The notes under the pieces are model-generated. The model saw only the letters and a program-made list of their open reading frames with translations. It was not told the DNA's origin and searched no databases. Positions 1-64,000 of a DNA stretch of 64,000 bases are shown here, piece by piece; position 1 is the first letter of the stretch; each line of letters begins with the position of its first letter. The position numbers and the translations under genes are program-made. This stretch comes from a virus, in the IMG/VR virus record IMGVR_UViG_3300045970_000027, positions 20,306 to 84,305 of that record. The stretch is one strand, 5' to 3'.

Positions 1-17
1 ACCTCAGCGTCCCACTG

Positions 18-230
18 GTGAGAGACGTCAGTGGGGTACTTCGGCTAGACCTAGACGAGTTGGACAAGTCGTTCCAGATGTCGGCGTGGACTAGTCTGGC
101 TAACGCCAAGCGGTATGCGGCACAGCAGGTCAACCGGAAGTCCCTCCGCTGGGAGGAGACAGACGACGTCGTACACGCCCCAGACGCCGAGGTCTGGAAG
201 GTCACGTTCATCGAGAAGGTGGAGTCATGA
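18..230 (+). CDS. Hypothetical protein, possibly 5'-truncated by the window edge
   Basis: A 70-residue protein from a GTG at position 18. The frame stays open back to base 3 (Leu-Ser-Val-Pro-Leu), so the true start may lie outside the window. The sequence is rich in Asp and Lys with no motif I recognise. Its stop overlaps the ATG of the next gene by 4 bp (ATGA), which supports it as a real member of the left-end plus-strand operon. Function unknown. Confidence 0.6.
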   Translation: MRDVSGVLRLDLDELDKSFQMSAWTSLANAKRYAAQQVNRKSLRWEETDDVVHAPDAEVWKVTFIEKVES

Positions 231-556
231 CCTACACGGCTGATTCACCGCTCATCCCCGAGCATCTGCCCGACTGCCTGATGACGACACCGGGCGAGCA
301 TGGGGACTTCTACGCCGAGTGCATCTGCGACCGTCTGCGTGCAGCCGAGCAACAGGCAACTGCGAAGGCGCATGAGTTCTGCTTCCAGAAGGACAACCAT
401 GAAGCCTTTGACGCTGGCGTGAAGGCGGAACGGGACCGCATCCGTAAGGGCGTGGACGAGTTGCAAACACCGTTGTGGTTTGAGTCGGTTATGGCCGTGA
501 TCGACGGTCCACATTGGGCGCCAACACCGAAAGTGAGAGGGAGCAGGGATGACTGA
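227..556 (+). CDS. Small Cys-containing protein of the left-end operon (EHLPDC type)
   Basis: A 109-residue protein. Near its N-terminus it carries a Glu-His-Leu-Pro-Asp-Cys motif, then a Cys-x-Cys pair (ECICD) and an 'EAFDAGVKAERDR' helix. The gene starting at 787 has the same layout (EHLPEC, CICYE, AFAAGVQAAHDA), so the two look like paralogues. Its last codons lie in a 46-bp sequence that is repeated exactly at the end of the next gene. Function unknown; small proteins of this kind are familiar from actinophages. Confidence 0.75.
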   Translation: MTYTADSPLIPEHLPDCLMTTPGEHGDFYAECICDRLRAAEQQATAKAHEFCFQKDNHEAFDAGVKAERDRIRKGVDELQTPLWFESVMAVIDGPHWAPTPKVRGSRDD

Positions 557-559
557 GCA
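514..559 (+). repeat. 46-bp direct repeat, copy 1
   Basis: Identical over 46 bp to 752-797 (offset 238). It spans the end of one gene, its stop, and the ribosome-binding site (GAGGGAGCAGGG) and first codons of the next. Confidence 0.95.
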
Positions 560-794
560 CGGAGCAGAAGAGGACATCACCGTTGAGGAACTGGTCGCTG
601 GGGTGATCGGTGAGACAGCCGGATATGTGTCGCTGTGCTGGGACCCGAAGCCGACTGGCGTGTTCGACAGCACCTTGGCGAGTGCCGCCGTGGACAAGGC
701 CGTTCAGCGCATCCTGTCGCTGCTGGCAGAGGCCGAAGCACGGCCTTCCGTTTGGGCGCCAACACCGAAAGTGAGAGGGAGCAGGGATGACTGA
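549..794 (+). CDS. Hypothetical protein, left-end operon
   Basis: An 81-residue acidic protein, starting ATG ACT GAG 8 bp before the previous stop. Both its first codons and its last 13 codons lie within the two copies of a 46-bp exact repeat, so its C-terminus (WAPTPKVRGSRDD) is identical to that of the preceding protein. The central part (VEELVAGVIGETAGYVSLCW) resembles neither neighbour. Function unknown. Confidence 0.7.
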   Translation: MTEHGAEEDITVEELVAGVIGETAGYVSLCWDPKPTGVFDSTLASAAVDKAVQRILSLLAEAEARPSVWAPTPKVRGSRDD

Positions 795-797
795 GCA
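752..797 (+). repeat. 46-bp direct repeat, copy 2
   Basis: Exact second copy of 514-559 at the next gene junction, again joining the WAPTPKVRGSRDD end of one gene to an MTEH start. It implies a gene-module duplication or recombination at gene boundaries. Confidence 0.95.
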
Positions 798-1071
798 TCT
801 GCCAGAGTGCCCATACTCTGCGCCTTGCCCCGCTGAGTGGCGCAACGCTCAGACGATCAAGGCCGAAGGGTTGCCCGTCCCGCATCGGATCGTTTCGGGA
901 TCGTCCGGTCGGTGCGTGGAGTGTGACGCGGGCGACTGCATCTGCTACGAGACTCGTCAGGCGTTCGCTGCTGGCGTGCAGGCTGCCCATGACGCGGTGG
1001 ACAACGCACTCCGACCGGGGGCAGTAGGACGACTGACAGCCCTTGCCGCTATCGACGCACTCAAGCAGTGA
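787..1071 (+). CDS. Small Cys-containing protein, paralogue of the 227-556 product
   Basis: A 94-residue protein starting inside the second copy of the 46-bp repeat, with an 8-bp overlap with the previous gene. It has MTEHLPEC at the N-terminus, then C-x2-C-x3-C-x-C type cysteines around residues 38-47 that could bind a metal, then an AFAAGVQAAHDA helix shared with the 227-556 product. It is the last plus-strand gene before the convergent terminator at 1078. Function unknown. Confidence 0.75.
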   Translation: MTEHLPECPYSAPCPAEWRNAQTIKAEGLPVPHRIVSGSSGRCVECDAGDCICYETRQAFAAGVQAAHDAVDNALRPGAVGRLTALAAIDALKQ

Positions 1072-1077
1072 GACAGC

Positions 1078-1117
1078 AAAGCCCCCCAGCCCTGAGCAAT
1101 CGGGACTGGGGGGCTTT
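1078..1117. terminator. Bidirectional intrinsic terminator between convergent operons
   Basis: A perfect 12-bp stem, AAAGCCCCCCAG at 1078-1089 pairing with 1106-1117, extended by CCC/GGG around a bulged A. It is A-rich on one side and T-rich on the other. It lies between the plus-strand stop at 1071 and the minus-strand stop at 1125, so it can end both transcripts. Confidence 0.9.
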
Positions 1118-1124
1118 CCTGTTT

Positions 1125-3062
1125 CTACTCCTTGATCAGGTCTACGACCTCACACCCATCAGCGCTGCAGGCCAGCGTCTGGTTCCCGACCGTCCCGTCC
1201 ACCGTCTCGTAGAACCCGAGGTCTGCCCAACGGATCTCCTTCGGGAAGGCGGTCTTCGCCTTCGCGTACTGCTCGATGTCGATGGGCTGGTATGGAGCCT
1301 GAGCGTACGTATGGTCGCTGAACGGGAGGAACGAGATGCCGGTCACCTTGTCGAAGTTGCGGTAGACCCACGATGCAACGTCCAGCCACTCGTCATCCCT
1401 GACGTTGACCGTCACGCTGACCGAGTGGTCGGCCCAGAACTCACGGTAGACCAGCCAGAGTGCCAGATGGTCGAGCGCGGAGACCTCGTCTCTCGTCACT
1501 GCTCCCTTCGGTGCTGCAACTGGGAATGAGAAGACCATCGTGTCGTCAGGCTTCATGACGTCAGGCTCGCAGGGGACTCCCGACTCCTTCATCAACTGGG
1601 TGATCGGGTCGGTAGTCGATCCGCGAACCGTGCGGGTGTAGTACTCGCTATGCCACGGGTGGATACCCGAGGATACCCCCGTCAACTGGCTGACCGTCCC
1701 GCTCGGCTTGACCGTCGTCACTGCGACTGACGGGTTGATGCCGACCTTGACCGACTCCTTCTGGTTCACCTTCTGGGCCAACTTGCGGAGTTCGGTCAGG
1801 CGATGTGGTAGCCGGACGTCGTTCGGGTTGTTCATCATCTTGTTCCCGTAGATCCCGGTCAGGCTCACACCGAGGAGACGCTCCTCCTCCGCATTCTCCT
1901 TCCAGTCGTCACGGATGCCGTGGAAGTCAGTCAGAGTAGACTGCCACGTTCCCAGAATGGCGGCGATCCTCACCTTCCGTCTCAGGTCGGAGAGACTGTC
2001 CTCACCCCGTATAACGACTTCCGTTAGATTGCAGACCCCCATATCGCGGAGGGTGATCTCAGCGCACGGGTTCGTACCCTCGATCTTGGATCCGTCGCGT
2101 CCGATCTTGTCTGCTGCCGCCCGCGCGCCAGCCAGATTGAAGATGCCGCGCTCCCCCGACTGCGACTCGATGAGGTTGCGCCACTCGCGCAGGAACTGCG
2201 GCATGCTCGGCCGCTCGACGTACGTAGCCGAGTTGTTAGCCAGAGCGCGCTCGCCGTGGTTCTCCCACCAGTTTCCTGACTTAGCCTTCGCCATCTCAAA
2301 GTCGTTGAGGTCGGAGAGGCTGATCAAGGCAGACCGACGCACGCCACCCGAGACGACGATGTCGCCGACCTTGCACATCAGGTCGTGGCACTCGATGGGA
2401 GAGAGTCGGCGACCCTTCGCCTTCTTGAACGTATCCACCGTGAACCGGAACAGTTGGTCGAGAGGACCGGGGCCAGAGGCTCGGCCTCCGAACGTCTTGA
2501 GGCGTGCCCCCTTCGGACGGATGAGGCCGAGATCCCATGTCATCTCATTGCCTTGGTATAGGTTCGCCAGCAAGGCAGCGTAAGCGGACGCCCATCCCTC
2601 CTTGCTGTCATCCACGATGATGCAGCCACCGGGTGCCCAGTTCTCAGGGATGATCGGCAACTGCTCGGTGTGACGGCGAGCGACGGAGAAGCCGACTCCG
2701 GTCCCGTGGGTCAGGATGAGGAGGGCCTCGCTGAACGCGTGCAGGTCGTTGACGGCGATGAAGGAGCAGTTGTACGCCGCGATGTGGTTGCGGGTGAGCG
2801 CGGGACCGGCCGTCATCAGGGCGCGCATGCTGGGCATGACTTCCAGATTCAGGATCGCGTCCTCGACCTCACAGAAGACCGAGTCGTTCGCGTCGTACCC
2901 GTAGTTCTCGACCAGATGCCACCGCATGAAGTCGATGTAGCGGGCGACCGTCTCCGACCACGTCTCGCGGCGGTTGAGGTCTTCACGCCAGCGGGCGTAG
3001 CGACTGAGCGCAATGAAGTTGGAGTACGGGTTGGACAGGGAGCCAGAAGGGTCAAGTGTCAT
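1125..3062 (-). CDS. nrdJ: Class II (adenosylcobalamin-dependent) ribonucleotide reductase
   Basis: A 645-residue monomeric reductase that would convert ribonucleotides to deoxyribonucleotides for phage DNA synthesis. The match is to the Lactobacillus RTPR type: NPCAEI with the presumed thiyl-radical Cys333, redox cysteines Cys99 (YNCSFI) and Cys344 (GVCNL; the 11-residue spacing from Cys333 is as in RTPR), a PSGTVSQ loop, and a C-terminal Cys632/Cys637 pair for re-reduction. ATG start with AAGG upstream. It is the last gene of the minus-strand early block and faces a terminator. No thioredoxin or glutaredoxin is seen next to it, so host reductants are probably used. The family call is firm; the ATG is likely. 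Confidence 0.93.
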   Translation of the reverse strand: MTLDPSGSLSNPYSNFIALSRYARWREDLNRRETWSETVARYIDFMRWHLVENYGYDANDSVFCEVEDAILNLEVMPSMRALMTAGPALTRNHIAAYNCSFIAVNDLHAFSEALLILTHGTGVGFSVARRHTEQLPIIPENWAPGGCIIVDDSKEGWASAYAALLANLYQGNEMTWDLGLIRPKGARLKTFGGRASGPGPLDQLFRFTVDTFKKAKGRRLSPIECHDLMCKVGDIVVSGGVRRSALISLSDLNDFEMAKAKSGNWWENHGERALANNSATYVERPSMPQFLREWRNLIESQSGERGIFNLAGARAAADKIGRDGSKIEGTNPCAEITLRDMGVCNLTEVVIRGEDSLSDLRRKVRIAAILGTWQSTLTDFHGIRDDWKENAEEERLLGVSLTGIYGNKMMNNPNDVRLPHRLTELRKLAQKVNQKESVKVGINPSVAVTTVKPSGTVSQLTGVSSGIHPWHSEYYTRTVRGSTTDPITQLMKESGVPCEPDVMKPDDTMVFSFPVAAPKGAVTRDEVSALDHLALWLVYREFWADHSVSVTVNVRDDEWLDVASWVYRNFDKVTGISFLPFSDHTYAQAPYQPIDIEQYAKAKTAFPKEIRWADLGFYETVDGTVGNQTLACSADGCEVVDLIKE

Positions 3063-3093
3063 AGGAGCCTTACCTCGGAGTTACGGAAGGGGA

Positions 3094-3273
3094 TCAGGCA
3101 GAGCGGAGAGAGTCCGCAAACTGCTGCAGTGCGGCGGCGCTATACGTATCGCCTACGGTGGTCAGGATCGCTGCGTCACCCTCAAGCCTCTTGATGATCC
3201 GGTCGCGCTCGGAACGTCGTACTGACGACTCATCGGTCTCAATATCGTTACCGCAGTTCCAGCACCGGATCAC
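3094..3273 (-). CDS. Small zinc-ribbon-like protein
   Basis: 59 residues from a GTG at 3273 whose codon overlaps the upstream stop as GTGA; a TTG at 3285 would add four residues. There is a Cys-x2-Cys pair at the N-terminus (RCWNCG), a charged helix (SSVRRSERDRIIKRLEG) and an alanine-rich tail. Only one CxxC is present, so metal binding would need a partner or a dimer. It sits in a chain of overlapping small genes between the endonuclease and the reductase. Function unknown. Confidence 0.55.
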   Translation of the reverse strand: MIRCWNCGNDIETDESSVRRSERDRIIKRLEGDAAILTTVGDTYSAAALQQFADSLRSA

Positions 3274-3386
3274 AGTAAGGCCCAATCGTCGCAGGTATCA
3301 CACCACCACTCGCCGGTCTCGGCATCGAAGTCCCACGTCCGCTCCCCGCAGAGTCTGCAGGTCTTGAACGATCCGTAGTTCTTCAT
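3270..3386 (-). CDS. Tiny zinc-ribbon protein (38 aa)
   Basis: 38 residues with two CxxC pairs (CRLCGERTWDFDAETGEWWCDTC), a compact zinc ribbon. The ATG at 3386 overlaps the endonuclease stop (ATGA) and is preceded by GGAAGAGA, which rejects the longer open frame upstream. It probably folds around one zinc; role unknown. Confidence 0.65.
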   Translation of the reverse strand: MKNYGSFKTCRLCGERTWDFDAETGEWWCDTCDDWALL

Positions 3387-3988
3387 GATGTCTCTTCCGG
3401 AGCCCTTACAGTAGACGGATTGGGGCGTGGAGTAAAGCCGGACAGGGAAGAAGTCTTCTCCAAGTAGTTGGCAAGTGCTCGGAGAGTGGCTGGATCGTCC
3501 TTGGCACACCCGAGTGCTACGTTGCAGGACCGGCACAACAGCCCCCGTACGCACTTGCCGCACGACTTCTGGCCGGGGCAGCAGGCGTGGTCGTGGTCGA
3601 TGTGGCACGAATCGTTGATCGGTGTGTGACAGGTGGCGCACTGGTGGTTCTGGTCAGCCAGCATCTGGTCGAAGTCCTCTCTCGACAGGTGGTACTTGCT
3701 GAATCGGAGGGCCTCCCCGTACGACCGGTACTTGGCCTTGGAGTACTTCCGTGTCGATGTGAAGTGGGTGCCCCCGCTGTTGAGTGCCTTGCGGCTGTCT
3801 GGGTGGAAGCCTCGACCGTACTTGGCGACGTGCTCTCTGACAGCATCGTTGCGTTCACGGTGTGAACACTTCTTGCAGACTTCCTTCGACCAGAGGTCGT
3901 CAAACTTGGACTCCAACAGGGCCAGTCCGCAGGACTGACACGTTCGACGCGCCAGAGTCACTATGAACAACTCCACACCGTCGCTCAC
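3383..3988 (-). CDS. Recombination endonuclease VII-like HNH/His-Me finger nuclease
   Basis: A 201-residue protein. The C-terminal half carries the endonuclease VII pattern: C-x2-C (QCATC), HIDHDH active-site strand and turn, then CVRGLLCRSCNVALG, which together form the structural zinc site and His-metal catalytic loop. The N-terminal part has a further zinc ribbon (CQSCG...CKKC). T4 endonuclease VII resolves branched DNA before packaging, and that is the likely role. Start and stop overlap both neighbours by 4 bp. Codons 42-46 carry one copy of the TTCACACCGTGAA palindrome. Confidence 0.85.
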   Translation of the reverse strand: MSDGVELFIVTLARRTCQSCGLALLESKFDDLWSKEVCKKCSHRERNDAVREHVAKYGRGFHPDSRKALNSGGTHFTSTRKYSKAKYRSYGEALRFSKYHLSREDFDQMLADQNHQCATCHTPINDSCHIDHDHACCPGQKSCGKCVRGLLCRSCNVALGCAKDDPATLRALANYLEKTSSLSGFTPRPNPSTVRAPEETS

Positions 3989-5511
3989 TTGTCGTCTCCT
4001 AGGAACTGCTGGATGACCGTCGTGGACTCAATCTGCGGAATCTGAGCCTCCTGCTCCTTGAGGTTGGCGACCCGATCACCGAAGATCGCGCTCAGTACGC
4101 CAGCACTCCCCGACCTCTCCATCGTGATCTTCATGATGTCCTTGTTCTCTTCCAACTTCTTGAGTGATTCGACCATCTTGAAGAGCCGATCCATCTCTTG
4201 ACCGACGTTCGGGTCTGGGTATCCACCATTCAGTTCTTCACCAAAACGAGCGAAAGCGACCCTAGAACCCTGCATTTCGATAAGTGCTTGGAGGAGAGAG
4301 GCCAACTGCTCCCTAGTCTGGATGGAGACAGGTAACTTGAACGCGCAGGCCGAGTTGGCCTTGAAGGCAGGACAGTTGGCGGCTACGAAGCATGTATTGC
4401 ACTGCCGGAACGACGCCTCTGAGGATGTGATAAAGGGTGCGTAGCCAACGACATCTCGGCCATCCTCGTCCTTTACAACTACCTCCCTAGCCTCGACCCC
4501 AAGGACCGGAAGATAGGCCGTCTCCGAGGCTGTGCGAGGCTCGGGGACCCTGCTGACGTTCCTACTGTCGGGGTCCCTATGACCAACACCCGCGACCTCG
4601 GATCCGCTTTGGCCGCTCATACCCCCCATCCCTGTGAACAACATCTCCGACAGGTCTGAGTTGTCATCCGGCTGGCCACCACCCTCGATCACGCGGAACG
4701 GGCGGGTGGTCGGCTTCTTCTTGTCCATGTCGATCTCCAGTTGCTGGTACGACCAAATGGCGAGGCGGGTGACCTCCTTGTTGTCGTCGGCCATGATCGC
4801 CTCGTAGTCGAGACCGGCCTGCTCGATGACCGCCTTGTAGCGGGGGCGAGCCTGTTCCTTCATCTTCGCCGGGTAGCGAACGAGACGCGTTCCGTCCCAG
4901 ACGATGGTCTCCCCACGCCGCATGCCGCTCTGCCAAGAACCGGTAGCAGCCGTCGTCAGCGGGCTCTGGCTGAGTGACTCTGGTGACGCGATGCCGATCC
5001 CATGCCACGACGTCCCCAGCCTCGCTGTCGCACTCCGCATGTGGCCGCTGATCTGGTGGCTCGGGGTGAGGAGGGCATCGAAGTTCGGGACGGCGATCTC
5101 GGCGTACTCCTCGGTCAGTTCGACCAGATCGCGGAAGCCTAGGTCGGGACGCCAGATAGGCCAGAACCTCTCCTCCAACTCCAACCAGAACGGGCGCTGC
5201 TGGCGAACGAAGTCGGGGTCGATGTCAGGGCCGTTGAACTCGACCGCAGCAGCAATGTCATCCATGTTGCTGATGACGAAGTCTTGGTAGTCGGCTGCGA
5301 AGGTCTCATGGTCGTCCTTCACCTCCGTGATGCCGGGGTGGACGACAATCAGACTGTTCTCTGGGAAGTAGTCTGAGAAGGAGAACTTCTTGGTCTTCGG
5401 GAAGCCGCGTGCTACGGCTCGCGAGTACGAGAAGCCGAACGTGGTCACGCCCATATCGACCAGCAACTTCTTGTTAGACCCGACCTCCGCGCCGAGCCAG
5501 ACTAGTTTCAT
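3985..5511 (-). CDS. Putative transglycosylase (TGT/DpdA)-like protein with C-terminal Cys cluster
   Basis: 508 residues, not confidently recognised. The N-terminal ~270 residues have the character of a TIM barrel. A segment near residues 168-215 ('WHGIGIASPESL...GSWQSGMRRGETIVWDG') recalls the S-x-S-W-x-x-G-x-R-x-G stretch of queuine tRNA-ribosyltransferase and the phage DNA-guanine transglycosylase DpdA. The C-terminal ~200 residues contain C-x2-C-x5-C-x6-C (QCNTCFVAANCP...SAC), suited to Zn or Fe-S, then charged helices. No queuosine/preQ0 synthesis genes are seen in the window, which weakens a DNA-modification role. It overlaps both neighbours by 4 bp. The transglycosylase assignment is inference. 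Confidence 0.45.
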   Translation of the reverse strand: MKLVWLGAEVGSNKKLLVDMGVTTFGFSYSRAVARGFPKTKKFSFSDYFPENSLIVVHPGITEVKDDHETFAADYQDFVISNMDDIAAAVEFNGPDIDPDFVRQQRPFWLELEERFWPIWRPDLGFRDLVELTEEYAEIAVPNFDALLTPSHQISGHMRSATARLGTSWHGIGIASPESLSQSPLTTAATGSWQSGMRRGETIVWDGTRLVRYPAKMKEQARPRYKAVIEQAGLDYEAIMADDNKEVTRLAIWSYQQLEIDMDKKKPTTRPFRVIEGGGQPDDNSDLSEMLFTGMGGMSGQSGSEVAGVGHRDPDSRNVSRVPEPRTASETAYLPVLGVEAREVVVKDEDGRDVVGYAPFITSSEASFRQCNTCFVAANCPAFKANSACAFKLPVSIQTREQLASLLQALIEMQGSRVAFARFGEELNGGYPDPNVGQEMDRLFKMVESLKKLEENKDIMKITMERSGSAGVLSAIFGDRVANLKEQEAQIPQIESTTVIQQFLGDDK

Positions 5512-5996
5512 TCGAAGTTCGCCAAGTCTGGGTCCTTGATCCGGTAGTCGACCGCCTTCATGGCCTGCTGGCGGTTGGTCTCAGCCACGATCTCTCCCCA
5601 AGGCCGGACACCCTTCGGTGCGTCTGGCCGGAACTCTGGCCGGATGTATGCCGGGGTCGTGACGAGGATGGCCGGGATCCCGAGACGCATGGCCTCGGCC
5701 ACCATCATCGGGTCGGCATCGACGTAGAACTCGATGCTCCCCCTAGTTCTGGCTACCTTGATCTGGCGCGACCTGAGTTGCTCATCGGGGTCGAGATTGA
5801 CGTTGCTGTCGATGAGGTCGTCAAAGTCGGGCATCTTGTTCATGGCCATCCACGTCTCGGCGTTCTTCCGCTCCATGTCGGAAATGATGACGACTCTGGC
5901 TATCGACTTGAATGCCCTGTAGACGATCAGTCCATCAGGAAGGAACTCTCCGGTGTCGCTGCGGAGCACACCAGTCATGTTCATGACGATGTTCAT
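5508..5996 (-). CDS. HAD-like protein with altered catalytic motif
   Basis: A 162-residue protein of HAD phosphatase layout. The first strand is followed by 'MNMTGVL', where active HAD enzymes have DxDG(T/V). A second strand is 'VVIISDM' and an acidic motif 'FYVDADP' fits HAD motif IV. The nucleophilic Asp is replaced by Asn and the second Asp by Thr, so phosphatase activity is doubtful and a binding or regulatory role is possible. It is coupled by ATGA to the transglycosylase-like gene downstream. The start ATG lies 3 bp from the preceding gene. Confidence 0.6.
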   Translation of the reverse strand: MNIVMNMTGVLRSDTGEFLPDGLIVYRAFKSIARVVIISDMERKNAETWMAMNKMPDFDDLIDSNVNLDPDEQLRSRQIKVARTRGSIEFYVDADPMMVAEAMRLGIPAILVTTPAYIRPEFRPDAPKGVRPWGEIVAETNRQQAMKAVDYRIKDPDLANFE

Positions 5997-5999
5997 GGC

Positions 6000-6959
6000 T
6001 CAGTAGGCCGACCTAGGATTGCTGGCTCGGCGAATGAGTGTCTCGGTGTCGGGAAGTTCCATCCCGTACGTCTCAAAGTCCTCGCGGTCTTTGGCCGAGT
6101 CGGCGTACTGCTTGAGCCGCCGCATCGAGTGGACGACACCGTTCGCCTTGCCAGACTGCCAGCGGTAGTTGGCAAAGTCAGAGTAGCCGTGGCCAGCCGG
6201 ACTGAAGGCCGCCTTACGACCTGCGTGGATCTCTTCGAAGAGACCGGACGCAGCACCGAGTACGACGTTCAGGTTGTTCTCCGCATTGGTGCGATGAGCC
6301 GGGTTCTGCGCGCCACGGATCTGGCGAAGGATGTCGCCGTACGTACGGACGATCTTCTCCCCGCGTGCGCGGTCGGCCTCGATGGACATCTCCCACGACG
6401 GGTGGACGTAGTGGTGGGGGTTCCTCTGGGGGACCTTGGCCCACTCGTCCTCGGTGCAGTCGTACGCCGCGTACGGGTTGATGAAGTTGATCCCGTTGGT
6501 GGATGCGGTCACGCCTGCGTTGACGTAGATGGTGACCTCGTACGTTCCGACGCCTAGTGCAACGGCAGCGACCTCGGGGTACAACTCATGGACGAAGTCC
6601 TCGTTGAGCGTTCTGGCAATCTCAGAGTCGCTGTGCCCGGTGTATGACGGATTAGCGTGCCTAAACTCAATGTAGTTGAGGCCAAGCAGGACGTCGAGGT
6701 CACCCGGCTCGCGGGCGGCCGACCACTGGTAGGAGACACCTGAGCCAGCGATCCAGACGCGGCACCACGTCTCGGACGAGTTGAAACGCTCCCGCAGGAA
6801 GTCGTGGACGGTCTGCAGGATGAACATGCGGATCTGGGGCTTGAGGTGGCTGCCTTCGAAGAGGCTGGGGTCGAGACCGTCATCTGGGTCTGCGAAGTAC
6901 GACGTCGAGCCAGCGGTCATCTCCTCTGGTGCGAGATCGTCGTAGTCGTAGGAAGCCAT
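6000..6959 (-). CDS. Nucleotidyltransferase-fold protein
   Basis: 319 residues from the ATG at 6959 (a GTG at 6983 would overlap the upstream gene). Residues ~70-95 read 'WIAGSGVSYQWSAAREPGDLDVLLGLNY', matching the G-S...D-x-D core of nucleotidyltransferases. Further on are a YEVTIYVN strand, which may supply the third acidic position, and an 'INPYAAY' segment. Such proteins transfer nucleotides to RNA, proteins or antibiotics, but the substrate cannot be told here. It lies in a tight cluster with a HAD-like and a transglycosylase-like gene. Confidence 0.6.
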   Translation of the reverse strand: MASYDYDDLAPEEMTAGSTSYFADPDDGLDPSLFEGSHLKPQIRMFILQTVHDFLRERFNSSETWCRVWIAGSGVSYQWSAAREPGDLDVLLGLNYIEFRHANPSYTGHSDSEIARTLNEDFVHELYPEVAAVALGVGTYEVTIYVNAGVTASTNGINFINPYAAYDCTEDEWAKVPQRNPHHYVHPSWEMSIEADRARGEKIVRTYGDILRQIRGAQNPAHRTNAENNLNVVLGAASGLFEEIHAGRKAAFSPAGHGYSDFANYRWQSGKANGVVHSMRRLKQYADSAKDREDFETYGMELPDTETLIRRASNPRSAY

Positions 6960-6963
6960 GTCC

Positions 6964-7173
6964 CTAGGATTCCTCAGTTTCACCCGTCAGTCTGGGCCTA
7001 ATGATCTTCTTGGTGGTCGAATCCCCACCATCACCGGGTGCCAGTGGTGTCATATACCCGCAGTCGGCGTGTGCTGCTGCGAAGCGCGTGGTGAGCATCC
7101 AGACCGCGTTGTCGTCCTCGCTGTCGATGGAGAGGATGGACTCGCAGAAGCCGCAGTTCATCTCGGCGTACAT
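6964..7173 (-). CDS. Small Cys-containing hypothetical protein
   Basis: 69 residues, ATG start overlapping the upstream stop by one base. It has a Cys-x2-Cys near the N-terminus (NCGFCES) and one more Cys later (HADCGY), so a three-Cys metal site is possible. The C-terminus is polar and probably disordered. Function unknown. Confidence 0.6.
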   Translation of the reverse strand: MYAEMNCGFCESILSIDSEDDNAVWMLTTRFAAAHADCGYMTPLAPGDGGDSTTKKIIRPRLTGETEES

Positions 7174-7433
7174 CAGTCGGCTCTCTTAGCCAGAGCGTCG
7201 GCAACCCGCTCGGAGACGGTCGGTGGGATGGGCTGCGCGAGGGCTGACTCAATCAACATTCGGCTTGCTAGGCGTGAGACAGCCGCTCCGTAGATCTCGA
7301 CGTCAGTCAGAGTAGCCTTATGCTTCACGACAACCGACGGGATGCTGTCTCCATGGACGCTGATGTTGCCGGTCTCGTCTACTACGACGTAGAAGGCGGT
7401 GATGACGGAAGTCGGGACGGGCTGCTCAGTCAT
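7173..7433 (-). CDS. Hypothetical protein
   Basis: 86 residues from the ATG at 7433, which overlaps the upstream stop by 8 bp. It opens with a beta-rich part (VITAFYVVVDETGNISVHGDS) and ends with a helical part containing a Val-Ser-Glu-Arg-Val-Ala-Asp-Ala-Leu-Ala repeat. The longer open frame that contains it upstream is a shadow of the neighbouring gene. Function unknown. Confidence 0.65.
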   Translation of the reverse strand: MTEQPVPTSVITAFYVVVDETGNISVHGDSIPSVVVKHKATLTDVEIYGAAVSRLASRMLIESALAQPIPPTVSERVADALAKRAD

Positions 7434-7971
7434 TGTAATCTCCACGCTTGGCACGGGCCTTCTGCATGACGGTCGACTGGACCGGGCAGAACTGGCAGAG
7501 GTAGTTCTTCGGACCGGGGGCGCTCTTCGGATCAGGCAGGCCTGCATCCTTGCGCTCGGCTTTCGTGTTCGGGAGGAGGATCTTCTTGTCAGACATCCAG
7601 TCAGGACATCCGTTGTCTGGCCGAAGGTGCTTCTGGTAGCAGACCATGGCGTCTTCTTTGAAGGTGTCCTTGGTCGCGTAGAACTCCTTGTCGAACTCAT
7701 CGAGTCCCTTAGAGCCGCCGCCGAGGATCTGGTTGACGATCTGCTTACGGGTGCTCTCGTTCTCCCACGCCATCTTGGGGACACGGAAGAGGTGGCCCTT
7801 ATGGGGCTCACCGGACGGGAAGATGTGGCGCTCTACGAGGATGTCCAGCAGGACGTCCTTCTCGACAGGGCCGTTGTAGAGGGGTAGTTCCTGAAACGTC
7901 TTGCAGACGAGACAGAAGAGGACCCTGATCTCTGGGCTGTTCTTTACACCGGGTGGAGTGATCAGCGACAT
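7426..7971 (-). CDS. Conserved phage protein with N- and C-terminal Cys pairs
   Basis: 181 residues. It starts 'MSLITPPGVKNSPEIRVLFCLVCKTFQELP' and ends with 'NYLCQFCPVQS', giving two separated CxxC pairs plus CYQKH and a lone Cys between them, so a zinc site built from the two ends is likely. I recall this opening sequence from other actinophages, where it has no assigned function. The promoter must lie in the short gap upstream, after the terminator at 8022. Confidence 0.7.
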   Translation of the reverse strand: MSLITPPGVKNSPEIRVLFCLVCKTFQELPLYNGPVEKDVLLDILVERHIFPSGEPHKGHLFRVPKMAWENESTRKQIVNQILGGGSKGLDEFDKEFYATKDTFKEDAMVCYQKHLRPDNGCPDWMSDKKILLPNTKAERKDAGLPDPKSAPGPKNYLCQFCPVQSTVMQKARAKRGDYND

Positions 7972-8021
7972 GTAGTTGCTCCTGCTAGTAGCGGTTACAC
8001 CTGACCCTATGACGCCAAGAA

Positions 8022-8047
8022 CGGCCCGTCTCGGTAAAGACGGGCCG
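8022..8047 (-). terminator. Intrinsic terminator after the 8070-8288 gene
   Basis: A perfect 10-bp inverted repeat, CGGCCCGTCT (8022-8031) and 8038-8047, with a 6-nt loop. It is followed on the minus strand by a short T-containing stretch (TTCTT). It separates the 13244-8070 block from the genes downstream, so a promoter is needed between 8021 and 7972. Confidence 0.75.
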
Positions 8048-8069
8048 CGCTTGTCCTAAGGCAGGAAGA

Positions 8070-8288
8070 TCAGAACAGGGTGTTAGTCACCTTGTCGGGG
8101 GCCTCCGAGTTCGGGAAGCCGTAGCCCCAGAACGGGTGGAGAGTGGCGCGCTCACGCTGGGTAAGGGCGGTACCCTCAGCGTTACGCTCTTCGGCCAGAG
8201 CCGTGTTCGGACGGACCTTACGGTAGCGGCCGTCGGTCGTACCCTCGCGGAGGTTTGCGTTCATGGAACGCGAAGAGTTGACAGCCAT
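8070..8288 (-). CDS. Hypothetical basic protein
   Basis: 72 residues from the ATG at 8288, with GGAAAG a few bases upstream (a GTG at 8294 overlapping the upstream stop is the alternative). It is Arg/Asn rich, with 'ALTQRERATLHPFWGYGFPNSEAPDKV' at the C-terminus. It is the last gene before the terminator at 8022. Function unknown. Confidence 0.6.
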   Translation of the reverse strand: MAVNSSRSMNANLREGTTDGRYRKVRPNTALAEERNAEGTALTQRERATLHPFWGYGFPNSEAPDKVTNTLF

Positions 8289-8290
8289 GG

Positions 8291-8500
8291 TCACTTTCCA
8301 ATCATGTCGACGGAGTGCTTCTTCTTCTTGTCAGAGAAGCAGTCTGGGCAGATGCTTCCGAGGTAGAGGGCGACAGCCGGGTTGATCAGGCTGCCGCAGT
8401 CGGTGCAGGTCTGGGACCCGTTGTAGATGGTTGCGAGGATCTGGTCGTACGGCTGGCCCCCCATGAGGTCAACCGGGAAACTCGGATCGTCTGTATCCAT
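8291..8500 (-). CDS. Small zinc-ribbon protein
   Basis: 69 residues with two CxxC pairs (CTDCG ... CPDC) 19 residues apart, a classical zinc ribbon, followed by a lysine run. A strong ribosome-binding site (AGGAGG) lies upstream of the ATG at 8500. Function unknown; it could contact nucleic acid or a protein partner. Confidence 0.7.
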   Translation of the reverse strand: MDTDDPSFPVDLMGGQPYDQILATIYNGSQTCTDCGSLINPAVALYLGSICPDCFSDKKKKHSVDMIGK

Positions 8501-8508
8501 GCCACCTC

Positions 8509-8892
8509 CTAGCCAAGCGCGTTACGACTGGAACCTTCGTAGCCAGCCGGACCGCCAGAGAACCACGCGGTACGCGGCTCGGTGTAGTTACGGTCTACGT
8601 CGATGATGTCAAGAATCCCCGGCACGTAGGGGTCATACCCGAAGCGGGGAGGGAAGAGGTCTACCTGTGGGAGTGGGGTCCTGACTATCCCCAACAGTTC
8701 ACTGCCGGGGAGTGTGTTAGCCGCGATGGCCTGTTGGCAGAGGCGCTCCTGATTGGAGGCGAACGGGCCTAGGTACGACCAGCGTGGGCCTAACGGTCGG
8801 GGCTCGATCTCAGGGACCCACGGCCGCTCTCGGTTGTACGCGCCATCATTGCCGCTGCCACGGACCTTGCGGCTGTCGTCTACGCCTGCCAT
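8509..8892 (-). CDS. Hypothetical protein
   Basis: 127 residues, Pro/Gly/Arg rich, with motifs such as 'RPWVPEIEPRPLGPRWSYLGPF' and 'AWFSGGPAGYEGSSRN'. No family recognised. Like the products at 9838, 10397, 12523 and 12795, it looks like a loosely folded small protein of this block. The start codon is 27 bp from the divergent plus-strand gene at 8920. Confidence 0.65.
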   Translation of the reverse strand: MAGVDDSRKVRGSGNDGAYNRERPWVPEIEPRPLGPRWSYLGPFASNQERLCQQAIAANTLPGSELLGIVRTPLPQVDLFPPRFGYDPYVPGILDIIDVDRNYTEPRTAWFSGGPAGYEGSSRNALG

Positions 8893-8919
8893 ACTTGTTA
8901 CACCACCTTAGGAGACATC

Positions 8920-9111
8920 GTGATCGAACTGACCGCAGAAGAGTACGCGACCATCTACGAGGCTCTTCGCCTTGTCAACGCGCCGTACGGCAACGACGAG
9001 GTCGCTCACATCGTCGCCATGGAGGCGAAGGCGTGGACCGCCATCAAGACGGCTACACATAGGGCTGGCCTTGACGATGTATCCCGACCTTCCGGGGCTT
9101 ACCAGTCTTAG
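8920..9111 (+). CDS. Small plus-strand protein, divergent from its neighbours
   Basis: 63 residues from a GTG with TTAGGAG 6 bases upstream. It has a helical, well-formed N-terminus (MIELTAEEYATIYEALRLVNAPYG) and a second helix containing MEAKAW. The gene lies opposite to the surrounding operon, and its last 59 bp overlap the 3' end of the 9053-9832 gene tail to tail. The ribosome-binding site and residue pattern favour a real gene, but it is short and unrecognised. Confidence 0.5.
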   Translation: MIELTAEEYATIYEALRLVNAPYGNDEVAHIVAMEAKAWTAIKTATHRAGLDDVSRPSGAYQS

Positions 9112-9832
9112 TCGGAGTCGACTTCTCAAACGCCTTCCCGCTCTCCCAGTTCACGCTCTGAACTTGGAACGGCTTGAGGTTGAGGCCGTGCTCCTCGTTG
9201 ATCGACTGGGTAGCGCCACGGTAGGCGTCCTCAAAGTGCTCGTACCGCGTCGGCTTCCCGGTCTTGAGTGCCGCGCTCCCGATACCGCGATCCATCTCCC
9301 ACGGCTGCATCCGGTTCGCTGCCATGTCATGGGCGCGGCCGTCGATGGTGACGTGGGTATCCTCCAGCGCGATGTTATGCGCGAACGAGTTCGTCTTCGG
9401 TGCCGAGTTGCGCGGGAGGACGGTGTCCACATGCTCACCCTGCATGATGCGGTGGGCCTTGAGGAGGTTGCCCTGACCGGCGCGGCTGATGCTCATACCG
9501 GCTAGCGGGGAGCGGTCGCCGTTGGCGATGTCCTTCCACTGCGCCGACTTGATGTGCTTCAGTTCGCTGAAGGCGTCGATGTTGTGGTTGTCCCAGTCCA
9601 TGTTGGGAGACACAGCCGCAACGACACCAGCGCCACCGAGTTCGGTCATCGACGTCCCGCGAATGCCCTTCCGGACAGCGTCGTTGACGGCGGGGTACCA
9701 GTCGGGGGCGGTATGCCGGATGTGCTCGGGCGCTTGGTTGTACGCCGTATGGACGTTCTGCACCAACTGCTTGAACTGACGCGGGTCACCGCTGTCGATG
9801 TTCGGGTAGTCGGACTTCTGAGACTTAGCCAT
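9053..9832 (-). CDS. Conserved phage protein, possibly HhH DNA-glycosylase-like (DUF7178 type)
   Basis: 259 residues. The pattern 'APDWYPAVNDAV...GAGVVAAVSPNMDWDNHNIDAF...KAHRIMQGE...APKTNSFAHNIALEDTHVTIDGRAHDMA' matches a phage family I know as DUF7178. The block 'LPRNSAPKTNSFAHNI...VTIDGRAH' recalls the helix-hairpin-helix and the catalytic-Asp strand (PGVGPKTA...VDTH) of base-excision glycosylases and their thymine-modifying relatives. A role in removing or modifying DNA bases is therefore inferred, not shown. The ATG start is 5 bp from the preceding gene. Confidence 0.6.
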   Translation of the reverse strand: MAKSQKSDYPNIDSGDPRQFKQLVQNVHTAYNQAPEHIRHTAPDWYPAVNDAVRKGIRGTSMTELGGAGVVAAVSPNMDWDNHNIDAFSELKHIKSAQWKDIANGDRSPLAGMSISRAGQGNLLKAHRIMQGEHVDTVLPRNSAPKTNSFAHNIALEDTHVTIDGRAHDMAANRMQPWEMDRGIGSAALKTGKPTRYEHFEDAYRGATQSINEEHGLNLKPFQVQSVNWESGKAFEKSTPTKTGKPRKVGIHRQGQPYV

Positions 9833-9837
9833 CTACA

Positions 9838-10353
9838 TCACACCCACGTAGGTCGGAGTCGGGAGAACTGACCACGTCGCTGGGGGTTGATGGTGTTCGG
9901 AATGAAGTTGGGGATGTCGGCCTTGCCGTCATTCACTAACTTCGTGGGAGGGGTAGTGATGCCGGTAGCGACGGTCTTGCGGCCTTTCAGTTCGTTCTTG
10001 ATGCCGGTCTCGTTGCTCCAGATCGACGGCCATACGTAGTCGCCGGGGTCGATGCGCTCACCCTTGTGAACGCCTCTCTGGTAAGAGCGCTGGTTGACAC
10101 GCGACTTGACGGTGTCGAGGACCTCATCGGAGATCGCGTACGGCTTCCCCTTGTCATCCCGCCGAGAGCGGATCGTCCCGAGGTAGCCATCGGGGTACTG
10201 CGCGTGGGGAGTCGACCCCGTTCCCATGCGAGCGCCGTCGATGTCGGAGCGGGCAGACGCAACACCGCCGCCGCCGTAGTTGAAGGATCCAAAGACGCCG
10301 CCAGCACCCAACGATTGCCAGTTCTGGCTGGCACTCAAGTTATTGTATGGCAT
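9838..10353 (-). CDS. Hypothetical Gly/Arg-rich protein
   Basis: 171 residues with a glycine-rich N-terminus (GAGGVFGSFNYGGGG) and a basic C-terminus (NPQRRGQFSRLRP). No family recognised. Its ATG lies 7 bases downstream of a promoter-like element (10360-10395) that is nearly identical to one before the 49740-50237 gene, so it may have its own transcript with a very short leader. Confidence 0.65.
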   Translation of the reverse strand: MPYNNLSASQNWQSLGAGGVFGSFNYGGGGVASARSDIDGARMGTGSTPHAQYPDGYLGTIRSRRDDKGKPYAISDEVLDTVKSRVNQRSYQRGVHKGERIDPGDYVWPSIWSNETGIKNELKGRKTVATGITTPPTKLVNDGKADIPNFIPNTINPQRRGQFSRLRPTWV

Positions 10354-10359
10354 GACTAC

Positions 10360-10395
10360 ATGGTCGCAAGCCAGAGTAACGGAGTCTGGTTAAAG
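10360..10395 (-). promoter_or_regulatory. Promoter-like intergenic element, copy G
   Basis: On the minus strand it begins TTTAACCAGACTC and continues through TCTGGCT to GACCAT. It matches the element at 50253-50288 at 28 of 35 positions. It includes an imperfect inverted repeat (CCAGA/TCTGG). Both copies sit in a short gap just 5' of a minus-strand start codon. A promoter with a TTAACC -35 is the simplest reading. Confidence 0.55.
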
Positions 10396-10396
10396 G

Positions 10397-10945
10397 CTAG
10401 ACGTACGTCTCTTCGATGTTCTTGGCGTCGAAGATGGCGCGCTCACCGCGCTGCTTGGCGTACTTGACCGCAGACCTCTTCGCAGTCTCCCCGCCACGGA
10501 AGACGGACGATGCGTCCATGACGGCGTTCCCATCCTCAGCCCAACCACCAGCGTAGGCGGCAGGCCACTTCTTCCCGTCGGTAGTCTGACCAGCCTTGCG
10601 GTCGATGTTGTTGCCTTCGACGCTGAGGAGGTGGCCGAGCGCGTGGTTGTCGTTGAACTGGGCACCCATGAGATGGCTGTTGATCGGGACCGACTTCTCG
10701 GGTACGCGGGTTCCCGTGCGCGGGTCTGCTGCTCCCCCGACGCCGTACCACTGGGACTCACCGACAGGGAGCGGCTTGTTACCCGGCTCCGGTCGCATGG
10801 TCACGCCGCCGCCCTTGACAGCCTCAGCGTATGTGTGCGCGTGGTCTACATACTTCTGCTCAACCGCCGGGTCGTAAGACTTCTGCAGCGGGGAGTCGAT
10901 ATGGGCGCTAGCCAGCGCGGTCAGACGAGATCCTTCAACGGCCAT
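10397..10945 (-). CDS. Hypothetical protein
   Basis: 182 residues from the ATG at 10945 (the open frame extends 6 codons further). Features are Gly/Lys-rich turns, 'GESQWYGVGGAADPRTGTRVPEKSV', 'GGWAEDGNAVMDASSVFRGGETAKRSAVKYAKQRGERAIFDAKNIEETYV'. No recognised family. There is no clear ribosome-binding site; an AT-rich TATA-containing stretch 20-30 bases upstream suggests a start near the 5' end of its transcript. Confidence 0.65.
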   Translation of the reverse strand: MAVEGSRLTALASAHIDSPLQKSYDPAVEQKYVDHAHTYAEAVKGGGVTMRPEPGNKPLPVGESQWYGVGGAADPRTGTRVPEKSVPINSHLMGAQFNDNHALGHLLSVEGNNIDRKAGQTTDGKKWPAAYAGGWAEDGNAVMDASSVFRGGETAKRSAVKYAKQRGERAIFDAKNIEETYV

Positions 10946-10965
10946 ACCACAATGGTGCGACAATC

Positions 10966-10971
10966 TATACT
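10966..10971. promoter_or_regulatory. Candidate divergent promoter -10 region
   Basis: TATACT on the plus strand (and overlapping TATAGAT on the minus strand) lies between the divergent genes starting at 10945 and 11006. No convincing -35 box is seen in either direction, so this rests on the -10 match and the location. Confidence 0.35.
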
Positions 10972-11005
10972 TGGAAACAGCCTAAAGGTGTGGCACCATG
11001 TACAC

Positions 11006-11209
11006 ATGGTCATTACAACGGTGCATCCGACAGACAAGGGCGATGAGATCTTCGCGAACTGCACTAAGTGTGGGGTGTACGAGCCGGTGGGTCCGTTATT
11101 GACTGACCCAGACTGGATAATCGAGTGGGCCACCGACGACTGGACTGAGTCCCACGTCTGTGAGGGCACGCAGCCGTCAGGCTTCGCTGCCGCCGAGTTC
11201 CCCGTGTAG
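11006..11209 (+). CDS. Small plus-strand CxxC protein
   Basis: 67 residues from the ATG at 11006. It is acidic and Trp-rich (PDWIIEWATDDWTESHVCEG), with a CxxC (NCTKC) and a third Cys, so it may bind a metal. It runs opposite to the surrounding genes. Its last 33 bp overlap the end of 11177-11539, and a TATACT box lies 35 bases upstream. An upstream ATG at 10952 would add 18 residues. Confidence 0.6.
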   Translation: MVITTVHPTDKGDEIFANCTKCGVYEPVGPLLTDPDWIIEWATDDWTESHVCEGTQPSGFAAAEFPV

Positions 11210-11539
11210 GTAGTACCAGCCGTACGAGTTGCTCCAGCCAGTCTGCACACTGTGCATCCCGTCATACGTGATCCGTGTGGCGAAGATGGAGGACTCGTAG
11301 TAGTGGGGTGGATAGTCCTCTGGGTCAACGAGTGAGCCGTCGTCGTAGTAGAGCGCGAACGTCGGAAGCGTCCCTCTCTCCTTGATCTCGCAGACGGCAT
11401 CGTCAGGGAATCCGTATGTGGCCTTGGCCAGCGTGAACGCGAGTAGAAGTCTGCCCTTGGTGGACTCGACCAGTGAGGGGTCTGGTCCCGTGTCCTCTAG
11501 TGGGAATCGCAAGTTGAGAGCCTGACCATACTCAGGCAT
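11177..11539 (-). CDS. Hypothetical protein
   Basis: 120 residues, acidic, with an alternating beta-like C-terminal half (FALYYDDGSLVDPEDYPPHYYESSIFATRITYDGMHSVQTGW). The start overlaps the metallophosphoesterase stop by 8 bp. No motif recognised. Confidence 0.65.
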   Translation of the reverse strand: MPEYGQALNLRFPLEDTGPDPSLVESTKGRLLLAFTLAKATYGFPDDAVCEIKERGTLPTFALYYDDGSLVDPEDYPPHYYESSIFATRITYDGMHSVQTGWSNSYGWYYLHGELGGSEA

Positions 11540-12500
11540 CGGCGGCTACGAACTCTTGTCCTTGGTACACGGCCCAGCCCGCCTGAATGTGGATCGTATC
11601 GAGCACGTACTTCGGGTCGCGGTCGTTGAAATGTAGGACGAGCATTCCCTGCTGCCAGTCTTCCCAGTTCGTGATGACCTTCCCGTTGAGATCGACCGCA
11701 CCCTTCACACCGGGGACGGCACCATCGACGCGGCAGAGGCAGCCGGGAGTGGCGGCGAACATTCTGACTGGGCCGTGCCGGTCCTGCTGCGTGGTGTGAT
11801 GAACCTCGATGCGGTGGATATGGCCGAAGATCGTGGAGGTCCGGTCGCCTCTCGCGTAAGCGCTAGCAGTAGACGCCGAAGACCTCACGATGCTCCCGTG
11901 AACGGCCTTGATGTGGTCGTTGAACCAGTACTTCCGAGCCGGGTAGCCGTCGAGGTACTTGACCCCTAAGTCGTCTGTCCGCAGCAGGAACGGGGCGGTG
12001 ACGACCGCGAACTCGTCAGGCATGTTGGCCCGCTTGAGTCCGGCCGACTGCATGTTGAACTTCATGACTGAGTCGGAGATCCGCTTGTCGTGGTTCCCCT
12101 CCAGTACGACGATCTCCGACCGGGGGGCCGTCGCGCGCTGCTTGGCTAGCCAGAGATGCCCAGCGTCGATGGCGGCCTGTGTCGTCTGCTGCCACGCCGT
12201 GTGCTGGTCGTACCGGCTGTGTGCGGGGAGGTCGAGGAAGTCCCCCAGATTGAGGACGGTATCGACATGGGTCTCGTTGACGACAGCCGCGAGGATCTGA
12301 GTGGCGACGTCGATGGCGTACGGATCGTGGAACGGGTCGAGGACACCGTCCACGTTTCGGTAGCCGAACTGCGGGTCTGGGAGGACGACCGCAGTCTTCC
12401 AGCCCTTGAGCAGGACTGGGACCTTCTTGGGAGCCTTGGCAGGCTGGACGACAGTGGGCTTGGCGTTGTTGACGAACGCTTGTGAGTACATGTGATCCAT
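11532..12500 (-). CDS. Calcineurin-like metallophosphoesterase
   Basis: 322 residues with the metallophosphoesterase signature in order: D-x-Q near residue 42 (LPDPQFGYR), GD (LNLGDFLDL), GNHD (LEGNHDKR), a single H (AVHGS), and GHxH (FGHIHRIE). These bind two metals and hydrolyse phosphoester bonds. The substrate could be DNA ends, cyclic nucleotides or small phosphates. The N-terminal ~35 residues are Pro/Lys rich and probably unstructured. No strong ribosome-binding site precedes the ATG at 12500. Confidence 0.85.
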   Translation of the reverse strand: MDHMYSQAFVNNAKPTVVQPAKAPKKVPVLLKGWKTAVVLPDPQFGYRNVDGVLDPFHDPYAIDVATQILAAVVNETHVDTVLNLGDFLDLPAHSRYDQHTAWQQTTQAAIDAGHLWLAKQRATAPRSEIVVLEGNHDKRISDSVMKFNMQSAGLKRANMPDEFAVVTAPFLLRTDDLGVKYLDGYPARKYWFNDHIKAVHGSIVRSSASTASAYARGDRTSTIFGHIHRIEVHHTTQQDRHGPVRMFAATPGCLCRVDGAVPGVKGAVDLNGKVITNWEDWQQGMLVLHFNDRDPKYVLDTIHIQAGWAVYQGQEFVAADA

Positions 12501-12522
12501 TCAGTGGGGTCCGTGTGTGTAC

Positions 12523-12795
12523 TTACGAGTCGAAGTTGTAGACGCTTCCGGCATTTCGCTTTGTGTATGGCTGCGGCAGTGATGCGCCGTTGCGGTGGGT
12601 GCGCCATGAGGTCGTGACGCTGACGCTGTCGGCGGTCTTCGCGCTGTAGGGGGCGACGTCGGAGACACCCTGATGTACGGGGTGAGCCGCGCCCATCTGG
12701 TTGACGTTCGGGCTGTCGTCGTCAGACCACGCACCTACGGACGGCTCGGTGTGGTGAGCCGTACCGAACTGCTGTGCTGATCCGGAGCCGGACAT
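12523..12795 (-). CDS. Hypothetical low-complexity protein
   Basis: 90 residues, Ser/His/Gly rich, with no secondary-structure pattern I can read (e.g. QFGTAHHTEPSVGAWSDDDSP). Its ATG overlaps the upstream stop by one base (TGATG), so it is translationally linked to the 12795-13244 gene, whose product has a similar composition. Function unknown. Confidence 0.6.
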   Translation of the reverse strand: MSGSGSAQQFGTAHHTEPSVGAWSDDDSPNVNQMGAAHPVHQGVSDVAPYSAKTADSVSVTTSWRTHRNGASLPQPYTKRNAGSVYNFDS

Positions 12796-13244
12796 CAGTA
12801 GCCTGCGTAGGCCCCGCTGGAGCCATCAACGAACGAGTCGCCACGCTGGATGGCAGACGGGACGATGTGGCCGTTCGCGGTGGTAGCGCCTGCCGACGGG
12901 TCGATCATCGGAGGCGTAGACGAGGTGACCGTATGGGCCGCACCGAGGGTCTCCTGCGAGACGTTGGCGCGGTGGCCGGTCGGAGGGGTCGGGTCGCCAG
13001 CAGCCGTGTTCCCCTTGACGCGGAGGTCTCCCCGCAGGGGCGGGACGGCCGGGGCGTGCGCGAAGGCCTCGATGGCGCTGTTGCCCATCGGGACTCGGGG
13101 GGAGCCAATGCGAGCCATGCCAGCAAGGGCCTCTTCGGGGGTGGGGAGATTCACGCGTCCTCCTTTAGGAGCAGACCAGATGTGCGCCGAGGGAGCGCCC
13201 ATGCGACGTCGGATTGCATGTCCTGCACTACGCCAATCAGCCAT
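12795..13244 (-). CDS. Hypothetical Pro/Ala/Gly-rich protein
   Basis: 149 residues, with AAAGGAG 8 bases before the ATG. A short basic N-terminus is followed by a Pro/Ala/Gly-rich chain (PLRGDLRVKGNTAAGDPTPPTGHR...) and a C-terminal 'GGSSGAYAGY'-like tail. No family recognised. Composition suggests a flexible or virion-associated protein, but that is speculation. Confidence 0.6.
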   Translation of the reverse strand: MADWRSAGHAIRRRMGAPSAHIWSAPKGGRVNLPTPEEALAGMARIGSPRVPMGNSAIEAFAHAPAVPPLRGDLRVKGNTAAGDPTPPTGHRANVSQETLGAAHTVTSSTPPMIDPSAGATTANGHIVPSAIQRGDSFVDGSSGAYAGY

Positions 13245-13305
13245 GGGAAGGCTCCTTTCGCACTACCACCACGGTAGGTACGAGAGGTCGTGCTGTCTGG
13301 GCTAA

Positions 13306-13599
13306 CTAGTGAACAGTCACCGAGAAGAGAATCGCCGAGATCGTGCCGTCCCGAGACTCGATGCTGGTGAAGCCGGGGACGCAGGAGAGGTCGTACCCGC
13401 GAGGAGCCACGTACCCCCGCGCGATGGCGATGGCCTTGACTGCCTGATTCACGGAGCCTGCGCCGACTGCTCGCAGTTTGACGCTCTTCGTCTCGTACAG
13501 TGCGTGAGCAATCGCCGAGGCGACTGACTGGGGATTCGATCCCGCGCTGACGCGGAGTGGCTGATCCTCGGAGGAACCAGCAGCGGTTGATTCGGTCAT
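13306..13599 (-). CDS. SpoVS-family protein
   Basis: 97 residues. After a short polar leader, residues ~15-95 match stage V sporulation protein S throughout: 'LRVSAGSNPQSVASAIAHAL', 'LRAVGAGSVNQAVKAIAIARGYVAPRGYDLSCVPGF' and a final beta strand. SpoVS is a small Alba-like-fold protein thought to bind nucleic acid and needed for spore coat and septation steps in Bacillus; relatives exist in many bacteria. In a phage it might affect host development or bind phage DNA or RNA. A 9-bp inverted repeat lies just upstream of the start (13604-13644). Confidence 0.9.
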   Translation of the reverse strand: MTESTAAGSSEDQPLRVSAGSNPQSVASAIAHALYETKSVKLRAVGAGSVNQAVKAIAIARGYVAPRGYDLSCVPGFTSIESRDGTISAILFSVTVH

Positions 13600-13603
13600 G
13601 TCG

Positions 13604-13644
13604 ATACCTTGGGGTCCGTTGGGTGTTCGGTTCTACCAAGGTAT
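13604..13644 (-). promoter_or_regulatory. Inverted repeat in the spoVS leader
   Basis: ATACCTTGG (13604-13612) and CCAAGGTAT (13636-13644), perfect 9-bp arms 23 bases apart, lie between the resolvase stop and the SpoVS-family start. The arm next to the ATG overlaps the CCAAGG that could act as ribosome-binding site, so this could be an operator or a translation switch. Confidence 0.5.
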
Positions 13645-13673
13645 TAGTCAGAGTTGGCATGGTCAGGCTAAAC
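13645..13673 (-). promoter_or_regulatory. Promoter-like intergenic element, copy E
   Basis: On the minus strand: TTTAGCC, then TCTGACTAATACC after a variable spacer. It aligns with the elements at 10360 and 50253 (TTTRRCC...TCTGRCTA). TAATAC would be an acceptable -10 box. It lies between the RuvC-like gene and the SpoVS-family gene. Confidence 0.45.
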
Positions 13674-14252
13674 CCTCGCCGCGTCGCGGAACTTCGGATC
13701 CTGCATCTTCTCGATTGACTCCCGCTGGGAAGCGGTATCCCATCCTCCACGGGCGATTCTGGCGATGACGTATGAGTCGGCCATGTTGTCATCCGAGAAC
13801 TCCACGCCCCACCGCTTGTACACCGCGAGCATGACCTCGCTCTTCTTGGCGGTCCCCTTATCGGTGGCGTACTTCTTGACCACAGTTGGGGGGACCATCA
13901 GCGGGAAGCGGTGGTCAAACGGCATGTTCTGGTAGCACCACAATTTGACGACGGCTGCCAGTTCACCAAGAACCGCAGCACTCTGGCTGTGGAACACCCC
14001 AGACTCGATAGCGATGTTGAGTGGGTGGTGCCCAGCATCGGTGATTGTGGAGTACTTCTCCGACAGCCAGTTACTGATGTCGATGAGGCGTTCGATACCC
14101 CGATGCTCGGAGGTGTAGACCCACGACTCAAAGTGATCGCTCTTGGCAGCGATAACCGTTAGGGCGAAGCCAGTCAGGCTTGGGTCGATGCCGATGTAGA
14201 CCGGTGACGGAAGTTGGGTCAGCAGGCCGCCGTCTACGTGGTTCCTAGCCAC
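13668..14252 (-). CDS. RuvC-like Holliday-junction resolvase
   Basis: 194 residues from the GTG at 14252, chosen because GGAAGG lies 6 bases upstream and it overlaps the previous stop by 8 bp. It has an RNase H-like fold with acidic residues in place: 'YIGIDPSLTGFAL' (Asp23), 'NIAIESGVF' (Glu83), and 'SDDNMADSYVIARIA' at the C-terminal end for the last two Asp. RuvC-family enzymes cut four-way junctions, so it would debranch replicating or recombining phage DNA before packaging. The window also holds an endonuclease VII and a PD-(D/E)XK resolvase-like enzyme. Confidence 0.85.
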   Translation of the reverse strand: MARNHVDGGLLTQLPSPVYIGIDPSLTGFALTVIAAKSDHFESWVYTSEHRGIERLIDISNWLSEKYSTITDAGHHPLNIAIESGVFHSQSAAVLGELAAVVKLWCYQNMPFDHRFPLMVPPTVVKKYATDKGTAKKSEVMLAVYKRWGVEFSDDNMADSYVIARIARGGWDTASQRESIEKMQDPKFRDAARV

Positions 14253-14826
14253 GGGCTTCCTTCCATCGAGCGATGACGTCGAGGGCGAGGTAGCCCATGA
14301 GGTCGAGGCCGGGGTACTCGCCGTCTCCCCCATCGTCAGCCATACCGTTCTTGAGGCGGTTGACCTTGTCGTCCATCCGTACCGCCATGCGCTGCCGCGT
14401 GGTCAGTCCGGTAGTGAAGACCTCGATGGGGTTGAGTGCCGAGTCGCCATACCGCTGGTTCTTCAGCAGGAGGAGGGTTGTCAGGGCGATCCCGACCTCA
14501 GCGATCTGGCGCTGCGTGCTGTCTCCCCCGAGAAGGAGGACACCGCCTATCGCCTCAAGACCCTGCTGGGGGGTCCACCCATCGGGCAGACCCTCCCAGT
14601 CAGAGTAGGGACGGGACTCGTTACTGAGGACGGGGGCGACCTGCGTCTCCTTCATGGTGTGAACGACGCTGGTCAGTTTGCCGAGGATGCGGGTCACCTT
14701 GGTGCCGCACTCAGGGCAGGTTCCCTTGGCGAAACGTCGACCGTTCGTCTCTTCTACACGGCGGTCCTCGATGTACCAGACCTCCTTGCACTTGACGCAG
14801 TAGGCCTCGTCCTCAGTGCTGCTCAT
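14245..14826 (-). CDS. Zinc-ribbon (DUF5679-like) protein fused to a DUF1599-like domain
   Basis: 193 residues from the ATG at 14826 (ATGA overlap with the preceding gene). Residues ~8-50 read 'AYCVKCKEVWYIEDRRVEETNGRRFAKGTCPECGTKVTRILGK', a two-CxxC ribbon like DUF5679. Residues ~105-190 contain 'NQRYGDSALNPIEVF' and a 'RMDDKVNRLKN' helix, as in DUF1599 nucleotide-metabolism proteins (related to all-alpha NTP pyrophosphatases). Both halves are in one frame with no stop. A role in nucleotide pool control or base modification is inferred. Confidence 0.65.
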   Translation of the reverse strand: MSSTEDEAYCVKCKEVWYIEDRRVEETNGRRFAKGTCPECGTKVTRILGKLTSVVHTMKETQVAPVLSNESRPYSDWEGLPDGWTPQQGLEAIGGVLLLGGDSTQRQIAEVGIALTTLLLLKNQRYGDSALNPIEVFTTGLTTRQRMAVRMDDKVNRLKNGMADDGGDGEYPGLDLMGYLALDVIARWKEARG

Positions 14827-15200
14827 GCCGCGATGGCCACCGTGTTCAGGTTCTCCGCTGCACCGAGCGTGCGCCATATGGCGACCGGACGGCTGCCACC
14901 GCCAGTACGGGTCGCCTTCGTGAAGTAGCCGGTCGTGTCGACCAGACCGTTCTTCGCCATATGGCGCAGCATCGGGCCGAGGATGCGGTGGTCGATCTGG
15001 GCCTTCGGGAGGGTGCCCTTCTCAACGGCCTTGTCGATCTCGGCCCAGATGTGGTCCATCGTGAAGGTCGAGTGGCGGCGGGTGGTCCGGTTGATCGCCG
15101 TGAAGACGACGCGGAGCCACTCCTGCTGGACGGCATCGTACGAGCCGTACTTGTGCTTGTTCGCGTGGATGAACGACTTGGTAAGCATGGAAGGGGTCAT
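14823..15200 (-). CDS. Putative winged-helix DNA-binding protein
   Basis: 125 residues. The C-terminal half ('DHRILGPMLRHMAKNGLVDTTGYFTKATRTGGGSRPVAIWR') fits a recognition helix followed by a beta wing. The N-terminal half is basic. AGGAGA lies upstream of the ATG at 15200. It may be a small regulator or a replication accessory factor; the DNA-binding call rests on pattern only. Confidence 0.6.
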   Translation of the reverse strand: MTPSMLTKSFIHANKHKYGSYDAVQQEWLRVVFTAINRTTRRHSTFTMDHIWAEIDKAVEKGTLPKAQIDHRILGPMLRHMAKNGLVDTTGYFTKATRTGGGSRPVAIWRTLGAAENLNTVAIAA

Positions 15201-15213
15201 GGTGCCAGTTCTC

Positions 15214-15375
15214 CTAGTACTCGTAGTTTTCGTAGTTGAGGCTGCGAACGATGCCGATCTTGGAAGCGATGGCCATGATCTTCTTGAGGTCGGGCTCCTC
15301 GGAGACCTCGACTCGGAGGTTGAGGTACATCGTGGTCTTGCTCTCTGTCGGTTCTTCGATGGGTGAGACGGTCAT
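15214..15375 (-). CDS. Small hypothetical protein (53 aa)
   Basis: Read directly from the sequence: ATG at 15375 preceded by AAGGAGAA, stop TAG at 15214. The product (begins MTVSPIEEPTESKTTMYLNL, ends SLNYENYEY) looks like a beta-alpha-beta unit, similar in size to an ACT or ferredoxin-like half (YLNLRVEVSEEPDLKKIMAIASKI). It fills the gap between the winged-helix gene and the next gene. Function unknown. Confidence 0.65.
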   Translation of the reverse strand: MTVSPIEEPTESKTTMYLNLRVEVSEEPDLKKIMAIASKIGIVRSLNYENYEY

Positions 15376-15387
15376 GCGTTGTTCTCC

Positions 15388-15861
15388 TTAGAAGGTTCTG
15401 CGACGGGTTGTATTCGATGTGCGACGGGTTAGTTCCCGACTGACGAGCGCAGTGTCACGCTCGATGTTGTTGGCCATGGCCTCGATCAACTTGCGGTATG
15501 CGTGTAGTTCCTCGACCGACTCTTTGAGAGCCAAGACGTCAGGGTCGGTAGCGACCTCAGCGCGAGCGAACGTCACGCGGTTCTCGCTCTTGCCCGTCCC
15601 CCGCAGCATCTTTGTCTGCTCCAAGATGGACAAGCGCTTCTCATACGAGCGCTCGTCCACTTGGGAGCAGGAGACCTGCACGGCGATGAAGTCGGCGTAG
15701 GCGGTTAACTTGCTGTAGAGGACCATCAGGGCCTCATCACCCAGATCCGTGATGTCGGCTGGGAGACTGGGGATGTCGTACAGAGGCTTAGCCGGGACCT
15801 TGATGCCCTGAGACTCAAGGGCGCTCACGGCTGCCTGCGACTGGGTGTTGGCGTACAGCAT
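15388..15861 (-). CDS. Conserved phage coiled-coil protein
   Basis: 157 residues from the ATG at 15861, which overlaps the exonuclease stop by one base (TGATG). It is mostly helical, with charged heptad-like segments (DEALMVLYSKLTAYADFIAVQ, KRLSILEQTKMLRG) and a conserved-looking end 'RKLIEAMANNIERDTALVSRELTRRTS'. I recall this end from other actinophage proteins of unknown function. Position next to the Cas4-like exonuclease hints at a role in DNA recombination. Confidence 0.65.
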   Translation of the reverse strand: MLYANTQSQAAVSALESQGIKVPAKPLYDIPSLPADITDLGDEALMVLYSKLTAYADFIAVQVSCSQVDERSYEKRLSILEQTKMLRGTGKSENRVTFARAEVATDPDVLALKESVEELHAYRKLIEAMANNIERDTALVSRELTRRTSNTTRRRTF

Positions 15862-16742
15862 CAGCCCACCAACTCTGAGAAGGGAGCGCACGCCTTGCAG
15901 GAGCCGGTGGTGCTCTGGCTGCAAGTCGGGGCTACATGTGACGTCCTGACGGCGTACTGGATGTCGAACGCGGTATCCAGCATGTCCTTGGCGATGTCGG
16001 CGTTCCGCTGGACGACGAACTCCTTGTAGGCCTGATTGAGTTTCAGTTCCATGATGAAGACGATCTCGTTGGGTGCCGGGTACTCCAGTAGGCCCTTCGC
16101 CTCCATCATGTGGGCGATCTCAAGGTAGAGGAAGCCCTGACGGAGGTAGGTCGGGAATGGGCGACGGATGTTCTTCCATGCCGTCTCAACGTCGGTGTCG
16201 ATGATGAGGGCTGGCTGCTCCATCCGGATCGTGCCGGGGCCGACGCTCTTGACCTCTAGGAAGAAGTCGGCACCGAGACCGCGCACCCAGCCGTCAGCGT
16301 GACCGGCCAGCAGGAGGTCGTCGTCAATGAGTCCGACCTCGGCGTACTTGAGGAGGTCAGAGCCGCAGGAGTGGCAGTGGAACGGGGACTGCGCCCAGAA
16401 CGTGTGGTGGCAGTTCAGGCACTTCCACTTCCCGTAGAGGTTTCCCATCTCACCGATACGACTCTGCCACTTCGCGTGGATGGCGTGGCCCTCATCGAAG
16501 ATGTTCTGCAGCCGAAGGTTCGGGTTGTCCTCGACCGGGGCCTTGCCGACGACCTTGAAGTAGTAGGCGCGAGCGCAGAAGTCGCGCTTGCAGAGATCGG
16601 AAGGATGGATGACGTCAGTGCGACGGTCTTCCTTCGGCCGAGAGATGAGGTACCTCTCGATGGGTCCGATCAGCCGTGTGTCGTGCTTCTTAGTGTCGAG
16701 GTACTTGCTTAATGAACTGCTTGGCTTTGAGGCCGCCATCAT
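15861..16742 (-). CDS. Cas4/RecB-type PD-(D/E)XK exonuclease
   Basis: 293 residues (ATG at 16742; ATG at 16739 equally possible). Nuclease motifs: 'HPSDLCKRDFC' (Cys51), 'GHADG' (Asp150) and 'FLEVKS' (Glu163, Lys165). A C-terminal Cys set (Cys274, Cys282, Cys285) with Cys51 fits the four-Cys Fe-S site of Cas4 and AddB nucleases. A separate zinc ribbon (Cys108, 111, 123, 126) is inserted between the first and second nuclease motifs. It probably resects DNA for recombination together with RecA. Its first 53 bp overlap the WhiB gene. Confidence 0.85.
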   Translation of the reverse strand: MMAASKPSSSLSKYLDTKKHDTRLIGPIERYLISRPKEDRRTDVIHPSDLCKRDFCARAYYFKVVGKAPVEDNPNLRLQNIFDEGHAIHAKWQSRIGEMGNLYGKWKCLNCHHTFWAQSPFHCHSCGSDLLKYAEVGLIDDDLLLAGHADGWVRGLGADFFLEVKSVGPGTIRMEQPALIIDTDVETAWKNIRRPFPTYLRQGFLYLEIAHMMEAKGLLEYPAPNEIVFIMELKLNQAYKEFVVQRNADIAKDMLDTAFDIQYAVRTSHVAPTCSQSTTGSCKACAPFSELVG

Positions 16743-17217
16743 TCTCCATCACCCATTGTTTGAACGTGGTGTTCTTGAGTCGAAGTGCCTTGAACTTACG
16801 GAGGAGGTGGGATCGTTCACGGTGTGAAAGGCCGCCCCAGATCCCGTGGGTGTCTTCCATCTGGACGGCGTGCAAGAGGCACTCCTTGCGTACGGAGCAC
16901 TCTGGGTCCCCCTCGCCGGTCCCCCAGCAGATGGCCTTGGCCTCGTCTGCGATGGTCTTGTAGAGGGCCTTGTCACGGGGCGGGTAGAAGATGTCGCCGA
17001 CCTGCGGCGTCCCGTCTTCCCCGGCGTAGAGGTAGGTCGTGTCCCGGCTGATGCACTTGGAGGTGTATCGCCATGCCCATTCTGGCTCGTAGTCCACTGG
17101 TCTCCCATTGAAGTCGCGTATATGGCGGCATCGGCAGGGCAGTAGGACTGGCGTCCTGTGTAACACGGGGTGGCAGTAGGGGTCACAGACCCTCACCTGT
17201 TTCAGTGAGGTAGTCAT
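16690..17217 (-). CDS. WhiB-family Fe-S transcription regulator, atypical
   Basis: 175 residues from the ATG at 17217. The GIWGG turn (125-129) followed by an ER-containing helix is the WhiB hallmark. Cys55, Cys97, Cys107 and Cys113 fit the four Fe-S ligands, but the second spacing is x9 where WhiB normally has x2. An extra N-terminal Cys cluster (11, 15, 28, 30) precedes the domain. WhiB proteins act with the host vegetative sigma factor, so it may redirect host transcription; it also supports an actinobacterial host. The start is uncertain: the gene overlaps its upstream neighbour by 35 bp and lacks a clear ribosome-binding site. Confidence 0.75.
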   Translation of the reverse strand: MTTSLKQVRVCDPYCHPVLHRTPVLLPCRCRHIRDFNGRPVDYEPEWAWRYTSKCISRDTTYLYAGEDGTPQVGDIFYPPRDKALYKTIADEAKAICWGTGEGDPECSVRKECLLHAVQMEDTHGIWGGLSHRERSHLLRKFKALRLKNTTFKQWVMENDGGLKAKQFIKQVPRH

Positions 17218-17494
17218 CCTCAAGAAGGATGAAGTAGTTCTTGCCGCCGAGGGCGACAGCGAAGAGCGGGATGCGACTGGCCATGATGGCCTGCTTCTCC
17301 AGTTTGACGAGGTCCTCAGCCTTCAGGCTGTACGACTTGGCAGCAGTGAACTTGTGCTCCACCAAGTACTTCTCGGACCTCACGTCGCCCTTCCTCGACC
17401 AGAACGCACCTGAGGCGGCGACGGTAGTTCCACCAAGAGTCTTGGCGAGCCGCTTCTCATGCTTCTGACTCTCCTTGAGTCCTTGGGGCTTCAC
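17183..17494 (-). CDS. Small PD-(D/E)XK nuclease, resolvase/VRR-like
   Basis: 103 residues from a GTG at 17494. 'QKHEKRLAKTLGG...GAFWSRKGDVRSEKYLVEHKFTAAKSY' places an early Glu, an Asp (GDV) and a Glu-x-Lys (VEHK), the core of PD-(D/E)XK nucleases, followed by beta strands 'IPLFAVALGGKNYFILL'. Size resembles archaeal Holliday-junction resolvases and VRR nucleases. A 12-bp inverted repeat (17499-17565) sits just upstream and could hide the ribosome-binding site. Confidence 0.75.
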   Translation of the reverse strand: MKPQGLKESQKHEKRLAKTLGGTTVAASGAFWSRKGDVRSEKYLVEHKFTAAKSYSLKAEDLVKLEKQAIMASRIPLFAVALGGKNYFILLEDDYLTETGEGL

Positions 17495-17498
17495 GTAC

Positions 17499-17565
17499 GG
17501 AGGCCTCGGGTCATGGCGCTAACTGTAGTACAGACTTGCACCACATGCAACACCCCGAGGCCTCC
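17499..17565 (-). terminator. Long-loop inverted repeat between lysin and nuclease genes
   Basis: GGAGGCCTCGGG (17499-17510) and its exact complement at 17554-17565, 43 bases apart. It starts 11 bases after the lysin stop (17577) and ends 5 bases before the nuclease GTG (17494). It has no T-run. It may be a terminator, an RNA stabiliser or a translation control hairpin. Confidence 0.5.
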
Positions 17566-17576
17566 GCGTGTCGTGA

Positions 17577-17996
17577 TTACGTGCCGCTGCAGTACGTCCC
17601 GTGCCACGCTCTAATCCCGCCACGCTCGATGCTGTGTATGAAGACAGCGTCTTGTGCGTACGGTGGCGCAGCAGACGCAGGCATGTACGCCCACGGCTTT
17701 GCGAGTGGTGTGAATCGAGCATTGCCAGTCCACGTCGACTGGATCATTTGGTAGGCCCCGGCGGCCGATGAGACACGGCGGTTTGGGTAGCGGGCCTTGT
17801 AGTGCCCCGCGTTGATCGACTCATGCCGACGAATGCAGTACCCGAGGTCTCGGATCCATTTCGGCTTACCGTGCCACACCTTGGTGGCTCCGGAGTCGTT
17901 CCACATGTTGGGGGTGCTAACTACGACAGGTTGACTTTCGTGTGCGACCTGCGGCGCGAATATGAGACTTGCTGTGAAGAACAGTGGTGCCCACAT
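17577..17996 (-). CDS. Secreted Rpf-like transglycosylase (putative lysin)
   Basis: 139 residues from the ATG at 17996, chosen for AAAGGTGAG upstream. Residues 1-18 form a hydrophobic signal-like segment (MWAPLFFTASLIFAPQVAH). The rest matches the resuscitation-promoting-factor/transglycosylase domain: 'CIRRHESINAGHYKARYPNRRVSSAAGAYQMIQSTW' with the catalytic Glu in RRHES, then a QDAVFIHSI helix and paired Cys that may form a disulfide. It would cleave the glycan of actinobacterial peptidoglycan after export. It is likely an endolysin or release factor; no holin is adjacent. Confidence 0.8.
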   Translation of the reverse strand: MWAPLFFTASLIFAPQVAHESQPVVVSTPNMWNDSGATKVWHGKPKWIRDLGYCIRRHESINAGHYKARYPNRRVSSAAGAYQMIQSTWTGNARFTPLAKPWAYMPASAAPPYAQDAVFIHSIERGGIRAWHGTYCSGT

Positions 17997-18042
17997 AGGC
18001 TCACCTTTCGTCAGACGACAGGGACAAGGGTTCGGATTCCGA

Positions 18043-19092
18043 TCATGCAGCCACCTCCTCTGGGGTACGGGGTTCATCGGGGGTCGTGAGGGCCAACTGG
18101 CGCAGTTCCTCAGCAAGAGTGATGTCCTCGCGGACGGCGTTGATGATGCCGTCGACGCCCTGCCACTTGTCGTCCTTGTAGTAGTACCAAGCACCCCTTC
18201 GGGTGATGATCTCCTTGACGAGGCAGAGGGCGACGATCTCCTTGCCGAAGTCGATCTCACCGGGAAGGCACTGCCCACCCTCATCGAAGTACATGTCGAT
18301 GAAGGCGACACGGTGGGGCGGGGCCGACTTGTTCTTGAGAGTCCGAAGACGCATACTCTGGCCAATCCGCTTCTTGTTGCCTGACGGGCCGATCTCGATC
18401 CACTCGTCGCGCTTGACCTCAGTACGGGTGAAGTAGGCGTAGTCCTTTCCGACACCACCGGGAGTCGTACGGGGGTCGCCATGCATGACGCCGATCTTGA
18501 AGCGCCACTGGTTGACCATGATGCCGATGATCGGCCGCTCTGACTCGGTCAACGAGCGCTGCATGGCCGCGCCGACCTTACGGAAGAACTTGTTGGTCAG
18601 CATGGCCCCACGACCGATGGTCAGTTCGTCCATCCCCTTGGCGACCTCAGGAGAGGGTGTCAGGGCGGGGTAGGAGTCGATGACGATGCAGTCGACCGCC
18701 TTACTCTCCGCGAACGCGAGGCAGGCATCGTAGGCCTCCTCCATGACGGTTGTCTCAACCACGATCACGCGAGTTGGGTCGACCCCACAGGTGATGGCCC
18801 AGTCGGCTACCCACGGCTCTGCCGCTACCCAGACTGCGGTGTAGTCGGGGTCCTTAGCCTGATTGTGGGCGATCATCTTCATGGCGAGGTACGACTTACC
18901 GTGACTCGGCTCTCCTACGAGTTCATGCCATTGGTTGACAGGGAAGCCTCCACCAAGGATGTAGTCGTAGGTTACGGATCCAGTACTGACACGACCACCG
19001 AACTCTGTGATGTCGGACGCCACGACGAGGACGTCGCCACCCAACTTCTTGTTGAGGTCGGCGATGATCTTCTTGGCCTCTGGGCTGATCAC
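18043..19092 (-). CDS. RecA-like recombinase
   Basis: 349 residues with a RecA core: Walker A GEPSHGKS (60-67), a catalytic-Glu region 'VAAEPW', Walker B 'DCIVIDSYPAL' (~134-142), and a downstream L1/L2 region including 'GIMVNQWR'. It drives strand exchange in phage recombination and repair, in the manner of T4 UvsX. The C-terminus is acidic. The ATG overlaps the upstream stop by 4 bp, within a chain of five coupled genes from polymerase to RecA. Confidence 0.88.
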   Translation of the reverse strand: MISPEAKKIIADLNKKLGGDVLVVASDITEFGGRVSTGSVTYDYILGGGFPVNQWHELVGEPSHGKSYLAMKMIAHNQAKDPDYTAVWVAAEPWVADWAITCGVDPTRVIVVETTVMEEAYDACLAFAESKAVDCIVIDSYPALTPSPEVAKGMDELTIGRGAMLTNKFFRKVGAAMQRSLTESERPIIGIMVNQWRFKIGVMHGDPRTTPGGVGKDYAYFTRTEVKRDEWIEIGPSGNKKRIGQSMRLRTLKNKSAPPHRVAFIDMYFDEGGQCLPGEIDFGKEIVALCLVKEIITRRGAWYYYKDDKWQGVDGIINAVREDITLAEELRQLALTTPDEPRTPEEVAA

Positions 19093-19334
19093 TTGATGTC
19101 CTCCACGGTGATGGCTCCTTCTGGGATGGTCGCGCTTATGAGTGCGTCGCTGACCTTGAAGTTCACGGTCTTGACGAGGCCTGACGGGAGGTTGATGTCG
19201 ATGTTCAGGGTCACCGTGTCGTTCTCGTAGACGTACGTCTTGTAGTTGGTCAAGAGCCAGCCCGTTCGGGGATCACCGTTAGACAGTCTCTTCTTACGCT
19301 CTCGCTTGGTCTCCTTTCGGAGGTGGATGATCAT
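19089..19334 (-). CDS. Hypothetical beta-rich protein
   Basis: 81 residues. A very basic N-terminus (HLRKETKRERKKRLSNG) precedes a beta-rich body (YKTYVYENDTVTLNIDINLPSGLVKTVNFKVSDALISATI). It is coupled on both sides by 4-bp overlaps, so it is probably made with RecA. It may bind nucleic acid through its basic end; unproven. Confidence 0.65.
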   Translation of the reverse strand: MIIHLRKETKRERKKRLSNGDPRTGWLLTNYKTYVYENDTVTLNIDINLPSGLVKTVNFKVSDALISATIPEGAITVEDIK

Positions 19335-19693
19335 GGGGTCGGTAGTCCTTGCATCTCTCGTCCTTCGGTGTAGCCGCAGGAGTAACAGCGCGGGGGAACC
19401 TTCGCCATCCCGGTCTGGCTAACCACTGCGGCGCTATTGGCTCGGGAGAAGAAGAGGTCGCTCCCGCACATCGGGCAGTTGGACGACTCCGTACGAGCCG
19501 CCTCTCCACCCCTCCACTGCATGGCGGCATCGAACGTGTTCTCGATGGTCACTTGGATGTCCTGCTGCCTCTGCTGCGGCTGTGCTGGGGGCTGGTACTG
19601 GGGCCGCTGGGTTACCGGAGGTCCCGGTCGGTACGCAGGGGGCGCTGCAGGCTGCGGGTTCCCCATCTTGTTGGCCCACCAACTACTGCTCAC
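19331..19693 (-). CDS. Pro/Gln-rich protein with zinc ribbon
   Basis: 120 residues. Residues ~14-45 are a Pro/Gln-rich linker (PAAPPAYRPGPPVTQRPQYQ...). The C-terminal half has CPMCG and CYSCG pairs 31 residues apart, a zinc ribbon. Coupled by 4-bp overlaps to both neighbours. It may be an adaptor in the replication or recombination complex, but no function is known. Confidence 0.65.
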   Translation of the reverse strand: MSSSWWANKMGNPQPAAPPAYRPGPPVTQRPQYQPPAQPQQRQQDIQVTIENTFDAAMQWRGGEAARTESSNCPMCGSDLFFSRANSAAVVSQTGMAKVPPRCYSCGYTEGREMQGLPTP

Positions 19694-20250
19694 GCTGCCC
19701 GCCCCTTCGGCTTCTCGTCGTCCTTGACAGTCGCCTTGAAGAGGCTGTTGGAGGCTGTATGGAAGACGACGACACCTTCGGGGTCCATGAAGCCGGGAGA
19801 GGCCACCGAGCCGAACTCAGACAGGAGGTCGAGTTGGTGGTCCACGGCCCCCGTGGTGAACGGTCCCTCGTACAGGATGGGGACTGCACGGAGGCATGGG
19901 ACGAGGTGGCCGATGGTCTCAGGGGTCCACCGAGACACGTTGAAGAGCGAGAACCGCTTCTCCGTCAGGCCGTACCCGCGCTGGACACCCTGACCCCACC
20001 ACTCTCCGAAGTGGAGTCCTTCACCCAGAGTCTCAGCCAGTTCCCAGCGATTCTGGTCGACCCACTTCGCGAACCCGTGGTTGTCGTCGGACGGAGTGAT
20101 GATCCGCTTGCGGGACTGGGCTACCACGATGGGGAAGCCGCCCTGATCGTAGGTGATGTTGATCGCGGCGTTCGTGCCGTCGATCTTCTCGGTGATAACG
20201 ATCTCCCGGTTGAGGCGGGGGATCTTAGGGAATGGAACGAAGTCAGTCAT
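19690..20250 (-). CDS. RNA ligase (nucleotidyltransferase superfamily)
   Basis: 186 residues with ligase motifs in order: motif I 'TEKIDGTNAAI' (adenylated Lys), 'GLHFGEWWGQGVQRGYGL' around motif III, 'EGVVVFH' (motif IV) and 'FKATVK' (motif V). It is a minimal nucleotidyltransferase core with little C-terminal addition, closest in layout to T4 Rnl2-like enzymes. T4-type RNA ligases repair tRNA or other RNA cut by host defence. It could also act on DNA nicks. Coupled to its neighbours by 4-bp overlaps. Confidence 0.82.
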   Translation of the reverse strand: MTDFVPFPKIPRLNREIVITEKIDGTNAAINITYDQGGFPIVVAQSRKRIITPSDDNHGFAKWVDQNRWELAETLGEGLHFGEWWGQGVQRGYGLTEKRFSLFNVSRWTPETIGHLVPCLRAVPILYEGPFTTGAVDHQLDLLSEFGSVASPGFMDPEGVVVFHTASNSLFKATVKDDEKPKGRAA

Positions 20251-20675
20251 GCTGTCGCCTTGTCGTATGAGTAGGAGATGAGGCCGAGGTCGTGCAGTTG
20301 GGTGAGCGTGCCGCGTAGGGTCGCCATCGTGACCTTTGAGAAGAGGTCGACCATGTGCTCGGTCTCCTCTGGATCGGCACTCTGGTCAGACATCGTCATG
20401 TAGTACTGGATGACGCTGTCGGACATGACACTCGCGAAGACGGCTAGCAGAGGTGCGAGAGGAGTGAGGCTGAAGATCCTCTCGGAGGACTCCTCTATCT
20501 CGACCTCGACGTCGTCCAGTGGTGGGAGGCCCATCAGTGTGCTCAACTGCTGCGCTTCCGAGATCCCGCTGTCGAGCAGGAAGCGGTGCAGCATGAGGGG
20601 AACGTTGACCTGCTTGACGACGTGGGCCGCCTGCACGGCCGTTATGGGCTTGGCCTTGCGCTTGAAGATACTCAT
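20247..20675 (-). CDS. Hypothetical helical protein downstream of DNA polymerase
   Basis: 142 residues, mostly helical, with a basic start (MSIFKRKAKP), an acidic middle (LDDVEVEIEESSE) and a C-terminal 'KVTMATLRGTLTQLHDLGLISYSYDKA' that could be a winged-helix end. Coupled by 4-bp overlaps to the polymerase and the RNA ligase. No family recognised; a replication accessory role is suggested only by context. Confidence 0.6.
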   Translation of the reverse strand: MSIFKRKAKPITAVQAAHVVKQVNVPLMLHRFLLDSGISEAQQLSTLMGLPPLDDVEVEIEESSERIFSLTPLAPLLAVFASVMSDSVIQYYMTMSDQSADPEETEHMVDLFSKVTMATLRGTLTQLHDLGLISYSYDKATA

Positions 20676-22690
20676 TTTCCTTTACCCCAAGTCTCTGCGA
20701 TCTTGACGTCTGCGATGAGTGGGACCTTGAGGAAGGTGATTCCCTCCATGGCCTTACGGATGGCCTCTGCGGTCTCGTCCGCGAGGTGGGTCGGAGTGGT
20801 CGTAACCAACTCGTCATGGATCGTCAGAACGAGGTGAGCCTCGTCTGGGATCATCTTGCTAGCGCGTACTAGTGCCATCTTCATGATGTCGGCCGCGCTG
20901 CCTTGGATCAGCGTGTTGAAGCACTGACGCTCGGCCTTGGCTACCTGCCACCAGACGTCGCTCTTGAGGTCGGGGAGGTAACGACGGCGACCGGTGATCG
21001 TGGCGACGAACGGGACGGGGATCTGCTTCTTGGCCGTACGAATGCTAAGGGCCTTGAGCATGTCGATGTTCTTGAACTTGTGCGAGAACTCGTATAGGAG
21101 TTCCTTAGCCTCATCGACAGAGCAGCCGATCTGGCTGGCGATCTTGTCGGGGCCGACTCCGTACGCGATGGAGAGGACGAGGACCTTGCCAGCCTTTCGG
21201 TCGACCCCCATCGTGTCGCCGATGGTCGTGTAGATGTCACCACCCGACATGTAGTTCTCGACCATGATCGGGTCCTTGCTGAAGGAGGCGATGATGCGTG
21301 GCTCGATCTGGCTGTAGTCGGCGACGACCAGCGTCTCCCCCTCGGGAGCGATGAAGAGGTTGCGGATCAACTTCCCGTAGTCCGTGCTGGCGTTGGGGAC
21401 GTTCTGCAGGTTCGGGTTCCGGCTGGAGAAGCGGCCGGTCGCCGCACCGATCTGGTTGAAGTCGGTATGCAGGCGGCCACGGTCGAGCAGTGCGTCCTGA
21501 ATGGACGTGCGTGACTTACCGTTCACAGTGTGAATGCGGGTACCCCCGAGGTAGGGGATGACGTACGTACTGCTGAGTTTGGCGAGGTCGGAGTGCTCCA
21601 GCATGGCGTCAACGAGGATGTCTGTATCCCGCAAGGCCTCCAGCGCTTCCGCAGACGTGCTGTAGTCGTGCAGGGTGAGCGTCTCCTTGTTGCGCTTCCT
21701 CTCCCGGCCTTTGTCAGTCAGGATCTTCGCCTGCAGACCACGACCACCCTCCTTCTTCGGGAGGAAGAGGAGTTCGCCCTTCTCCTTGGTCGCATTGAGG
21801 TTGAACTGCCTACCGGCGATGCGGAAGACCTTCTCCTTCGCCTGTGCGATGTCGATCTCCAACCGCTTGGCCAGATCCTCAAGAGACTCGGTGTCGAGAG
21901 GTGTTCCGGTCAGTCTCATCAGGGTGACGACGGGGAGGACGTCCATCTCTAGCGCGAAGACCTTGCGTAGGCTGTCGCGCTCGATGAGAGGCTCCATGGC
22001 CTGCCACGCCTTGACGGTGGCGACGACGTCGAGGTGTGCGTACTTGGCTACCTCAGTGAAGCCGTGCGCCTCGATCTCCTTGCCGACGCCCTTGACCATC
22101 TCGACCCCGGCGTACTTCTTGGCTACATCCTTGAGGTTGAAGCCGTACCCCTTGTCGGAGTCGATGAGGAAGGCAGTGACCATCGTGTCGGCATACGGTC
22201 CGGCTGGGATGCCGCCGATGTACTTGGCAACCGAGCCAAGGTCGAACGCGAGGTTGTGGCCGACCTTCAGCATGTCCGACATGAAGAGAGGCTTGAGGGC
22301 GGTGAACGTCTCCGTACGGGTCAACTGCTCGGGGGCGTCAGTCCAGACCGTCTGCGCCTTCTTGATGTCGGTGCTGTAGTCGGTCTTGCGGGGGTCGAGT
22401 CCACGCGACATGCGGTCGCGGAGGTCCTGCGAGTCCTTGAGAGCCATGATGTGCTCAACGAACTCACCGTGGGGATGCCCCATCGGGATGACGCAGGAGA
22501 AGAAGTCGTTTGCGAGGGCGATCCATGTGACGTTGTTACGCCACGTATCACCACGGTGGTCGCCCATCGTCTCGACGTCGAACGCCAAGAACTGGCCGGT
22601 TGAGAGTAGTTCGACTGCGCGGTCTAGGCCAGCGCGGTCGGTGACGAGGACGTAGTCCTCAAGTCGAGTCGGTTCAAGAACAGCAAGCAC
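20672..22690 (-). CDS. Family A DNA polymerase with 3'-5' exonuclease
   Basis: 672 residues from the GTG at 22690 (AAAGGAAA 6 bases upstream), which rejects a longer frame into the GC-rich gap. Exonuclease: Asp38/Glu40 (FDVET), Asp150 (GHNLAFD) and Tyr217/Asp221. Polymerase: motif A 'VVADYSQIE' (Asp458), motif B around 502-511 (KVLVLSIAYG) and motif C 'TIHDELV' (His-Asp-Glu, 625-627). There is no 5'-nuclease domain, as usual for phage replicative polymerases of this family. It is the phage replicase, acting with the DnaB-type helicase, primase and ssDNA-binding protein encoded upstream. Confidence 0.95.
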   Translation of the reverse strand: MLAVLEPTRLEDYVLVTDRAGLDRAVELLSTGQFLAFDVETMGDHRGDTWRNNVTWIALANDFFSCVIPMGHPHGEFVEHIMALKDSQDLRDRMSRGLDPRKTDYSTDIKKAQTVWTDAPEQLTRTETFTALKPLFMSDMLKVGHNLAFDLGSVAKYIGGIPAGPYADTMVTAFLIDSDKGYGFNLKDVAKKYAGVEMVKGVGKEIEAHGFTEVAKYAHLDVVATVKAWQAMEPLIERDSLRKVFALEMDVLPVVTLMRLTGTPLDTESLEDLAKRLEIDIAQAKEKVFRIAGRQFNLNATKEKGELLFLPKKEGGRGLQAKILTDKGRERKRNKETLTLHDYSTSAEALEALRDTDILVDAMLEHSDLAKLSSTYVIPYLGGTRIHTVNGKSRTSIQDALLDRGRLHTDFNQIGAATGRFSSRNPNLQNVPNASTDYGKLIRNLFIAPEGETLVVADYSQIEPRIIASFSKDPIMVENYMSGGDIYTTIGDTMGVDRKAGKVLVLSIAYGVGPDKIASQIGCSVDEAKELLYEFSHKFKNIDMLKALSIRTAKKQIPVPFVATITGRRRYLPDLKSDVWWQVAKAERQCFNTLIQGSAADIMKMALVRASKMIPDEAHLVLTIHDELVTTTPTHLADETAEAIRKAMEGITFLKVPLIADVKIAETWGKGK

Positions 22691-22725
22691 ACGATTTCCT
22701 TTGGCAGGGTGGCAGATGGAGGGGT

Positions 22726-22764
22726 GGGTGCGGGGACTGGACAGGGGGGGCAGCCCCCGCACCC
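22726..22764 (-). terminator. GC-rich hairpin between ssDNA-binding protein and polymerase genes
   Basis: Perfect 10-bp arms, GGGTGCGGGG (22726-22735) and 22755-22764, with a 19-base loop that itself contains a C-run. It begins 28 bases after the upstream gene's stop (22792). No T-run follows, so it may attenuate or protect the transcript more than end it. Confidence 0.55.
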
Positions 22765-22791
22765 GTGCAGCGCGGCTAGGGAAGGGGGTAC

Positions 22792-23454
22792 CTAGCGGCT
22801 GCTGACCTCACTCGCGATCTTCTCTAGTTCGCCCCGAGAGGTGAACGAGATGACCGCAGAGGTGAGGGGTTCGAAGGTGTCGACAACCTGCTCGACCTCG
22901 ACCTGATCGACACCCCAGTCCTCGCCAAGATCGCGAGCCTTGACCGGAAGGGTCTGGTACGACGTCTGCTTGTTGTCTCCGGTCTTGGAGCACGACCAGT
23001 AGATACGGTCGAGCGGACCGGTCTTCGGGTCCTTATCAAGGCTGGCCAACTGCTTGACCAGAGTGGGGCTGGCGACCAGCGATTCGACAACGGCCTCCTC
23101 AGCGGAGAGGTTGACGACGCTGAAGGCGATCTTCGGGCGCGGGATGTCACCGATCTTGCAGAGCGGGCAGTCGGCACCGAGGCAAGTGAACGACTTCTTG
23201 CCCTTCCGCTCGATCCAGTGCTGGTCGTACACGGCGAACGGCTTGGAGTCGAGGAACTTCACCAACTGCTTCTGCTCGGTGAACTTGAACTCGTTGGTGA
23301 ACTTTCCGGTCGACTCGGACGCCTTGAGAGCGGCCTCCCAGCCGGACTGGATGATGCCGGGACGCTCGGTGGACTCGTTCTCGTTCTCGTCAAGGAACAG
23401 TTCGGTATCGGCGACGTAATCGTCGCCCTTGTTGATGTACTGGGCAAGGGCCAT
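22792..23454 (-). CDS. Phage single-stranded DNA-binding protein (zinc type)
   Basis: 220 residues. The central block 'FAVYDQHWIERKGKKSFTCLGADCPLCKIGDIPRPKIAFSVVNL' has the C-x4-C-x2-C metal site and Tyr/Trp pattern of gp32-like SSBs found in actinophages. 'GPLDRIYW', 'VKARDLGEDWGVD' and an acidic tail follow. It would coat single-stranded DNA at the fork for the polymerase encoded next. The start ATG is 12 bp after the previous gene. Confidence 0.8.
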   Translation of the reverse strand: MALAQYINKGDDYVADTELFLDENENESTERPGIIQSGWEAALKASESTGKFTNEFKFTEQKQLVKFLDSKPFAVYDQHWIERKGKKSFTCLGADCPLCKIGDIPRPKIAFSVVNLSAEEAVVESLVASPTLVKQLASLDKDPKTGPLDRIYWSCSKTGDNKQTSYQTLPVKARDLGEDWGVDQVEVEQVVDTFEPLTSAVISFTSRGELEKIASEVSSR

Positions 23455-23466
23455 GGTGCGTATCTC

Positions 23467-23910
23467 CTAGTTGGCAGTATCGGTAAGGGCAGTCCATCGC
23501 TCAAAGATGGCGATGGTGAGGTCGTCGTGCTGGTTCCACTCGACGCGAGCGGCACCGAGGAGGCCACGCTTGTGGAACTCCTGCACTGCTATGTCGATCA
23601 GGCCCCGTGTAAAGACGCGCTTACCGGGGACGGTCTTACCAGCGCGGGCGGCACTGGGAAGTCTGTAGGGACTCTTCGGGATGTACGCCTTGCGCTCCCA
23701 GAGTCGGATGGTGACGGGTGACTTTCCGAGGGCGTTAGCCAGAGCGCCGAGCAGGAAGAACTCGGTGTCCACCCCGCCCAACTTCTTGATGATCGGCTTC
23801 GCGTCCCACGCAGGCTCCTCGACGCTGGCGGTCGCCTCACGGCGAGTCTTCTTGCTACCGGGGTAGCGGGAGTCGAGGTCTGCGAACTCCTTGTCGATGT
23901 CGTAGGTCAC
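23467..23910 (-). CDS. MerR-like helix-turn-helix DNA-binding protein
   Basis: 147 residues. Residues ~55-110 contain 'LLGALANALGKSPVTIRLWERKAYIPKSPYRLP' then 'GKRVFTRGLIDIAVQEF', which fits a MerR-like winged helix (recognition helix, wing, connecting helix). The N-terminal 45 residues are polar. It may regulate the early operon or act at the replication origin. No effector-binding domain is present. Confidence 0.7.
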   Translation of the reverse strand: MTYDIDKEFADLDSRYPGSKKTRREATASVEEPAWDAKPIIKKLGGVDTEFFLLGALANALGKSPVTIRLWERKAYIPKSPYRLPSAARAGKTVPGKRVFTRGLIDIAVQEFHKRGLLGAARVEWNQHDDLTIAIFERWTALTDTAN

Positions 23911-24104
23911 GCGCAGTCAGCCCAGATGAGAAGACCGCCGCCACCGACTACTGCGGTGATGAGCGCGGTGACCAACGAGACCTGAACGAGGTTGGAAGCC
24001 GTCTGGGACTCGGTGACGGCCCATGTGTACCCGGCGGCAAGGCCGACCAGAACGTTGACCGCCAAGATGGCGGTAACGACCCAGAGGGCGACTTTGAATG
24101 CCAT
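23907..24104 (-). CDS. Small membrane protein (two TM helices)
   Basis: 65 residues with two hydrophobic segments (about 4-28 and 39-60) around a short polar loop (TESQTASN). It overlaps the upstream HTH-gene start by 4 bp. A holin is possible from size and topology, but its place in the early module argues for another membrane role. Confidence 0.55.
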   Translation of the reverse strand: MAFKVALWVVTAILAVNVLVGLAAGYTWAVTESQTASNLVQVSLVTALITAVVGGGGLLIWADCA

Positions 24105-24539
24105 CTACTTGACCTTCAATGCCCAGACGACCTTCTTGGGGAAGATCGCGTCGACGTCGTCCTCGGTCAGTTCGTCAGCGAAGACGGCCGCGTAGACGGC
24201 GTCCTGATCAACGACCTGAACGGTCTTGTAGCAGGTATCCTCGACCCCGCGAGCGGCGAAGATGTCAGCAGCCGCTTCCTCGTCAAGGCCACGGGAGACG
24301 CGGCACTCGCCCTGCAAGGCAGTGACGCCGTCGATCTCCTCACCGAGTTCCAGCCAGTAGTGGCCCTGATCGTCCACGTACCCGGCGTACTTGATCGTCT
24401 CCATGAGAGCGTCGCGGAGTTCCTTCTGACGCTTGGATGCACGGTCGGCCTCAGCCTTGACCATGTTGTACTCACGGATCTGTGCGGCCGTGATGTCGAC
24501 CGGCTTTGCCTCTCGGCTGGTGTTCGAAACGCGTGCCAT
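24105..24539 (-). CDS. Conserved early protein, unknown function
   Basis: 144 residues from the ATG at 24539 (AAAGGGAGAG upstream), just below a good promoter. A helical N-terminus (QIREYNMVKAEADRASKRQKELRDALMETIK) is followed by an acidic alpha/beta part containing 'EEIDGVTALQGECRVSRGLDEEAAADIF'. No family recognised. It is the first gene of the polymerase operon. It could be an antirestriction or replication helper, but nothing in the sequence shows this. Confidence 0.6.
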   Translation of the reverse strand: MARVSNTSREAKPVDITAAQIREYNMVKAEADRASKRQKELRDALMETIKYAGYVDDQGHYWLELGEEIDGVTALQGECRVSRGLDEEAAADIFAARGVEDTCYKTVQVVDQDAVYAAVFADELTEDDVDAIFPKKVVWALKVK

Positions 24540-24566
24540 GCTCTCCCTTTCGTTTCTGTAACCCAG

Positions 24567-24595
24567 ACAGTACACGCTGGTGCCAGATCATGCAA
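24567..24595 (-). promoter_or_regulatory. Sigma-70-type promoter for the polymerase-RecA operon
   Basis: -35 TTGCAT (24595-24590), a 17-base spacer, and -10 TACTGT (24572-24567), followed by a short leader with AAAGGGAGAG before the ATG at 24539. It lies in a 114-bp gap between the SNF2 helicase stop and the next gene. It is the best host-type promoter I see in the window. Confidence 0.7.
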
Positions 24596-24653
24596 GTCTT
24601 TGGGGGGTGTGTCTTTCGTTCGTGTACCCCACGCTACAGGAGGGGTCTGACAG

Positions 24654-26231
24654 TCAGGGCTGGACGTCTCGCAGGAACTGGGCGAGAGCGCCGACAGTCA
24701 TATCGACGCCGCCCTCCTCGTTGATGCCTTCCCCGTCCACCACGGCGCTCGCTACAGCGTTCTTCTGCTGGAGCATCGCGTACTGCCGCTCCTCGATGGA
24801 CTCGCTGATGAGGAGGTCCTGAATGACGATGCTGGGCCACTTGGATGAGGCGCGTTTGATGCGGCCGTTCCTCTGGGTAGCGAGACCCGCGCTCCACGGG
24901 AGGTCGTAGTTGATCAGCATGTTGGCCTGTGGGAGGTCGACCCCGTACCCACCCGCGTCGGTACTGACTAGCACTCTGACAAGGGGGTCTGTCTGGAACT
25001 CGACCTTCGCGGCCTCTTTCTCCTTGGCCGACATCTTGCCGGTGTAAACGACCCCACCTACGGTCTCACGGATCGTGTCAGCCATCTGGACGTACGAGCA
25101 GAAGATGACGACCTTCGCGTCTGGGTCGGAGTCGAGGTGGTCCTCTACTAGACCTTTCAGGACCGGTAGTTTCACGGCCTTCGCCTTATCCACCGCGATA
25201 GCCAGACTCTCGTCCTCGTCCAGCAACTCCCAGAGGAACCTCGACCCTTCATCGCGTCTCATCGGGTCGTAGATGGACGCACTGTGCTCCAGAAGACGGG
25301 GGTCGTCGCAGAGCATCTTGAGTGCGGTCACCTTAGCCATGATCCGACCCATGGCCTCATCCCCCGGCGTGAACCCAGATCCACCATGCCCGTAGTGGGC
25401 CATGACGTCGAACGACGAGCCGAACGTCCCCTGAACGTCCTGCAGGTCGTCCTCCAGCATCGTGGCGATGTGTCGGTAGACGCGAGCGGAGTTCCGGTCC
25501 AGCGGGACGAAGATCGGATCCTTGTGGATCGTGTCGGGGAGGTAGGGGGCGACATCAGGGTCGGTCTGCGACTTCCTGACTAACGCGTCCTTGAGCCGCT
25601 CATGCAACTTGGAGAGGTTGCGGTACCGCTCGACCGCTCCCCACTTGTTCCGGACGATGAAGGTAGAGTCGAAGAGGTCGAACCGCGAGCCGAGGACCGT
25701 GGGGTCGATGGCCTGAAACAGACTGTAGAGTTCCTCGGGCTTCCCATTCTCAATCGGAGTACCCGTCAGGCCGTACCGGATCGGGATGCTCTTGACGAGG
25801 TCCTTGACGTGCTTGGATCGCTTGGAGCGGAACGCCTTGATGGCGGTGGCCTCGTCCAGAACGATGGCGTCGTAGTTCTGCTTCTTGATGATGTCCCAGT
25901 CGTTGACGACCTGCTCGTAGTTGACGATGGTGTAGTCGTACGTCGGGGCGATCACGTACTGGGTCTCGCGGGTCATCTTGCTGCCGTCGATGACGATGGA
26001 GCAGGAGTCGGAGAACTTGGCGATCTCCTTCTGCCACTGGAACTTCAGGCTGGAGAGGGCTACAACTAGTACGGCACCGCTGATCTGGTTTTCGTCTCGC
26101 AACTGCTCCAGTGCGGCGATAGTCAGGACCGTCTTACCGAGGCCGAGGTCGTAGGCGACGAGGACCTTCTTCCGGTCGACCATCTTGTCGACGGCCTCAT
26201 TCTGGTACGGGAGCAGGGTGCCTGTGAACAT
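24654..26231 (-). CDS. SNF2/superfamily 2 helicase
   Basis: 525 residues with SF2 motifs in order: motif I 'DLGLGKT' (28-34), Ia 'VVALSSLKFQW', motif II 'LDEATAIK' (DEAT), motif III 'GLTGTPIEN', motif V 'STDAGGYGVDLPQANMLINYDLPW' and motif VI 'QRNGRIKRAS'. This is the layout of compact phage SNF2-like DNA translocases. It may remodel the replication or recombination complex. The start overlaps the upstream stop by one base (TGATG). Confidence 0.9.
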   Translation of the reverse strand: MFTGTLLPYQNEAVDKMVDRKKVLVAYDLGLGKTVLTIAALEQLRDENQISGAVLVVALSSLKFQWQKEIAKFSDSCSIVIDGSKMTRETQYVIAPTYDYTIVNYEQVVNDWDIIKKQNYDAIVLDEATAIKAFRSKRSKHVKDLVKSIPIRYGLTGTPIENGKPEELYSLFQAIDPTVLGSRFDLFDSTFIVRNKWGAVERYRNLSKLHERLKDALVRKSQTDPDVAPYLPDTIHKDPIFVPLDRNSARVYRHIATMLEDDLQDVQGTFGSSFDVMAHYGHGGSGFTPGDEAMGRIMAKVTALKMLCDDPRLLEHSASIYDPMRRDEGSRFLWELLDEDESLAIAVDKAKAVKLPVLKGLVEDHLDSDPDAKVVIFCSYVQMADTIRETVGGVVYTGKMSAKEKEAAKVEFQTDPLVRVLVSTDAGGYGVDLPQANMLINYDLPWSAGLATQRNGRIKRASSKWPSIVIQDLLISESIEERQYAMLQQKNAVASAVVDGEGINEEGGVDMTVGALAQFLRDVQP

Positions 26232-26467
26232 CAGGCTGTCTCCCTAGGGTCTTCGGTTACTCCATGGACAAGTGCGCCGCAGGAGACGCAGGCCATCTCA
26301 GTGAAGCGGCCTGCGATCTCCCTCTCCTCTGCCTCGGGGTCGAACCAGACGATGGCGTGGAAGACGTTGCTCCCGCACGCGCACTCCTTGGTCGGACCGA
26401 GGAATAGGAGGTCGGGACCAGTAGTGGCCGTCTCGTAGAAGAGGTCGTAGATCGGCTTCGGTGTCAC
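26231..26467 (-). CDS. Small zinc-binding protein
   Basis: 78 residues from the GTG at 26467, whose codon overlaps the stop of the mini-gene upstream (GTGA) and follows GAGGA. Cys pattern: 'KECACGSN' and 'ACVSCGALVHG', enough for one zinc. Coupled to the SNF2 helicase. Function unknown. Confidence 0.65.
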   Translation of the reverse strand: MTPKPIYDLFYETATTGPDLLFLGPTKECACGSNVFHAIVWFDPEAEEREIAGRFTEMACVSCGALVHGVTEDPRETA

Positions 26468-26538
26468 TTCATCCTCATTGCGACTGCCGTAAGGACTGCT
26501 CCGACAGTGACGGCTACTACGAAGATGAAGGCGGTCAA
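26464..26538 (-). CDS. Membrane mini-protein (24 aa)
   Basis: Read directly: TTG at 26538 overlapping the primase stop (TTGA), and TGA at 26464 overlapping the next GTG (GTGA). The 24-residue product is almost wholly hydrophobic (MTAFIFVVAVTVGAVLTAVA) and ends in a basic MRMK, a single TM helix. Perfect stitching on both sides is the main support; without it this would be only a short open frame. Confidence 0.5.
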   Translation of the reverse strand: MTAFIFVVAVTVGAVLTAVAMRMK

Positions 26539-27458
26539 GAGATCGCTCGCTCACCGTACGCGCGGGACTTGGCGTTCTTGATCCCGTGCTCGATCTCAGT
26601 CAGAGTCATGTCGCCGGGGTCCTTGGCGGTTGTCTGGCTGTAGTCGAAGAAGCGGACGTTGCGGAGGATTCCCTTTGACGCGCTCAGCATGAACAGCGCG
26701 GCGCGCTTGCCAGCCGGGTCGATGAACGGGTTGTCGAGGGCGAAGATGGTCTCCTCGGCAGCGCTCATCAGCGCGATCTGCGCGAGGGATAGGTGGGCAC
26801 CGTACGTGGAGACCGCTCCCGTCACCCCGGCACTGGCCAGCCGGACTGCGTCGAGAGGGGACTCGACCACGATCAACCGGCCGCCCGTGAAGACGTCGTA
26901 GCCGAACAGCGAGCGCGACTTCTTGACGTTGGTCGGGTAATTGCGGAAGACCCGCTCGGTCTCACTCTTCTCCTGCCAACCCATGAGGTGGCCGTGGTAG
27001 GGGTCTCTGATCGGGGTTATCCAGAGTTCGTTGCGGTAGTCCCACTTCACGCCGTACAAGTCGCAGGCGGCTGCTGACAATTGGCGACGATGGCGTGCCC
27101 ACTTCGGCGGCTCGTTGAAGCCTGCCAGCCGTGTCTCGCTCATGATCGCCGGTCGGGGGACGTAGATGTCCGCACCGGGGACCCGTGCGAGGGACGTCAC
27201 CAGATCGGGCTTGATCGTCAGTGTCTTCGCGGTGTCGAAGTCGACTCCCTTGATGTCGGCGATGAGCGTGATGATGCTGCCCTTATAGCCGCAGGAGAAG
27301 CAGTTGAAGAGGCCTGTGATGACGTTGACCGACCACGACGGGTGGGCATCCTCGCGGCCCGTCCGCTGGAGGTGCATCGGGCATGCCGCCGTCAACTCGT
27401 CACCGTAGACGTTACCGGTGATGCCTAGGGCGTCCAGTGTGCTCTCGACGTCGATCAC
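26535..27458 (-). CDS. DnaG-type DNA primase
   Basis: 307 residues from the GTG at 27458, chosen because it overlaps the stop of the small gene upstream (GTGA). The N-terminus has a CHC2 zinc finger (Cys26, His29, Cys53, Cys56). The C-terminal half has a TOPRIM core: 'RLIVVESPLDAVRLASAG' (catalytic Glu), 'STYGAHLS', 'IFALDNPFIDPAGKRAA' (DxD-like region). It is shorter than bacterial DnaG and lacks a helicase-interaction domain, as often in phages. It makes RNA primers with the DnaB-type helicase. Confidence 0.85.
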   Translation of the reverse strand: MIDVESTLDALGITGNVYGDELTAACPMHLQRTGREDAHPSWSVNVITGLFNCFSCGYKGSIITLIADIKGVDFDTAKTLTIKPDLVTSLARVPGADIYVPRPAIMSETRLAGFNEPPKWARHRRQLSAAACDLYGVKWDYRNELWITPIRDPYHGHLMGWQEKSETERVFRNYPTNVKKSRSLFGYDVFTGGRLIVVESPLDAVRLASAGVTGAVSTYGAHLSLAQIALMSAAEETIFALDNPFIDPAGKRAALFMLSASKGILRNVRFFDYSQTTAKDPGDMTLTEIEHGIKNAKSRAYGERAIS

Positions 27459-27616
27459 CGGGGACCCCACCACTCGGACGCCGATGGTAGGTGCGAGGGT
27501 GGCTTGCGAAGACGGCTGATGATGTTCTGCTCCATGTTGTTCAGCCGCTCGGCCACGATCAGTGAGAGGTCGGCAACGATGGCGGTCTTGAGGCGGTTCA
27601 ACTCCTCGTCAGTCAC
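27455..27616 (-). CDS. Small helical protein (53 aa)
   Basis: Read directly: GTG at 27616 (inside the last codons of the upstream gene), stop TGA at 27455 overlapping the primase GTG. The product is helical (TDEELNRLKTAIVADLSLIVAERLNNMEQ), then Pro/Ser/Trp rich. Upstream and downstream overlaps are both phage-like. Function unknown. Confidence 0.6.
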   Translation of the reverse strand: MTDEELNRLKTAIVADLSLIVAERLNNMEQNIISRLRKPPSHLPSASEWWGPR

Positions 27617-28142
27617 GCTCCATCAGCCTCTCGATGAGCGTCTCGATGCGGGTCAACTCGTCTGCGACCTGCTGGACGATCTCCTGCCTCAACTGGATGA
27701 GGTCGTCCTTGGTCACCGAGGACTTGTCTGCCACCGTGTTAGGGATGATCGGGTTCTTGGACTGCGTGATGGGGAGAGTTGGCTGGCTGTAGACGGTGGT
27801 GTGGTTGGCGGCGGTGGTGTACCCCGAGGTTGAGTTGTTCCCCGACTGCGTATACGTGTACGTGGGGGTGTCGGTTAGCCAGTGGCTCCTCTGTGGGTGC
27901 GACGACTTGGGGGAAGGGGGGCCGATGTAGTTGGCCACCTGATCGCAGAGGTCGGAAAGTCGCTTGGACTGGTGGATCATCTCTACGGTGATGTAGGTAC
28001 CCGTCATGTTCTCGGCTGCCGAGACCTCGACACAGCGCCTCTTGGTGTCTATGAAGGTGACATACCCCTTGCGGGCCATCTCCGAGCAGAAGTACTTGAC
28101 AAGGAGTTCCTCGGGGGACTCCGTACGGATGAACGGCTTCAC
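27609..28142 (-). CDS. Hypothetical protein with Ser/Thr-rich linker and coiled coil
   Basis: 177 residues, GTG start in a GTGA overlap. A folded N-terminus (residues 1-75), a Ser/Thr/Tyr/Pro-rich linker (~76-135, 'TDTPTYTYTQSGNNSTSGYTT') and a C-terminal coiled coil (DDLIQLRQEIVQQVADELTRIETLIERLM). The coiled coil suggests oligomers. It lies between the helicase and primase genes. No family recognised. Confidence 0.6.
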   Translation of the reverse strand: MKPFIRTESPEELLVKYFCSEMARKGYVTFIDTKRRCVEVSAAENMTGTYITVEMIHQSKRLSDLCDQVANYIGPPSPKSSHPQRSHWLTDTPTYTYTQSGNNSTSGYTTAANHTTVYSQPTLPITQSKNPIIPNTVADKSSVTKDDLIQLRQEIVQQVADELTRIETLIERLMERD

Positions 28143-28378
28143 CGCTGTCTCCGCAGTCGGCCGATCTCAGACTCGATGTCGAGAACTGTGATCGCGGTAT
28201 GCAGGCCTCCTACAAACTCACGGTCCTTGACGCGGAGGTAGGAGACGACCGTGTCGATGACGACGTCGGCCACTCTCTCGTAGTGATCTCTGTCCTCAGG
28301 AAGGCAGGATGACCAGTCTGTCATCTGTGCGCCATCTGCGATGTACAGGACTTCGGCAATTTCGTTGGAAAGACTCAT
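28139..28378 (-). CDS. Small acidic helical protein
   Basis: 79 residues from the ATG at 28378, overlapping the helicase stop (ATGA). Acidic helices (EDRDHYERVADVVIDTVVSYL) and a basic end (SEIGRLRRQR). The same open frame runs further upstream as a shadow of the helicase. Function unknown. Confidence 0.6.
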   Translation of the reverse strand: MSLSNEIAEVLYIADGAQMTDWSSCLPEDRDHYERVADVVIDTVVSYLRVKDREFVGGLHTAITVLDIESEIGRLRRQR

Positions 28379-29685
28379 GATTCTCCCTGATCTGTAGCAT
28401 CGAGTACCAGCCCATGGTACTGGGTCGGCAATGACGGTGTCCAGTGGCTCGCCGTAGCGCATCCCGTGCATGTGGTCTGGTCGATGTCGTCATCGTGGAA
28501 GCAGCCGGTATCCCAGCGCCAGACAAGAGTGACGGCCTCCTTGCCGCAGTGACGGCTCTCCTCGACCCGTAGTTCTCGGTGCTCCTCATCCCCGTCAATC
28601 GGCTGCAGAGCCAGAATGACGTCAGAGTCCTGAAAGAAGGAGGATGAGTAGCCGATGGAGTCGGCGGTCACCTTCCCGCCCTTCATCTTCCAGAGCAGGG
28701 TCTGCGTCGAGACGACGATGGGGATGTCGATACGGAGGGCGAGGTTCTTGAGTGACCGCGTGATGTTAGTCAGAGCCTGCGGCGTGTTCGACTCGTTCGT
28801 CTGCTCGTCCAGCATTAGGTAGACGCCGTCCACGAAGACCAGTTCGGGCTTTACCTTCTCGATCTTGGCGGCGAGCGCGGAGACCGTGATCCCCGACTTG
28901 GCGTCGGAGAGCGTGAACTTGTTGGCCATCCCCATCGTGCGGGAGAGCATCGACTTGTAGTTGTTCTTCTCCCCCGCTGTCAGGTTCGCGCGCCGCATGC
29001 GCTGGAAGGAGATACGCGACCGCATGGCGTCATGCCGGATCTGCTGCTCGCTGTTCCTCATCTCAAACGACTGGAAGAGGATCGAGTGTCCGGCTTCGTG
29101 CATGTTGACGGCCATGGAGAGCGCCAACTGGCTCTTGCCAGTCTTCGGTGGCGCGATGATGGTGATCAACTGGCCACCACTCAGGCCTGCGGTCGCCTCG
29201 TCAATCTTCTTGAAGCCGGTAGGCAGCCCGAGTAGGCCACCACCGTGCGACTCCCGGTCCTCGTACTCCTTGAAGCGCTCCATCGGGTCTTTCTCAAGAC
29301 TCATGTCGCTGGTGCCGGGAGTCGACTCGATATGGATCTCCGAGATCTGCTTCTCCAGCAGGACGATCACGGACTCATGGTCGTTGGTCGTCTGCAGTAC
29401 CTCGATGGCAGCCTGCAGCGTGTCCTCGACGCGGACAGCGCGGCGGTGCTCAACGAACTTGTCGAGGATGTAGTCGAGGCTGTCCTCGACGTTCAGGAGG
29501 GCCAGCGTCGGGAACTCGGACTTCACCGAGACCGCAGTGGCGACCTCACCGTACTTGTTCCAGTGATCGACCGTCCACTTCCAGACCGCCTTGCAGTCGG
29601 GGTTCGTGAACCAGTCGGCTGTAACTCCAGCCTCCAGCAGGGATGTAATCGTCCTCTCCCTGATGGCCTTGCTGATTAAGCGCAA
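28375..29685 (-). CDS. Replicative DNA helicase, DnaB-like
   Basis: 436 residues. N-terminal helical domain (to ~130), a linker, then a RecA-like motor with Walker A 'APPKTGKS' (178-185), Walker B 'PELVFVDGVYLM', and a Gln-sensor strand 'PIVVSTQTLL'. The best start is a TTG at 29685; the frame has a stop 9 codons further up and no ATG or GTG between, so initiation is uncertain. The ring helicase would be loaded by the product encoded at 30420-31037. Confidence 0.85.
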   Translation of the reverse strand: MRLISKAIRERTITSLLEAGVTADWFTNPDCKAVWKWTVDHWNKYGEVATAVSVKSEFPTLALLNVEDSLDYILDKFVEHRRAVRVEDTLQAAIEVLQTTNDHESVIVLLEKQISEIHIESTPGTSDMSLEKDPMERFKEYEDRESHGGGLLGLPTGFKKIDEATAGLSGGQLITIIAPPKTGKSQLALSMAVNMHEAGHSILFQSFEMRNSEQQIRHDAMRSRISFQRMRRANLTAGEKNNYKSMLSRTMGMANKFTLSDAKSGITVSALAAKIEKVKPELVFVDGVYLMLDEQTNESNTPQALTNITRSLKNLALRIDIPIVVSTQTLLWKMKGGKVTADSIGYSSSFFQDSDVILALQPIDGDEEHRELRVEESRHCGKEAVTLVWRWDTGCFHDDDIDQTTCTGCATASHWTPSLPTQYHGLVLDATDQGES

Positions 29686-29704
29686 CTCCCACTCAGCCGC
29701 GATG

Positions 29705-30124
29705 TCAGATCACCCTCTCTAGTGTCCCCTTGTCAATGCCCCTGCTGCCGTACATGAGTTGGCGCTCTGGGATGTCCAGAACACCAAGAACGTCTGGCCT
29801 CCAAGGGAGTTCGTCCAGCAACTCGGCGACGTCCATGAAGGATGTCGAGTAGTTGATGGGGTGTGATCCCCGGCGGTCGAGTTCGTCAAGCCTTCGGTCT
29901 GCCTCCGACTGGTCTACCCCGAAGTTGACGAGTTCGACGCGGAGTGGTGCGCGCTGAGTGTAGCGCCAAAGCCAGTTCAAGGCTACACGGTCGAATACAC
30001 GGCGTGTCGTAACGCCGGTCGTAACTCCGAGGAACTTGCGAGGGACTTCTTCGACTACAGTCAGAGCGTCGTACGTCACCATGAGTCGGCGAGGACTCTC
30101 GTTGGAGATATCACCATGCTCCAT
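29705..30124 (-). CDS. Conserved phage protein next to DnaB, unknown function
   Basis: 139 residues. The second half, '[22 protein letters not shown]...[60 protein letters not shown]', looks like one compact alpha/beta domain of HAD-like type. I recall this block from other phages without a known role. The start overlaps the upstream stop (TGATG). Confidence 0.6.
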
Positions 30125-30414
30125 CAGATAACTTCAACCTTCCCGTACTTGACGACGAACTCGCGGAACTTGTCGGGCGTGCTCATCACGTCTTCGATGC
30201 TCTCGGCCTCGGCGGTCTCATGGACCATGAGCGGGTAGTTGCCATCGTTTCCGTCCATGCGGGCCTTGACGAACTTGAGATGGCGGCAGGACTTTCGGCC
30301 CTTGTAGGTCGGGCATGAGCACCGGACCTCTTGGCTATCGAGGTTGAGTTCGACCTCGTAGATAGCAGGCTGACGAGAGGACAGGAATACCTGAAGGATG
30401 CGCCAACCGGTCAT
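30124..30414 (-). CDS. SWIM zinc-finger protein
   Basis: 96 residues from the ATG at 30414, preceded by AAGGAG. The SWIM motif CxCx8CxH is present (Cys32, Cys34, Cys43, His45: [18 protein letters not shown]). SWIM fingers bind DNA or proteins. Here it sits between the helicase loader and the helicase, so it may act in replication. The tail is acidic. Confidence 0.75.
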
Positions 30415-30419
30415 GATGC

Positions 30420-31037
30420 TCACTCCTTTGTCCACGTTACCTCGGAGAAGGCCGACCGCATCTGGTAGTCGTCGGGTAGGCCCGAGAGGGAACGCGCAAC
30501 TGGAGTCGAGATCACCGTGGGCAGGCCTCTGTCGTACCTGCGGCTCAGTACTCCTGAGATCAGGTTATCCGACCATCCGGATGCTGACTGGTGATGCGTG
30601 CCGACGTCTTGGATCACCATGAGGTCTACCCAACGGTGGTCGCCCAGCCGCTCATCGGCGTTCGGGGACTCGGCCTCGACTAGGTCGTTCACCGTGAGGT
30701 AGAGCCCGCTCTTCGCCGCCCCCAAGACGAGCGCGGTCTGCAGGAGGGTGGCCGCGTAGAAGTGGCCACGGTCGTCGGGGGTGGTGAGCCATAGGCCCTT
30801 ACCGACATGGTCGCGGATCTCGACGGCCTTGGCCGGGTCCTGTGTGACGATGAAGTTCCCCTGCATGAACATCTGGAAGTACGTCTTCAAGAAGTCCTTC
30901 GGGGTAGACGCCGCCATGGTCTTCTTGATCCTTGCCTCGTCTGCCCCACCCGCGTAGACGAACCTCGGCGGGATGTTCGCCTGTCGGACCAGTGATACGA
31001 CGCGAGCGTCTGTCGTGACTGCTACTTCTTGAACCAT
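30420..31037 (-). CDS. DnaC-like AAA+ helicase loader with degenerate Walker A
   Basis: 205 residues from the ATG at 31037 (AGGAGG upstream). The AAA+ layout is visible: 'GLWLTTPDDRGHFYAATLLQTAL' at the Walker A position, Walker B 'DLMVIQDVGTH', a 'SRRYDRGLPTVIST' arginine/sensor region. The P-loop GKS/T is replaced by RGHF, so ATP binding is doubtful. Context (initiator upstream, DnaB downstream) supports helicase loading. Confidence 0.7.
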   Translation of the reverse strand: MVQEVAVTTDARVVSLVRQANIPPRFVYAGGADEARIKKTMAASTPKDFLKTYFQMFMQGNFIVTQDPAKAVEIRDHVGKGLWLTTPDDRGHFYAATLLQTALVLGAAKSGLYLTVNDLVEAESPNADERLGDHRWVDLMVIQDVGTHHQSASGWSDNLISGVLSRRYDRGLPTVISTPVARSLSGLPDDYQMRSAFSEVTWTKE

Positions 31038-31897
31038 GAGACCTCCTGCTCCTGTAGGTGCTCGATGTACGCGGTAGACAGGCTGGCCTGCTTCCCGCGA
31101 AGAGTGTCGATGTTGCGCTGGATGTACGAGAGGAACAACTTGTAGGCCGGGAAGTCGTTGGAGATCTTGGCCGTCTCTCGGCTGTCGGCGAAGAACTGGT
31201 CGAGCAGGGTGGCGCAGTCCTGAGGCGTGAGGCCTTCCTTCGCCCAGACCTTCAGCGCGAACATCAGGCTGTTGCCGCCAGTGTGGTTCCCCCGCAGGTT
31301 GGGTAGGTCGTGCCATGAGGCCGTTGTGGGCAGGTAGGCCTGAGAGACCCGCTGCCGGAAGTCGGCTACGACGTCGTCCATCGTCCACTGCTCGCGTGGG
31401 ACGAGGTTGCGGAACTTCTGAGGCTTCTGCTTGACCGCCTTCGACTTCGGCTGAGGTCGCTCACCGATGAAGCCGACCCCGCCGATGTCATCCCCGTCGT
31501 CCTGCCACCGTGCCACGGTCGTCTCCTTGATCACTTCGATACCCTTGACGGGGGCAGCGCCCCCTACTACTGATTCTTTAGAATCAGTAGGAGCATGACT
31601 AGTAGTCTGAGTAGTAGGTAGGTAGACCGAAGAGTTTCGCGCCATATCAGGCGCGACTCGCGCCACATTCGACTCATCTCGCGCCAGCACTTGGTACGTC
31701 CCACGGACGATTACGGTCAGGATTCCGGCCTCAACGAGGGTGGAGATCACCCTCTGGGTAGCCCTCAGGGACATGCCGAAGTACTCGGCTACCTCAGCCG
31801 ATCTGACGTTGAGAGGCTGGTCACCAGCCATGTCGAGCAGGATGTGCGCGACCTTGTAGGCGTCCCCCGGCAGTGCTGCCAGAGCAGGGTTGATCAT
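31022..31897 (-). CDS. Winged-helix replication initiator (DnaD/DnaA-like role)
   Basis: 291 residues. Residues ~5-75 form a winged helix ('AYKVAHILLDMAGD...VRSAEVAEYFGMSLRATQRVISTLVEAGILTVIVRGTYQVL'). A low-complexity linker (75-165) and a C-terminal helical domain follow. This is the build of phage initiators that bind the origin and recruit the helicase loader. The loader gene overlaps its 3' end by 16 bp. The AT-rich linker region or the leader at 31898-31944 could hold the origin, but no iterons were seen. Confidence 0.7.
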   Translation of the reverse strand: MINPALAALPGDAYKVAHILLDMAGDQPLNVRSAEVAEYFGMSLRATQRVISTLVEAGILTVIVRGTYQVLARDESNVARVAPDMARNSSVYLPTTQTTSHAPTDSKESVVGGAAPVKGIEVIKETTVARWQDDGDDIGGVGFIGERPQPKSKAVKQKPQKFRNLVPREQWTMDDVVADFRQRVSQAYLPTTASWHDLPNLRGNHTGGNSLMFALKVWAKEGLTPQDCATLLDQFFADSRETAKISNDFPAYKLFLSYIQRNIDTLRGKQASLSTAYIEHLQEQEVSWFKK

Positions 31898-31944
31898 CTA
31901 GTAGTCCTTGTTGTGTCGTCTGTCGCGAGCGTTGCTTGTAGAGG

Positions 31945-32430
31945 TTACACCTTCTTGGCAGTCGAACGCGACCTACGGCGTGTCGTGAGTTCCGCGATCT
32001 CTGCGCGGACGGTCCGGAGGACGCGCTCGGTGACCGACTCGATGATGGCCTCGACGTCTACTTCCGGCTTCCCGATCTCCAGTTCCTTGAAGTCGTCTTC
32101 CATGTCGTAGACCGGGATGCCTCGGGCATTGAACCACTGGAGGTGGCGGTACATCTCGTCGGACTCGTCCCACGCCATGAAGACCATGTCGTCAAGTGAC
32201 GCCATGATGGACATGCGGGTGTACGGGTCGGGGTCTTCAATGACCTCGGCGGCAGCCTCAAGTACATCGTCGCTAAGTTGAGCAATAACTCTTGTAATGA
32301 CGATAACTGAAGCAGGAAGTTCGGGGATCCCACTAGTCAGACTCTCGTCAGACAAGACAATCTGGTTAAAGGAATCGGGCAAATAGGGCAGACCCGCCTC
32401 ATCTAGTACTCCGTAGATGTAAAGCCTCAC
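31945..32430 (-). CDS. Hypothetical protein
   Basis: 161 residues from a GTG at 32430 with AGGAA upstream. An alpha/beta N-terminal part (MRLYIYGVLDEAGLPYLP...VIVITRVIAQL) resembles a nucleotide-handling domain ('MAWDESDEMYRHLQWFNARGIPVYDM'). The C-terminus is helical and basic (TTRRRSRSTAKKV). It is the first gene of the replication block next to the structural genes. No family recognised. Confidence 0.6.
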   Translation of the reverse strand: MRLYIYGVLDEAGLPYLPDSFNQIVLSDESLTSGIPELPASVIVITRVIAQLSDDVLEAAAEVIEDPDPYTRMSIMASLDDMVFMAWDESDEMYRHLQWFNARGIPVYDMEDDFKELEIGKPEVDVEAIIESVTERVLRTVRAEIAELTTRRRSRSTAKKV

Positions 32431-32460
32431 TATGGGTTCCTATACTTTTAGTGTTGTTAG

Positions 32461-32700
32461 TTACCGGACCCGTGCGACTACCGAGATAGCGCGGTCGATA
32501 AGTGAGATCACGCTGATCGTCGTGAACGACGCGGCGGCGGCGAAGATTGGGATGTCCCAGCCGGTGAAGCCGAACGCCCAGAGGCTGAGGGCTGAGACGA
32601 CGAACGCGATGACCCCACGGTAGATCGAGAGGTACTGCCAGTAGTCGATTGCCGAGACTACGAAGCCTGCGGTGAGTGCTGCGATGAGAATCTGCTCCAT
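32461..32700 (-). CDS. Membrane protein, possible holin
   Basis: 79 residues with three hydrophobic segments (about 3-20, 28-46 and 49-68) and a short charged C-terminus. It lies between the last tail-fibre gene and the replication block, a common place for phage holins, and is preceded by a TTTAGCGCT leader element at 32735. No lysin is adjacent, so holin function is only a suggestion. Confidence 0.6.
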   Translation of the reverse strand: MEQILIAALTAGFVVSAIDYWQYLSIYRGVIAFVVSALSLWAFGFTGWDIPIFAAAASFTTISVISLIDRAISVVARVR

Positions 32701-32734
32701 GGTTCCAACCTTATGAACGTAGTCTTAGTCGGAA

Positions 32735-32743
32735 AGCGCTAAA
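32735..32743 (-). promoter_or_regulatory. TTTAGCGCT leader element, copy D
   Basis: One of four TTTAGCSCT elements in structural-half intergenic gaps (others at 37048, 51186 and 60789). It lies 35 bases 5' of the membrane-protein ATG. This copy has no TTCACACYGTGAA palindrome beside it. Confidence 0.4.
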
Positions 32744-32745
32744 CC

Positions 32746-34758
32746 TCAGGAGTTCGCTGCGAGTGCGGTGACTGCGGCCCTGACCAGCGGGTCCTTGGAG
32801 TCCCAGAGCATGACTCTCCAGTCGACGCCGAGCGGGACGTAGTAGTCGAGGGTCTCGATCAGGCGTGCCAACTTGGTCGGTCGGCCGGGGTAGAGGATCG
32901 AGATCGACTTCGCGGCGACGTTAGACCAAGAGCCTTCGTTGCCCGTAGCATCGGCGACCGTCCCAGAGAAGAAGAGTGGGGAGTGGTCGGCCTGCTCGAA
33001 ACAGATAGCGTCGAGGTTCACCGTCCCGGTACCAGTGAAGAGGACCTGCGCCTTGGCGGCTGTGGCCGGTGCCGTGAACGAGGACTCGTACCGCTGGAAG
33101 GTCGCCGTCAGCGCGGTGAGCGGGAGGGTCGACGTAGAGATCGTCACACCCCCACTCGTCTTCCAGACGATGCTGGCCGTACCTGTCGCCCCCAGACCCT
33201 TAGCCCAGAGGGAGAGGGTGTACGGGACGAGTGGGGTTACCCCGACGTCGCCTTGACTAAGTGAGTACGCGGTAGTTCCCACAACACCGACGATCTTCCC
33301 GCAGCCTGTCCCGTAGACGTGAGACGTGCTGTCGATGGTGAGTGTCCCGGTGAGGGCTACCCAGTTCGCGAATGTCGCATCCTCAAACGAGGGGTCGTAT
33401 ATCAGGTTCACCCGTGCCGGGTCGCAGATGATGTTGACGGTCTGCGGGTCACGGTAGGCGAACACACCACCCACATAACTGGTGGTGCTAGTGAACGACA
33501 TCAGGTCGAGGTGGAGAGCATTGGTACTGGCACCCGTCAGCGTGATGGTCAACTTCGCGAAGGCGGCAGTGGCGGGGGCAACCGCCGTGTACGTGAGAGC
33601 GGCCCATGCTGCACTCGACGCCCGAGCGGTGTCGGTCGACGTCGAGACGGCGGCCCCGGTCTGGGTTAGCCACGTCACAGCCAGAGTTACAGTGGGAGTG
33701 CCTGAAACCCGCTTGTTGGGGACTTCGAACCTATACGTATGATTCCCTACAACAGGGATACACCGGAGTACGTCGGTGTTACTCGGGAGTGTGATGACCT
33801 GTGATGCCGACGTAAGTGTGGCCAGTCCGACCCCGGCTTGGTTCCACGCCGAGGTAGACGACTCGTAGTTGTACAGACCTGACGGGTAGGTGACTGTCGT
33901 ACCATTGACGACCGCCCTAGCCAGCGTCCCACCCGTGGTCGACCAGTTCCCGATGCTGGTCTCAAAGGAGGAGTCGTCCCTACTGAGGAACTTGTTCGGG
34001 CTGTCGGTGACGGTCGTCTGCCATCCGGTCAGGGCTTCGACGTAGGTGGCTATCCCGTTGAGGGTCCCCTTGTTCCGGTAGATGTACCCACCCTCGCGAT
34101 GGAGTCTGGCAGAGGCGGCCGTCCCGATGGTGTACTCGGACGACATGCCGATGCCTTCGGCGTACGCGTTGTGCAGGCGGCGAATCGTCTGCTTCTCCCT
34201 CTTGTCGGGGAGGATCGAGTCGACTGCCGAGGCGAGTTCGTCGTACGTCAGCGTGAGCCCTGACAGGAAGCGGACGAGGTCGGAGTTCGGGTCGTGCGGA
34301 GTGATCGGGTTCCCGTCTGCAGACGTGTACACCGACGGGATCGCGTTGATCAGGTAGTCGGACGTCCCACGGTCGTACGGCAGGAGGACGGAGGTTGCCG
34401 CATCCTTGAACCACAGACCAGCCGAGTCCACCACAAACAGCGTGTAGTAGACCCATCCCGGTGTGAGCGGGACGTCGTTGTAGGTGATCGTGTCGGCGTA
34501 GTTGGTTACCCCGTCGGTGACGACGAACTCGGTAGCCGTGATGAGACCGGTGGAGACCGTGACCCCCGACATCGGGTGCTCGGCAGCACCGTTGTACGTC
34601 CTGATCAGGTAGTACGTCTTCCCGACCTCAGCCGGGACACCGACGTTCACTTCGATCTTCGTGTAACTGATCGCTGTCGCGAGGAGGGTCGACCGCGTGA
34701 TGCCCCGACCGCCGCCGTACTTGTAGTCGGAGTAACTGAACGTCCCATACCTAGCCAT
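32746..34758 (-). CDS. Tail protein with gpI-like N-terminus and carbohydrate-binding modules
   Basis: 670 residues. After a beta-rich start, residues ~130-230 ('DYLINAIPSVYTSADG...LVRFLSGLTLTYDELASAVDSILPDKREKQTIRRLHNAYAEGIGM') recall the baseplate/tail protein I region that anchors fibres. Two later segments (about 265-420 and 450-600, each with 'SFE.S..NW', 'WLT', 'LDLMSF/LDAICFEQ') look like CBM4/9-type carbohydrate-binding modules. The last 40 residues return to a tail-like 'LARLIETLDYYVPLGVDWRVMLWDS'. Likely a baseplate-to-fibre or receptor-binding protein. Confidence 0.7.
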   Translation of the reverse strand: MARYGTFSYSDYKYGGGRGITRSTLLATAISYTKIEVNVGVPAEVGKTYYLIRTYNGAAEHPMSGVTVSTGLITATEFVVTDGVTNYADTITYNDVPLTPGWVYYTLFVVDSAGLWFKDAATSVLLPYDRGTSDYLINAIPSVYTSADGNPITPHDPNSDLVRFLSGLTLTYDELASAVDSILPDKREKQTIRRLHNAYAEGIGMSSEYTIGTAASARLHREGGYIYRNKGTLNGIATYVEALTGWQTTVTDSPNKFLSRDDSSFETSIGNWSTTGGTLARAVVNGTTVTYPSGLYNYESSTSAWNQAGVGLATLTSASQVITLPSNTDVLRCIPVVGNHTYRFEVPNKRVSGTPTVTLAVTWLTQTGAAVSTSTDTARASSAAWAALTYTAVAPATAAFAKLTITLTGASTNALHLDLMSFTSTTSYVGGVFAYRDPQTVNIICDPARVNLIYDPSFEDATFANWVALTGTLTIDSTSHVYGTGCGKIVGVVGTTAYSLSQGDVGVTPLVPYTLSLWAKGLGATGTASIVWKTSGGVTISTSTLPLTALTATFQRYESSFTAPATAAKAQVLFTGTGTVNLDAICFEQADHSPLFFSGTVADATGNEGSWSNVAAKSISILYPGRPTKLARLIETLDYYVPLGVDWRVMLWDSKDPLVRAAVTALAANS

Positions 34759-34761
34759 GGA

Positions 34762-35301
34762 TTACCACTTGCCGATTGGGCAGGCCGCCCGTGCGAGGGA
34801 CGTCTTCCACTTGGTCACACAGCCACACGCCGTGCAGATACCCAGTTTCAGGGATGGGCAGGGGGCGCAGATGTCAAGCCGGGACTGCTGGAGTTCGGCT
34901 GACGACTTCTCCTCGTTCGGGTTGAGGAGGTCCCACGGACGGACAGGCTTCGCAGTCGACACTGTGGTCGGTGAGGTGACCGTGATGAAGCCCTCCTCCT
35001 CCAGCATCACGAAGCCGTTGATGTGCGCGAACTTCGCCGTGTACTTCGTACGGCCGACTGGAATCCCCCACGTATCGGGTAGGTGGATCTCGGCAGTCAT
35101 ATTGGCGTCCCACTGACGGTTGACCAGAGTTACCTGAGTCCCGACCAAGAGACGATCAGACGTACCGTCGGGGTACTCAAGCAGGACGCTCGACTCGGGG
35201 AAGTCAAGCGTGAGACCATCACTCGTCGGGTAGAGACCGATGGGCGTCCACACGATGTCGAGCGGGTCGCCCTGCACCACTGCGTAGTGGTTCTTCTTCA
35301 T
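34762..35301 (-). CDS. Virion-region protein with C-terminal Cys cluster
   Basis: 179 residues from the ATG at 35301 (GGAAGG upstream; ATGA overlap with the preceding gene). A beta-rich body is followed by 'ICAPCPSLKLGICTACGCVTKWKTSLARAACPIGKW', six Cys arranged as one or two zinc sites. I have seen such C-terminal Cys motifs in phage structural-region proteins of unknown role. It may stabilise a fibre. Confidence 0.6.
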   Translation of the reverse strand: MKKNHYAVVQGDPLDIVWTPIGLYPTSDGLTLDFPESSVLLEYPDGTSDRLLVGTQVTLVNRQWDANMTAEIHLPDTWGIPVGRTKYTAKFAHINGFVMLEEEGFITVTSPTTVSTAKPVRPWDLLNPNEEKSSAELQQSRLDICAPCPSLKLGICTACGCVTKWKTSLARAACPIGKW

Positions 35302-35897
35302 GAGACCTTCCACCATTCGTTTGTTCCTTGGGTATACCCACTGCCTTGCGGCGTGTAGTTGAGCGTGTAGTAGTTGTTGTAGTACCCCGCGTGGCAGACC
35401 CAGCCGCAGCAGTTGACTCCATCGCCGCAGCCGTTGAACGTCCCACAACCGCACTGCTGACCGGGAGGGCCGCAGTTGTCGAACGTCTGGTTCGTGCAGA
35501 CGTAGTCACTGTGGTAGACGTCGTTGACGAGAGGCTGGTGGTCCATGTATGCCGCTGTCGACTGGGGCGCGTTGGACGCCCACCCTGCCGTGACACTGAA
35601 GCGTGCGGTGGCCCCGGTGAGGGTGAACTGGTTGAGGGTCCCGTTCCACGTTGCCGTACCAGTACCGGTTAGGAGGGTCGGTGTGTAGACCGCGTTGGCT
35701 ACCGGGTTGGTGACGCTGAAGACCAAGTTGCTGACGTACCCCGTGATGGGGGCGGTCGGCGGGATGCCGAGAGTGGTGACCCGCCAGACACCCGCCACCT
35801 TCTCGTAGACGGTCCCACCTGTATGCCAGACGCCACCGACCTTGGCGTAGACGTTTCCCGGCGTATGCCAGACGCCACCGACTTTGACGTAACTCAT
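35298..35897 (-). CDS. Repeat- and Cys-rich fibre protein
   Basis: 199 residues. It starts with three 15-residue tandem repeats (consensus VYxKVGGVWHTxGT), typical of phage fibre attachment regions. A beta-rich middle follows, then a C-terminal part with eleven Cys (including NCGPPGQQCGCGTFNGCGDG), which may form disulfides or bind metal outside the cell. Probably a receptor-binding or tip protein; start and stop overlap both neighbours. Confidence 0.65.
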   Translation of the reverse strand: MSYVKVGGVWHTPGNVYAKVGGVWHTGGTVYEKVAGVWRVTTLGIPPTAPITGYVSNLVFSVTNPVANAVYTPTLLTGTGTATWNGTLNQFTLTGATARFSVTAGWASNAPQSTAAYMDHQPLVNDVYHSDYVCTNQTFDNCGPPGQQCGCGTFNGCGDGVNCCGWVCHAGYYNNYYTLNYTPQGSGYTQGTNEWWKVS

Positions 35898-36988
35898 CAG
35901 ACGTACACGATCCAGAGGTCTCCATCAGCCCCGGTCGCATTGGACGGAGCACCGGCAACGCTGGTGATCCAGACCTGACGTACGCCCGCGCTGATGGCCG
36001 CAGTTGGGGATACGACGGTGACGGCACCCGTGAAGGTTGCTCCAGCCAGCGGTGCATATGTTCCAGAGAGGCCGGTGACCGCCGTCTGTGGGATGTTGGA
36101 GAGTGTGTTCAGCGAACCGTTGATCGTCTTGTTGGTCAGGGCCTGCGCGTCGGAGATGGTTGCTGCCTGCACACCCGCCTGCTGCAGTGTGGTCGCGTTG
36201 ACTGTCCCACCACTGATCGTTGCACCAGTAGCCGTGAGGGTTCCTGTGAGCGTCCCTGCCGCGATGGCCGGTGCGGTCAGCGTCTTGTTAGTCAGGGTAT
36301 CCGTGGTGGCCTTGCCTACGAGGGTATCTGTGGCTGCGGGGAGCGTGAGGGAAGTAGTCCCAGCAGCGGCTGTGGCCAGAAGTGTGGTCGTCCCTGATAC
36401 CGAGCCGTTGAACTTCGCGCCCGTACCGCCGATGGTTGGCAGGGTCAGCGTCTTGTTGAGCAGGGTATCCGTGGTGGCTAGCCCTACCAGAGTGTCCGTG
36501 CTAGTAGGCAGCGTGAGGGTGGCTGCTCCCGCGTTGGTGAGGATAGTCGCGATCTTCGGCGCGGTCAGCGTCTTATTGGTCAACGTGTCGGTCGTCGCCT
36601 TGCCTACCAGCGTGTCGGCCGTTAAGGGGAACGTGACCGTGGCAGTTCCCGTGTTGGTCAAGACACTGTCGATCTTGGGGGTCGTCAGGGTCTTGTTGGT
36701 CAGGGTCTGCACCCCAGCCAGAGTCACCCCGGTAGACGCCGACGCCGTAGTGCTGCTCAGGAAGCCGAGGTTCGACTCGATGTTGGTCAGGCGCGCAGAG
36801 ACCGACGCGTGTGTCGCCGGTACGGCCCAAGTGCTCCCCCATGCGGAAGAGAGGAGGCCAAGCCCGAGGGTGGACTGAGTCGCGTTGACCTCGTCCTGCA
36901 GGACGTTGACGTGGTCAGCCAGAACGGAGTCGACAAGGTCGGTCTTGGCGACGAAGACCTTCACCGAGGAAGGGAAGACTGCAGCCAT
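35897..36988 (-). CDS. Tail fibre with LTNKTL repeats
   Basis: 363 residues. A helical N-terminal part (DSVLADHVNVLQDEVNATQSTLG...) leads into at least five repeats of 'TDTLTNKTLTxPxI', typical trimeric fibre shafts, ending with 'GADGDLWIVYV', a frequent fibre tip/collar end. The gene has its own leader with a TTTAGCCCT element and a palindrome (37035-37056), so it may be separately controlled. Confidence 0.75.
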   Translation of the reverse strand: MAAVFPSSVKVFVAKTDLVDSVLADHVNVLQDEVNATQSTLGLGLLSSAWGSTWAVPATHASVSARLTNIESNLGFLSSTTASASTGVTLAGVQTLTNKTLTTPKIDSVLTNTGTATVTFPLTADTLVGKATTDTLTNKTLTAPKIATILTNAGAATLTLPTSTDTLVGLATTDTLLNKTLTLPTIGGTGAKFNGSVSGTTTLLATAAAGTTSLTLPAATDTLVGKATTDTLTNKTLTAPAIAAGTLTGTLTATGATISGGTVNATTLQQAGVQAATISDAQALTNKTINGSLNTLSNIPQTAVTGLSGTYAPLAGATFTGAVTVVSPTAAISAGVRQVWITSVAGAPSNATGADGDLWIVYV

Positions 36989-37034
36989 CTGAACCGCCTA
37001 GTGGTCTGGGTATCTACCCCATTGTCGTGGACCG

Positions 37035-37047
37035 TTCACAGTGTGAA
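37035..37047. promoter_or_regulatory. TTCACACYGTGAA palindrome, intergenic (fibre gene leader)
   Basis: TTCACACTGTGAA on the minus strand, 47 bases 5' of the fibre ATG and directly next to a TTTAGCCCT element (37048-37056). One of six copies in the window; candidate operator. Confidence 0.55.
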
Positions 37048-37078
37048 AGGGCTAAACCTCGGGGCTAGAAGGTCTCGC

Positions 37079-37399
37079 CTAAATGCCGTGCGCGGTGAGT
37101 CTCGCGAGGGCCGATGTCATCTGGGACTCCAAGGTCGTCAGACGGGTAATGAGGTTGTCGTACGCAGCGTCTCGCTTCACTGCTCCCAGCCAGACTGGGT
37201 TGTCGTGGTCCCCCGCCTCAAAGAGGACCCAGACCTGCTGACCCGGCTTGGGTAGGACGACATACCCTGCCGGGACGACCGGCCAGACCCAGTCTGTTTC
37301 TGAGTCCCCCGATACTGCCGGGATGATGACCTTGATCCGGCCACTCGACGCGGGGTCACGCACGTCTCTGACTATGGCGCGGTAGACGCCAGACGTCAT
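37079..37399 (-). CDS. Baseplate spike/hub OB-fold protein (gpV/gp5-N like)
   Basis: 106 residues with the phage baseplate V OB-fold pattern: 'YRAIVRDVRDPASSGRIKVIIPAVSGDSETDWVWPVVPAGYVVLPKPGQQVWVLFEAGDHDNPVWLGAV', then a short coiled coil. Such proteins sit at the tip of the inner tube and carry or precede the puncturing spike. Its ATG overlaps the baseplate J stop. Confidence 0.85.
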   Translation of the reverse strand: MTSGVYRAIVRDVRDPASSGRIKVIIPAVSGDSETDWVWPVVPAGYVVLPKPGQQVWVLFEAGDHDNPVWLGAVKRDAAYDNLITRLTTLESQMTSALARLTAHGI

Positions 37400-38949
37400 T
37401 AGGCACCACCTGTGGCCGTGACAGTGATCGTGCTCTCAGTCATCAGGAAGATCTCGGACTCGCCAGCGACGAGGTTGGTGACACCATCGGCGTCGGCAGT
37501 CTTCTTGAGGACGGTGACCACCACACTCTGGGTTACCCCGAGGGAGGAGACCAGCGCGATCAGGTCGGTAGTCAGGATCGTCGCCCCGAACCCGATATTG
37601 CTGTAGTCGAACCGGTCGGCGATGGCCTGCCTGACGATGGTGACGACATCGGTGTTCAGGACACTTGTAAGAGAGGTGACCGTCAAGGTGACGCTCACCG
37701 GGGTGTACACCGGGTCAGTCAGTGTGAGCGCAGTTCCTGCCAGCATCCTGCCGGTGATGTAGGAAGACACCGCCGTCTTGAGGGTGGTGTACTCCGTCGT
37801 GATCGTCCACGGACCGGTTCCCACTCCACTGGCGTCGAGGTAGCCGGGTCGCAACTCGGCAGCCCCAGCATTCCGGCTAGGGGCGACGGTCAGGATGACC
37901 GAACTGGGGACGGTTGACTGCGCGCTCGCCTTCCCACAGCCGGGAACCGAGAGAGCGAGATTCTGGTAGTCCTCTAGGGAGACCGCCCTGTTGTTAGAGC
38001 GGTACGCCTGCGCCGCGTTGAACCGGATAGACGAGAGGTCCTCAGGGTTCGCACCGCCAGTAGCCGCTACATCGTTGGTCACCGAGAGCGTTCCGACGAG
38101 GACGGCTACCTGACCAGCGTTGAGGCCGGGGACTGACGTGACCTCGGTGACCGTCGTGCGTGAGACGTTTCCGTTCGTACCGTCTACCTTGCGGTAGGTC
38201 GTGTAGACGACGTGCCCCTGCGACGGAACCGCACCGGAGACTCCGTCCCCGAACTGGACGTACAGACCGCCGTACCCGTCGTCCACAACGCGGTAGACCC
38301 GGCTGGTCGGGCTGTAGTCGGCGAGGTGGGAGACGCGGGTCCATGGGTAGTAGTTGACGCCGTCGTAGATGTACACGCTGACGGAGTCCTTGACGACGGT
38401 GTCACTCGGAAGGCGCAGGAACTGACTGGGAGCGCCCGTGCTGAGACCGAGGGAGTCTCCGTACCCGGTCGACCCGGTGACAGTCACCCCCTGCTGTGCC
38501 GCCACTGTGTTGGCCGAGGTTGCAGCCACAGTTACAGCAGCGGTCGTCTCAAACGGGATGTACAGGAGGACGTCACCCTTCTCGACTGCTGCCGTGACAA
38601 CCGTCCCGCTAGGGATGGTGACAGGGGAGGCCGACGAGTTTGAGAACGTGAGGGTCACCGTGCTCCCGGTATACCCCGAGGGGTCGTACCCGAGGTCGCG
38701 AGCGAGTGCGAGGACAGAAGCGCGACGGGTCGCGGTTGACAGGGTTGACTCATTGGCTGCCCGGTCGATGTAGTAGGACAGGATGTCCCCGAGATGGGCG
38801 AACGCCTCGACCATGACGACACCGAAGTCGGACGGGTCGGTAGCCTGCCACTCTGGGACGGCAGACTTGACGCGGGCGGTGAGGTCAGACCTCAGCGAGG
38901 CGAAGTCCCTCGATGTGTAGTCGATCTGGGTAGGAAGAATCTCAGCCAT
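37399..38949 (-). CDS. Baseplate J-like protein
   Basis: 516 residues. 'DYTSRDFASLRSDLTARVKSAVPEWQATDPSDFGVVMVEAFAHLGDILSYYIDRAANESTLSTATRRASVLALARDLGY' is the classical baseplate J/gp6 N-terminus, and a long beta-rich body with 'NPEDLSSIRFNAAQAYRSNNRAVSLEDYQNLAL' follows. Baseplate J proteins form the wedge ring that triggers sheath contraction. It overlaps the gp25-like gene by one base. Confidence 0.92.
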   Translation of the reverse strand: MAEILPTQIDYTSRDFASLRSDLTARVKSAVPEWQATDPSDFGVVMVEAFAHLGDILSYYIDRAANESTLSTATRRASVLALARDLGYDPSGYTGSTVTLTFSNSSASPVTIPSGTVVTAAVEKGDVLLYIPFETTAAVTVAATSANTVAAQQGVTVTGSTGYGDSLGLSTGAPSQFLRLPSDTVVKDSVSVYIYDGVNYYPWTRVSHLADYSPTSRVYRVVDDGYGGLYVQFGDGVSGAVPSQGHVVYTTYRKVDGTNGNVSRTTVTEVTSVPGLNAGQVAVLVGTLSVTNDVAATGGANPEDLSSIRFNAAQAYRSNNRAVSLEDYQNLALSVPGCGKASAQSTVPSSVILTVAPSRNAGAAELRPGYLDASGVGTGPWTITTEYTTLKTAVSSYITGRMLAGTALTLTDPVYTPVSVTLTVTSLTSVLNTDVVTIVRQAIADRFDYSNIGFGATILTTDLIALVSSLGVTQSVVVTVLKKTADADGVTNLVAGESEIFLMTESTITVTATGGA

Positions 38950-39317
38950 CAGTCAACCTCAATCACGATGCTTACAGAGTTGTCGGAGACACTGGAGTCG
39001 GGGATGCCGTACTTGATCTGAACCTCGACCTCGCCCGTATTGGAGGTCTCGGTCAGTTCCAGACCGAGGTACCTCAACTGGGGCAGCCACGTCTGGAAGG
39101 CAGAGGCGACATCGACATCGAGGACAGACTCGATAGCGTCAGTAGACCGGAAGAGGTGGATCGGGGTGGGGGTCCCGTAGTCTGGACGGTGCAGCCTTTC
39201 CCCAAGCGCGGTCGCCATGACGCTACGTACCCGGTCGGCCCAGATACGGCTCATGCTCGTCGTCGTCGCGATGTTCCCGTACCCATCGAGCCGGAAGGGG
39301 AGGCTAATCGTTCTCAT
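38949..39317 (-). CDS. gp25/GPW-like baseplate wedge protein
   Basis: 122 residues. It has the gp25 family pattern: a beta start 'ISLPFRLDGYGNIATTTSMSRIWADRVRSVMATALGERLHRPDYGTPTPIHLFRS', then 'VDVASAFQTWLPQLRYLGLELTE' and closing strands. It forms the baseplate inner wedge with baseplate J and links to the sheath. The start ATG is 36 bp from the hub gene. Confidence 0.9.
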   Translation of the reverse strand: MRTISLPFRLDGYGNIATTTSMSRIWADRVRSVMATALGERLHRPDYGTPTPIHLFRSTDAIESVLDVDVASAFQTWLPQLRYLGLELTETSNTGEVEVQIKYGIPDSSVSDNSVSIVIEVD

Positions 39318-39353
39318 GCTGTCATTCTTTCGTTTAATGGGGGGTTCTATCTG

Positions 39354-40574
39354 TTATACGGCTACCCATTGGGCTACCTTGCCGTCGGGGCGGTACGTCA
39401 TCCCCACCACAAACGACGGGCTGAGGATCTTCAACCGGCTGGCAGACCCAGTCATCGGGGACCAGCCCTGCTGCGCTTCCTGCGCGAGGTTCCGGTATCG
39501 GGTCGTGGGTGGGACGGACCTCTGAGGGCTGACCTCATCTGTGCTGATGATCGTCTCGCATGTGTATTCACCACGGGTGATCCGATGCGTGACACTCTTG
39601 ACGATCCAGTAGCCGGTAGCCGTCTTATCGTTAGTCGCCAAGTAGACCGGTCGGTACGGCGCGATGAAGGGGTCACCCTTACCGAAGACCCGTCCGTCGT
39701 ACGCCATCATCCCTTGGTCGGCCATCCCCTTGGCGAGTAACTGTGCGTCGGCTCGACTATGCGCGATGATACTTGGGTTGTACTTCTCGTACGCCGGGAT
39801 GGATGCCTTGCTCGACCGGACAGCCGAGCGAGGGGACTCTCGTACGGCTACTGGCTCTGTGTCATTTGGTCCAAGCGAGACCACGACAGCGGTATCGGAC
39901 TCATCATCTTCGTCGTCCGAGGTATTCCCGAGAAGGGTGTCGACATCGAGTACGGTCGTCGGGTACTGAGTTGCGACCGACGCGGTTGCCAGTATGGGGG
40001 CGACACTGGAGAACGCCTTGATCATCTCCTTGAGCGGGAGGAAGTAGAGGGTCGTCCCTTCCGCACGCAGGACGTACCCGGTCGTCTTAGCCAACTTGGT
40101 CAAGACTTCCCAGTACGTCTCCCCACCCTGAACGATCTGCTTCTTGCGTAGTCCGTGCTGCTTCGTGACGACCTTGAACCCCAGTCGCTTCCCGATGTCC
40201 TGCGCTATCTCAGGTGCGGTGTGGTTCCTCCAAGTGTTCCTTGCCGTCGCCCTGAACTCTCGGCTGGCGGCAACACAGGTGATCTCTCGCTCGTAGTGGC
40301 TATCCTCTACGTGGGTGACCGGAGCGACCTTGCTGACGTAGCCCAAGAACATGGCTGACATCCCGTCCCCATCCCGGTATACGACCTGAATGGGGGTGTT
40401 CGGGTAGAGCGTGTCGAAGTACTCCGTAGACCGGGACCGGACAGTCAGGGTCAGGAGGTCGTGCTTGCGGATCTCTTGGTGTAGACGGAACTCGCGCCAG
40501 TCCATGGTGGCCGACGTATCGCTGAGAGGGAGGGTCACGCTGAACCCACCCTTGAACGTGGAGGTACGGCTCAT
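39354..40574 (-). CDS. Tail hub protein (gpD/gp27-like)
   Basis: 406 residues with the late-control gene D layout: 'RLHQEIRKHDLLTLTVRS...DTLYPNTPIQVVY.DGDGMSAMFLGYVSKVAPV', a pseudo-hexameric beta domain, 'TAPEIAQDIGKRLGFKVV...GGETYWEVLTKLAKTTGYVLRAEGTTLYFLP', and a closing barrel. These hubs attach the tail tube to the spike. It overlaps the LysM gene by 4 bp. Confidence 0.8.
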   Translation of the reverse strand: MSRTSTFKGGFSVTLPLSDTSATMDWREFRLHQEIRKHDLLTLTVRSRSTEYFDTLYPNTPIQVVYRDGDGMSAMFLGYVSKVAPVTHVEDSHYEREITCVAASREFRATARNTWRNHTAPEIAQDIGKRLGFKVVTKQHGLRKKQIVQGGETYWEVLTKLAKTTGYVLRAEGTTLYFLPLKEMIKAFSSVAPILATASVATQYPTTVLDVDTLLGNTSDDEDDESDTAVVVSLGPNDTEPVAVRESPRSAVRSSKASIPAYEKYNPSIIAHSRADAQLLAKGMADQGMMAYDGRVFGKGDPFIAPYRPVYLATNDKTATGYWIVKSVTHRITRGEYTCETIISTDEVSPQRSVPPTTRYRNLAQEAQQGWSPMTGSASRLKILSPSFVVGMTYRPDGKVAQWVAV

Positions 40575-40840
40575 CCGACAACTACCGAGGTACCGGCAAC
40601 CAGACTAAGGGGGTCGATGGTCTCCCCGTTCGCATCGAGGATCATCCACCAGTTGCTCGACTTGTCAGCAAACCTTCTTCCCAGAGTGTCCAGCCGGTCA
40701 CCCTCCCGCCAGTGGTAGACGCGGCTAGCCGCTATTGGGGTAACCGCCTCACGCATGACGGTAGGCCGGGTAACCCCAGACCGCTCGTCAAGGATGAACT
40801 GGGCAGGGGTGGCCGCGTACCGGCTAGTCAGGTAGATCAT
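40571..40840 (-). CDS. LysM baseplate protein (gpX/gp53-like)
   Basis: 89 residues from the ATG at 40840 (AGGA 8 bases upstream). The second half is a LysM domain: 'VYHWREGDRLDTLGRRFADKSSNWWMILDANGETIDPLSLVAGTSVVV'. Such small LysM proteins sit between tube end and baseplate hub in contractile systems. A longer frame upstream is a shadow. Confidence 0.85.
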   Translation of the reverse strand: MIYLTSRYAATPAQFILDERSGVTRPTVMREAVTPIAASRVYHWREGDRLDTLGRRFADKSSNWWMILDANGETIDPLSLVAGTSVVVG

Positions 40841-40848
40841 GGGTAGTC

Positions 40849-42210
40849 CTAACTGGGCTCGGGGAAGCGGGCTGGGTGAACGTTCGGGTTGATCCTGCTG
40901 GAGTCCCACACGACAGGACTCTGTGCCGGAATCGTGAATGAGTTGAGCGGGTAGGCCACGCCAGACGCACTGGGCACCACGGTCGTGACCCCGTTCGATG
41001 TGGAGATGTAACCGTTCGGTTTTGGTGCGTACCCAGCAGTCGGAGTTCCCCCGAAGTAGGGGAGCGACCCCGGTCCGGTGTACGACCCGCCGCCGTCACT
41101 GGGGTACTCCGCGATGTCCTGCGTCGTAGTGTCCAGAGCCGGGTTGTTCGTACCGTCTGGGTACCTAGCGAAGGTGACTGAGACCTGCGTCCACATTGGC
41201 ACCATGCGAGTGTTGAACGAGAGGTGCTGGTACGAGATGCTCTGGACACGACCGAGGTAGCGCTGGCCGTGCCTGACCTTGCCGGGTGAGGCCCCCGCGT
41301 TGAAGTCGAGGATAGTGGGGACCCCGAAGGCAATGCCGACGTCTGCGGTCGTCCCACGGAGGAGGGTCTCCCACGGCTTCCCAAGGAGGGTACGGAAGAG
41401 GTACTCCATGTCGTAGAGCGTGCCTCGGGTGTAGATCCCCTCGATCTCCTCGTCGGTCAGTGGGCGGCCGTAGAAGTACGACATCGTGTCACGGTCGGGA
41501 ACGTACAGGCCGGTATTGCTGAGGAACCACGCCTTCTTAGGTTCGTTCGCCAGTGCATTCTGGTAAGCACTCCAGTTCCTAGCCTTCCGGAGGCTGTTAA
41601 CAAGTTTCTGCCACTTCGCGTGCTCCTTCTGGAATCGGGAGTTGGCGTTCTCACCGTACGCGAACCTCTGGATCAAGGCCATGTCCTCGATGCGGTTGAG
41701 GAAGATCGTGAACGAGACCACGGGCTGGCTATCGGCCGAGGGTGTGATCGGCATCGACTGGTCTGCCCCAGTCATGATGACGGTCGGGTTGATCTGAGTA
41801 CTGCTGATCCCCATGGCGTGCTCGATGGTCGACGGGTTGTAGTGGAACCGGAAGCCGTACCTGTTCCCATCCCTGCCGGACGCCGACGGGTCCGTTGAGA
41901 GCGCGTAGTCCTTAGGGAACTGGACGTGCTGGAAGAGGACGCCCTTCCGCTCCCGACGCAGGCTCGCCCGGTCGGGACCCATGACCTGTGACCGGTGCGC
42001 GCTACCACTCCCCTCACTGAGAGTCGGGTCAGTAGTGTCGTCGTCTACGTAAGCGCCGGATGCAGCCCGGTGCATCGGTGGGTTGAAGAGGACTTCCTGC
42101 CACGACTTCGGCCACGCGCTAGCCGCCTTAACCGGGCGCTTAGCCGCGTTGGCCACAGTGGACGACGTAGACGACGCTGCCCCACTGCTAGGCGGCTCTG
42201 GGGCTCTCAT
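40849..42210 (-). CDS. Contractile-system tube/baseplate adaptor protein
   Basis: 453 residues. 'YGFRFHYNPSTIEHAMG...FTIFLNRIEDM' resembles the 'F-x-F-N-P' start of contractile injection system tube-adaptor (CIS_tube, Pvc7/Afp7) proteins. The long insertion 'FQKEHAKWQKLVNSLRKARNWSAYQNALANEPKKAWFLSNTG' is helical. 'YLGRVQSISYQHLSFNTRMVPMWTQVSVTFARYP' closes the adaptor domain. A Gly/Pro-rich C-terminal tail follows. It is encoded directly before the LysM and hub genes, as in other contractile tails. Confidence 0.7.
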   Translation of the reverse strand: MRAPEPPSSGAASSTSSTVANAAKRPVKAASAWPKSWQEVLFNPPMHRAASGAYVDDDTTDPTLSEGSGSAHRSQVMGPDRASLRRERKGVLFQHVQFPKDYALSTDPSASGRDGNRYGFRFHYNPSTIEHAMGISSTQINPTVIMTGADQSMPITPSADSQPVVSFTIFLNRIEDMALIQRFAYGENANSRFQKEHAKWQKLVNSLRKARNWSAYQNALANEPKKAWFLSNTGLYVPDRDTMSYFYGRPLTDEEIEGIYTRGTLYDMEYLFRTLLGKPWETLLRGTTADVGIAFGVPTILDFNAGASPGKVRHGQRYLGRVQSISYQHLSFNTRMVPMWTQVSVTFARYPDGTNNPALDTTTQDIAEYPSDGGGSYTGPGSLPYFGGTPTAGYAPKPNGYISTSNGVTTVVPSASGVAYPLNSFTIPAQSPVVWDSSRINPNVHPARFPEPS

Positions 42211-42422
42211 ACGTGACCTCCATTCAGGTAGCGGAGGTAGGTCAGGTCACCGGGGAACTCGTAGACCGACGTGTCAGCGCGAGTGGTGGAGAGTCCGGCT
42301 GCCATGTTCGCACCCGAGCGGTGGAGCGCCTCCAGAACAGCCTTGCTTCTCTGCGAGTAGAGGACCCCCGACAACGGGCTGGCTGGGCGGCGGGATAGAT
42401 CAACGATGTCAACCGTCTTCAT
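42207..42422 (-). CDS. Small tail-region protein
   Basis: 71 residues between tape measure and adaptor, overlapping both by 4 bp. It reads 'SRRPASPLSGVLYSQRSKAVLEALHRSG...YEFPGDLTYLRYLNG', an alpha/beta mix. Position suggests a tail assembly or baseplate role; no family recognised. Confidence 0.65.
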   Translation of the reverse strand: MKTVDIVDLSRRPASPLSGVLYSQRSKAVLEALHRSGANMAAGLSTTRADTSVYEFPGDLTYLRYLNGGHV

Positions 42423-45280
42423 CGGGTACGCATCCTCTCGTTCTTGGAGTCCTTCTTGAGTTCGCGCTTGACGATGTTCACAAGCCGCATGGCTTCATCG
42501 TTCGACGCGTTAGTCAGACTGACGTTGATAGTGACGTCCCCACCCCGCTTAGTACCCGAGAGCGCCTCATCGAGCGCCGCTCTGAACTGCTGGCCTTGGT
42601 ACGCCGGGAGGACGGTCTCCCCAGCATGGAGTTGGGCGGTCTGGTCGTTGGTCACGTTGTACGCACCCTGCGAGTAGCCGGGGAGGTTGTGCTTGGTCCC
42701 CCACTTAGACGCGACGATGGCGTCGTACACCGCCTGCTGGTTACCACCAGACTTGAAGGCGTTGACGATCTCGTCGTAGCCGTATGCAGTGTGGTTCCCG
42801 CTAGTGAGCGTGTTCACCGTGGCGGTGATCCCAGAGTTCCAGTCGGAGTACGCCTTGATGCTCTTCTGGCTTGTTCCGGCCGAGCGTGACCCCGGCATGG
42901 ACAACGTGGTGTTGAGCGGGTTGTACTTCGCGCTGTTGTGCCAGTTACCACCTTCGGCGGCCATCCACTTGAGCATGGCGGCCACGTTCGACTTCGACGT
43001 CGGGGCACCTATTCCGGAAAGGATGGCGGCAGCCACCTTCCTCTCCGACGCGCTCCCCTTGACGTTGGTTGTAGCCCCCGTCGTTCCTCCGAGATCGCTG
43101 CCACCAGCAGACGTGGTGTTACCTGCCTCCCCCGTCTTGTTGGAGAGGGGGTCTATCTGACGGTAGTTGGGGGAACCAAAGATGCTCGACCCAGACCCCA
43201 GCATGTTGGTCGACATCGGGTTAGCCATCGCGCTAGCCGACAGTCCGAGACCTTCAGGAAGGACGGGAGTTCCACTGGTCGTCGCAGGGGTAGCGCTCGC
43301 CGAACTGGCTGCCTGAGACGAGCCACCCACGGCTCCTGTAGCCGTCGTACGGCCTTGGAAGTACGGGGTGGTCCATCCGTAGTACTTACCGCCTAACTGC
43401 CGTGACGCGTCCGACAGTGGCATGACGGTGGGGGTTCCACCGCCCTTGTGGGTGGTCGAAACCATGGCACCCTTAGCGCCGTATCCAGTGACGATGGCGA
43501 CGTGCCCACTCTTGCCGGTATCCCAGAAGACGAGTGACCCAACAGGAGGGTTGGTATCCCCCTGATGCCGGTAGCGGTCGGGCGTTGCCTGCCAGTGAGT
43601 GCGTGCGTCGGCATAGCCAGAGTGCTCAAGGCCGTACGCGTTCGCGACGTAGTGGTCGCAGAGGCCGGGGAACTTACCCTTCATGTTCTGCGAAGGACCT
43701 GCCGCCCAGCCGACAGCACCAGCAGAGCCACGGCTCAGGTCACCGGATCCACCACCAGCACCCTCGCCGTACGACGCCTGCTTTGAGAGACCCACTGCAC
43801 CGCCGACGATAGTCCCGACCACCGCACCGATGGCAGTACCAAGGCCGGGGAAGATACTGCCAATGGCGGCACCTGAGAGGGCACCGGCTCCTGCACTAGC
43901 GGCTACAGTGCCTACCCGGTCGAGGGCACTTCCACTTTGTGCGACGCCCGTGTTATGGAGGAAGTCGACTGCCTCACTGCCACCGAACGCGAGGGCCGCC
44001 CCACCACCGGCACGACCCACCTTTCCGAGCGTGCTGCCAACCTTCCCACCCTTACCAGCCGCCCCACCACCCAACCCACTGAGGAGGGACGGGAGCAAGG
44101 CCGCCGCACCACCGAGCGCGAGGCTGAGGGCGTGGGCAGTCTCCGTTGCATCGACCATGGTCTCCGTAAAGCCCTTTAGCCGGAAGGCAGCGTTACCAAC
44201 GGACGTGTTCGCGAAGGCCTCAATGGCCTTGTTGGCCGTGTTGATGACCTTGGCCGCGTCCTCAAAGCCAGCCATCAACGCTGGGGTAGCCGCACCGATA
44301 GCATCAGCGCGCCCCTCGTTCATTGACATGGTCGTCAGCATCGGGTTGTTAGTCGAGTTCAACCCGAACTTCTGAGCCAGAGCATTGCCAGACTTCGGAC
44401 CCTTCGCCGTATTGGAGAAGTTGATGCCAGCCGCTCCCCCAGCCTTCTGCTTGATGCGGAGAGCCGTGACGATCTGCTGGTAGAGCGCGGGGTCGCTCCC
44501 GAAGAGGTTGGCGAGATCCTGCCCAACCCAGCCTCCCATAAGGCCTGCCTCAAACGCGGCGGCCGAGACCTTCTTGCTGGGTGACCCGTACCAGCGTCCC
44601 CACAACTGGTCAACGATGCTTCCGAGACCCTTGTACTTGCCTGTCCGGAGATCGTTAGTGAAGAGTCCGTACTGCGCCAACTTGCCAGAGACGCCGCCGA
44701 CACCAGTCTGCAGGGAGGCGATCCCACTCGCGCTGGCTGCGTTGTTCATCCCCGTCATCTTCGACATGAACCCGGCCTCGCCCATGACCCTACCCATGGA
44801 AGGGTTGGCCATACCGAGTCCTCGACCGGTCAGCAGCGCGGCTGCCGCCAGCGGGTCGGTCGTGCTGGTGTACGAGCCGTGGAACGACGCGAAGACCTTC
44901 CCAGACGTACGGTTGCCGTTGTACCCACCGGGAGCGGCGAAGGCGGTCGGGAAGAGGGCCGACTGTCGGGCGTACGCATCCTGCACGCCGGGGGTCGACG
45001 CCCAAGCAGCACCGCCGACAGCGGCCATCGCGCCAACGGCAGCAGCCGCCCCGAACCTCGGGATCCCCATACCGTTCGACGTCGTGTTCTGCTGCGTACT
45101 GGAGGTCTGGCCAGAGAAGGTGGCCGAGTTGGTCATGATGGAGTTGCCGGAACCTAGGGAGGAGACGACACTTCCCGACTTGCTAGTCAGGCCTCCAGCC
45201 AGACCGTCAATCTGGGTGAGTTGCCGGATGACCTTGTCGAGGGCTGTACTGACCTTGTCAACGTTGTCGGTGACCGTCAT
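42419..45280 (-). CDS. Tape measure protein with cell-wall hydrolase domains
   Basis: 953 residues. An N-terminal coiled-coil start, a long Ala/Gly-rich middle with hydrophobic stretches ('ALSGAAIGSIFPGLGTAIGAVVGTIVGGAVGL'), then two enzyme-like domains. The first is at about 535-655 ('GLCDHYVANAYGLEHSGYADARTHWQ...VGSLVFWDTGKSGHVAIVTGYG...'), a CHAP/NlpC-P60 type peptidase with Cys and His in place. The second is at about 760-870 ('AAEGGNWHNSAKYNPLNTTL...'), lysozyme-like. A final segment is 'DQTAQLHAGETVLPA'. It sets tail length and likely opens peptidoglycan during injection. Confidence 0.85.
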   Translation of the reverse strand: MTVTDNVDKVSTALDKVIRQLTQIDGLAGGLTSKSGSVVSSLGSGNSIMTNSATFSGQTSSTQQNTTSNGMGIPRFGAAAAVGAMAAVGGAAWASTPGVQDAYARQSALFPTAFAAPGGYNGNRTSGKVFASFHGSYTSTTDPLAAAALLTGRGLGMANPSMGRVMGEAGFMSKMTGMNNAASASGIASLQTGVGGVSGKLAQYGLFTNDLRTGKYKGLGSIVDQLWGRWYGSPSKKVSAAAFEAGLMGGWVGQDLANLFGSDPALYQQIVTALRIKQKAGGAAGINFSNTAKGPKSGNALAQKFGLNSTNNPMLTTMSMNEGRADAIGAATPALMAGFEDAAKVINTANKAIEAFANTSVGNAAFRLKGFTETMVDATETAHALSLALGGAAALLPSLLSGLGGGAAGKGGKVGSTLGKVGRAGGGAALAFGGSEAVDFLHNTGVAQSGSALDRVGTVAASAGAGALSGAAIGSIFPGLGTAIGAVVGTIVGGAVGLSKQASYGEGAGGGSGDLSRGSAGAVGWAAGPSQNMKGKFPGLCDHYVANAYGLEHSGYADARTHWQATPDRYRHQGDTNPPVGSLVFWDTGKSGHVAIVTGYGAKGAMVSTTHKGGGTPTVMPLSDASRQLGGKYYGWTTPYFQGRTTATGAVGGSSQAASSASATPATTSGTPVLPEGLGLSASAMANPMSTNMLGSGSSIFGSPNYRQIDPLSNKTGEAGNTTSAGGSDLGGTTGATTNVKGSASERKVAAAILSGIGAPTSKSNVAAMLKWMAAEGGNWHNSAKYNPLNTTLSMPGSRSAGTSQKSIKAYSDWNSGITATVNTLTSGNHTAYGYDEIVNAFKSGGNQQAVYDAIVASKWGTKHNLPGYSQGAYNVTNDQTAQLHAGETVLPAYQGQQFRAALDEALSGTKRGGDVTINVSLTNASNDEAMRLVNIVKRELKKDSKNERMRTR

Positions 45281-45496
45281 CTACATGCCTCCTCTCTTGG
45301 TGTGCAGTTCCATCCAGTTGACCATCTCTCGCCTAGTCAGGTCCTTGATCTGGTCGAGCGTCCAGCCGGGGTACGCCTTAGCGAGGAAGCCCCACGCGTT
45401 GAACAACGCCGTGTAGTAGTCCGCTCTGCTCTTGGCAGTCTTGCTAGAACTGAAACAAGGCCGCAAGCGAGAGCGGTACCTCCAGTTCTGCGCCAC
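45281..45496 (-). CDS. Downstream partner of tail assembly chaperone (frameshift or reinitiation)
   Basis: Up to 71 residues; the convincing part is the last ~55 (TAKSRADYYTALFNAWGFLAKAYPGWTLDQIKDLTRREMVNWMELH). The only in-frame start is a GTG at 45496 without ribosome-binding site, 53 bp inside the preceding gene. The two frames are related by +1 (or -2), so the product may instead be made by frameshifting near the upstream TAG, as for tail chaperones in many phages. Confidence 0.6.
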   Translation of the reverse strand: MAQNWRYRSRLRPCFSSSKTAKSRADYYTALFNAWGFLAKAYPGWTLDQIKDLTRREMVNWMELHTKRGGM

Positions 45497-46262
45497 ACGA
45501 CGGGCACTCAGCCTTCGCGTCCTGAAACTGCGGACCGGTCGTCCGCTCGACCAGCGCGTCGCTGATCTTGCGGCGGTCCCTGATCGAGAGGTCGAGGACG
45601 GTCGACTTACCGATCACGGGGCGTCCGTTGACCTGTACGACCGTGCTCTCCAGAAGGATGGTGGAGAGTTCGGCAATCGTCTTGTCGCCGTTCGCCGCGA
45701 TCTCCTTCTGGGTGTACCCGGTAGGGAGGTCGACGGTCACCTCGCCGACGGCGCACTCGACGGTGAAGCGGCGAGCGAACGGGTCAGCCAGAGTCTTGAC
45801 CGGGACGTCGGAGAGGAGGTCTAGCGTGACCTCAGACTCGGTCTTGCAGGACTCGCAGAACCGGACAGTCTGCACCTCGTTGCCGAACGTGGCCGCGTAG
45901 ATCCTCAGGAGGATGTAGTCGCGGTCGCCAGCCAGAAGACTGTTGAGGGTTGTGTCATCGAGGACACCTCGGTCACCCAGACGGATCAGCCCGCGAGCCA
46001 GCACGGTGTTCAATGCCTTCTGCGGGGTGGTCGCCTTGGAGATGACCTCTTCGTCACGGCCGGTCAGTTCCCTGACCTCGGCCTCCATGCTGACCTCCCC
46101 GGCGACGGAGATGTAGCCGCCGGGGAGATCGAACACAGTGTCCGGAGGAGGAGTGATCACTGGCTCTTCCGGAGGCAGTTCTTCCTGCCGTTCCGCAACC
46201 GCCATGACCTGCTCGATGAGTTCGTTTGTTACGGGTACACGACCGGAGTCGGTGATGGCCAT
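45444..46262 (-). CDS. Tail assembly chaperone / T4 gp26-like baseplate protein
   Basis: 272 residues. Pro/Glu-rich N-terminal region, then 'GEVSMEAEVRELTGRDEEVISKATTPQKALNTVLARGLIRLGD' and a zinc ribbon split as 'FCESCKTES' and 'CPSCGAELEVPL'. This pattern and length fit the 'T4 bacteriophage base plate protein' family found between tube and tape measure genes. It ends 'LAALFQF' at a TAG where the next frame takes over. It probably chaperones the tape measure. Confidence 0.75.
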   Translation of the reverse strand: MAITDSGRVPVTNELIEQVMAVAERQEELPPEEPVITPPPDTVFDLPGGYISVAGEVSMEAEVRELTGRDEEVISKATTPQKALNTVLARGLIRLGDRGVLDDTTLNSLLAGDRDYILLRIYAATFGNEVQTVRFCESCKTESEVTLDLLSDVPVKTLADPFARRFTVECAVGEVTVDLPTGYTQKEIAANGDKTIAELSTILLESTVVQVNGRPVIGKSTVLDLSIRDRRKISDALVERTTGPQFQDAKAECPSCGAELEVPLSLAALFQF

Positions 46263-46291
46263 CTAATGATCCTTGTCTGGTTGGGTTCTTA

Positions 46292-46942
46292 CTAGAACTG
46301 CGAGGCGGCAGTGATGAGGCCGTCGCCATCGTTGTAGCCTGCCCACTCCATGGACATGCCTTCGTGGACGAGCGTCATCTGCTCGACCATGAGTGCGTTG
46401 TCGCCCGCGTTGAGGTCTGAGTACGCGACCGTGGTAGGCCACGCGTTGTACAGCCGGAATCTGGCTACAACCAGATCGTCTTCGGCCGACAGAGTCTCAC
46501 TCTGGGTAACGCCGTACTTGGAGTTGGGATCCTGATTAGCGCGGGAGTAGGGAACCGGGTGGTTGAGTACCGCGATCTCCACGTCCGAGCGGAAGGACTG
46601 CCGGTTGGCGAAGGTGGTACCAGACACCGTCTGGAAGAGCATCTTCATCCACTGCCAGTTCTGGTCCGAGCCGACCGTGACGCCACGCTGGAACGTGACC
46701 GGCGAGAAGGTCGACTGGCCGGGGATCTGGTGGACAGTGGTGTTGTAGCCACCCTCGCGGTAAGGGATGGACTCGGTGGCGATAGCCAGACCGGAGACCG
46801 ACGTGAAGCCGACCTTCGGGTTAGGCGTCCAGCCACCAGTACCGGTCACGGTGAGCGGAAGAAACGTCACCAAGAACCGGAAGTTACGGATCGGGTCGCT
46901 GTTGAGGGCACCCCGTACGTTGATGTTAGAAGCGGTAGCCAT
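46292..46942 (-). CDS. Tail tube protein (gp19-like)
   Basis: 216 residues with the T4 gp19-like tube pattern: 'DPIRNFRFLVTFLPL...GFTSVSGLAIATESIPYREGGYNTTVHQIPGQSTFSPVTFQRGV', central 'WQWMKMLFQ', and C-terminal 'LYNAWPTTVAYSDLNAGDNALMVEQMTLVHEGM'. It stacks as hexamers to make the inner tail tube. It directly follows the sheath gene. Confidence 0.93.
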   Translation of the reverse strand: MATASNINVRGALNSDPIRNFRFLVTFLPLTVTGTGGWTPNPKVGFTSVSGLAIATESIPYREGGYNTTVHQIPGQSTFSPVTFQRGVTVGSDQNWQWMKMLFQTVSGTTFANRQSFRSDVEIAVLNHPVPYSRANQDPNSKYGVTQSETLSAEDDLVVARFRLYNAWPTTVAYSDLNAGDNALMVEQMTLVHEGMSMEWAGYNDGDGLITAASQF

Positions 46943-46953
46943 TGCTGTACCTC

Positions 46954-48447
46954 CTAGGACAGGGTCTGCTGGGTCAACTGGACCTTGATGAACTCAGCCG
47001 GGTACTGGACTGCGACCCCGACCTCGACGTTGACGATCCCGTTTGCGATGTCGGCAGACGAGTTGTTCTCGCCGTCGATCTTGATGTAGTAGGCCTGAGC
47101 CTTCGTGTTTCCACGCAGGCCCCCGGCCGTCCAGTAACCCGTGAGGAAGGAGTCGAGCACCGTCTTCATCTGGTTCCAGAGCAGCAGGTCGTTATTGCGG
47201 AAGACCGCGAACTCAAGGCGGTTCTTCAACTCACGGTCGAGGTACGACAGCGAGCGCCGAATGTTGACGTACCGGGTGGACGCCGTCTGCTTGAGGGTGC
47301 GAGCCCCCATGATGGCCGGTCCGACACCCGACACAAACCGGATGGCGTTGACCGGGGAGACGTCACTGTTGAGCGCGTCGAGTTCGGCAGCCGACAGCGT
47401 GCGCTCCAGAGCGACCACGCCGGGGATGACGGTCTCGATGCCTGCCGGTGCCTTGAAGACACCACGCGATGCGTCGGTGGAAAGGATGCTGCCAGCGACG
47501 GCACCTGACGGCGGTACGAGGCGAATCGCATCACGCGACGCGCTGGTCGAATCGGGGATCCAGAGGTGCGGGTAGTAGACACCCGAGTACGTGCTAGCGG
47601 TCAGCGTGCCCGCGTAGGTCACAGCCGCTGAAGGGATGACCCCAGCCGCCGTGTCGATGACCGCGAAGCCCTTGTTGGTGGTGGCGAACGAGTCGAGTGC
47701 GGACAGCGTCGTGACGTCCACGATGCCGGGGCAGAAGACTACGAACGCGCGGTCGATGGCCGCGAGCAAGGCGAACGGTGTGGTGTAGTCGTCGGCTGCC
47801 GCACCGGTAGCACCAGCAGAGAGCGCGACGACGACGCTGGTGGCTGCCGTGATCGCCAGTGCGGACGATGCGACGTTCCACGTTGCGTTGACGTACTGCG
47901 AGCGGACACCGAGGATGTTCACGACGTCTGCGGAGCCGTACGTGGCGAGGTCGAGGTTCGTGAACGACTCCAGCACGGTGTCGTCACCAGTGTTGGCGGT
48001 AGCCAGACCAGCAGCGATGGTGTCGGCGACACCGGCCTCCTTGAGGACCGTGATGTCGTAGAGGTTGTTCACGTTCTTGACGACCTGCACGCGGAGGCTG
48101 TTGCCGTACGTGCCCTTGCCCTTCGCCGTGAAGGTGATCCAAGTGGTCGCGGTCGACGTCGAGAGGATGCCGGTTGCGGCGACCGCATCCGACTTGACCA
48201 CGCGGGTGACGTACAGTTCTGCGCCACCCGAGCGGAAGAACAGGTTCGCCGAGAAGGTCCCGACGTAGTTCGTGTTCAGGCCACCGAACAACTGGCTGAA
48301 CTGGTACCACGACGTGACGAGCGTCGGGGCGGTCGGACCCTCGGGAAGAGGACCGACGAGAGCGCCAGCAGCACCGGCTGCAGGCTGAGTCGCGACGGGG
48401 GTGTTGAGCACCGACTCCGTAACGTAAACACCGGGGCGAGTTGCCAT
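46954..48447 (-). CDS. Tail sheath protein
   Basis: 497 residues. Sheath N-terminus 'RPGVYVTESVLNTPVATQPAAGAAGALVGPLPEGPTAPTLVTSWYQFSQLFGG' and C-terminal domain 'RYVNIRRSLSYLDRELKNRLEFAVFRNNDLLLWNQMKTVLDSFLTGYWTAGGL...VNVEVGVAVQYPAEFIKVQLTQ', both diagnostic for contractile sheaths. AAAGGAG precedes the ATG. It proves myovirus morphology. Confidence 0.95.
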   Translation of the reverse strand: MATRPGVYVTESVLNTPVATQPAAGAAGALVGPLPEGPTAPTLVTSWYQFSQLFGGLNTNYVGTFSANLFFRSGGAELYVTRVVKSDAVAATGILSTSTATTWITFTAKGKGTYGNSLRVQVVKNVNNLYDITVLKEAGVADTIAAGLATANTGDDTVLESFTNLDLATYGSADVVNILGVRSQYVNATWNVASSALAITAATSVVVALSAGATGAAADDYTTPFALLAAIDRAFVVFCPGIVDVTTLSALDSFATTNKGFAVIDTAAGVIPSAAVTYAGTLTASTYSGVYYPHLWIPDSTSASRDAIRLVPPSGAVAGSILSTDASRGVFKAPAGIETVIPGVVALERTLSAAELDALNSDVSPVNAIRFVSGVGPAIMGARTLKQTASTRYVNIRRSLSYLDRELKNRLEFAVFRNNDLLLWNQMKTVLDSFLTGYWTAGGLRGNTKAQAYYIKIDGENNSSADIANGIVNVEVGVAVQYPAEFIKVQLTQQTLS

Positions 48448-48491
48448 GGGGTTTCTCCTTTTGAGGTTAGTTGACTAGGGGGTCCGAGTTG

Positions 48492-49160
48492 TTACGGGAA
48501 GGTGATGGTTGAGATGAGGTCCGGACTTGTGAGCGTCGTGGGGTAGTACGCGTTCTCAGTGATGTGGACCCGAGCCACCGTGTAGAAGTAGCGGGCGACG
48601 TACGGCTGGGTGATCTCGCTGGAGACGCGGATAGTGAACATATTCATGAAGAGCCGCTTGCCAGACTCGATGGTGTCCCGCTTCGCGACACTGAGCATGT
48701 CGAGCCTGCGGACGGTGCAGTCGGCGGTGACGGTCGCCCCTACTGTCGTCTCCCGTTCGTGGACGACCAGCGAGCCGTACCGGAGGGGTAGCCGGGTCCC
48801 CAGAGTCTGGGCGAGGATCTGCCGGTCGTGGCGCGGGTTGCGTGCGTAGGTCGTCACCTGATAGTCGAGGTTGACGGGGATCGGGGACGGCATCTTCCAG
48901 TTGTTGGCCAGAAGCGGGATGTCCGCGTCGTAGTACCACGGACGCACACCGTGGCTGACCATGACGCGGTCCTTCGCCTCGGTCACGTCGATGAGGTCGA
49001 TGGTGACGTACGGGTACGTCTGGGCCGTGATCTCCATGTCGGGCTGGCCGTACCAGACCCCAACTGCACGTCCAGCGTTCTGGTTGTCGGTGACGGACAT
49101 CCCCTTGAGGAGTTCGTGCAAGGCCTCGTCTTCTGCGACGATGAAGTCGGTATCCTTCAC
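48492..49160 (-). CDS. Tail terminator/neck protein
   Basis: 222 residues. 'EDEALHELLKGMSV...YPYVTIDLIDVTEAKDRVM' and later alternating strands are consistent with a tail-terminator (gp15/gpU-like) or neck fold. Placement directly before the sheath gene is typical. Sequence alone is not diagnostic. Confidence 0.6.
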   Translation of the reverse strand: MKDTDFIVAEDEALHELLKGMSVTDNQNAGRAVGVWYGQPDMEITAQTYPYVTIDLIDVTEAKDRVMVSHGVRPWYYDADIPLLANNWKMPSPIPVNLDYQVTTYARNPRHDRQILAQTLGTRLPLRYGSLVVHERETTVGATVTADCTVRRLDMLSVAKRDTIESGKRLFMNMFTIRVSSEITQPYVARYFYTVARVHITENAYYPTTLTSPDLISTITFP

Positions 49161-49462
49161 AGGATCCCCCTCGACTTGAGGGCCTGCTCGATGTCAGCCA
49201 GAATGTTGGCCTCGACCTCATCAGTCCGGTTGAGGAACTGGCGAACGGCCGGGGACGGCGACTGCCCGACCTTCCCGTACTCCCAGTCCATAGCGTTCTC
49301 GCCCATGGAGAGTTGGAAGCCGGTATCGGTGGCCTCGTATGACAGCGTCTTGGCGACGCTCGCAGGCCAGCCCGCCTTGCGGGCTGATGTGCGGACTCCC
49401 GTGGTCATGTGGTTGGCGGCCTGACCTACGGCCTCCTTCACCACGCCGATGACGGGGTTCAC
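49157..49462 (-). CDS. Head-tail/neck protein, gp10-like position
   Basis: 101 residues from the GTG at 49462 (GTGA overlap with the upstream stop). Basic N-terminal helix and 'LSYEATDTGFQLSMGENAMDWEYGKVGQSPSPAVRQFL', a beta hairpin followed by helices as in HK97 gp10-type connector proteins. It overlaps the tail terminator by 4 bp. Confidence 0.6.
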   Translation of the reverse strand: MNPVIGVVKEAVGQAANHMTTGVRTSARKAGWPASVAKTLSYEATDTGFQLSMGENAMDWEYGKVGQSPSPAVRQFLNRTDEVEANILADIEQALKSRGIL

Positions 49463-49644
49463 TTCTTGCCACCCTTGACAGCCTTGTTGACGGTCCACCC
49501 TGCGAGGACGGCGATCAAGGCTGCGCCTGCGGCCTGCTTGCCAGTCAAGGGCTTCGGTCCCCCGAAGTACCCGCGAATGAACGCCTCACGATCCTCGGCG
49601 GCGTCGATCTCAGCCACCTTCTCGTACCAAGGCTTCCATGCCAT
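49459..49644 (-). CDS. Small protein with one hydrophobic segment
   Basis: 61 residues from the ATG at 49644 (GGAG 7 bases upstream). The N-terminus is charged (WYEKVAEIDAAEDREAF) and the C-terminus has a hydrophobic helix 'AAGAALIAVLAGWTV' with basic end. Possibly membrane-associated. It is coupled to the connector gene downstream. Confidence 0.55.
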   Translation of the reverse strand: MAWKPWYEKVAEIDAAEDREAFIRGYFGGPKPLTGKQAAGAALIAVLAGWTVNKAVKGGKK

Positions 49645-49739
49645 GACGGCTCCGCAAGGACGTTCGCAGGGTGACATCTATCGGTCCCGCATGGACCGTG
49701 TCTCTCCCAGAGTAGGTTCGGTAGACACCCGCGTCAGGC

Positions 49740-50237
49740 TCAACTCTGGTAGATGTCGTTGACCATCTCTTCCGGCTTCACCTGTGTGAGGTCGACCGAG
49801 AGGACGACGTACTCCATCTGGACTTGACCACGCGGGAAGATCCGGTTCGGGACGTAGTACTGCCCTCGGAACATGACGCGGTCCTTGATGTGCTGATCGG
49901 GGTTATCCGTGAGATCGGGGATGTACGCGGTGACGTCGTCGTAGTTGATGAACAGCCTCAGGGTGTCCACCGCGTAGAAGCCACGGTCGTTCTGGTAGAT
50001 CTCATTCTGGAAGACGTACGCGTTGACGACTGGGAGTTCCAGCGGCTTCTTCCAGACTCGGCCGCCTGTGCTAGCGCCGACGTCGTAGATATGGTCGACG
50101 GTCGTGCTGGCCGAACTGTAGAAGTACCAGTAGACCTTCTGCCCGGTCGGGACCTCTAGGTCCTGAGTGATCCCATGGCGAATGGACTTGACCTCAAGTT
50201 CTTGGTCAAACCTTCCGATCACGTTTCTGCCGCGCAT
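49740..50237 (-). CDS. Putative head-tail connector/neck protein
   Basis: 165 residues, beta-rich (VYWYFYSSASTTVDHIYDVGASTGGRVWKKPLELPVVNAYVFQ ... VQMEYVVLSVDLTQVKPEE). Its place between the fibre block and the tail-terminator genes suggests a neck or stopper protein. It is preceded by the best-formed promoter-like element of the window (50253-50288) and a GGAGG site. Confidence 0.6.
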   Translation of the reverse strand: MRGRNVIGRFDQELEVKSIRHGITQDLEVPTGQKVYWYFYSSASTTVDHIYDVGASTGGRVWKKPLELPVVNAYVFQNEIYQNDRGFYAVDTLRLFINYDDVTAYIPDLTDNPDQHIKDRVMFRGQYYVPNRIFPRGQVQMEYVVLSVDLTQVKPEEMVNDIYQS

Positions 50238-50252
50238 GAGGCCTCCTGCTCA

Positions 50253-50288
50253 ATGGTCTCTAGCCAGACTGAGAGAGTCTGGTCAAAC
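50253..50288 (-). promoter_or_regulatory. Promoter-like intergenic element, copy F
   Basis: Minus strand: TTTGACCAGACTC, then AGTCTGGCTAGAGACCAT. Contains a perfect 7-bp inverted repeat (CCAGACT/AGTCTGG, 5-base loop). Reads as TTGACC (-35), 18 bases, TAGAGA (-10), 16 bases before the next ATG. Near-identical to 10360-10395. Confidence 0.6.
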
Positions 50289-51152
50289 CTGCAGTTGCCC
50301 TAGGACGGTCGTTCCTATTGACGTCGGCGTAAATGGAATGCCGCAGACGCGTGGATCGCTGTGGTCCCACGCATACCAGTAGATCCGCTTGACGTCGAGC
50401 GCCTTGGCTACCTTGTCGGACCCCTTCATGTACGGCCGGACACTGACGTCGGAGATCTTCCCGCTCATCAGGTTGTAGTTGACCTCGGTACACCAGAGCC
50501 ACTTCTTGGGGGCCTGCAGGATGATCATGAAGTTGCGTACGGCTTGGGTGTGGGCCTTGAACTGCTCGGGTCCGCGACCCGGCTCGGGGTAGGAGTGGTA
50601 CGACAGAACGTCGCACGGCCAGCCTCGGACCTTCAGTGCGTTCCACCACTTGGAGCCACGGACCATCCCACCACTCGACGTCCTAGGCAGGACGGCGGCG
50701 GCGACAACCAACGCCTTCGGGTCGACCTTCTTGATGATGTGGTAGGCCCGCTCTGTCATCTCGGCTAGCACTCCGAATGACGCCGTACCCTCCCAGAAGA
50801 ACTTCGACTGCGGCTCGTTCCAGATCTGGTAGTGCAACTTCCCCTTGTAGCGAGTCACCACCTCGGTGACGAAGTCGTCCCAGTCGGCCAGATTGGAAGG
50901 CTGGCTAGCCGAGCCATCACCGATCCATGGGGCCGACTTGAGCGTGGGGTCCTTGGCCGCCCATGCTGGCGTTCCCGACAGGACGAGAAGCGCCTTAGGG
51001 TACTTCGCCACAAACTGGTCGAGTCGGTCCCAGTCGTAGACACCGGGTGTGGGGTTCAGGTCGCGCCATGCCACCCGGCAGTCCCATAGCCTGACCTGCT
51101 GGGTGGGTGGATCGTCGGTCAGTTCAAGAACGTTCACACCGTGAATGGTCAC
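50283..51152 (-). CDS. Virion glycoside hydrolase (clan GH-A)
   Basis: 289 residues with the clan A (beta/alpha)8 pattern: 'RLWDCRVAWRDLNPTPGVYDWDRLDQFV', acid/base Glu113 in 'IWNEP', 'SYHSYP' (His186) and nucleophile Glu223 in 'WCTEVNYN'. This is GH39/GH5-like. Inside a structural block it is probably a depolymerase or tailspike enzyme that cuts host surface glycan. The GTG start has no ribosome-binding site and lies in an inverted repeat (GGTCAC/GTGACC, 51147-51167); codons 3-8 contain a TTCACACCGTGAA-type palindrome. Confidence 0.8.
   Translation of the reverse strand: MTIHGVNVLELTDDPPTQQVRLWDCRVAWRDLNPTPGVYDWDRLDQFVAKYPKALLVLSGTPAWAAKDPTLKSAPWIGDGSASQPSNLADWDDFVTEVVTRYKGKLHYQIWNEPQSKFFWEGTASFGVLAEMTERAYHIIKKVDPKALVVAAAVLPRTSSGGMVRGSKWWNALKVRGWPCDVLSYHSYPEPGRGPEQFKAHTQAVRNFMIILQAPKKWLWCTEVNYNLMSGKISDVSVRPYMKGSDKVAKALDVKRIYWYAWDHSDPRVCGIPFTPTSIGTTVLGQLQV
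51133..51145. promoter_or_regulatory. TTCACACYGTGAA palindrome at the start of the glycoside hydrolase gene
   Basis: TTCACACCGTGAA (plus strand), 8 bases inside the coding start and ~40 bases downstream of a TTTAGCGCT element (51186-51194). One of six copies. Confidence 0.5.
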
Positions 51153-51189
51153 TCGTCTAGGGTGACCCAGCCGACATCGAGCGTCAGCG

Positions 51190-54069
51190 CTAAATCGGGA
51201 TGGTCCCCCAACTCTCAGTGATCTTTCGGCGACCTGTGGCCAACAGGCTAGACGTAGCAGATAGGGAGACGAAGCCGCCCGAGCCGCCGAGTGCGCCGTC
51301 GGCGGTCATGGTCGCCAGTGCAGTCAGGGCCGCCGACCCTCCGAAGATGACGAGAGGTGTCAGCGTGATGAGGTCGCTGGCACTGGATAGAGCCGACGCG
51401 GCCTGTGTGATCCGGTCGGCTGCAGACCCGAGCACAGTCGTAGACGTCATGGCCGAGGCGACGGTCTGGACCAGTGTGGCGACAGACGCCATGCTGCTCT
51501 GCCCGCTCATGGAGGCGTCGCCGATCCGTACCAGAGTGGCGTCAGCCGCGAGCGATGTTTGAGAACTGAGCGCTGATGTAACTCCAGTTATAACTACGAC
51601 CGCATTGCTAATCAAAGTCGACTGCGAGGTCAGCGCAGAAGATGCCGTGCTGATGTCGACGCCTGTGGCGGTCAGGTTGCTCTGAGCGGTTAGCGGGGCG
51701 GTATTACCGAGGAGGATGCCAGTGGCCGTCGCCGTCAGGCTGCTCTGTCCAGAGAGGGATACCACTCCGAGTTGGACCGCCGAAACGGCCCACGTCGTAG
51801 ACCGCGACGAAGCGACCGTTACCTTGGTTCCTCCAACGTCCCACGTAGTCGACCGCGACGACGTAGTGGTTGTCTTGACCGCCCAAGTTGTTGCGCGCGT
51901 GGAGGCTACCGACGCCTTGGCGTCCCAAGTGGTAGGTCGTGCAGAGGTGGCCGCCGACTTGACTGCCCACGTCGTCGGACGCGCTGCAGCGAGGAAGGCC
52001 TTGGCAGCCCACGTAGTCAGTCGGGAAGAGAGGACCCCCGCGAGGGCGTTCCACGTTGACGACCGGGCAACGGCGACGAGTGAAAGGACCCGCCACGTAG
52101 TCGACCTAGATGACGCGGTGGTGGCCTTGACGTCCCACGTAGTCGGCCGCAGGGAGGAGAGGAAGGCCTTGGTATCCCACGTCGTAGACTTAGCCGACAA
52201 CACTGGGGCGAGGGGGCTGACGACGTCCCACGTAGTCGACCTAGCGGACGTGACGCTGACCACAGCGTCAAGAATGTAGATCCCCGCGCCGTCCTCCATC
52301 TGGAGGTCGCCAGTACCGTCCTCCAGTAGGTAGCCCTCACGCGCAGTCGCAGCAACGTCCCACGTCGTTGACCTCGCCGAACTGACCGGAGCCTTGGTAT
52401 CCCACGTCGTACCGCGAGAGACGGCAACCCCCGCCTTGGTATCCCACGTTGTCGGTCGGACAGAAGAGAGGAACGCGCTGACCGCCCACGTTGTCGGGCG
52501 CACCGATGGTGTAGCAGTCAGGACCCGCCATGTGGTGGGACGTGCCGTCTGGACCCCGAGTTTGTAGTCCCACGTCGAAGAGCGGGTCGAAGTGACAGCC
52601 AACTTCGCATCCCACGTCGTAGACCTCGCTGCCGTGACGGCAGACTTCGTATCCCACGTCGTGAGTCGGGTCGCCGTCGTCGCAGTCTTGACAGCCCACG
52701 TCGTCGCCCGACTGGTGGCTAGTACTGCGGCGACCGCCCACGTTGTCACGCGCGAAGATGCCAGTTGTGCCTTGGAGTCCCAAGTACTCGACCTACTGGA
52801 GGTCAGGGCCGACTTGACCGCCCACGTTGTTGCCCGAGCAGACGCGAGAATCGCCTTCGCGTCCCATGTGGTCAGTCGAGAACTGGCTACAGCAGCCTTC
52901 TGGTCCCACGTCGTGGCACGCGAAGCGGAGACCGGGGTTAGTGCAGCAGTTACCGCGACATCCCACGTAGTCGGCCTAGCCGCAGAGACTGCAGCCTTAG
53001 TAACCCACGTCGTAGGTCGCGCTGTCGTGACAGCAGACTTGACCGCCCATGTTGTCGGCCTAGCAGAACTAGTAGCAGCCTTCGCGTCCCATGTGGTGGC
53101 GCGCGAACTGGCCGTGGACAGGAGTACGCGCCACGTTGTCGGACGTGCCCCGGTGACTCCAGCAAGGACTCGCCACGTCGTCGGTCGCGGGCTGGACAGT
53201 TGGGCCTTAGCGTCCCACGTTGTTGGTCGGGCGACCGCTACCTGTGACTGGGAGTTCCACGTCGTGGAGCGGGAAGAAGCGACGGGGGTTGTTGTAGTGG
53301 TAGCCGCTACATCCCACGTCGTGGCGCGAGTCGACGTGATGGGGGTAAGGCTAGAGAGGACGTTCCATGTAGTGGACCGAGTGGACGTGATACCGGGAGG
53401 GGCAGCGATGATGGAAGGTGACGCGTTTGGGGTTCCCACCCACGATGCCCCGACCGAGGAACCATCGAAGTACGCTCTTGGACTCGGCGTCGCCGTTATT
53501 TGGAACCCGTCGTAGTACGCTATTTCACCCGCCGCCGTGTAGGACGCGGTCGATATCGTGATGGTGACGCTGGTATCGAGACCACTGTTAGCCACTACCG
53601 ACATGCGGGTCCACACACCCGGTGTAATGCTGCTGTTGCCATACGGCGTACCGGTGGTGGCTGACGCCCACTGAATGGTGTACGAGTGCGCCCTCCCCAC
53701 GGTGGAATACACGTACACCGAGAAGTTGTACATCGTATTTGGGGTTAACCCGCTGAAGGTCTCCTGCCATGAGGAAAACCCCGCCGCAGTGTTCGTCTTC
53801 TGGATGGACGTAGTACCTGTGTACGCCACAGTTGATGACACGGATAGGGTCACATTGAAGGAGGTACGCGCGCTGCTGTACGGGGGTGCTGCGGCTAGTG
53901 ACGTCCCTGACGGGTCTGGGTGAAGGTTGGTAAGGACGGCGAGCGCCGCGAGATCCCACGTCGTAGACCTACTGGATGCTACGGGGACAGGGCCAGCGGT
54001 ATCCCACGTCGTGGCGCGGGTGGAGGTGACCTTCGCTTTACCCGGCTTGAGAAGGAGGAGCATACTCAT
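51190..54069 (-). CDS. Giant repeat fibre with 37 RxTTW units
   Basis: 959 residues. Two RxTTW units, one CBM-like jelly-roll domain (about 50-240), then 35 more units of about 14 residues (consensus R-[PAS]-T-T-W-[DA]-x-K-[AS]-x5), some lengthened. Unit 26 carries an insertion with the fibre motif 'YLLEDGTGDLQMEDGAG'. The last ~190 residues hold about nine repeats of 20-21 residues ([LM]-[ST]-x-Q-[ST]-x-[LM]). It is probably a surface-exposed beta-structured fibre; the CBM-like domain may bind glycan. The repeats are also visible in the DNA at ~42-bp period. Confidence 0.8.
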   Translation of the reverse strand: MSMLLLLKPGKAKVTSTRATTWDTAGPVPVASSRSTTWDLAALAVLTNLHPDPSGTSLAAAPPYSSARTSFNVTLSVSSTVAYTGTTSIQKTNTAAGFSSWQETFSGLTPNTMYNFSVYVYSTVGRAHSYTIQWASATTGTPYGNSSITPGVWTRMSVVANSGLDTSVTITISTASYTAAGEIAYYDGFQITATPSPRAYFDGSSVGASWVGTPNASPSIIAAPPGITSTRSTTWNVLSSLTPITSTRATTWDVAATTTTTPVASSRSTTWNSQSQVAVARPTTWDAKAQLSSPRPTTWRVLAGVTGARPTTWRVLLSTASSRATTWDAKAATSSARPTTWAVKSAVTTARPTTWVTKAAVSAARPTTWDVAVTAALTPVSASRATTWDQKAAVASSRLTTWDAKAILASARATTWAVKSALTSSRSSTWDSKAQLASSRVTTWAVAAVLATSRATTWAVKTATTATRLTTWDTKSAVTAARSTTWDAKLAVTSTRSSTWDYKLGVQTARPTTWRVLTATPSVRPTTWAVSAFLSSVRPTTWDTKAGVAVSRGTTWDTKAPVSSARSTTWDVAATAREGYLLEDGTGDLQMEDGAGIYILDAVVSVTSARSTTWDVVSPLAPVLSAKSTTWDTKAFLSSLRPTTWDVKATTASSRSTTWRVLSLVAVARSSTWNALAGVLSSRLTTWAAKAFLAAARPTTWAVKSAATSARPTTWDAKASVASTRATTWAVKTTTTSSRSTTWDVGGTKVTVASSRSTTWAVSAVQLGVVSLSGQSSLTATATGILLGNTAPLTAQSNLTATGVDISTASSALTSQSTLISNAVVVITGVTSALSSQTSLAADATLVRIGDASMSGQSSMASVATLVQTVASAMTSTTVLGSAADRITQAASALSSASDLITLTPLVIFGGSAALTALATMTADGALGGSGGFVSLSATSSLLATGRRKITESWGTIPI
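51330..54060 (-). repeat. Tandem ~42-bp coding repeats plus 60-63-bp repeats
   Basis: The DNA shows regularly spaced CCCACGT(C/T)GT-type words at ~42-bp intervals between about 51780 and 53360 (and at both gene-start copies near 53950 and 54010), encoding the TTW core. A second period of 60-63 bp covers about 51230-51770. The reading frame is intact throughout. Confidence 0.85.
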
Positions 54070-54080
54070 GTGCTACCTCC

Positions 54081-54743
54081 CTAGGGCAGGTACTCTTCCC
54101 AGCGAAGATTGACGAGCCACATGTCGGTGACAGGGTTCTGGGTAGCCAGCGTGTAGTCGAGTCGGACGACGATCCCCTCCAGTGGACGGAGGACGATGTA
54201 CTCCAACTGTGGACCCATGAAGACCATCGTCGGCGGGATGTCGAAGCCAGCGGCCGTGATCATGCGGGGGACGAACTCCCCAGCCACGACAGCACCAGCG
54301 ACGAGGGTCGCCGCGAGAGCGGTAGCCGACGACGTTCCATCAGCCGACGCATCCTGCAGGAGAGTCACACTGGCTGATGTCGCAGTTGCCGTCGAATCCT
54401 CGGCGACCTTCGTCAGGGCGGTGCCGCTCGTCGGAAGTGCGGTCACCTTGTAGAGCCGCAGGACGGGAGGAAGAACGGTGACGGCCTTGATGACGGTAGC
54501 CGTCATGTCGACAGTGATCCGGTTAACTTGCACGACGATGGCCGAACCGGTCGCGTTATGGATCGACGCGAGATTCTGTCCCGCTGTACCAGCCCTGCCG
54601 GGGATGCGGAAGGTGGAGGCCGAGCCGCAGTACCCGTCGTGGTCGCCGACGATGACGAACTGACGGTGATCGCCGTTCGTCACGGTGTACGTGTCGACGT
54701 TAGTACCCGTGCCAGCCGTGATCGGGATAGACGTGTTCGCCAT
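54081..54743 (-). CDS. Virion surface/decoration-type protein
   Basis: 220 residues, beta-rich and Ala/Thr rich. It starts 'SIPITAGTGTNVDTYTVTNGDHRQFVIVGD' and ends 'MGPQLEYIVLRPLEGIVVRLDYTLATQNPVTDMWLVNLRWEEYLP'. Composition and place among fibre genes indicate a structural protein. Exact role unknown. Confidence 0.65.
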   Translation of the reverse strand: MANTSIPITAGTGTNVDTYTVTNGDHRQFVIVGDHDGYCGSASTFRIPGRAGTAGQNLASIHNATGSAIVVQVNRITVDMTATVIKAVTVLPPVLRLYKVTALPTSGTALTKVAEDSTATATSASVTLLQDASADGTSSATALAATLVAGAVVAGEFVPRMITAAGFDIPPTMVFMGPQLEYIVLRPLEGIVVRLDYTLATQNPVTDMWLVNLRWEEYLP

Positions 54744-54849
54744 GACTCTCCAAGATTGGTCTTAGGTCGATTGTGACGCCCAGCCAGCCTGCGGTCAGGA
54801 CATAGTCAGAGGGGTGCCAGCGGTGAGTGCGACTGATGAGTTATCCATT

Positions 54850-55056
54850 TCACATCACCGTACTTACTTTGTCGATCATCAACTGGATGGCGTTGGCCTT
54901 AGCCGTCTGACCCGCCGTGACTGCTTCGTCGTGGGCGGTCTGCATGGCGGCGATGATCCGCTCACCACGACCGCTGCTGGCAAGGCGAAGACTGTCGCAG
55001 AACGGACAGGTCGTGCGGGTGGACTGCCAGCACTCAGGATCGTGAACGTACGCCAT
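54850..55056 (-). CDS. Small CxxC protein
   Basis: 68 residues. N-terminal Cys trio 'PECWQSTRTTCPFCDSLR' may bind a metal; the rest is a helix (RIIAAMQTAHDEAVTAGQTAKANAIQLMIDKVS). It lies between the sulfotransferase and structural genes; the 106-bp gap downstream holds no further gene I can support, only a CACAAT box that might be a -10. Function unknown. Confidence 0.6.
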   Translation of the reverse strand: MAYVHDPECWQSTRTTCPFCDSLRLASSGRGERIIAAMQTAHDEAVTAGQTAKANAIQLMIDKVSTVM

Positions 55057-55064
55057 GACTTCTC

Positions 55065-55727
55065 CTAGAGGTTGTACTGGGTGAGCAACTGGTGGTAGCG
55101 GTCCATTCCTTCATCGAACAGGTCGTACTCGCGTGCGTTCCTCTCGCGGAACATGGCCTCGGTGTACTCACCTTCTGGGTACTTGGCACCGATGGGCTTG
55201 TCAGGGTTCTCGTTCCAACGATGTCCGTAGGGCTGGTGCGGTAGGAGTTCTTGTAGCAGAGCCTCACTCGTTGTCATCTCATCCGTATGACCTACGAAGT
55301 CGAACTGGCTGGGTGTCATCGTGTCAAAGTGGTAGGCGAGCGCGTGGTTGGGGACCGACCGCTCCAACCAGATGTCCGGGGTCGTGCTCAAGTCTCGGGC
55401 TAAACCAAGGTTGTGCTGGTAATGCGGAGTCCAGACGAAGCGGTTCTTCTTCTCGGGGTCCTCCGCTATCCGCGCTAGTTGGTCTACGTCGAAGTTTGGC
55501 TTCGCGGCCATACGCCGCAGCATGTAGAACATCGACAAGGACGTCTGGTACGGGTTCCGCACCATCGTCAGCCAGATCGAACCTGTGACCGGCTGGACTT
55601 CGGATACTGGGTAGTGCCCACCTCGCAAGACCACTTCGTCGGGGTGGTGATGCTCAAGAATCTCCATGAGTGCCCACAGATGCGTAGTTCCCGTCTTGGG
55701 TACGCGGATCATCACAAGGTTCTTCAT
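55065..55727 (-). CDS. Sulfotransferase-like protein 1
   Basis: 220 residues. The PAPS-binding loop 'MIRVPKTGTTHLW' (residues ~6-18) and the second phosphate motif 'MVRNPYQTSLSMFYMLRRM' are in place, as in heparan-sulfate 2-O-type sulfotransferases. It would move sulfate from PAPS to a sugar or protein. Inside the virion gene block it may modify a fibre or a host glycan. The start overlaps the fibre gene (ATGA). Confidence 0.8.
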   Translation of the reverse strand: MKNLVMIRVPKTGTTHLWALMEILEHHHPDEVVLRGGHYPVSEVQPVTGSIWLTMVRNPYQTSLSMFYMLRRMAAKPNFDVDQLARIAEDPEKKNRFVWTPHYQHNLGLARDLSTTPDIWLERSVPNHALAYHFDTMTPSQFDFVGHTDEMTTSEALLQELLPHQPYGHRWNENPDKPIGAKYPEGEYTEAMFRERNAREYDLFDEGMDRYHQLLTQYNL

Positions 55728-56659
55728 GAGATTGTGACTCCATTGCTCATCGTCTGAGCGTTGACCCCGCCACCAAGTTCAGGTATATCGTCATACTTAA
55801 CGGTGAGGGTCTTTCCTACAGGACTAGCCAGCCAACCATTACCTGTGAAGACAGACATCGCCCACGTCCCGCTAATGTGGCTAGTCATGTAACCCGTTTT
55901 AACACCGTCGATGTAGGCGTAGAGATTCGCTCCGGCGTAGGTGTTCACGGGGAAGTCAAGGGTGACTGTGGTGAGCCACTCGTCCCACGTTGATTTGTAG
56001 TCCGAACCTATATCTCGCCACGTCCCTACTGCCGATACGACAGTCGGAATAGACGTCGCAATGGGGGAAGTGACGGAAGCGGGGGAGCCGGTCCCCGCCT
56101 CCGTGATAAGGCGTGCCGTGTACGTGTAGGCGATGGGGGTGGGGAGGGTGAACGACCCCCCGGTGAAACTCTGCCAGAGCACGGTGTCGCGGTAAACGTC
56201 GATACGGATAAGGGGAAGTCCATAGGTGTTGATGACGGGAGTCCACGTCTTCGTGCCCGTCCCGGTGGAAGTTGTAGCGGTCCCCGTCCATCCGGCGGGG
56301 TAGAGAGCGAAGCGGGTTCCTGTCACTAGTGGTGACCATTCCGACCACCCGATTGTGTTGCGACACCGGACTTTCGCGTTAGCCCCCGTCTGCCAGCCGG
56401 GAACCGTGTACACCGGAGAACTCGCGAGGGTAGTGAAGTTGAGGAACACGGACGCGACTTCATATTCCAGTATTGCTGACCCACCCGTATTCGCTGGTGG
56501 TGAGAACGTCCAGTCCGAGTAGTAGGTGGTGTTGTCGTACCCCCACTTCGTGACACCTCCCGTCAACCAGTCCCTCGTCCACGCGAATGACGGGTAGCCG
56601 GGAACAGTAGGCCCACCAGCAGCGGCCTGCACCATGAACGGATTAGTCAGGACTGGCAT
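55724..56659 (-). CDS. Virion fibre protein with FN3-like domains
   Basis: 311 residues. 'YYSDWTFSPPANTGGSAILEYEVASV...VRCRNTIGWSEWSPLVTGTRF' is FN3-like, and a second Ig-like unit follows ('RIDVYRDTVLWQSFTGGSFTLPTPIAYTYTARLITEAG'). The N-terminus 'MPVLTNPFMVQAAAGG' is typical of phage head or tail fibres. Coupled to the sulfotransferase downstream. Confidence 0.65.
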   Translation of the reverse strand: MPVLTNPFMVQAAAGGPTVPGYPSFAWTRDWLTGGVTKWGYDNTTYYSDWTFSPPANTGGSAILEYEVASVFLNFTTLASSPVYTVPGWQTGANAKVRCRNTIGWSEWSPLVTGTRFALYPAGWTGTATTSTGTGTKTWTPVINTYGLPLIRIDVYRDTVLWQSFTGGSFTLPTPIAYTYTARLITEAGTGSPASVTSPIATSIPTVVSAVGTWRDIGSDYKSTWDEWLTTVTLDFPVNTYAGANLYAYIDGVKTGYMTSHISGTWAMSVFTGNGWLASPVGKTLTVKYDDIPELGGGVNAQTMSNGVTIS

Positions 56660-57141
56660 TACGGCACCGTGTAGTACAACGTCACCTTCGCGCCCTTAGC
56701 GCCCGTCCCCGCCACATCAACATCGAACGTGAACTCGGCATCATCACTAATCGCCGTCGTCACCAGAGACGTGGCCGTCGTCGCCGTCGTGCTCGTCTTC
56801 TCCGTCGCGTCCACACTCAACTTGTTCGTCGCGTGAAGGACGCTCGTCCCACCCACGTTGATGTCCACCGTGGGCAGGCCAGCAGACGATGCTGTACTCA
56901 GGGACAGGCGTGGAATGCCGACAAGAGTCATGGCTGACGTAGCACGGGCAGTGACCTTCGCCGTCCCCGTCGTCAACGCCGTCGTCTCATCACTCAGGGC
57001 AATCGTCATCGACTGCACGATGGATCCGACGATCTCTGCTACGGTCGTGCGCTTCGATGTTCCAGTCTGGACGACTGGGACGACCTCAGTACCGGCCAGT
57101 GCAGACGCAGCCGTCAGCATGCTGATCTTCGTGTCAGCCAT
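56659..57141 (-). CDS. Virion protein with fibre-type N-terminus
   Basis: 160 residues. 'MADTKISMLTAASALAGTEVVPVVQTGTSKRTTVAEI' is a common start of phage fibre/head-fibre proteins; the rest is Thr/Ala-rich beta structure ending 'GTGAKGAKVTLYYTVP'. One-base overlaps with both neighbours. Confidence 0.7.
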   Translation of the reverse strand: MADTKISMLTAASALAGTEVVPVVQTGTSKRTTVAEIVGSIVQSMTIALSDETTALTTGTAKVTARATSAMTLVGIPRLSLSTASSAGLPTVDINVGGTSVLHATNKLSVDATEKTSTTATTATSLVTTAISDDAEFTFDVDVAGTGAKGAKVTLYYTVP

Positions 57142-57572
57142 CAGACGACCGTCCCTTGGATGACGACGGGGGGAGTGGTAGCGGGGGCGGCTACTACAGG
57201 GGTGACCACAGATGCGACCGCCGCGTTAGCAAGGGTCGTGTCGATAACCGTGATCGGAGTAGTGGAGTTGAGGACACCGGGTGAGATACCTAGGGTCTGG
57301 GCAGCCGTGTCCACTCTGAACTGAGCGGCGACGAGGTCGACCGCTAGCGCAGCCTTCCTCCGCATTACACGGTCTTTGGTATCGAACCCGCGTACGGCTT
57401 CGAAGTCGTGGTGGTCTCGCATCGGTGTGGACGACGCATGCTCTAGGTCGTGTTCGATACCCCGCGACGTAGCCAACTCCACAGTCGGCCACCGCTTGGA
57501 AATGAAACCGCAGTCGTTAGCGCCACACGCAAAGTCGAAGGCGAGAGGCTCGTTGACATTGGGCGACAGCAT
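57141..57572 (-). CDS. Virion-region protein
   Basis: 143 residues. N-terminal Cys pair (FACGANDCGF) and a His/Asp-rich helix (GIEHDLEHASSTPMRDHHDFEAVRGFD), then an Ala/Thr/Val-rich chain. Possibly a metal-containing structural protein. The 62-bp gap upstream has GGGGTAG/CCACAATT words like those before the fibre gene at 36988. Confidence 0.6.
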   Translation of the reverse strand: MLSPNVNEPLAFDFACGANDCGFISKRWPTVELATSRGIEHDLEHASSTPMRDHHDFEAVRGFDTKDRVMRRKAALAVDLVAAQFRVDTAAQTLGISPGVLNSTTPITVIDTTLANAAVASVVTPVVAAPATTPPVVIQGTVV

Positions 57573-57634
57573 GGTTCTCCTATCGGGGGGCTACCCCAAT
57601 TGTGGTGTCCTACGGGGGTACCCACAGGGCTAAG

Positions 57635-58210
57635 TCATACCCCGTACTGGTCGCAAAGCGCGCTGAACCGTGCAAGACCGGCACGGTACGCGATGTAGTC
57701 CTTAGGGTTATCCCGCTCAAACTGCTTCCGGTCGTAGTTGGTGGTGTACGGGACTGCCACCATCTTGTTCGGGTTGACGTTAGCCTGTAGCGGGCCAACC
57801 AGCCTGATGTTCAGCACGGCATGCAGGAGGAGGAAGGACCGCGCCATCTGCTCTGCTTGCCCCACAAAGGTGAAGGACGCGATGTCTAACGACTCAAAGA
57901 ACTTCCCGTACGTCTCATCGTGGGATGCCGCAAGAAACTGCTCAAGGGAGGCACCACTACTGACAAGCGGTCGATCTCTGTCGTTGCCGGGGATGTTGGC
58001 GAACATGGCAGGCTCACGCAGGTAGGCGTAGTAGAGGCTGGCGCGGGTCTGCATCGGTTCTCTGATCATTGTGACGTACTCATGGGTGTGGTCGCACCCG
58101 GCCAATCTTGCTGGAAGGACATGACCACCGCAGTACGTGATGTTGTTACCACTTAGCGTTCCCGCGAGTACCGTTGAACCTGTCTTGGGAACTCGGAGGT
58201 AGGTAATCAT
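57635..58210 (-). CDS. Sulfotransferase-like protein 2
   Basis: 191 residues. PAPS loop 'YLRVPKTGSTVLA' at the N-terminus and second motif 'VTMIREPMQTRASLYYAYLRE'. 'CGGHVLPARL' gives the substrate-side His. Weakly similar to the 55065-55727 product, so the two may be diverged paralogues. It ends with the same 'LCDQYGV'-type tail as the partner's 'LLTQYNL'. Confidence 0.78.
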   Translation of the reverse strand: MITYLRVPKTGSTVLAGTLSGNNITYCGGHVLPARLAGCDHTHEYVTMIREPMQTRASLYYAYLREPAMFANIPGNDRDRPLVSSGASLEQFLAASHDETYGKFFESLDIASFTFVGQAEQMARSFLLLHAVLNIRLVGPLQANVNPNKMVAVPYTTNYDRKQFERDNPKDYIAYRAGLARFSALCDQYGV

Positions 58211-58216
58211 CTACTG

Positions 58217-58759
58217 CTACAGCGACCCAGTGTCACCCTGCACCGAGAGCGTCACGCCATCAGCCGTGAGGGCGGTTGTGTTGGCGGCGGTGCGCCGGAT
58301 CCAGAATGCACGGCAGGATCCAACGGGGATCGTACCGAGAGCGATACCGGTCGCGAAAGTGGTCGGCGACGTGAAGGTCACACCAGCAGGAGCAGTCGTC
58401 TCATTGGCGATGGTCACGGCCTGAGCCACAGCCGCACCGATGAGCGAGGCAGCAGTCGGGTCGACCCCGATAGCGATGGAGGCACCACCCGCAGTCTCCG
58501 CGCTGATCCATGCGAAGACGGTCTCGTACGGGTTAGTCGCATTGCTGTTGTGGATGAAGATGCACCTGTAGTCGACCGTCGAGGCGGCGTTCTCAGCACC
58601 CGTGATGTTGTCGAAGAGGTCGTTGACAACACTGCCCGCCCACGCCGTCGTACTGATCTGGTCACCCAGCGCAGTAGACGCAGCAGACGTCGTCGTGTTT
58701 CCAGCGGCGGCGACAACGGAGTACTTCCAGAGTACTTCGCCAGTAGTGATTGCGGTCAT
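58217..58759 (-). CDS. Virion structural protein
   Basis: 180 residues, Ala/Thr rich, beta. 'IFIHNSNATNPYETVFAWISAETAGGASIAIGVDP' and 'GIALGTIPVGSCRAFWIRRTAANTTAL' look like a phage beta-sandwich decoration or head-fibre protein. No specific family. Confidence 0.65.
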   Translation of the reverse strand: MTAITTGEVLWKYSVVAAAGNTTTSAASTALGDQISTTAWAGSVVNDLFDNITGAENAASTVDYRCIFIHNSNATNPYETVFAWISAETAGGASIAIGVDPTAASLIGAAVAQAVTIANETTAPAGVTFTSPTTFATGIALGTIPVGSCRAFWIRRTAANTTALTADGVTLSVQGDTGSL

Positions 58760-58787
58760 GCTGTTCCTTCCTTACTTGGGTCGTGGG

Positions 58788-59171
58788 TTACGCGAGAGAG
58801 AGGGTGATAGAACCGGCCGCGAACTGGAGGGTGTCGCCAGCCGTAGTCGTCTTCGGGATGGTGAGGACGCCGTACGCAAGTCGCTTCGGGGTCGCGTTGG
58901 AGTCCCACCACTCGACACCGTTCACCGTGGTGGCAGGTAGACCGGCGAAGTTGATGGTCGCGCTGTTGGCGATCACACCCAGAGCGGCAGCCCCGAACGT
59001 GATGGTCTGGCTGACGTAGGAGCCGCCAGTCACCTCGGTACCGGCAGCCGCGTCGGTACCGCTGATGGACATCAGGCGCAACTTGACCGGTCCCGTCATC
59101 GTGTACGCGGCCGTTCCGACAAGGGCGTCGAGCAACTGATTCTCGATTACATCGGGAAGGTTGTCAGCCAT
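58788..59171 (-). CDS. Virion structural protein
   Basis: 127 residues. 'YTMTGPVKLRLMSISGTDAAAGTEVTGGSYVSQTITFGAAA...INFAGLPATTVNGVEWWDSNATPKRLAYGVL' is a pattern seen in small phage tail/head decoration proteins. Its ATG follows AGGAGG-like spacing poorly; the gene order supports it. Confidence 0.65.
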   Translation of the reverse strand: MADNLPDVIENQLLDALVGTAAYTMTGPVKLRLMSISGTDAAAGTEVTGGSYVSQTITFGAAALGVIANSATINFAGLPATTVNGVEWWDSNATPKRLAYGVLTIPKTTTAGDTLQFAAGSITLSLA

Positions 59172-59198
59172 ACGTGTCGCTCTTTCTTGTAGGAGGTG

Positions 59199-59681
59199 TT
59201 ACACCCTCTGATAGCGAATGAAGACAGTGAGGTCTGCTCCCCTCACGATAGAGCCGACCGAGACGATATTCACGGTCAAGTATTCGCCAGTAACGACAGT
59301 CTGAGTTACAAACGAACTGACCTCGGCAGCCTCATGGAAGCCGTCGAGGATGTGTAGTTTGGACGCCGTGAGGACCGAGACACCGTTCTTGAGGACGTCG
59401 ATGACGACGTCGGCCCCCGTAGGGGCGGTAGCGATGGCAGCCGAGACTCCCAAGATGGTGGCCGGGAATGGGAAGCGGTACCGCTTGACCCCACCGTCTC
59501 CAGCCGAGAGGTCGCCATCCCGCGAGTAGACGATCAGGGACTCCCCTGCCGGTCCGCGTGCGCCGCCCTTGGAGGCGTCCACCGTGATGGAGGGTGTCGT
59601 GGTCGTACCCGTGTTCGTCGTGAGGACCAAGGTCGGAGAGACCCTCGGGCTGATGACTATCGGTGTGAGTTCGGTGGCCAT
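59199..59681 (-). CDS. Virion structural protein
   Basis: 160 residues. Includes 'DASKGGARGPAGESLIVYSRDGDLSAGDGGVKRYRFPFPATILGVSAAIATAPTGADVVIDVLKNGVSVL', a beta sandwich similar to head fibre or decoration domains. It ends 'VFIRYQRV' with GTG TAA. Function as decoration is likely but unproven. Confidence 0.65.
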   Translation of the reverse strand: MATELTPIVISPRVSPTLVLTTNTGTTTTPSITVDASKGGARGPAGESLIVYSRDGDLSAGDGGVKRYRFPFPATILGVSAAIATAPTGADVVIDVLKNGVSVLTASKLHILDGFHEAAEVSSFVTQTVVTGEYLTVNIVSVGSIVRGADLTVFIRYQRV

Positions 59682-59689
59682 TCAGGCTC

Positions 59690-60736
59690 CTACGGGGTAT
59701 GCGAGATCTGGCGCTTCGCGAAGACAGCACCGTTGACGTAGGTGTACTGGAGACCGTTCGGGTCGGTGACCTGCAGATCCCAGAACGTCCGGAGCGGGAA
59801 CTTGGTCGTCTGCGCCGACGTGAGCGAGAGGGTCGCCTTCCCGAGAGCGACATTGGTGACCTGCACGGCGATCTCCGCGACGACGGCGGCCGACTCTGGG
59901 TAGAGCCTGACCTGCGCCAGCATCGTGTGCCCGGTGATGTCGAACGGGAAGTCGATGTCGAACGAGTAGTCGTCGCCCTGCGTGAAGACGAGGTCGAACG
60001 GGGCTGCATCGCTCGGTACCGGGGAGCCACCGTACGTCGGGATCGGGAGGAAGATCCGCTGGGGAGCCGAGCGGTCGTCCACCTCCTGCGGCATGTAGAC
60101 GGGGACGTACCGGTTGGTCGTCTTGCTGATCCTCCGGAACGTGAACGTCTCGATGCGGGTGAGGCCGATATTGAGGGCCTTGCAGAGATCGTCGTACTGG
60201 ACCTTGCGGGCGTTGATCATCTCCATCAACTGCCGGAACCGCTCGGCCCGAGGAATGGAGATCCCGTCGGGAGTGGAGATGTCGATGTCGAAGGAGGCGT
60301 CGGTCGCCAGCGTGTACAGCGCTTGGACCGTCCCGAGCAGGGCGACCGGGTACTCCTCCACGACCGGGAGGTTGGTCACGTTCATAGCGCGGCCGAAGGC
60401 GTCCGTCCGGTTATGGAGGTGCTCGTTGACGGCGGCCTCCACGATGGCGGTCAACTCAACAGTCGTGAAGAACCTGTAGTGCGTCCCCTGCGCCGAGAGC
60501 GCGTTGCCGAGGGTGGGGGCGGTATCGAAGGTGAGGACGCCCGTATGTTCCTCGACCACGACCGCGAGGGAGACGTTGACACCAGCGTTGAAGACGGCCA
60601 GCGTCGATCCGAGGACGGGTGAGTACGGCATCTCGTACCTGTTTGTCCCGGTCGCAGTAGCCGTCCAGACGAACGACCTTCCGGTGTCGCCGAGTTCAAG
60701 ACGGACACGGTCGACCAGACTAGTCAGGGTCGCCAC
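59690..60736 (-). CDS. Head-tail connector with C-terminal BppU-like domain
   Basis: 348 residues from a GTG with GGAGG upstream. The N-terminal 200 residues ('TSLVDRVRLELGDTGRSFVWTATATGTNRYEMPYSPV...EHLHNRTDAFG...YPVALLGTVQALYTLATDASFDID') look like a phage neck/adaptor protein. The C-terminal ~110 ('FDLVFTQGDDYSFDIDFPFDITGHTMLAQVRLYPESA...FWDLQVTDPNGLQYTYVNGAVF') resemble the BppU-type receptor-binding adaptor domain. It may be one fused protein; its leader has a palindrome and TTTAGCGCT element. Confidence 0.65.
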   Translation of the reverse strand: MATLTSLVDRVRLELGDTGRSFVWTATATGTNRYEMPYSPVLGSTLAVFNAGVNVSLAVVVEEHTGVLTFDTAPTLGNALSAQGTHYRFFTTVELTAIVEAAVNEHLHNRTDAFGRAMNVTNLPVVEEYPVALLGTVQALYTLATDASFDIDISTPDGISIPRAERFRQLMEMINARKVQYDDLCKALNIGLTRIETFTFRRISKTTNRYVPVYMPQEVDDRSAPQRIFLPIPTYGGSPVPSDAAPFDLVFTQGDDYSFDIDFPFDITGHTMLAQVRLYPESAAVVAEIAVQVTNVALGKATLSLTSAQTTKFPLRTFWDLQVTDPNGLQYTYVNGAVFAKRQISHTP

Positions 60737-60771
60737 TCAAACCTCCAGTGTTCTCTGACTAATGGTCTCCG

Positions 60772-60784
60772 TTCACACTGTGAA
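60772..60784. promoter_or_regulatory. TTCACACYGTGAA palindrome, intergenic (connector gene leader)
   Basis: TTCACACTGTGAA with flanking G/C extending it to 15 bp. It lies between a terminator (60804-60827) and the connector GTG (60736), 4 bases from a TTTAGCGCT element (60789-60797). This is where a promoter with an operator is expected. Confidence 0.6.
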
Positions 60785-60803
60785 CGTCAGCGCTAAACAC
60801 GAA

Positions 60804-60827
60804 GGGCCACCCCCGAAGGAGTGGCCC
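60804..60827 (-). terminator. Intrinsic terminator after the 60842-61216 gene
   Basis: GGGCCAC (60804-60810) and GTGGCCC (60821-60827) with inner CC/GG pairing; followed on the minus strand by CTTCGTGTTTAG. It starts 14 bases after the stop of 60842-61216 and closes the capsid transcript. Confidence 0.7.
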
Positions 60828-60841
60828 GACGCAGTTGGTCT

Positions 60842-61216
60842 CTACGCGATGTAGGTATACCCGAGGTGGTCGAGGTAGTCGGCGAGGTCGACAGCGACCT
60901 TGTACTTCACACCAGCCGTGAAGTTGTAGGTATTGCCGTACCCGTACGTCATGTTCTCGATGTTCGCGATGACTCGGATGATGCGGGAGTCGTCTGCGAG
61001 GTCGGTACCGATGGAGATGACCTCGTCCACGATGACGGGCTCGGAGGATGCGACCTTCGGGTCGAAGACCTCGGTCTCAAGGGCTCTCGCCTCGGTTGCG
61101 GCGATGGTAGTGATCTCGTTCTCGCGGCGCTTGACCTCATCGAGGTTCGCCTTGAGGGCCTTGTCGCGCGCAACACCAGTTGCGTCGGTCGGCTTGGGTC
61201 GGGTGGTAGGTGCCAT
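60842..61216 (-). CDS. Head-region structural protein
   Basis: 124 residues. Helical charged N-terminal half (VARDKALKANLDEVKRRENEITTIAATEARALETEVFD), then a beta part 'IGTDLADDSRIIRVIANIENMTYGYGNTYNFTAGVKYKVAVDLADYLDHLGY'. This end is familiar from actinophage head proteins encoded after the capsid gene. Role unknown. Confidence 0.65.
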   Translation of the reverse strand: MAPTTRPKPTDATGVARDKALKANLDEVKRRENEITTIAATEARALETEVFDPKVASSEPVIVDEVISIGTDLADDSRIIRVIANIENMTYGYGNTYNFTAGVKYKVAVDLADYLDHLGYTYIA

Positions 61217-61251
61217 GATGTGTGTTCTCCAGATAGTTGGGAGGGCTTGTC

Positions 61252-61347
61252 TTAAGTCTTGTCGGGCTGGGTCGGACTGTCAGGGTCAACTCGCCACGAA
61301 TCCATCAAGTACTGGGCGGCTGCGAGCAGGATGGCGGGGTCGGTCAT
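61252..61347 (-). CDS. Small protein (31 aa) after the capsid gene
   Basis: Read directly: ATG at 61347 with AGGAGA 8 bases upstream, stop TAA at 61252. Product begins MTDPAILLAAAQYLMDSW and ends in a Pro/Asp tail. Strong ribosome-binding site and lack of any other gene in 61217-61419 support it. It may be a minor head protein. Confidence 0.55.
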   Translation of the reverse strand: MTDPAILLAAAQYLMDSWRVDPDSPTQPDKT

Positions 61348-61364
61348 GCGGTGGTCTCCTACGA

Positions 61365-61401
61365 CTAGTGGGAGCAGCCGGGTTTCGACTGCTCCCACTA
61401 G
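61365..61401 (-). terminator. 13-bp perfect hairpin after the major capsid gene
   Basis: CTAGTGGGAGCAG (61365-61377) and its exact complement at 61389-61401, with an 11-base loop, 19 bases past the capsid stop. No T-run follows. It may partly end transcription or protect the 3' end of the abundant capsid message. Confidence 0.65.
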
Positions 61402-61419
61402 GGCACCACACAACTGGGT

Positions 61420-62448
61420 TCAGTTGGTCAAAACCTTGAGGATCGCTTGGTCAGTGATGATGCCCTGACCCCAGATGCCGTAGTAGGCGAGAGCGTGCTC
61501 ACGACCGAAGTCGAGAACGCCGCCGTCACGCAGTTCGACGGGGAGAGAGATCGCGTGACCGAACGCGTTGTCGCCGATGAAGATCGACTCGTACACGGTG
61601 CCACCGTTGGTCAGAGTTGCGCCAGCCTCCCAAGGAGCCTTGTGCGCGGTCTGGTCGGCAACGCCGTTGTTGATCTGAGTCGTTTCGATGAAGACGACGT
61701 CGTAAAGTCGGCCGATCTCACCGAGCATGAAGTTACCGGGGGCGGCGTACTTCGTGACCTCGATGAACTCACCGTTGTCGCGCAGACGACGCGACTGGTG
61801 CGGGTGGACGAACGAGACGTAGGTCTCGCCCAGACGCGGGACGTTCTTGGTCGCGAGGGTCTCGACCGCGTCCTTGACAGCGCCGACAGACAGGTAGAAG
61901 GCAGCCGCCGCGTTGGTGACGGTCGTCTTCGTGCCCAGCGTGCCCAGCGCGTACCAGTCAGCAGCAGCGGCCGCAGAGCGGTCGTAGCCGAAGATCTGCG
62001 ACGTTGCACCCGTGAGGGTCGTCTTGCTCTGGTTGTCGAGGTACTGCGCCATGTTGCGGCCGAGCAGACGCGAGGCAGAAGCCATGACGTCATCGAACGA
62101 AGCGTTGAGCAGGAGTTCGGAGACCGCGATGGCGTCGCCATGCTCGGCAACCGTGATCTGGATCTGCTCGGCGGTGAGGGACTTCGTCTGCATCCGGACG
62201 CCTTCCACCAGCGGTGCGGTGGGAGGAGTCATGTTGAGGTAACGCATGAAGTTGATCTGGAGACCCGGCGCTACACCGAGTTCAGTCTTCTTGACCGCGA
62301 ACTGCTCAAAGCGCAGGATCGGCATGGCCTGAAAGAGAATCTCCTTCGACCAAATGGTCTGGATCGACTGGGTGAGGTTGGAGTTCGTACCCGAGTACGA
62401 GGTGGGGGATCCGGACAGTGACCCGGTTCCGGTGATGCCAGAAGCCAT
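61420..62448 (-). CDS. Major capsid protein (HK97-fold, N4-gp56-like)
   Basis: 342 residues. 'IWSKEILFQAMPILRFEQFAVKKTELGVAPGLQINFMRYLNMTPPTAPLVEGV' is the E-loop start; 'VSELLLNASFDDVMASASRLLGRNMAQYLDN' is the spine helix; 'YVSFVHPHQSRRLRDNGEF' and 'GEIGRLYDVVFIETT' complete the N4-gp56 type pattern. It follows a scaffold-like gene and precedes a hairpin at 61365. Assignment is firm by pattern and context. Confidence 0.88.
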   Translation of the reverse strand: MASGITGTGSLSGSPTSYSGTNSNLTQSIQTIWSKEILFQAMPILRFEQFAVKKTELGVAPGLQINFMRYLNMTPPTAPLVEGVRMQTKSLTAEQIQITVAEHGDAIAVSELLLNASFDDVMASASRLLGRNMAQYLDNQSKTTLTGATSQIFGYDRSAAAAADWYALGTLGTKTTVTNAAAAFYLSVGAVKDAVETLATKNVPRLGETYVSFVHPHQSRRLRDNGEFIEVTKYAAPGNFMLGEIGRLYDVVFIETTQINNGVADQTAHKAPWEAGATLTNGGTVYESIFIGDNAFGHAISLPVELRDGGVLDFGREHALAYYGIWGQGIITDQAILKVLTN

Positions 62449-62491
62449 GATGCTTCCTTCCGAGGATGGTTAGTGAGGGTGGGTTGTCTTA

Positions 62492-63295
62492 CTAACCGAA
62501 CAGGCCACGGTTGTTGCCCTGAGCAGAAGTACTGCCCAATAGGCGGGATCGGTGCGTCTGGTAGTCCTTCATGGACATGCTCTTGATGTCCTCTGGCGTG
62601 AACTGCTTGTTGTCCGAATTGGTGTCCAAGGGTCCGGCGGCTGGGGCCGTGGTACGAGTCCCAACCATGTCCCGCCTCGCAGACGACATCGCCTGCTGCG
62701 CGGATTCAAGGATTCGCGTCGTGCGGTCCTTGAGGTTCTGGATGCTGGCGCTGATCTCGTCAGGCGTCGAGCCTGAGACGAGGTCCAGCAGTTCGGGCAT
62801 GATGTCCTCGCGAGCGGATTCGATCTGATCGGACTTCCATGCCTGTACTTCTTGGAAGTGGCGCTCCTGATCAAGAAGGGCGAATGCCCTCTCTCGCTCG
62901 GCTCGCTCAAGTTCCAGTTGCGCTGCGAAGTCTTGGCGCTGGGCCTCGATCAGTTCGCGTGCGCTCATCTCCTGCTCTGCGAGGCGTCGTGCCTCGGCGT
63001 CAGCCTCGGCGCGAGCGGCGGCCTCTGCGGCCTCTCGCTCCTCCTTCTCCTTACGGAGCAGGGAGATCTCTTCCTTCATCTTGTCGATCTGCGGGTACAA
63101 CTTGGCCTTCTCCTGCTCGCGTGCCTTCTCGACCGACTCTGCGGTGAAGGCCTCAAAGCGGGGGGCCGGTGCGGTAGTCGTGGTGGCTCCGTTGTAGTTC
63201 GCATTCAGGAGTTCGGGGCTGATGTTCCCGACCGAGGTGGCCGAAGAGTTGGCCACTGCCTCAACGAAGTTCTGCGCGTCGATCCCAGTACTCAT
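62492..63295 (-). CDS. Capsid scaffolding protein
   Basis: 267 residues from the ATG at 63295. A long charged coiled coil (about 55-160, 'EKAREQEKAKLYPQIDKMKEEISLLRKEKEEREAAEAAARAEADAEARRLAEQEMSARELIEAQ'), then helical segments and a C-terminal basic part 'SMKDYQTHRSRLLG' that would bind capsid protein. Placement directly before the capsid gene fits scaffolding. No protease motif is seen. The ribosome-binding site is weak. Confidence 0.8.
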   Translation of the reverse strand: MSTGIDAQNFVEAVANSSATSVGNISPELLNANYNGATTTTAPAPRFEAFTAESVEKAREQEKAKLYPQIDKMKEEISLLRKEKEEREAAEAAARAEADAEARRLAEQEMSARELIEAQRQDFAAQLELERAERERAFALLDQERHFQEVQAWKSDQIESAREDIMPELLDLVSGSTPDEISASIQNLKDRTTRILESAQQAMSSARRDMVGTRTTAPAAGPLDTNSDNKQFTPEDIKSMSMKDYQTHRSRLLGSTSAQGNNRGLFG

Positions 63296-63403
63296 TGCTA
63301 ACCAATCTGTTGTGGTTGTCCGGATGCCAGTGACGGCGTATCTCGATGGGTTCAGGCCAAGCAATGTGGCCTAGTCATAGACAACTACGACTCGGTCCAA
63401 GTG

Positions 63404-63416
63404 TCTGGTTAAAGTG
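63404..63416 (-). promoter_or_regulatory. TTTAACCAGACAC leader element, copy H
   Basis: In the 139-bp gap between portal and scaffold genes, on the minus strand: TTTAACCAGACAC, sharing its first ten bases with the element at 10360. No clear -10 box at the usual distance. The rest of the gap shows nothing I can name. Confidence 0.4.
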
Positions 63417-63434
63417 CAGTCAGAGTTACAACTT

Positions 63435-64000
63435 TTATTCTGACTTCTCCGGATCGACAGATGAGCGCTGCGGCAACTTCGTTCCGTACGCCTGAGTGAC
63501 GAGGTCGTTCTGGATCTGTGCCTCGACCATCGGCTCCATCATGTCGGGTGCGGCAATGGGGTTGCCCATTTCGTCAACACCATTGTCCATAGGCATTGCC
63601 GAGCCATCCCCCGGCATCATGCCGGTCATCTCCATGATCTGCTTCTCGATGGTCGTCTGCAGGAGTCGCAGTGCGCCGTCGGCCTCGGCATCAGCCCGCA
63701 TCTCCCTGCGGATCTCGGCCAACTTCTCCTCGGGGAACTCCTCGCCCAGTGTGCGGAGAGCACCCTCCTTCGACTCCAGACCGATCCCCATCATCATCTG
63801 AACCTCGTTGAGGACGACCAACTTGTCGAGCGGGAGCGGTGGCGGGAAGTGGATGAAGTTCTGGTACGTCAGTGGGTCCTGCGGATCGAGGCGGTCGTAC
63901 TGACCGTCCTTCAGGTTGACCTCCGTGTTCGGGTCCCAGATGAAGGTCTCGGGCTCCTTGACAGCCAGAGTAAGGAGGGCCAACTCGTTGATCCTCTGCA
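63435..64000 (-). CDS. Portal protein, C-terminal part (cut by window edge)
   Basis: The last ~188 residues of a larger protein; the frame is open to base 64000 (…QRINELALLTLAVKEPETFIWDP). 'EVNLKDGQYDRLDPQDPLTYQNFIHFPPPLPLDKLVVLNEVQMMMGIGLESKEGALRTLGEEFPEEKLAEIRREM' is typical of actinophage portal C-termini, ending with a Met/Pro-rich tail. It would form the dodecameric DNA gate. The terminase should lie beyond the right edge. Confidence 0.8.
   Translation of the reverse strand, partial: QRINELALLTLAVKEPETFIWDPNTEVNLKDGQYDRLDPQDPLTYQNFIHFPPPLPLDKLVVLNEVQMMMGIGLESKEGALRTLGEEFPEEKLAEIRREMRADAEADGALRLLQTTIEKQIMEMTGMMPGDGSAMPMDNGVDEMGNPIAAPDMMEPMVEAQIQNDLVTQAYGTKLPQRSSVDPEKSE

Follow-up and report, generated by a model that had tools for sequence, protein, structure and literature searches.

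The repeat gene and its surroundings

The stretch of DNA analysed here (the window; 64,000 nucleotides, G+C 61%) comes from a viral record of 84.3 kb. An open reading frame with an ATG start on its minus strand, at 51190..54069, encodes a repeat protein of 959 aa that is rich in T, A and S and contains 37 RxTTW units. The pattern [RK].[TS]TW matched this protein exactly 37 times, the number of R-x-(T/S)-T-W units given in an earlier sequence-only reading, whereas 1000 composition shuffles gave 0.2 matches on average and never more than 3. The 14-residue pitch, described there as fixed, is strongly preferred (28 of the 36 spacings) but not strict, as the other eight spacings are 16, 17, 17, 17, 19, 19, 44 and 197 residues. 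Position 5 is a W in all 37 units.

The motif positions and gaps divide the protein, all on the minus strand, as follows. Two N-terminal units (aa 18-45; 53935..54018) precede a CBM4/22-like jelly-roll insert (aa ~46-226; 53392..53934, delimited by an AlphaFold model and a Foldseek search of the PDB), which enters unit 2 after its TTW strand and accounts for the gap of 197 residues. The main array of 24 units, mostly of 14 residues (aa 231-576; 52342..53379), is separated from a second array of 11 units (aa 610-769; 51763..52242) by the YLLEDGTG-type insertion already described, which we located in the 44-residue gap (aa ~577-605; 52255..52341) and which is also present in the L037 homologue. 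The remainder (aa ~770-946; 51232..51762) consists of nine repeats of ~20-21 residues and a tail. Autocorrelation of the C-terminal 190-200 or so residues was best at lags 20 and 21 (35-36 identities, compared with roughly 12-24 at most other lags and 30 at lag 14) and nine units were counted by eye, in agreement with the proposed second repeat family of about nine 20-21-residue units. The relative L148 shares 62% identity over the C-terminal 95 residues. Read on the opposite strand, the repeat codons give rise, as a by-product, to a long antisense open frame (52592-53515 (+)) containing HVV repeats.

In the window, the module has the major head protein gene on one side and the sheath, tube and baseplate genes on the other. 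Beside the repeat gene, 54081..54743 (-) encodes a 220-aa protein; in L021, the gene for a 67% identical homologue immediately precedes the RxTTW gene. The next gene downstream, 50283..51152 (-), encodes a GH39/GH5-like glycoside hydrolase that is also found in L148 (80%). Inside the structural block are two small proteins, encoded at 55065-55727 (-) and 57635-58210 (-), whose starts, MIRVPKTGTTHLW and YLRVPKTGSTVLAG, resemble the PKxGxT P-loop of sulfotransferases; neither had Pfam support or a PDB sequence match.

A 14-residue unit kept in register

We derived a unit profile from 344 units of exactly 14 residues in 24 RxTTW proteins, W5 being used for the selection. Besides the selected W5, the consensus comprises R1 (93%), T/S3 (99%), T/S4, V/T7 and V/I/A11. 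Conserved positions are thus mostly odd-numbered, which is the pattern expected of one face of a beta-strand. Longer units, of 15-19 residues, have their additional residues at two sites, one lying between positions 7 and 11, the other ahead of the following R. Where motifs were skipped, leaving motif gaps of 21-90 residues (n = 72), 44 gaps were exact multiples of 14 and 68 exceeded a multiple of 14 by 0-3 residues. Loss of the motif therefore leaves the register intact, and this speaks for a continuous fold rather than for docking motifs that act independently.

Predicted structure

No Pfam family matched the window protein, and PDB sequence and PHROG searches revealed no family explaining the repeat, the only PHROG match being a weak one to phrog_6079, 'tail protein' (E 0.0029). 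For these three databases, this agrees with the earlier remark that no named fold with the TTW periodicity was known. PDB sequence matches of the window protein to antibody chains were rejected as chance.

An AlphaFold2 monomer model of the N-terminal insert and nine units (alignment of 33 rows) placed two strands in almost all units, one near positions 4-7, the other near 11-13. Prediction over consecutive units, suggested earlier as a check, gave regular strands, not disorder, at low confidence (pLDDT ~63-70, pTM 0.37 for the monomeric model). Such low confidence and the high T/A/S content are what one might see in a flexible, largely unstructured tether, or in a protein that is translated with the late operon but is no part of the virion. 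We consider this improbable, given the strict 14-residue register, the alternating conserved positions, the regular predicted strands and the fusion of homologous arrays to the neck protein gp15 (see below).

Among the Foldseek matches listed against the PDB, no solved structure convincingly resembled the repeat part. Triple beta-spiral shafts, as in the adenovirus fibre and reovirus sigma1, are made of ~15-residue repeats with two strands and loops of variable length, and so resemble the window repeat as predicted, with its short two-strand units and length-variable loops. The PDB comparison, however, gave no sequence or fold match between the two, and we know of no triple beta-spiral shaft with a conserved W-[ND]-V-[RK] core (the core defined below). 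A repetitive virion fibre is of a kind already known, but there is a fair chance that the fold is new.

Carbohydrate-active domains in and beside the arrays

The N-terminal insert was modelled with a confident jelly-roll core (blocks up to pLDDT 87-89), and Foldseek matched the model to CBM4/CBM22-type modules (8xmz, E 7.6e-5; 1k42, E 8.6e-4; TM normalised by target 0.38-0.48). The suggestion of a CBM-like domain near the N-terminus is borne out by this model: the insert is CBM4/CBM22-like by predicted fold, and its sugar binding is putative. The array proteins of L037 and L049 have inserts that resemble it in appearance. Other arrays contain embedded domains of different kinds, namely an apiosidase-like glycoside hydrolase and a LamG domain in L182 (8547-11798), and a calcineurin-like metallophosphoesterase in L174 (1514-4168). 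The GH39/GH5-like hydrolase encoded next to the window array is possibly part of the same surface-glycan function as the repeat protein.

These carbohydrate-active domains, the GH39-like neighbour and the invariant aromatic in each unit might suggest that the repeat itself is a multivalent glycan- or wall-binding element, in which the aromatic of every unit would lie in a ligand site, as in choline-binding repeats. Neither the window protein nor the other arrays had a Pfam match to choline-binding-type or other wall-binding repeats, though, and the W shares one strand face with other conserved hydrophobic residues, in alternation, a pattern that we take to indicate a buried core. The family is moreover found in Vibrio phages and in Actinobacteria-linked elements alike. 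We thus regard binding by the units themselves as improbable.

A conserved partner gene

The strongest clue is a gene that the sequence-only reading had missed. When the genes of the window were compared with those of the RxTTW loci, one recurrent neighbour was exposed, 41-77% identical, which in the window lies at 58217-58759 (-), separated from the array gene by ~4 kb that contain six ORFs. It encodes a 180-aa protein with a predicted beta-sandwich and belongs to phrog_13135 (E 4.5e-23; PHROG label: unknown function). Foldseek found no significant PDB match for this predicted fold; similarities to GH123 enzymes, adaptins and pilins were all weak, with TM no higher than about 0.36 and every E above 0.001, and were rejected.

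A search of whole records, which took in one partner-only record (L158), found the partner in 20 of 24. Three of the exceptions (G011, G021, G023) are short fragments with the repeat gene at or near the contig end, and the fourth, G022 (L145), is a false RxTTW locus and not a true array. Every RxTTW contig long enough to show the partner thus has it. The reverse search, with an alignment of the partner, yielded 80 loci; once contigs already found via RxTTW were left out, 44 independent viral loci had at least 2.5 kb downstream. A strict detector, combining a lag-14 signal with a W/Y chain, found an array downstream of the partner at 27 of these 44 loci (17 without) and upstream at 0 of 55, and a looser detector found a downstream array at 34 of the 44 (10 without); a few partner contigs are near-duplicates, so that the effective numbers are somewhat smaller than 44 and 55.

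This linkage, which is near-obligate, and the contrast between a single, highly conserved partner and highly variable arrays are arguments for the main alternative to a stacked shaft. According to it, the array would be mostly an extended chain in which each W motif docks one copy of the partner, so that array length would set the number of partner molecules decorating the neck or head. The predicted beta-sandwich of the partner belongs to a fold class able to accept a donated strand. Independent motifs would, however, allow free linker lengths, which does not fit with a 14-residue register that persists across lost motifs, and binding of partner to array is itself a prediction. We therefore consider docking of this sort unlikely, though less so than the two alternatives discussed above, and a continuous, stacked array remains the reading that we prefer.

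A wider family defined by its core

Pattern scans of IMG/VR identified about 22 true RxTTW loci, with 6-46 units each. Three RxTTW-like motifs were found in each of 87 bacterial contigs, of which only L074 (a Gemmatimonadetes MAG) and L127 (an Arthrobacter MAG) were true members; most of the others were rejected as unrelated frames or 7-mer repeats. Among tblastn matches of the full protein, those to Aeromonas vB_C4, BUCT552 and E. coli PhiR12_3 were rejected as other frames or simple repeats. A match to Vibrio phage 1.081.O, spurious-looking at first, turned out to be real.

Arrays found via the partner are mostly non-RxTTW (LQLVWNDRATVGKN, AASAWNVRAAVxRT, VQxIWNVRxxVGDT, LxLSWDIRAxxGDx, etc.). 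The average over 26 of them was W/Y5, N/D6 (58%), V/T/I7 (81%), R/K8 (52%) and V/I11 (54%), where W/Y5 was selected and V/T/I7 and V/I11 partly so, N6 and R8 being independent of the selection. A family HMM built solely from partner-found array blocks without R.[TS]TW matched the window protein (best domain 28.0 bits; column-permuted control HMMs 4.6-14.9), gp15 of Vibrio phage KVP40 (32.5 bits; controls at most 7.4) and almost all other RxTTW proteins. This test is stronger than a simple column comparison of RxTTW with gp15 (p ~0.03 only). Judging from these alignments, the core of the family is W/Y-[ND]-[VTI]-[RK]-x-x-[VI] at a 14-residue pitch; R-x-T-T-W, previously taken as the defining motif, is not, its R and TT being one flavour of a repeat whose conserved core is W-[ND]-V-[RK]-x-x-V.

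Pieces of this system are already contained in phrog_6079 (the arrays, of which several others match it, best E 7.7e-25) and phrog_13135 (the partner), but neither entry mentions the repeat or a two-gene module. Tail proteins of Casjensviridae (L001 2325-6905; L003 5837-10267) have C-terminal arrays of PYNLRSTVQAELLP 14-mers, and the family HMM scored 16.6 bits with the best domain of L003 (controls at most 3.2). They share with the window family the 14-residue pitch and the core order Y-N-L-R-x-x-V, but differ in that their array forms the C-terminal part of a large tail protein. The partner gene was not found in the Casjensviridae loci examined, each of ~12.5 kb. The RxTTW/W-Y repeat family is thus widespread in tailed phages and apparently undescribed, as no published account was found in the open-access literature, which misses most subscription papers.

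The module in cultured phages and other named elements

Homologues of the partner were found in 53 of 50,697 phage records, 52 of Vibrio and 1 of Alteromonas phages. In KVP40 the partner is gene 0353 (KVP40.0353), which adjoins gp15. Residues 1-222 of KVP40 gp15 match the solved T4 gp15 (E 6e-53), and beyond residue 222 the protein continues as a 14-residue W array in the form of a C-terminal extension. T4 gp15 is homologous to residues 1-222 only, its 272 residues in the PDB entry leaving no room for a long array. A tblastn search of the 50,697 records with one metagenomic array (L232) matched only 35 of them, all of the KVP40 group and all 35 with the partner. In Vibrio phage EniLVp02 the repeat aromatic is Y. 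The KVP40-like gp15, a tail sheath stabilizer or tail completion protein, thus has in common with the window the 14-residue W/Y repeat, the neighbouring partner and a variable number of units, whereas its array is shorter, is fused to a neck protein and lacks the RxTTW flavour. In the records examined, neither the gp15 extension of KVP40 nor gene 0353 has a function assigned to it. The array is absent, as a repeat, from KVP40-like annotation and from the papers found, and no virion mass spectrometry or proteomics for KVP40 or any other family member was found in the open-access literature.

In an Alteromonas podovirus the partner stands beside a short protein with aromatic repeats of, by eye, about 14 residues; this protein had no significant score with the family HMM and is a lead only. 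A prophage-like block of the Paenarthrobacter plasmid pYJN5-2 (L247 8001-10476) has the partner divided between two reading frames. The protein encoded after it has four R-x-V-S/T/A-W/Y-D/S-V/I units, and its score with the family HMM was not significant. The domain fused to these units looks like a tail protein, judged by its place.

A possible modular arm

We propose, with a probability of about one half, that the array is a modular, beta-structured virion arm bearing glycan-active domains, with the partner as its dedicated companion. Each 14-residue unit would contribute two short beta-strands, one around the W (positions ~4-7) and one at positions ~11-13, and a shaft would arise from the in-register stacking of the units. 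The inter-strand loops or the ends of the array would accommodate extra domains (carbohydrate-binding, lectin-like, glycoside hydrolase, phosphoesterase), an arrangement that suggests their display to the host or the surroundings. In relatives, fusion to a virion hub may anchor the array. This hub is the neck protein gp15 in KVP40-like phages and, apparently, a protein of the tail module in the Paenarthrobacter prophage. The array of the window phage is a protein of its own, and the ~180-aa partner would probably bind the array as an adaptor or cap. Some observations weigh against the arm: the low confidence of the monomeric model, the PDB comparisons in which neither the repeats nor the partner fold had a convincing match, the 17 of 44 partner loci at which the strict detector found no array, and the distance between the two genes in the window. 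Across loci, the genes upstream of partners include members of many different major head protein, portal and terminase families; this variety and the position of the module in the window suggest that the place in the virion probably differs between phages, the neck (gp15) being the best supported. One might speculate further that the repeat is a new self-assembling beta-fibre fold, used as a plug-in shaft across unrelated head and tail lineages with the partner as a universal connector, a tentative proposal in which we have less confidence than in the arm itself.

What began as one odd metagenomic protein thus becomes a testable two-gene module in many phage lineages, including KVP40, and as the KVP40 group is cultured, the module can be tested directly. 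If our reading is true, the shaft could be extended by single 14-residue units and loaded with sugar-binding or sugar-cutting domains, which would be of value to studies of host contact and of rigid protein repeats.

Number of units

The number of units would, in the proposed arm, set the length of the shaft. Expansion and contraction through DNA repeats had been predicted for the window gene, yet its own DNA bears no sign of recent expansion in unit identities, exact repeats or fourfold sites. Its 14-residue units have a mean DNA identity of 54% (adjacent units 54%, best pair 76%), no exact repeat is longer than 21 bp, agreement at fourfold sites is 37% where composition alone would give 28%, and Tandem Repeats Finder reported only 2.6 copies. 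We infer an old age for these units, with selection at the protein level holding them together. The part of the prediction that concerns length variation is supported by the relatives, among which a comparison of repeat number, as had been advised, gave a range from 6 to 46 units. In the KVP40 group gp15 varies from 319 to 504 residues, and the arrays of KVP40 and QD01 differ by exactly 14 residues, that is, by one unit. For Vibrio phage 1.081.O, the public record labels 42-bp repeats within the gp15 array (L159 5316-5509) as CRISPR spacers; they are coding sequence, each repeat specifying 14 residues.
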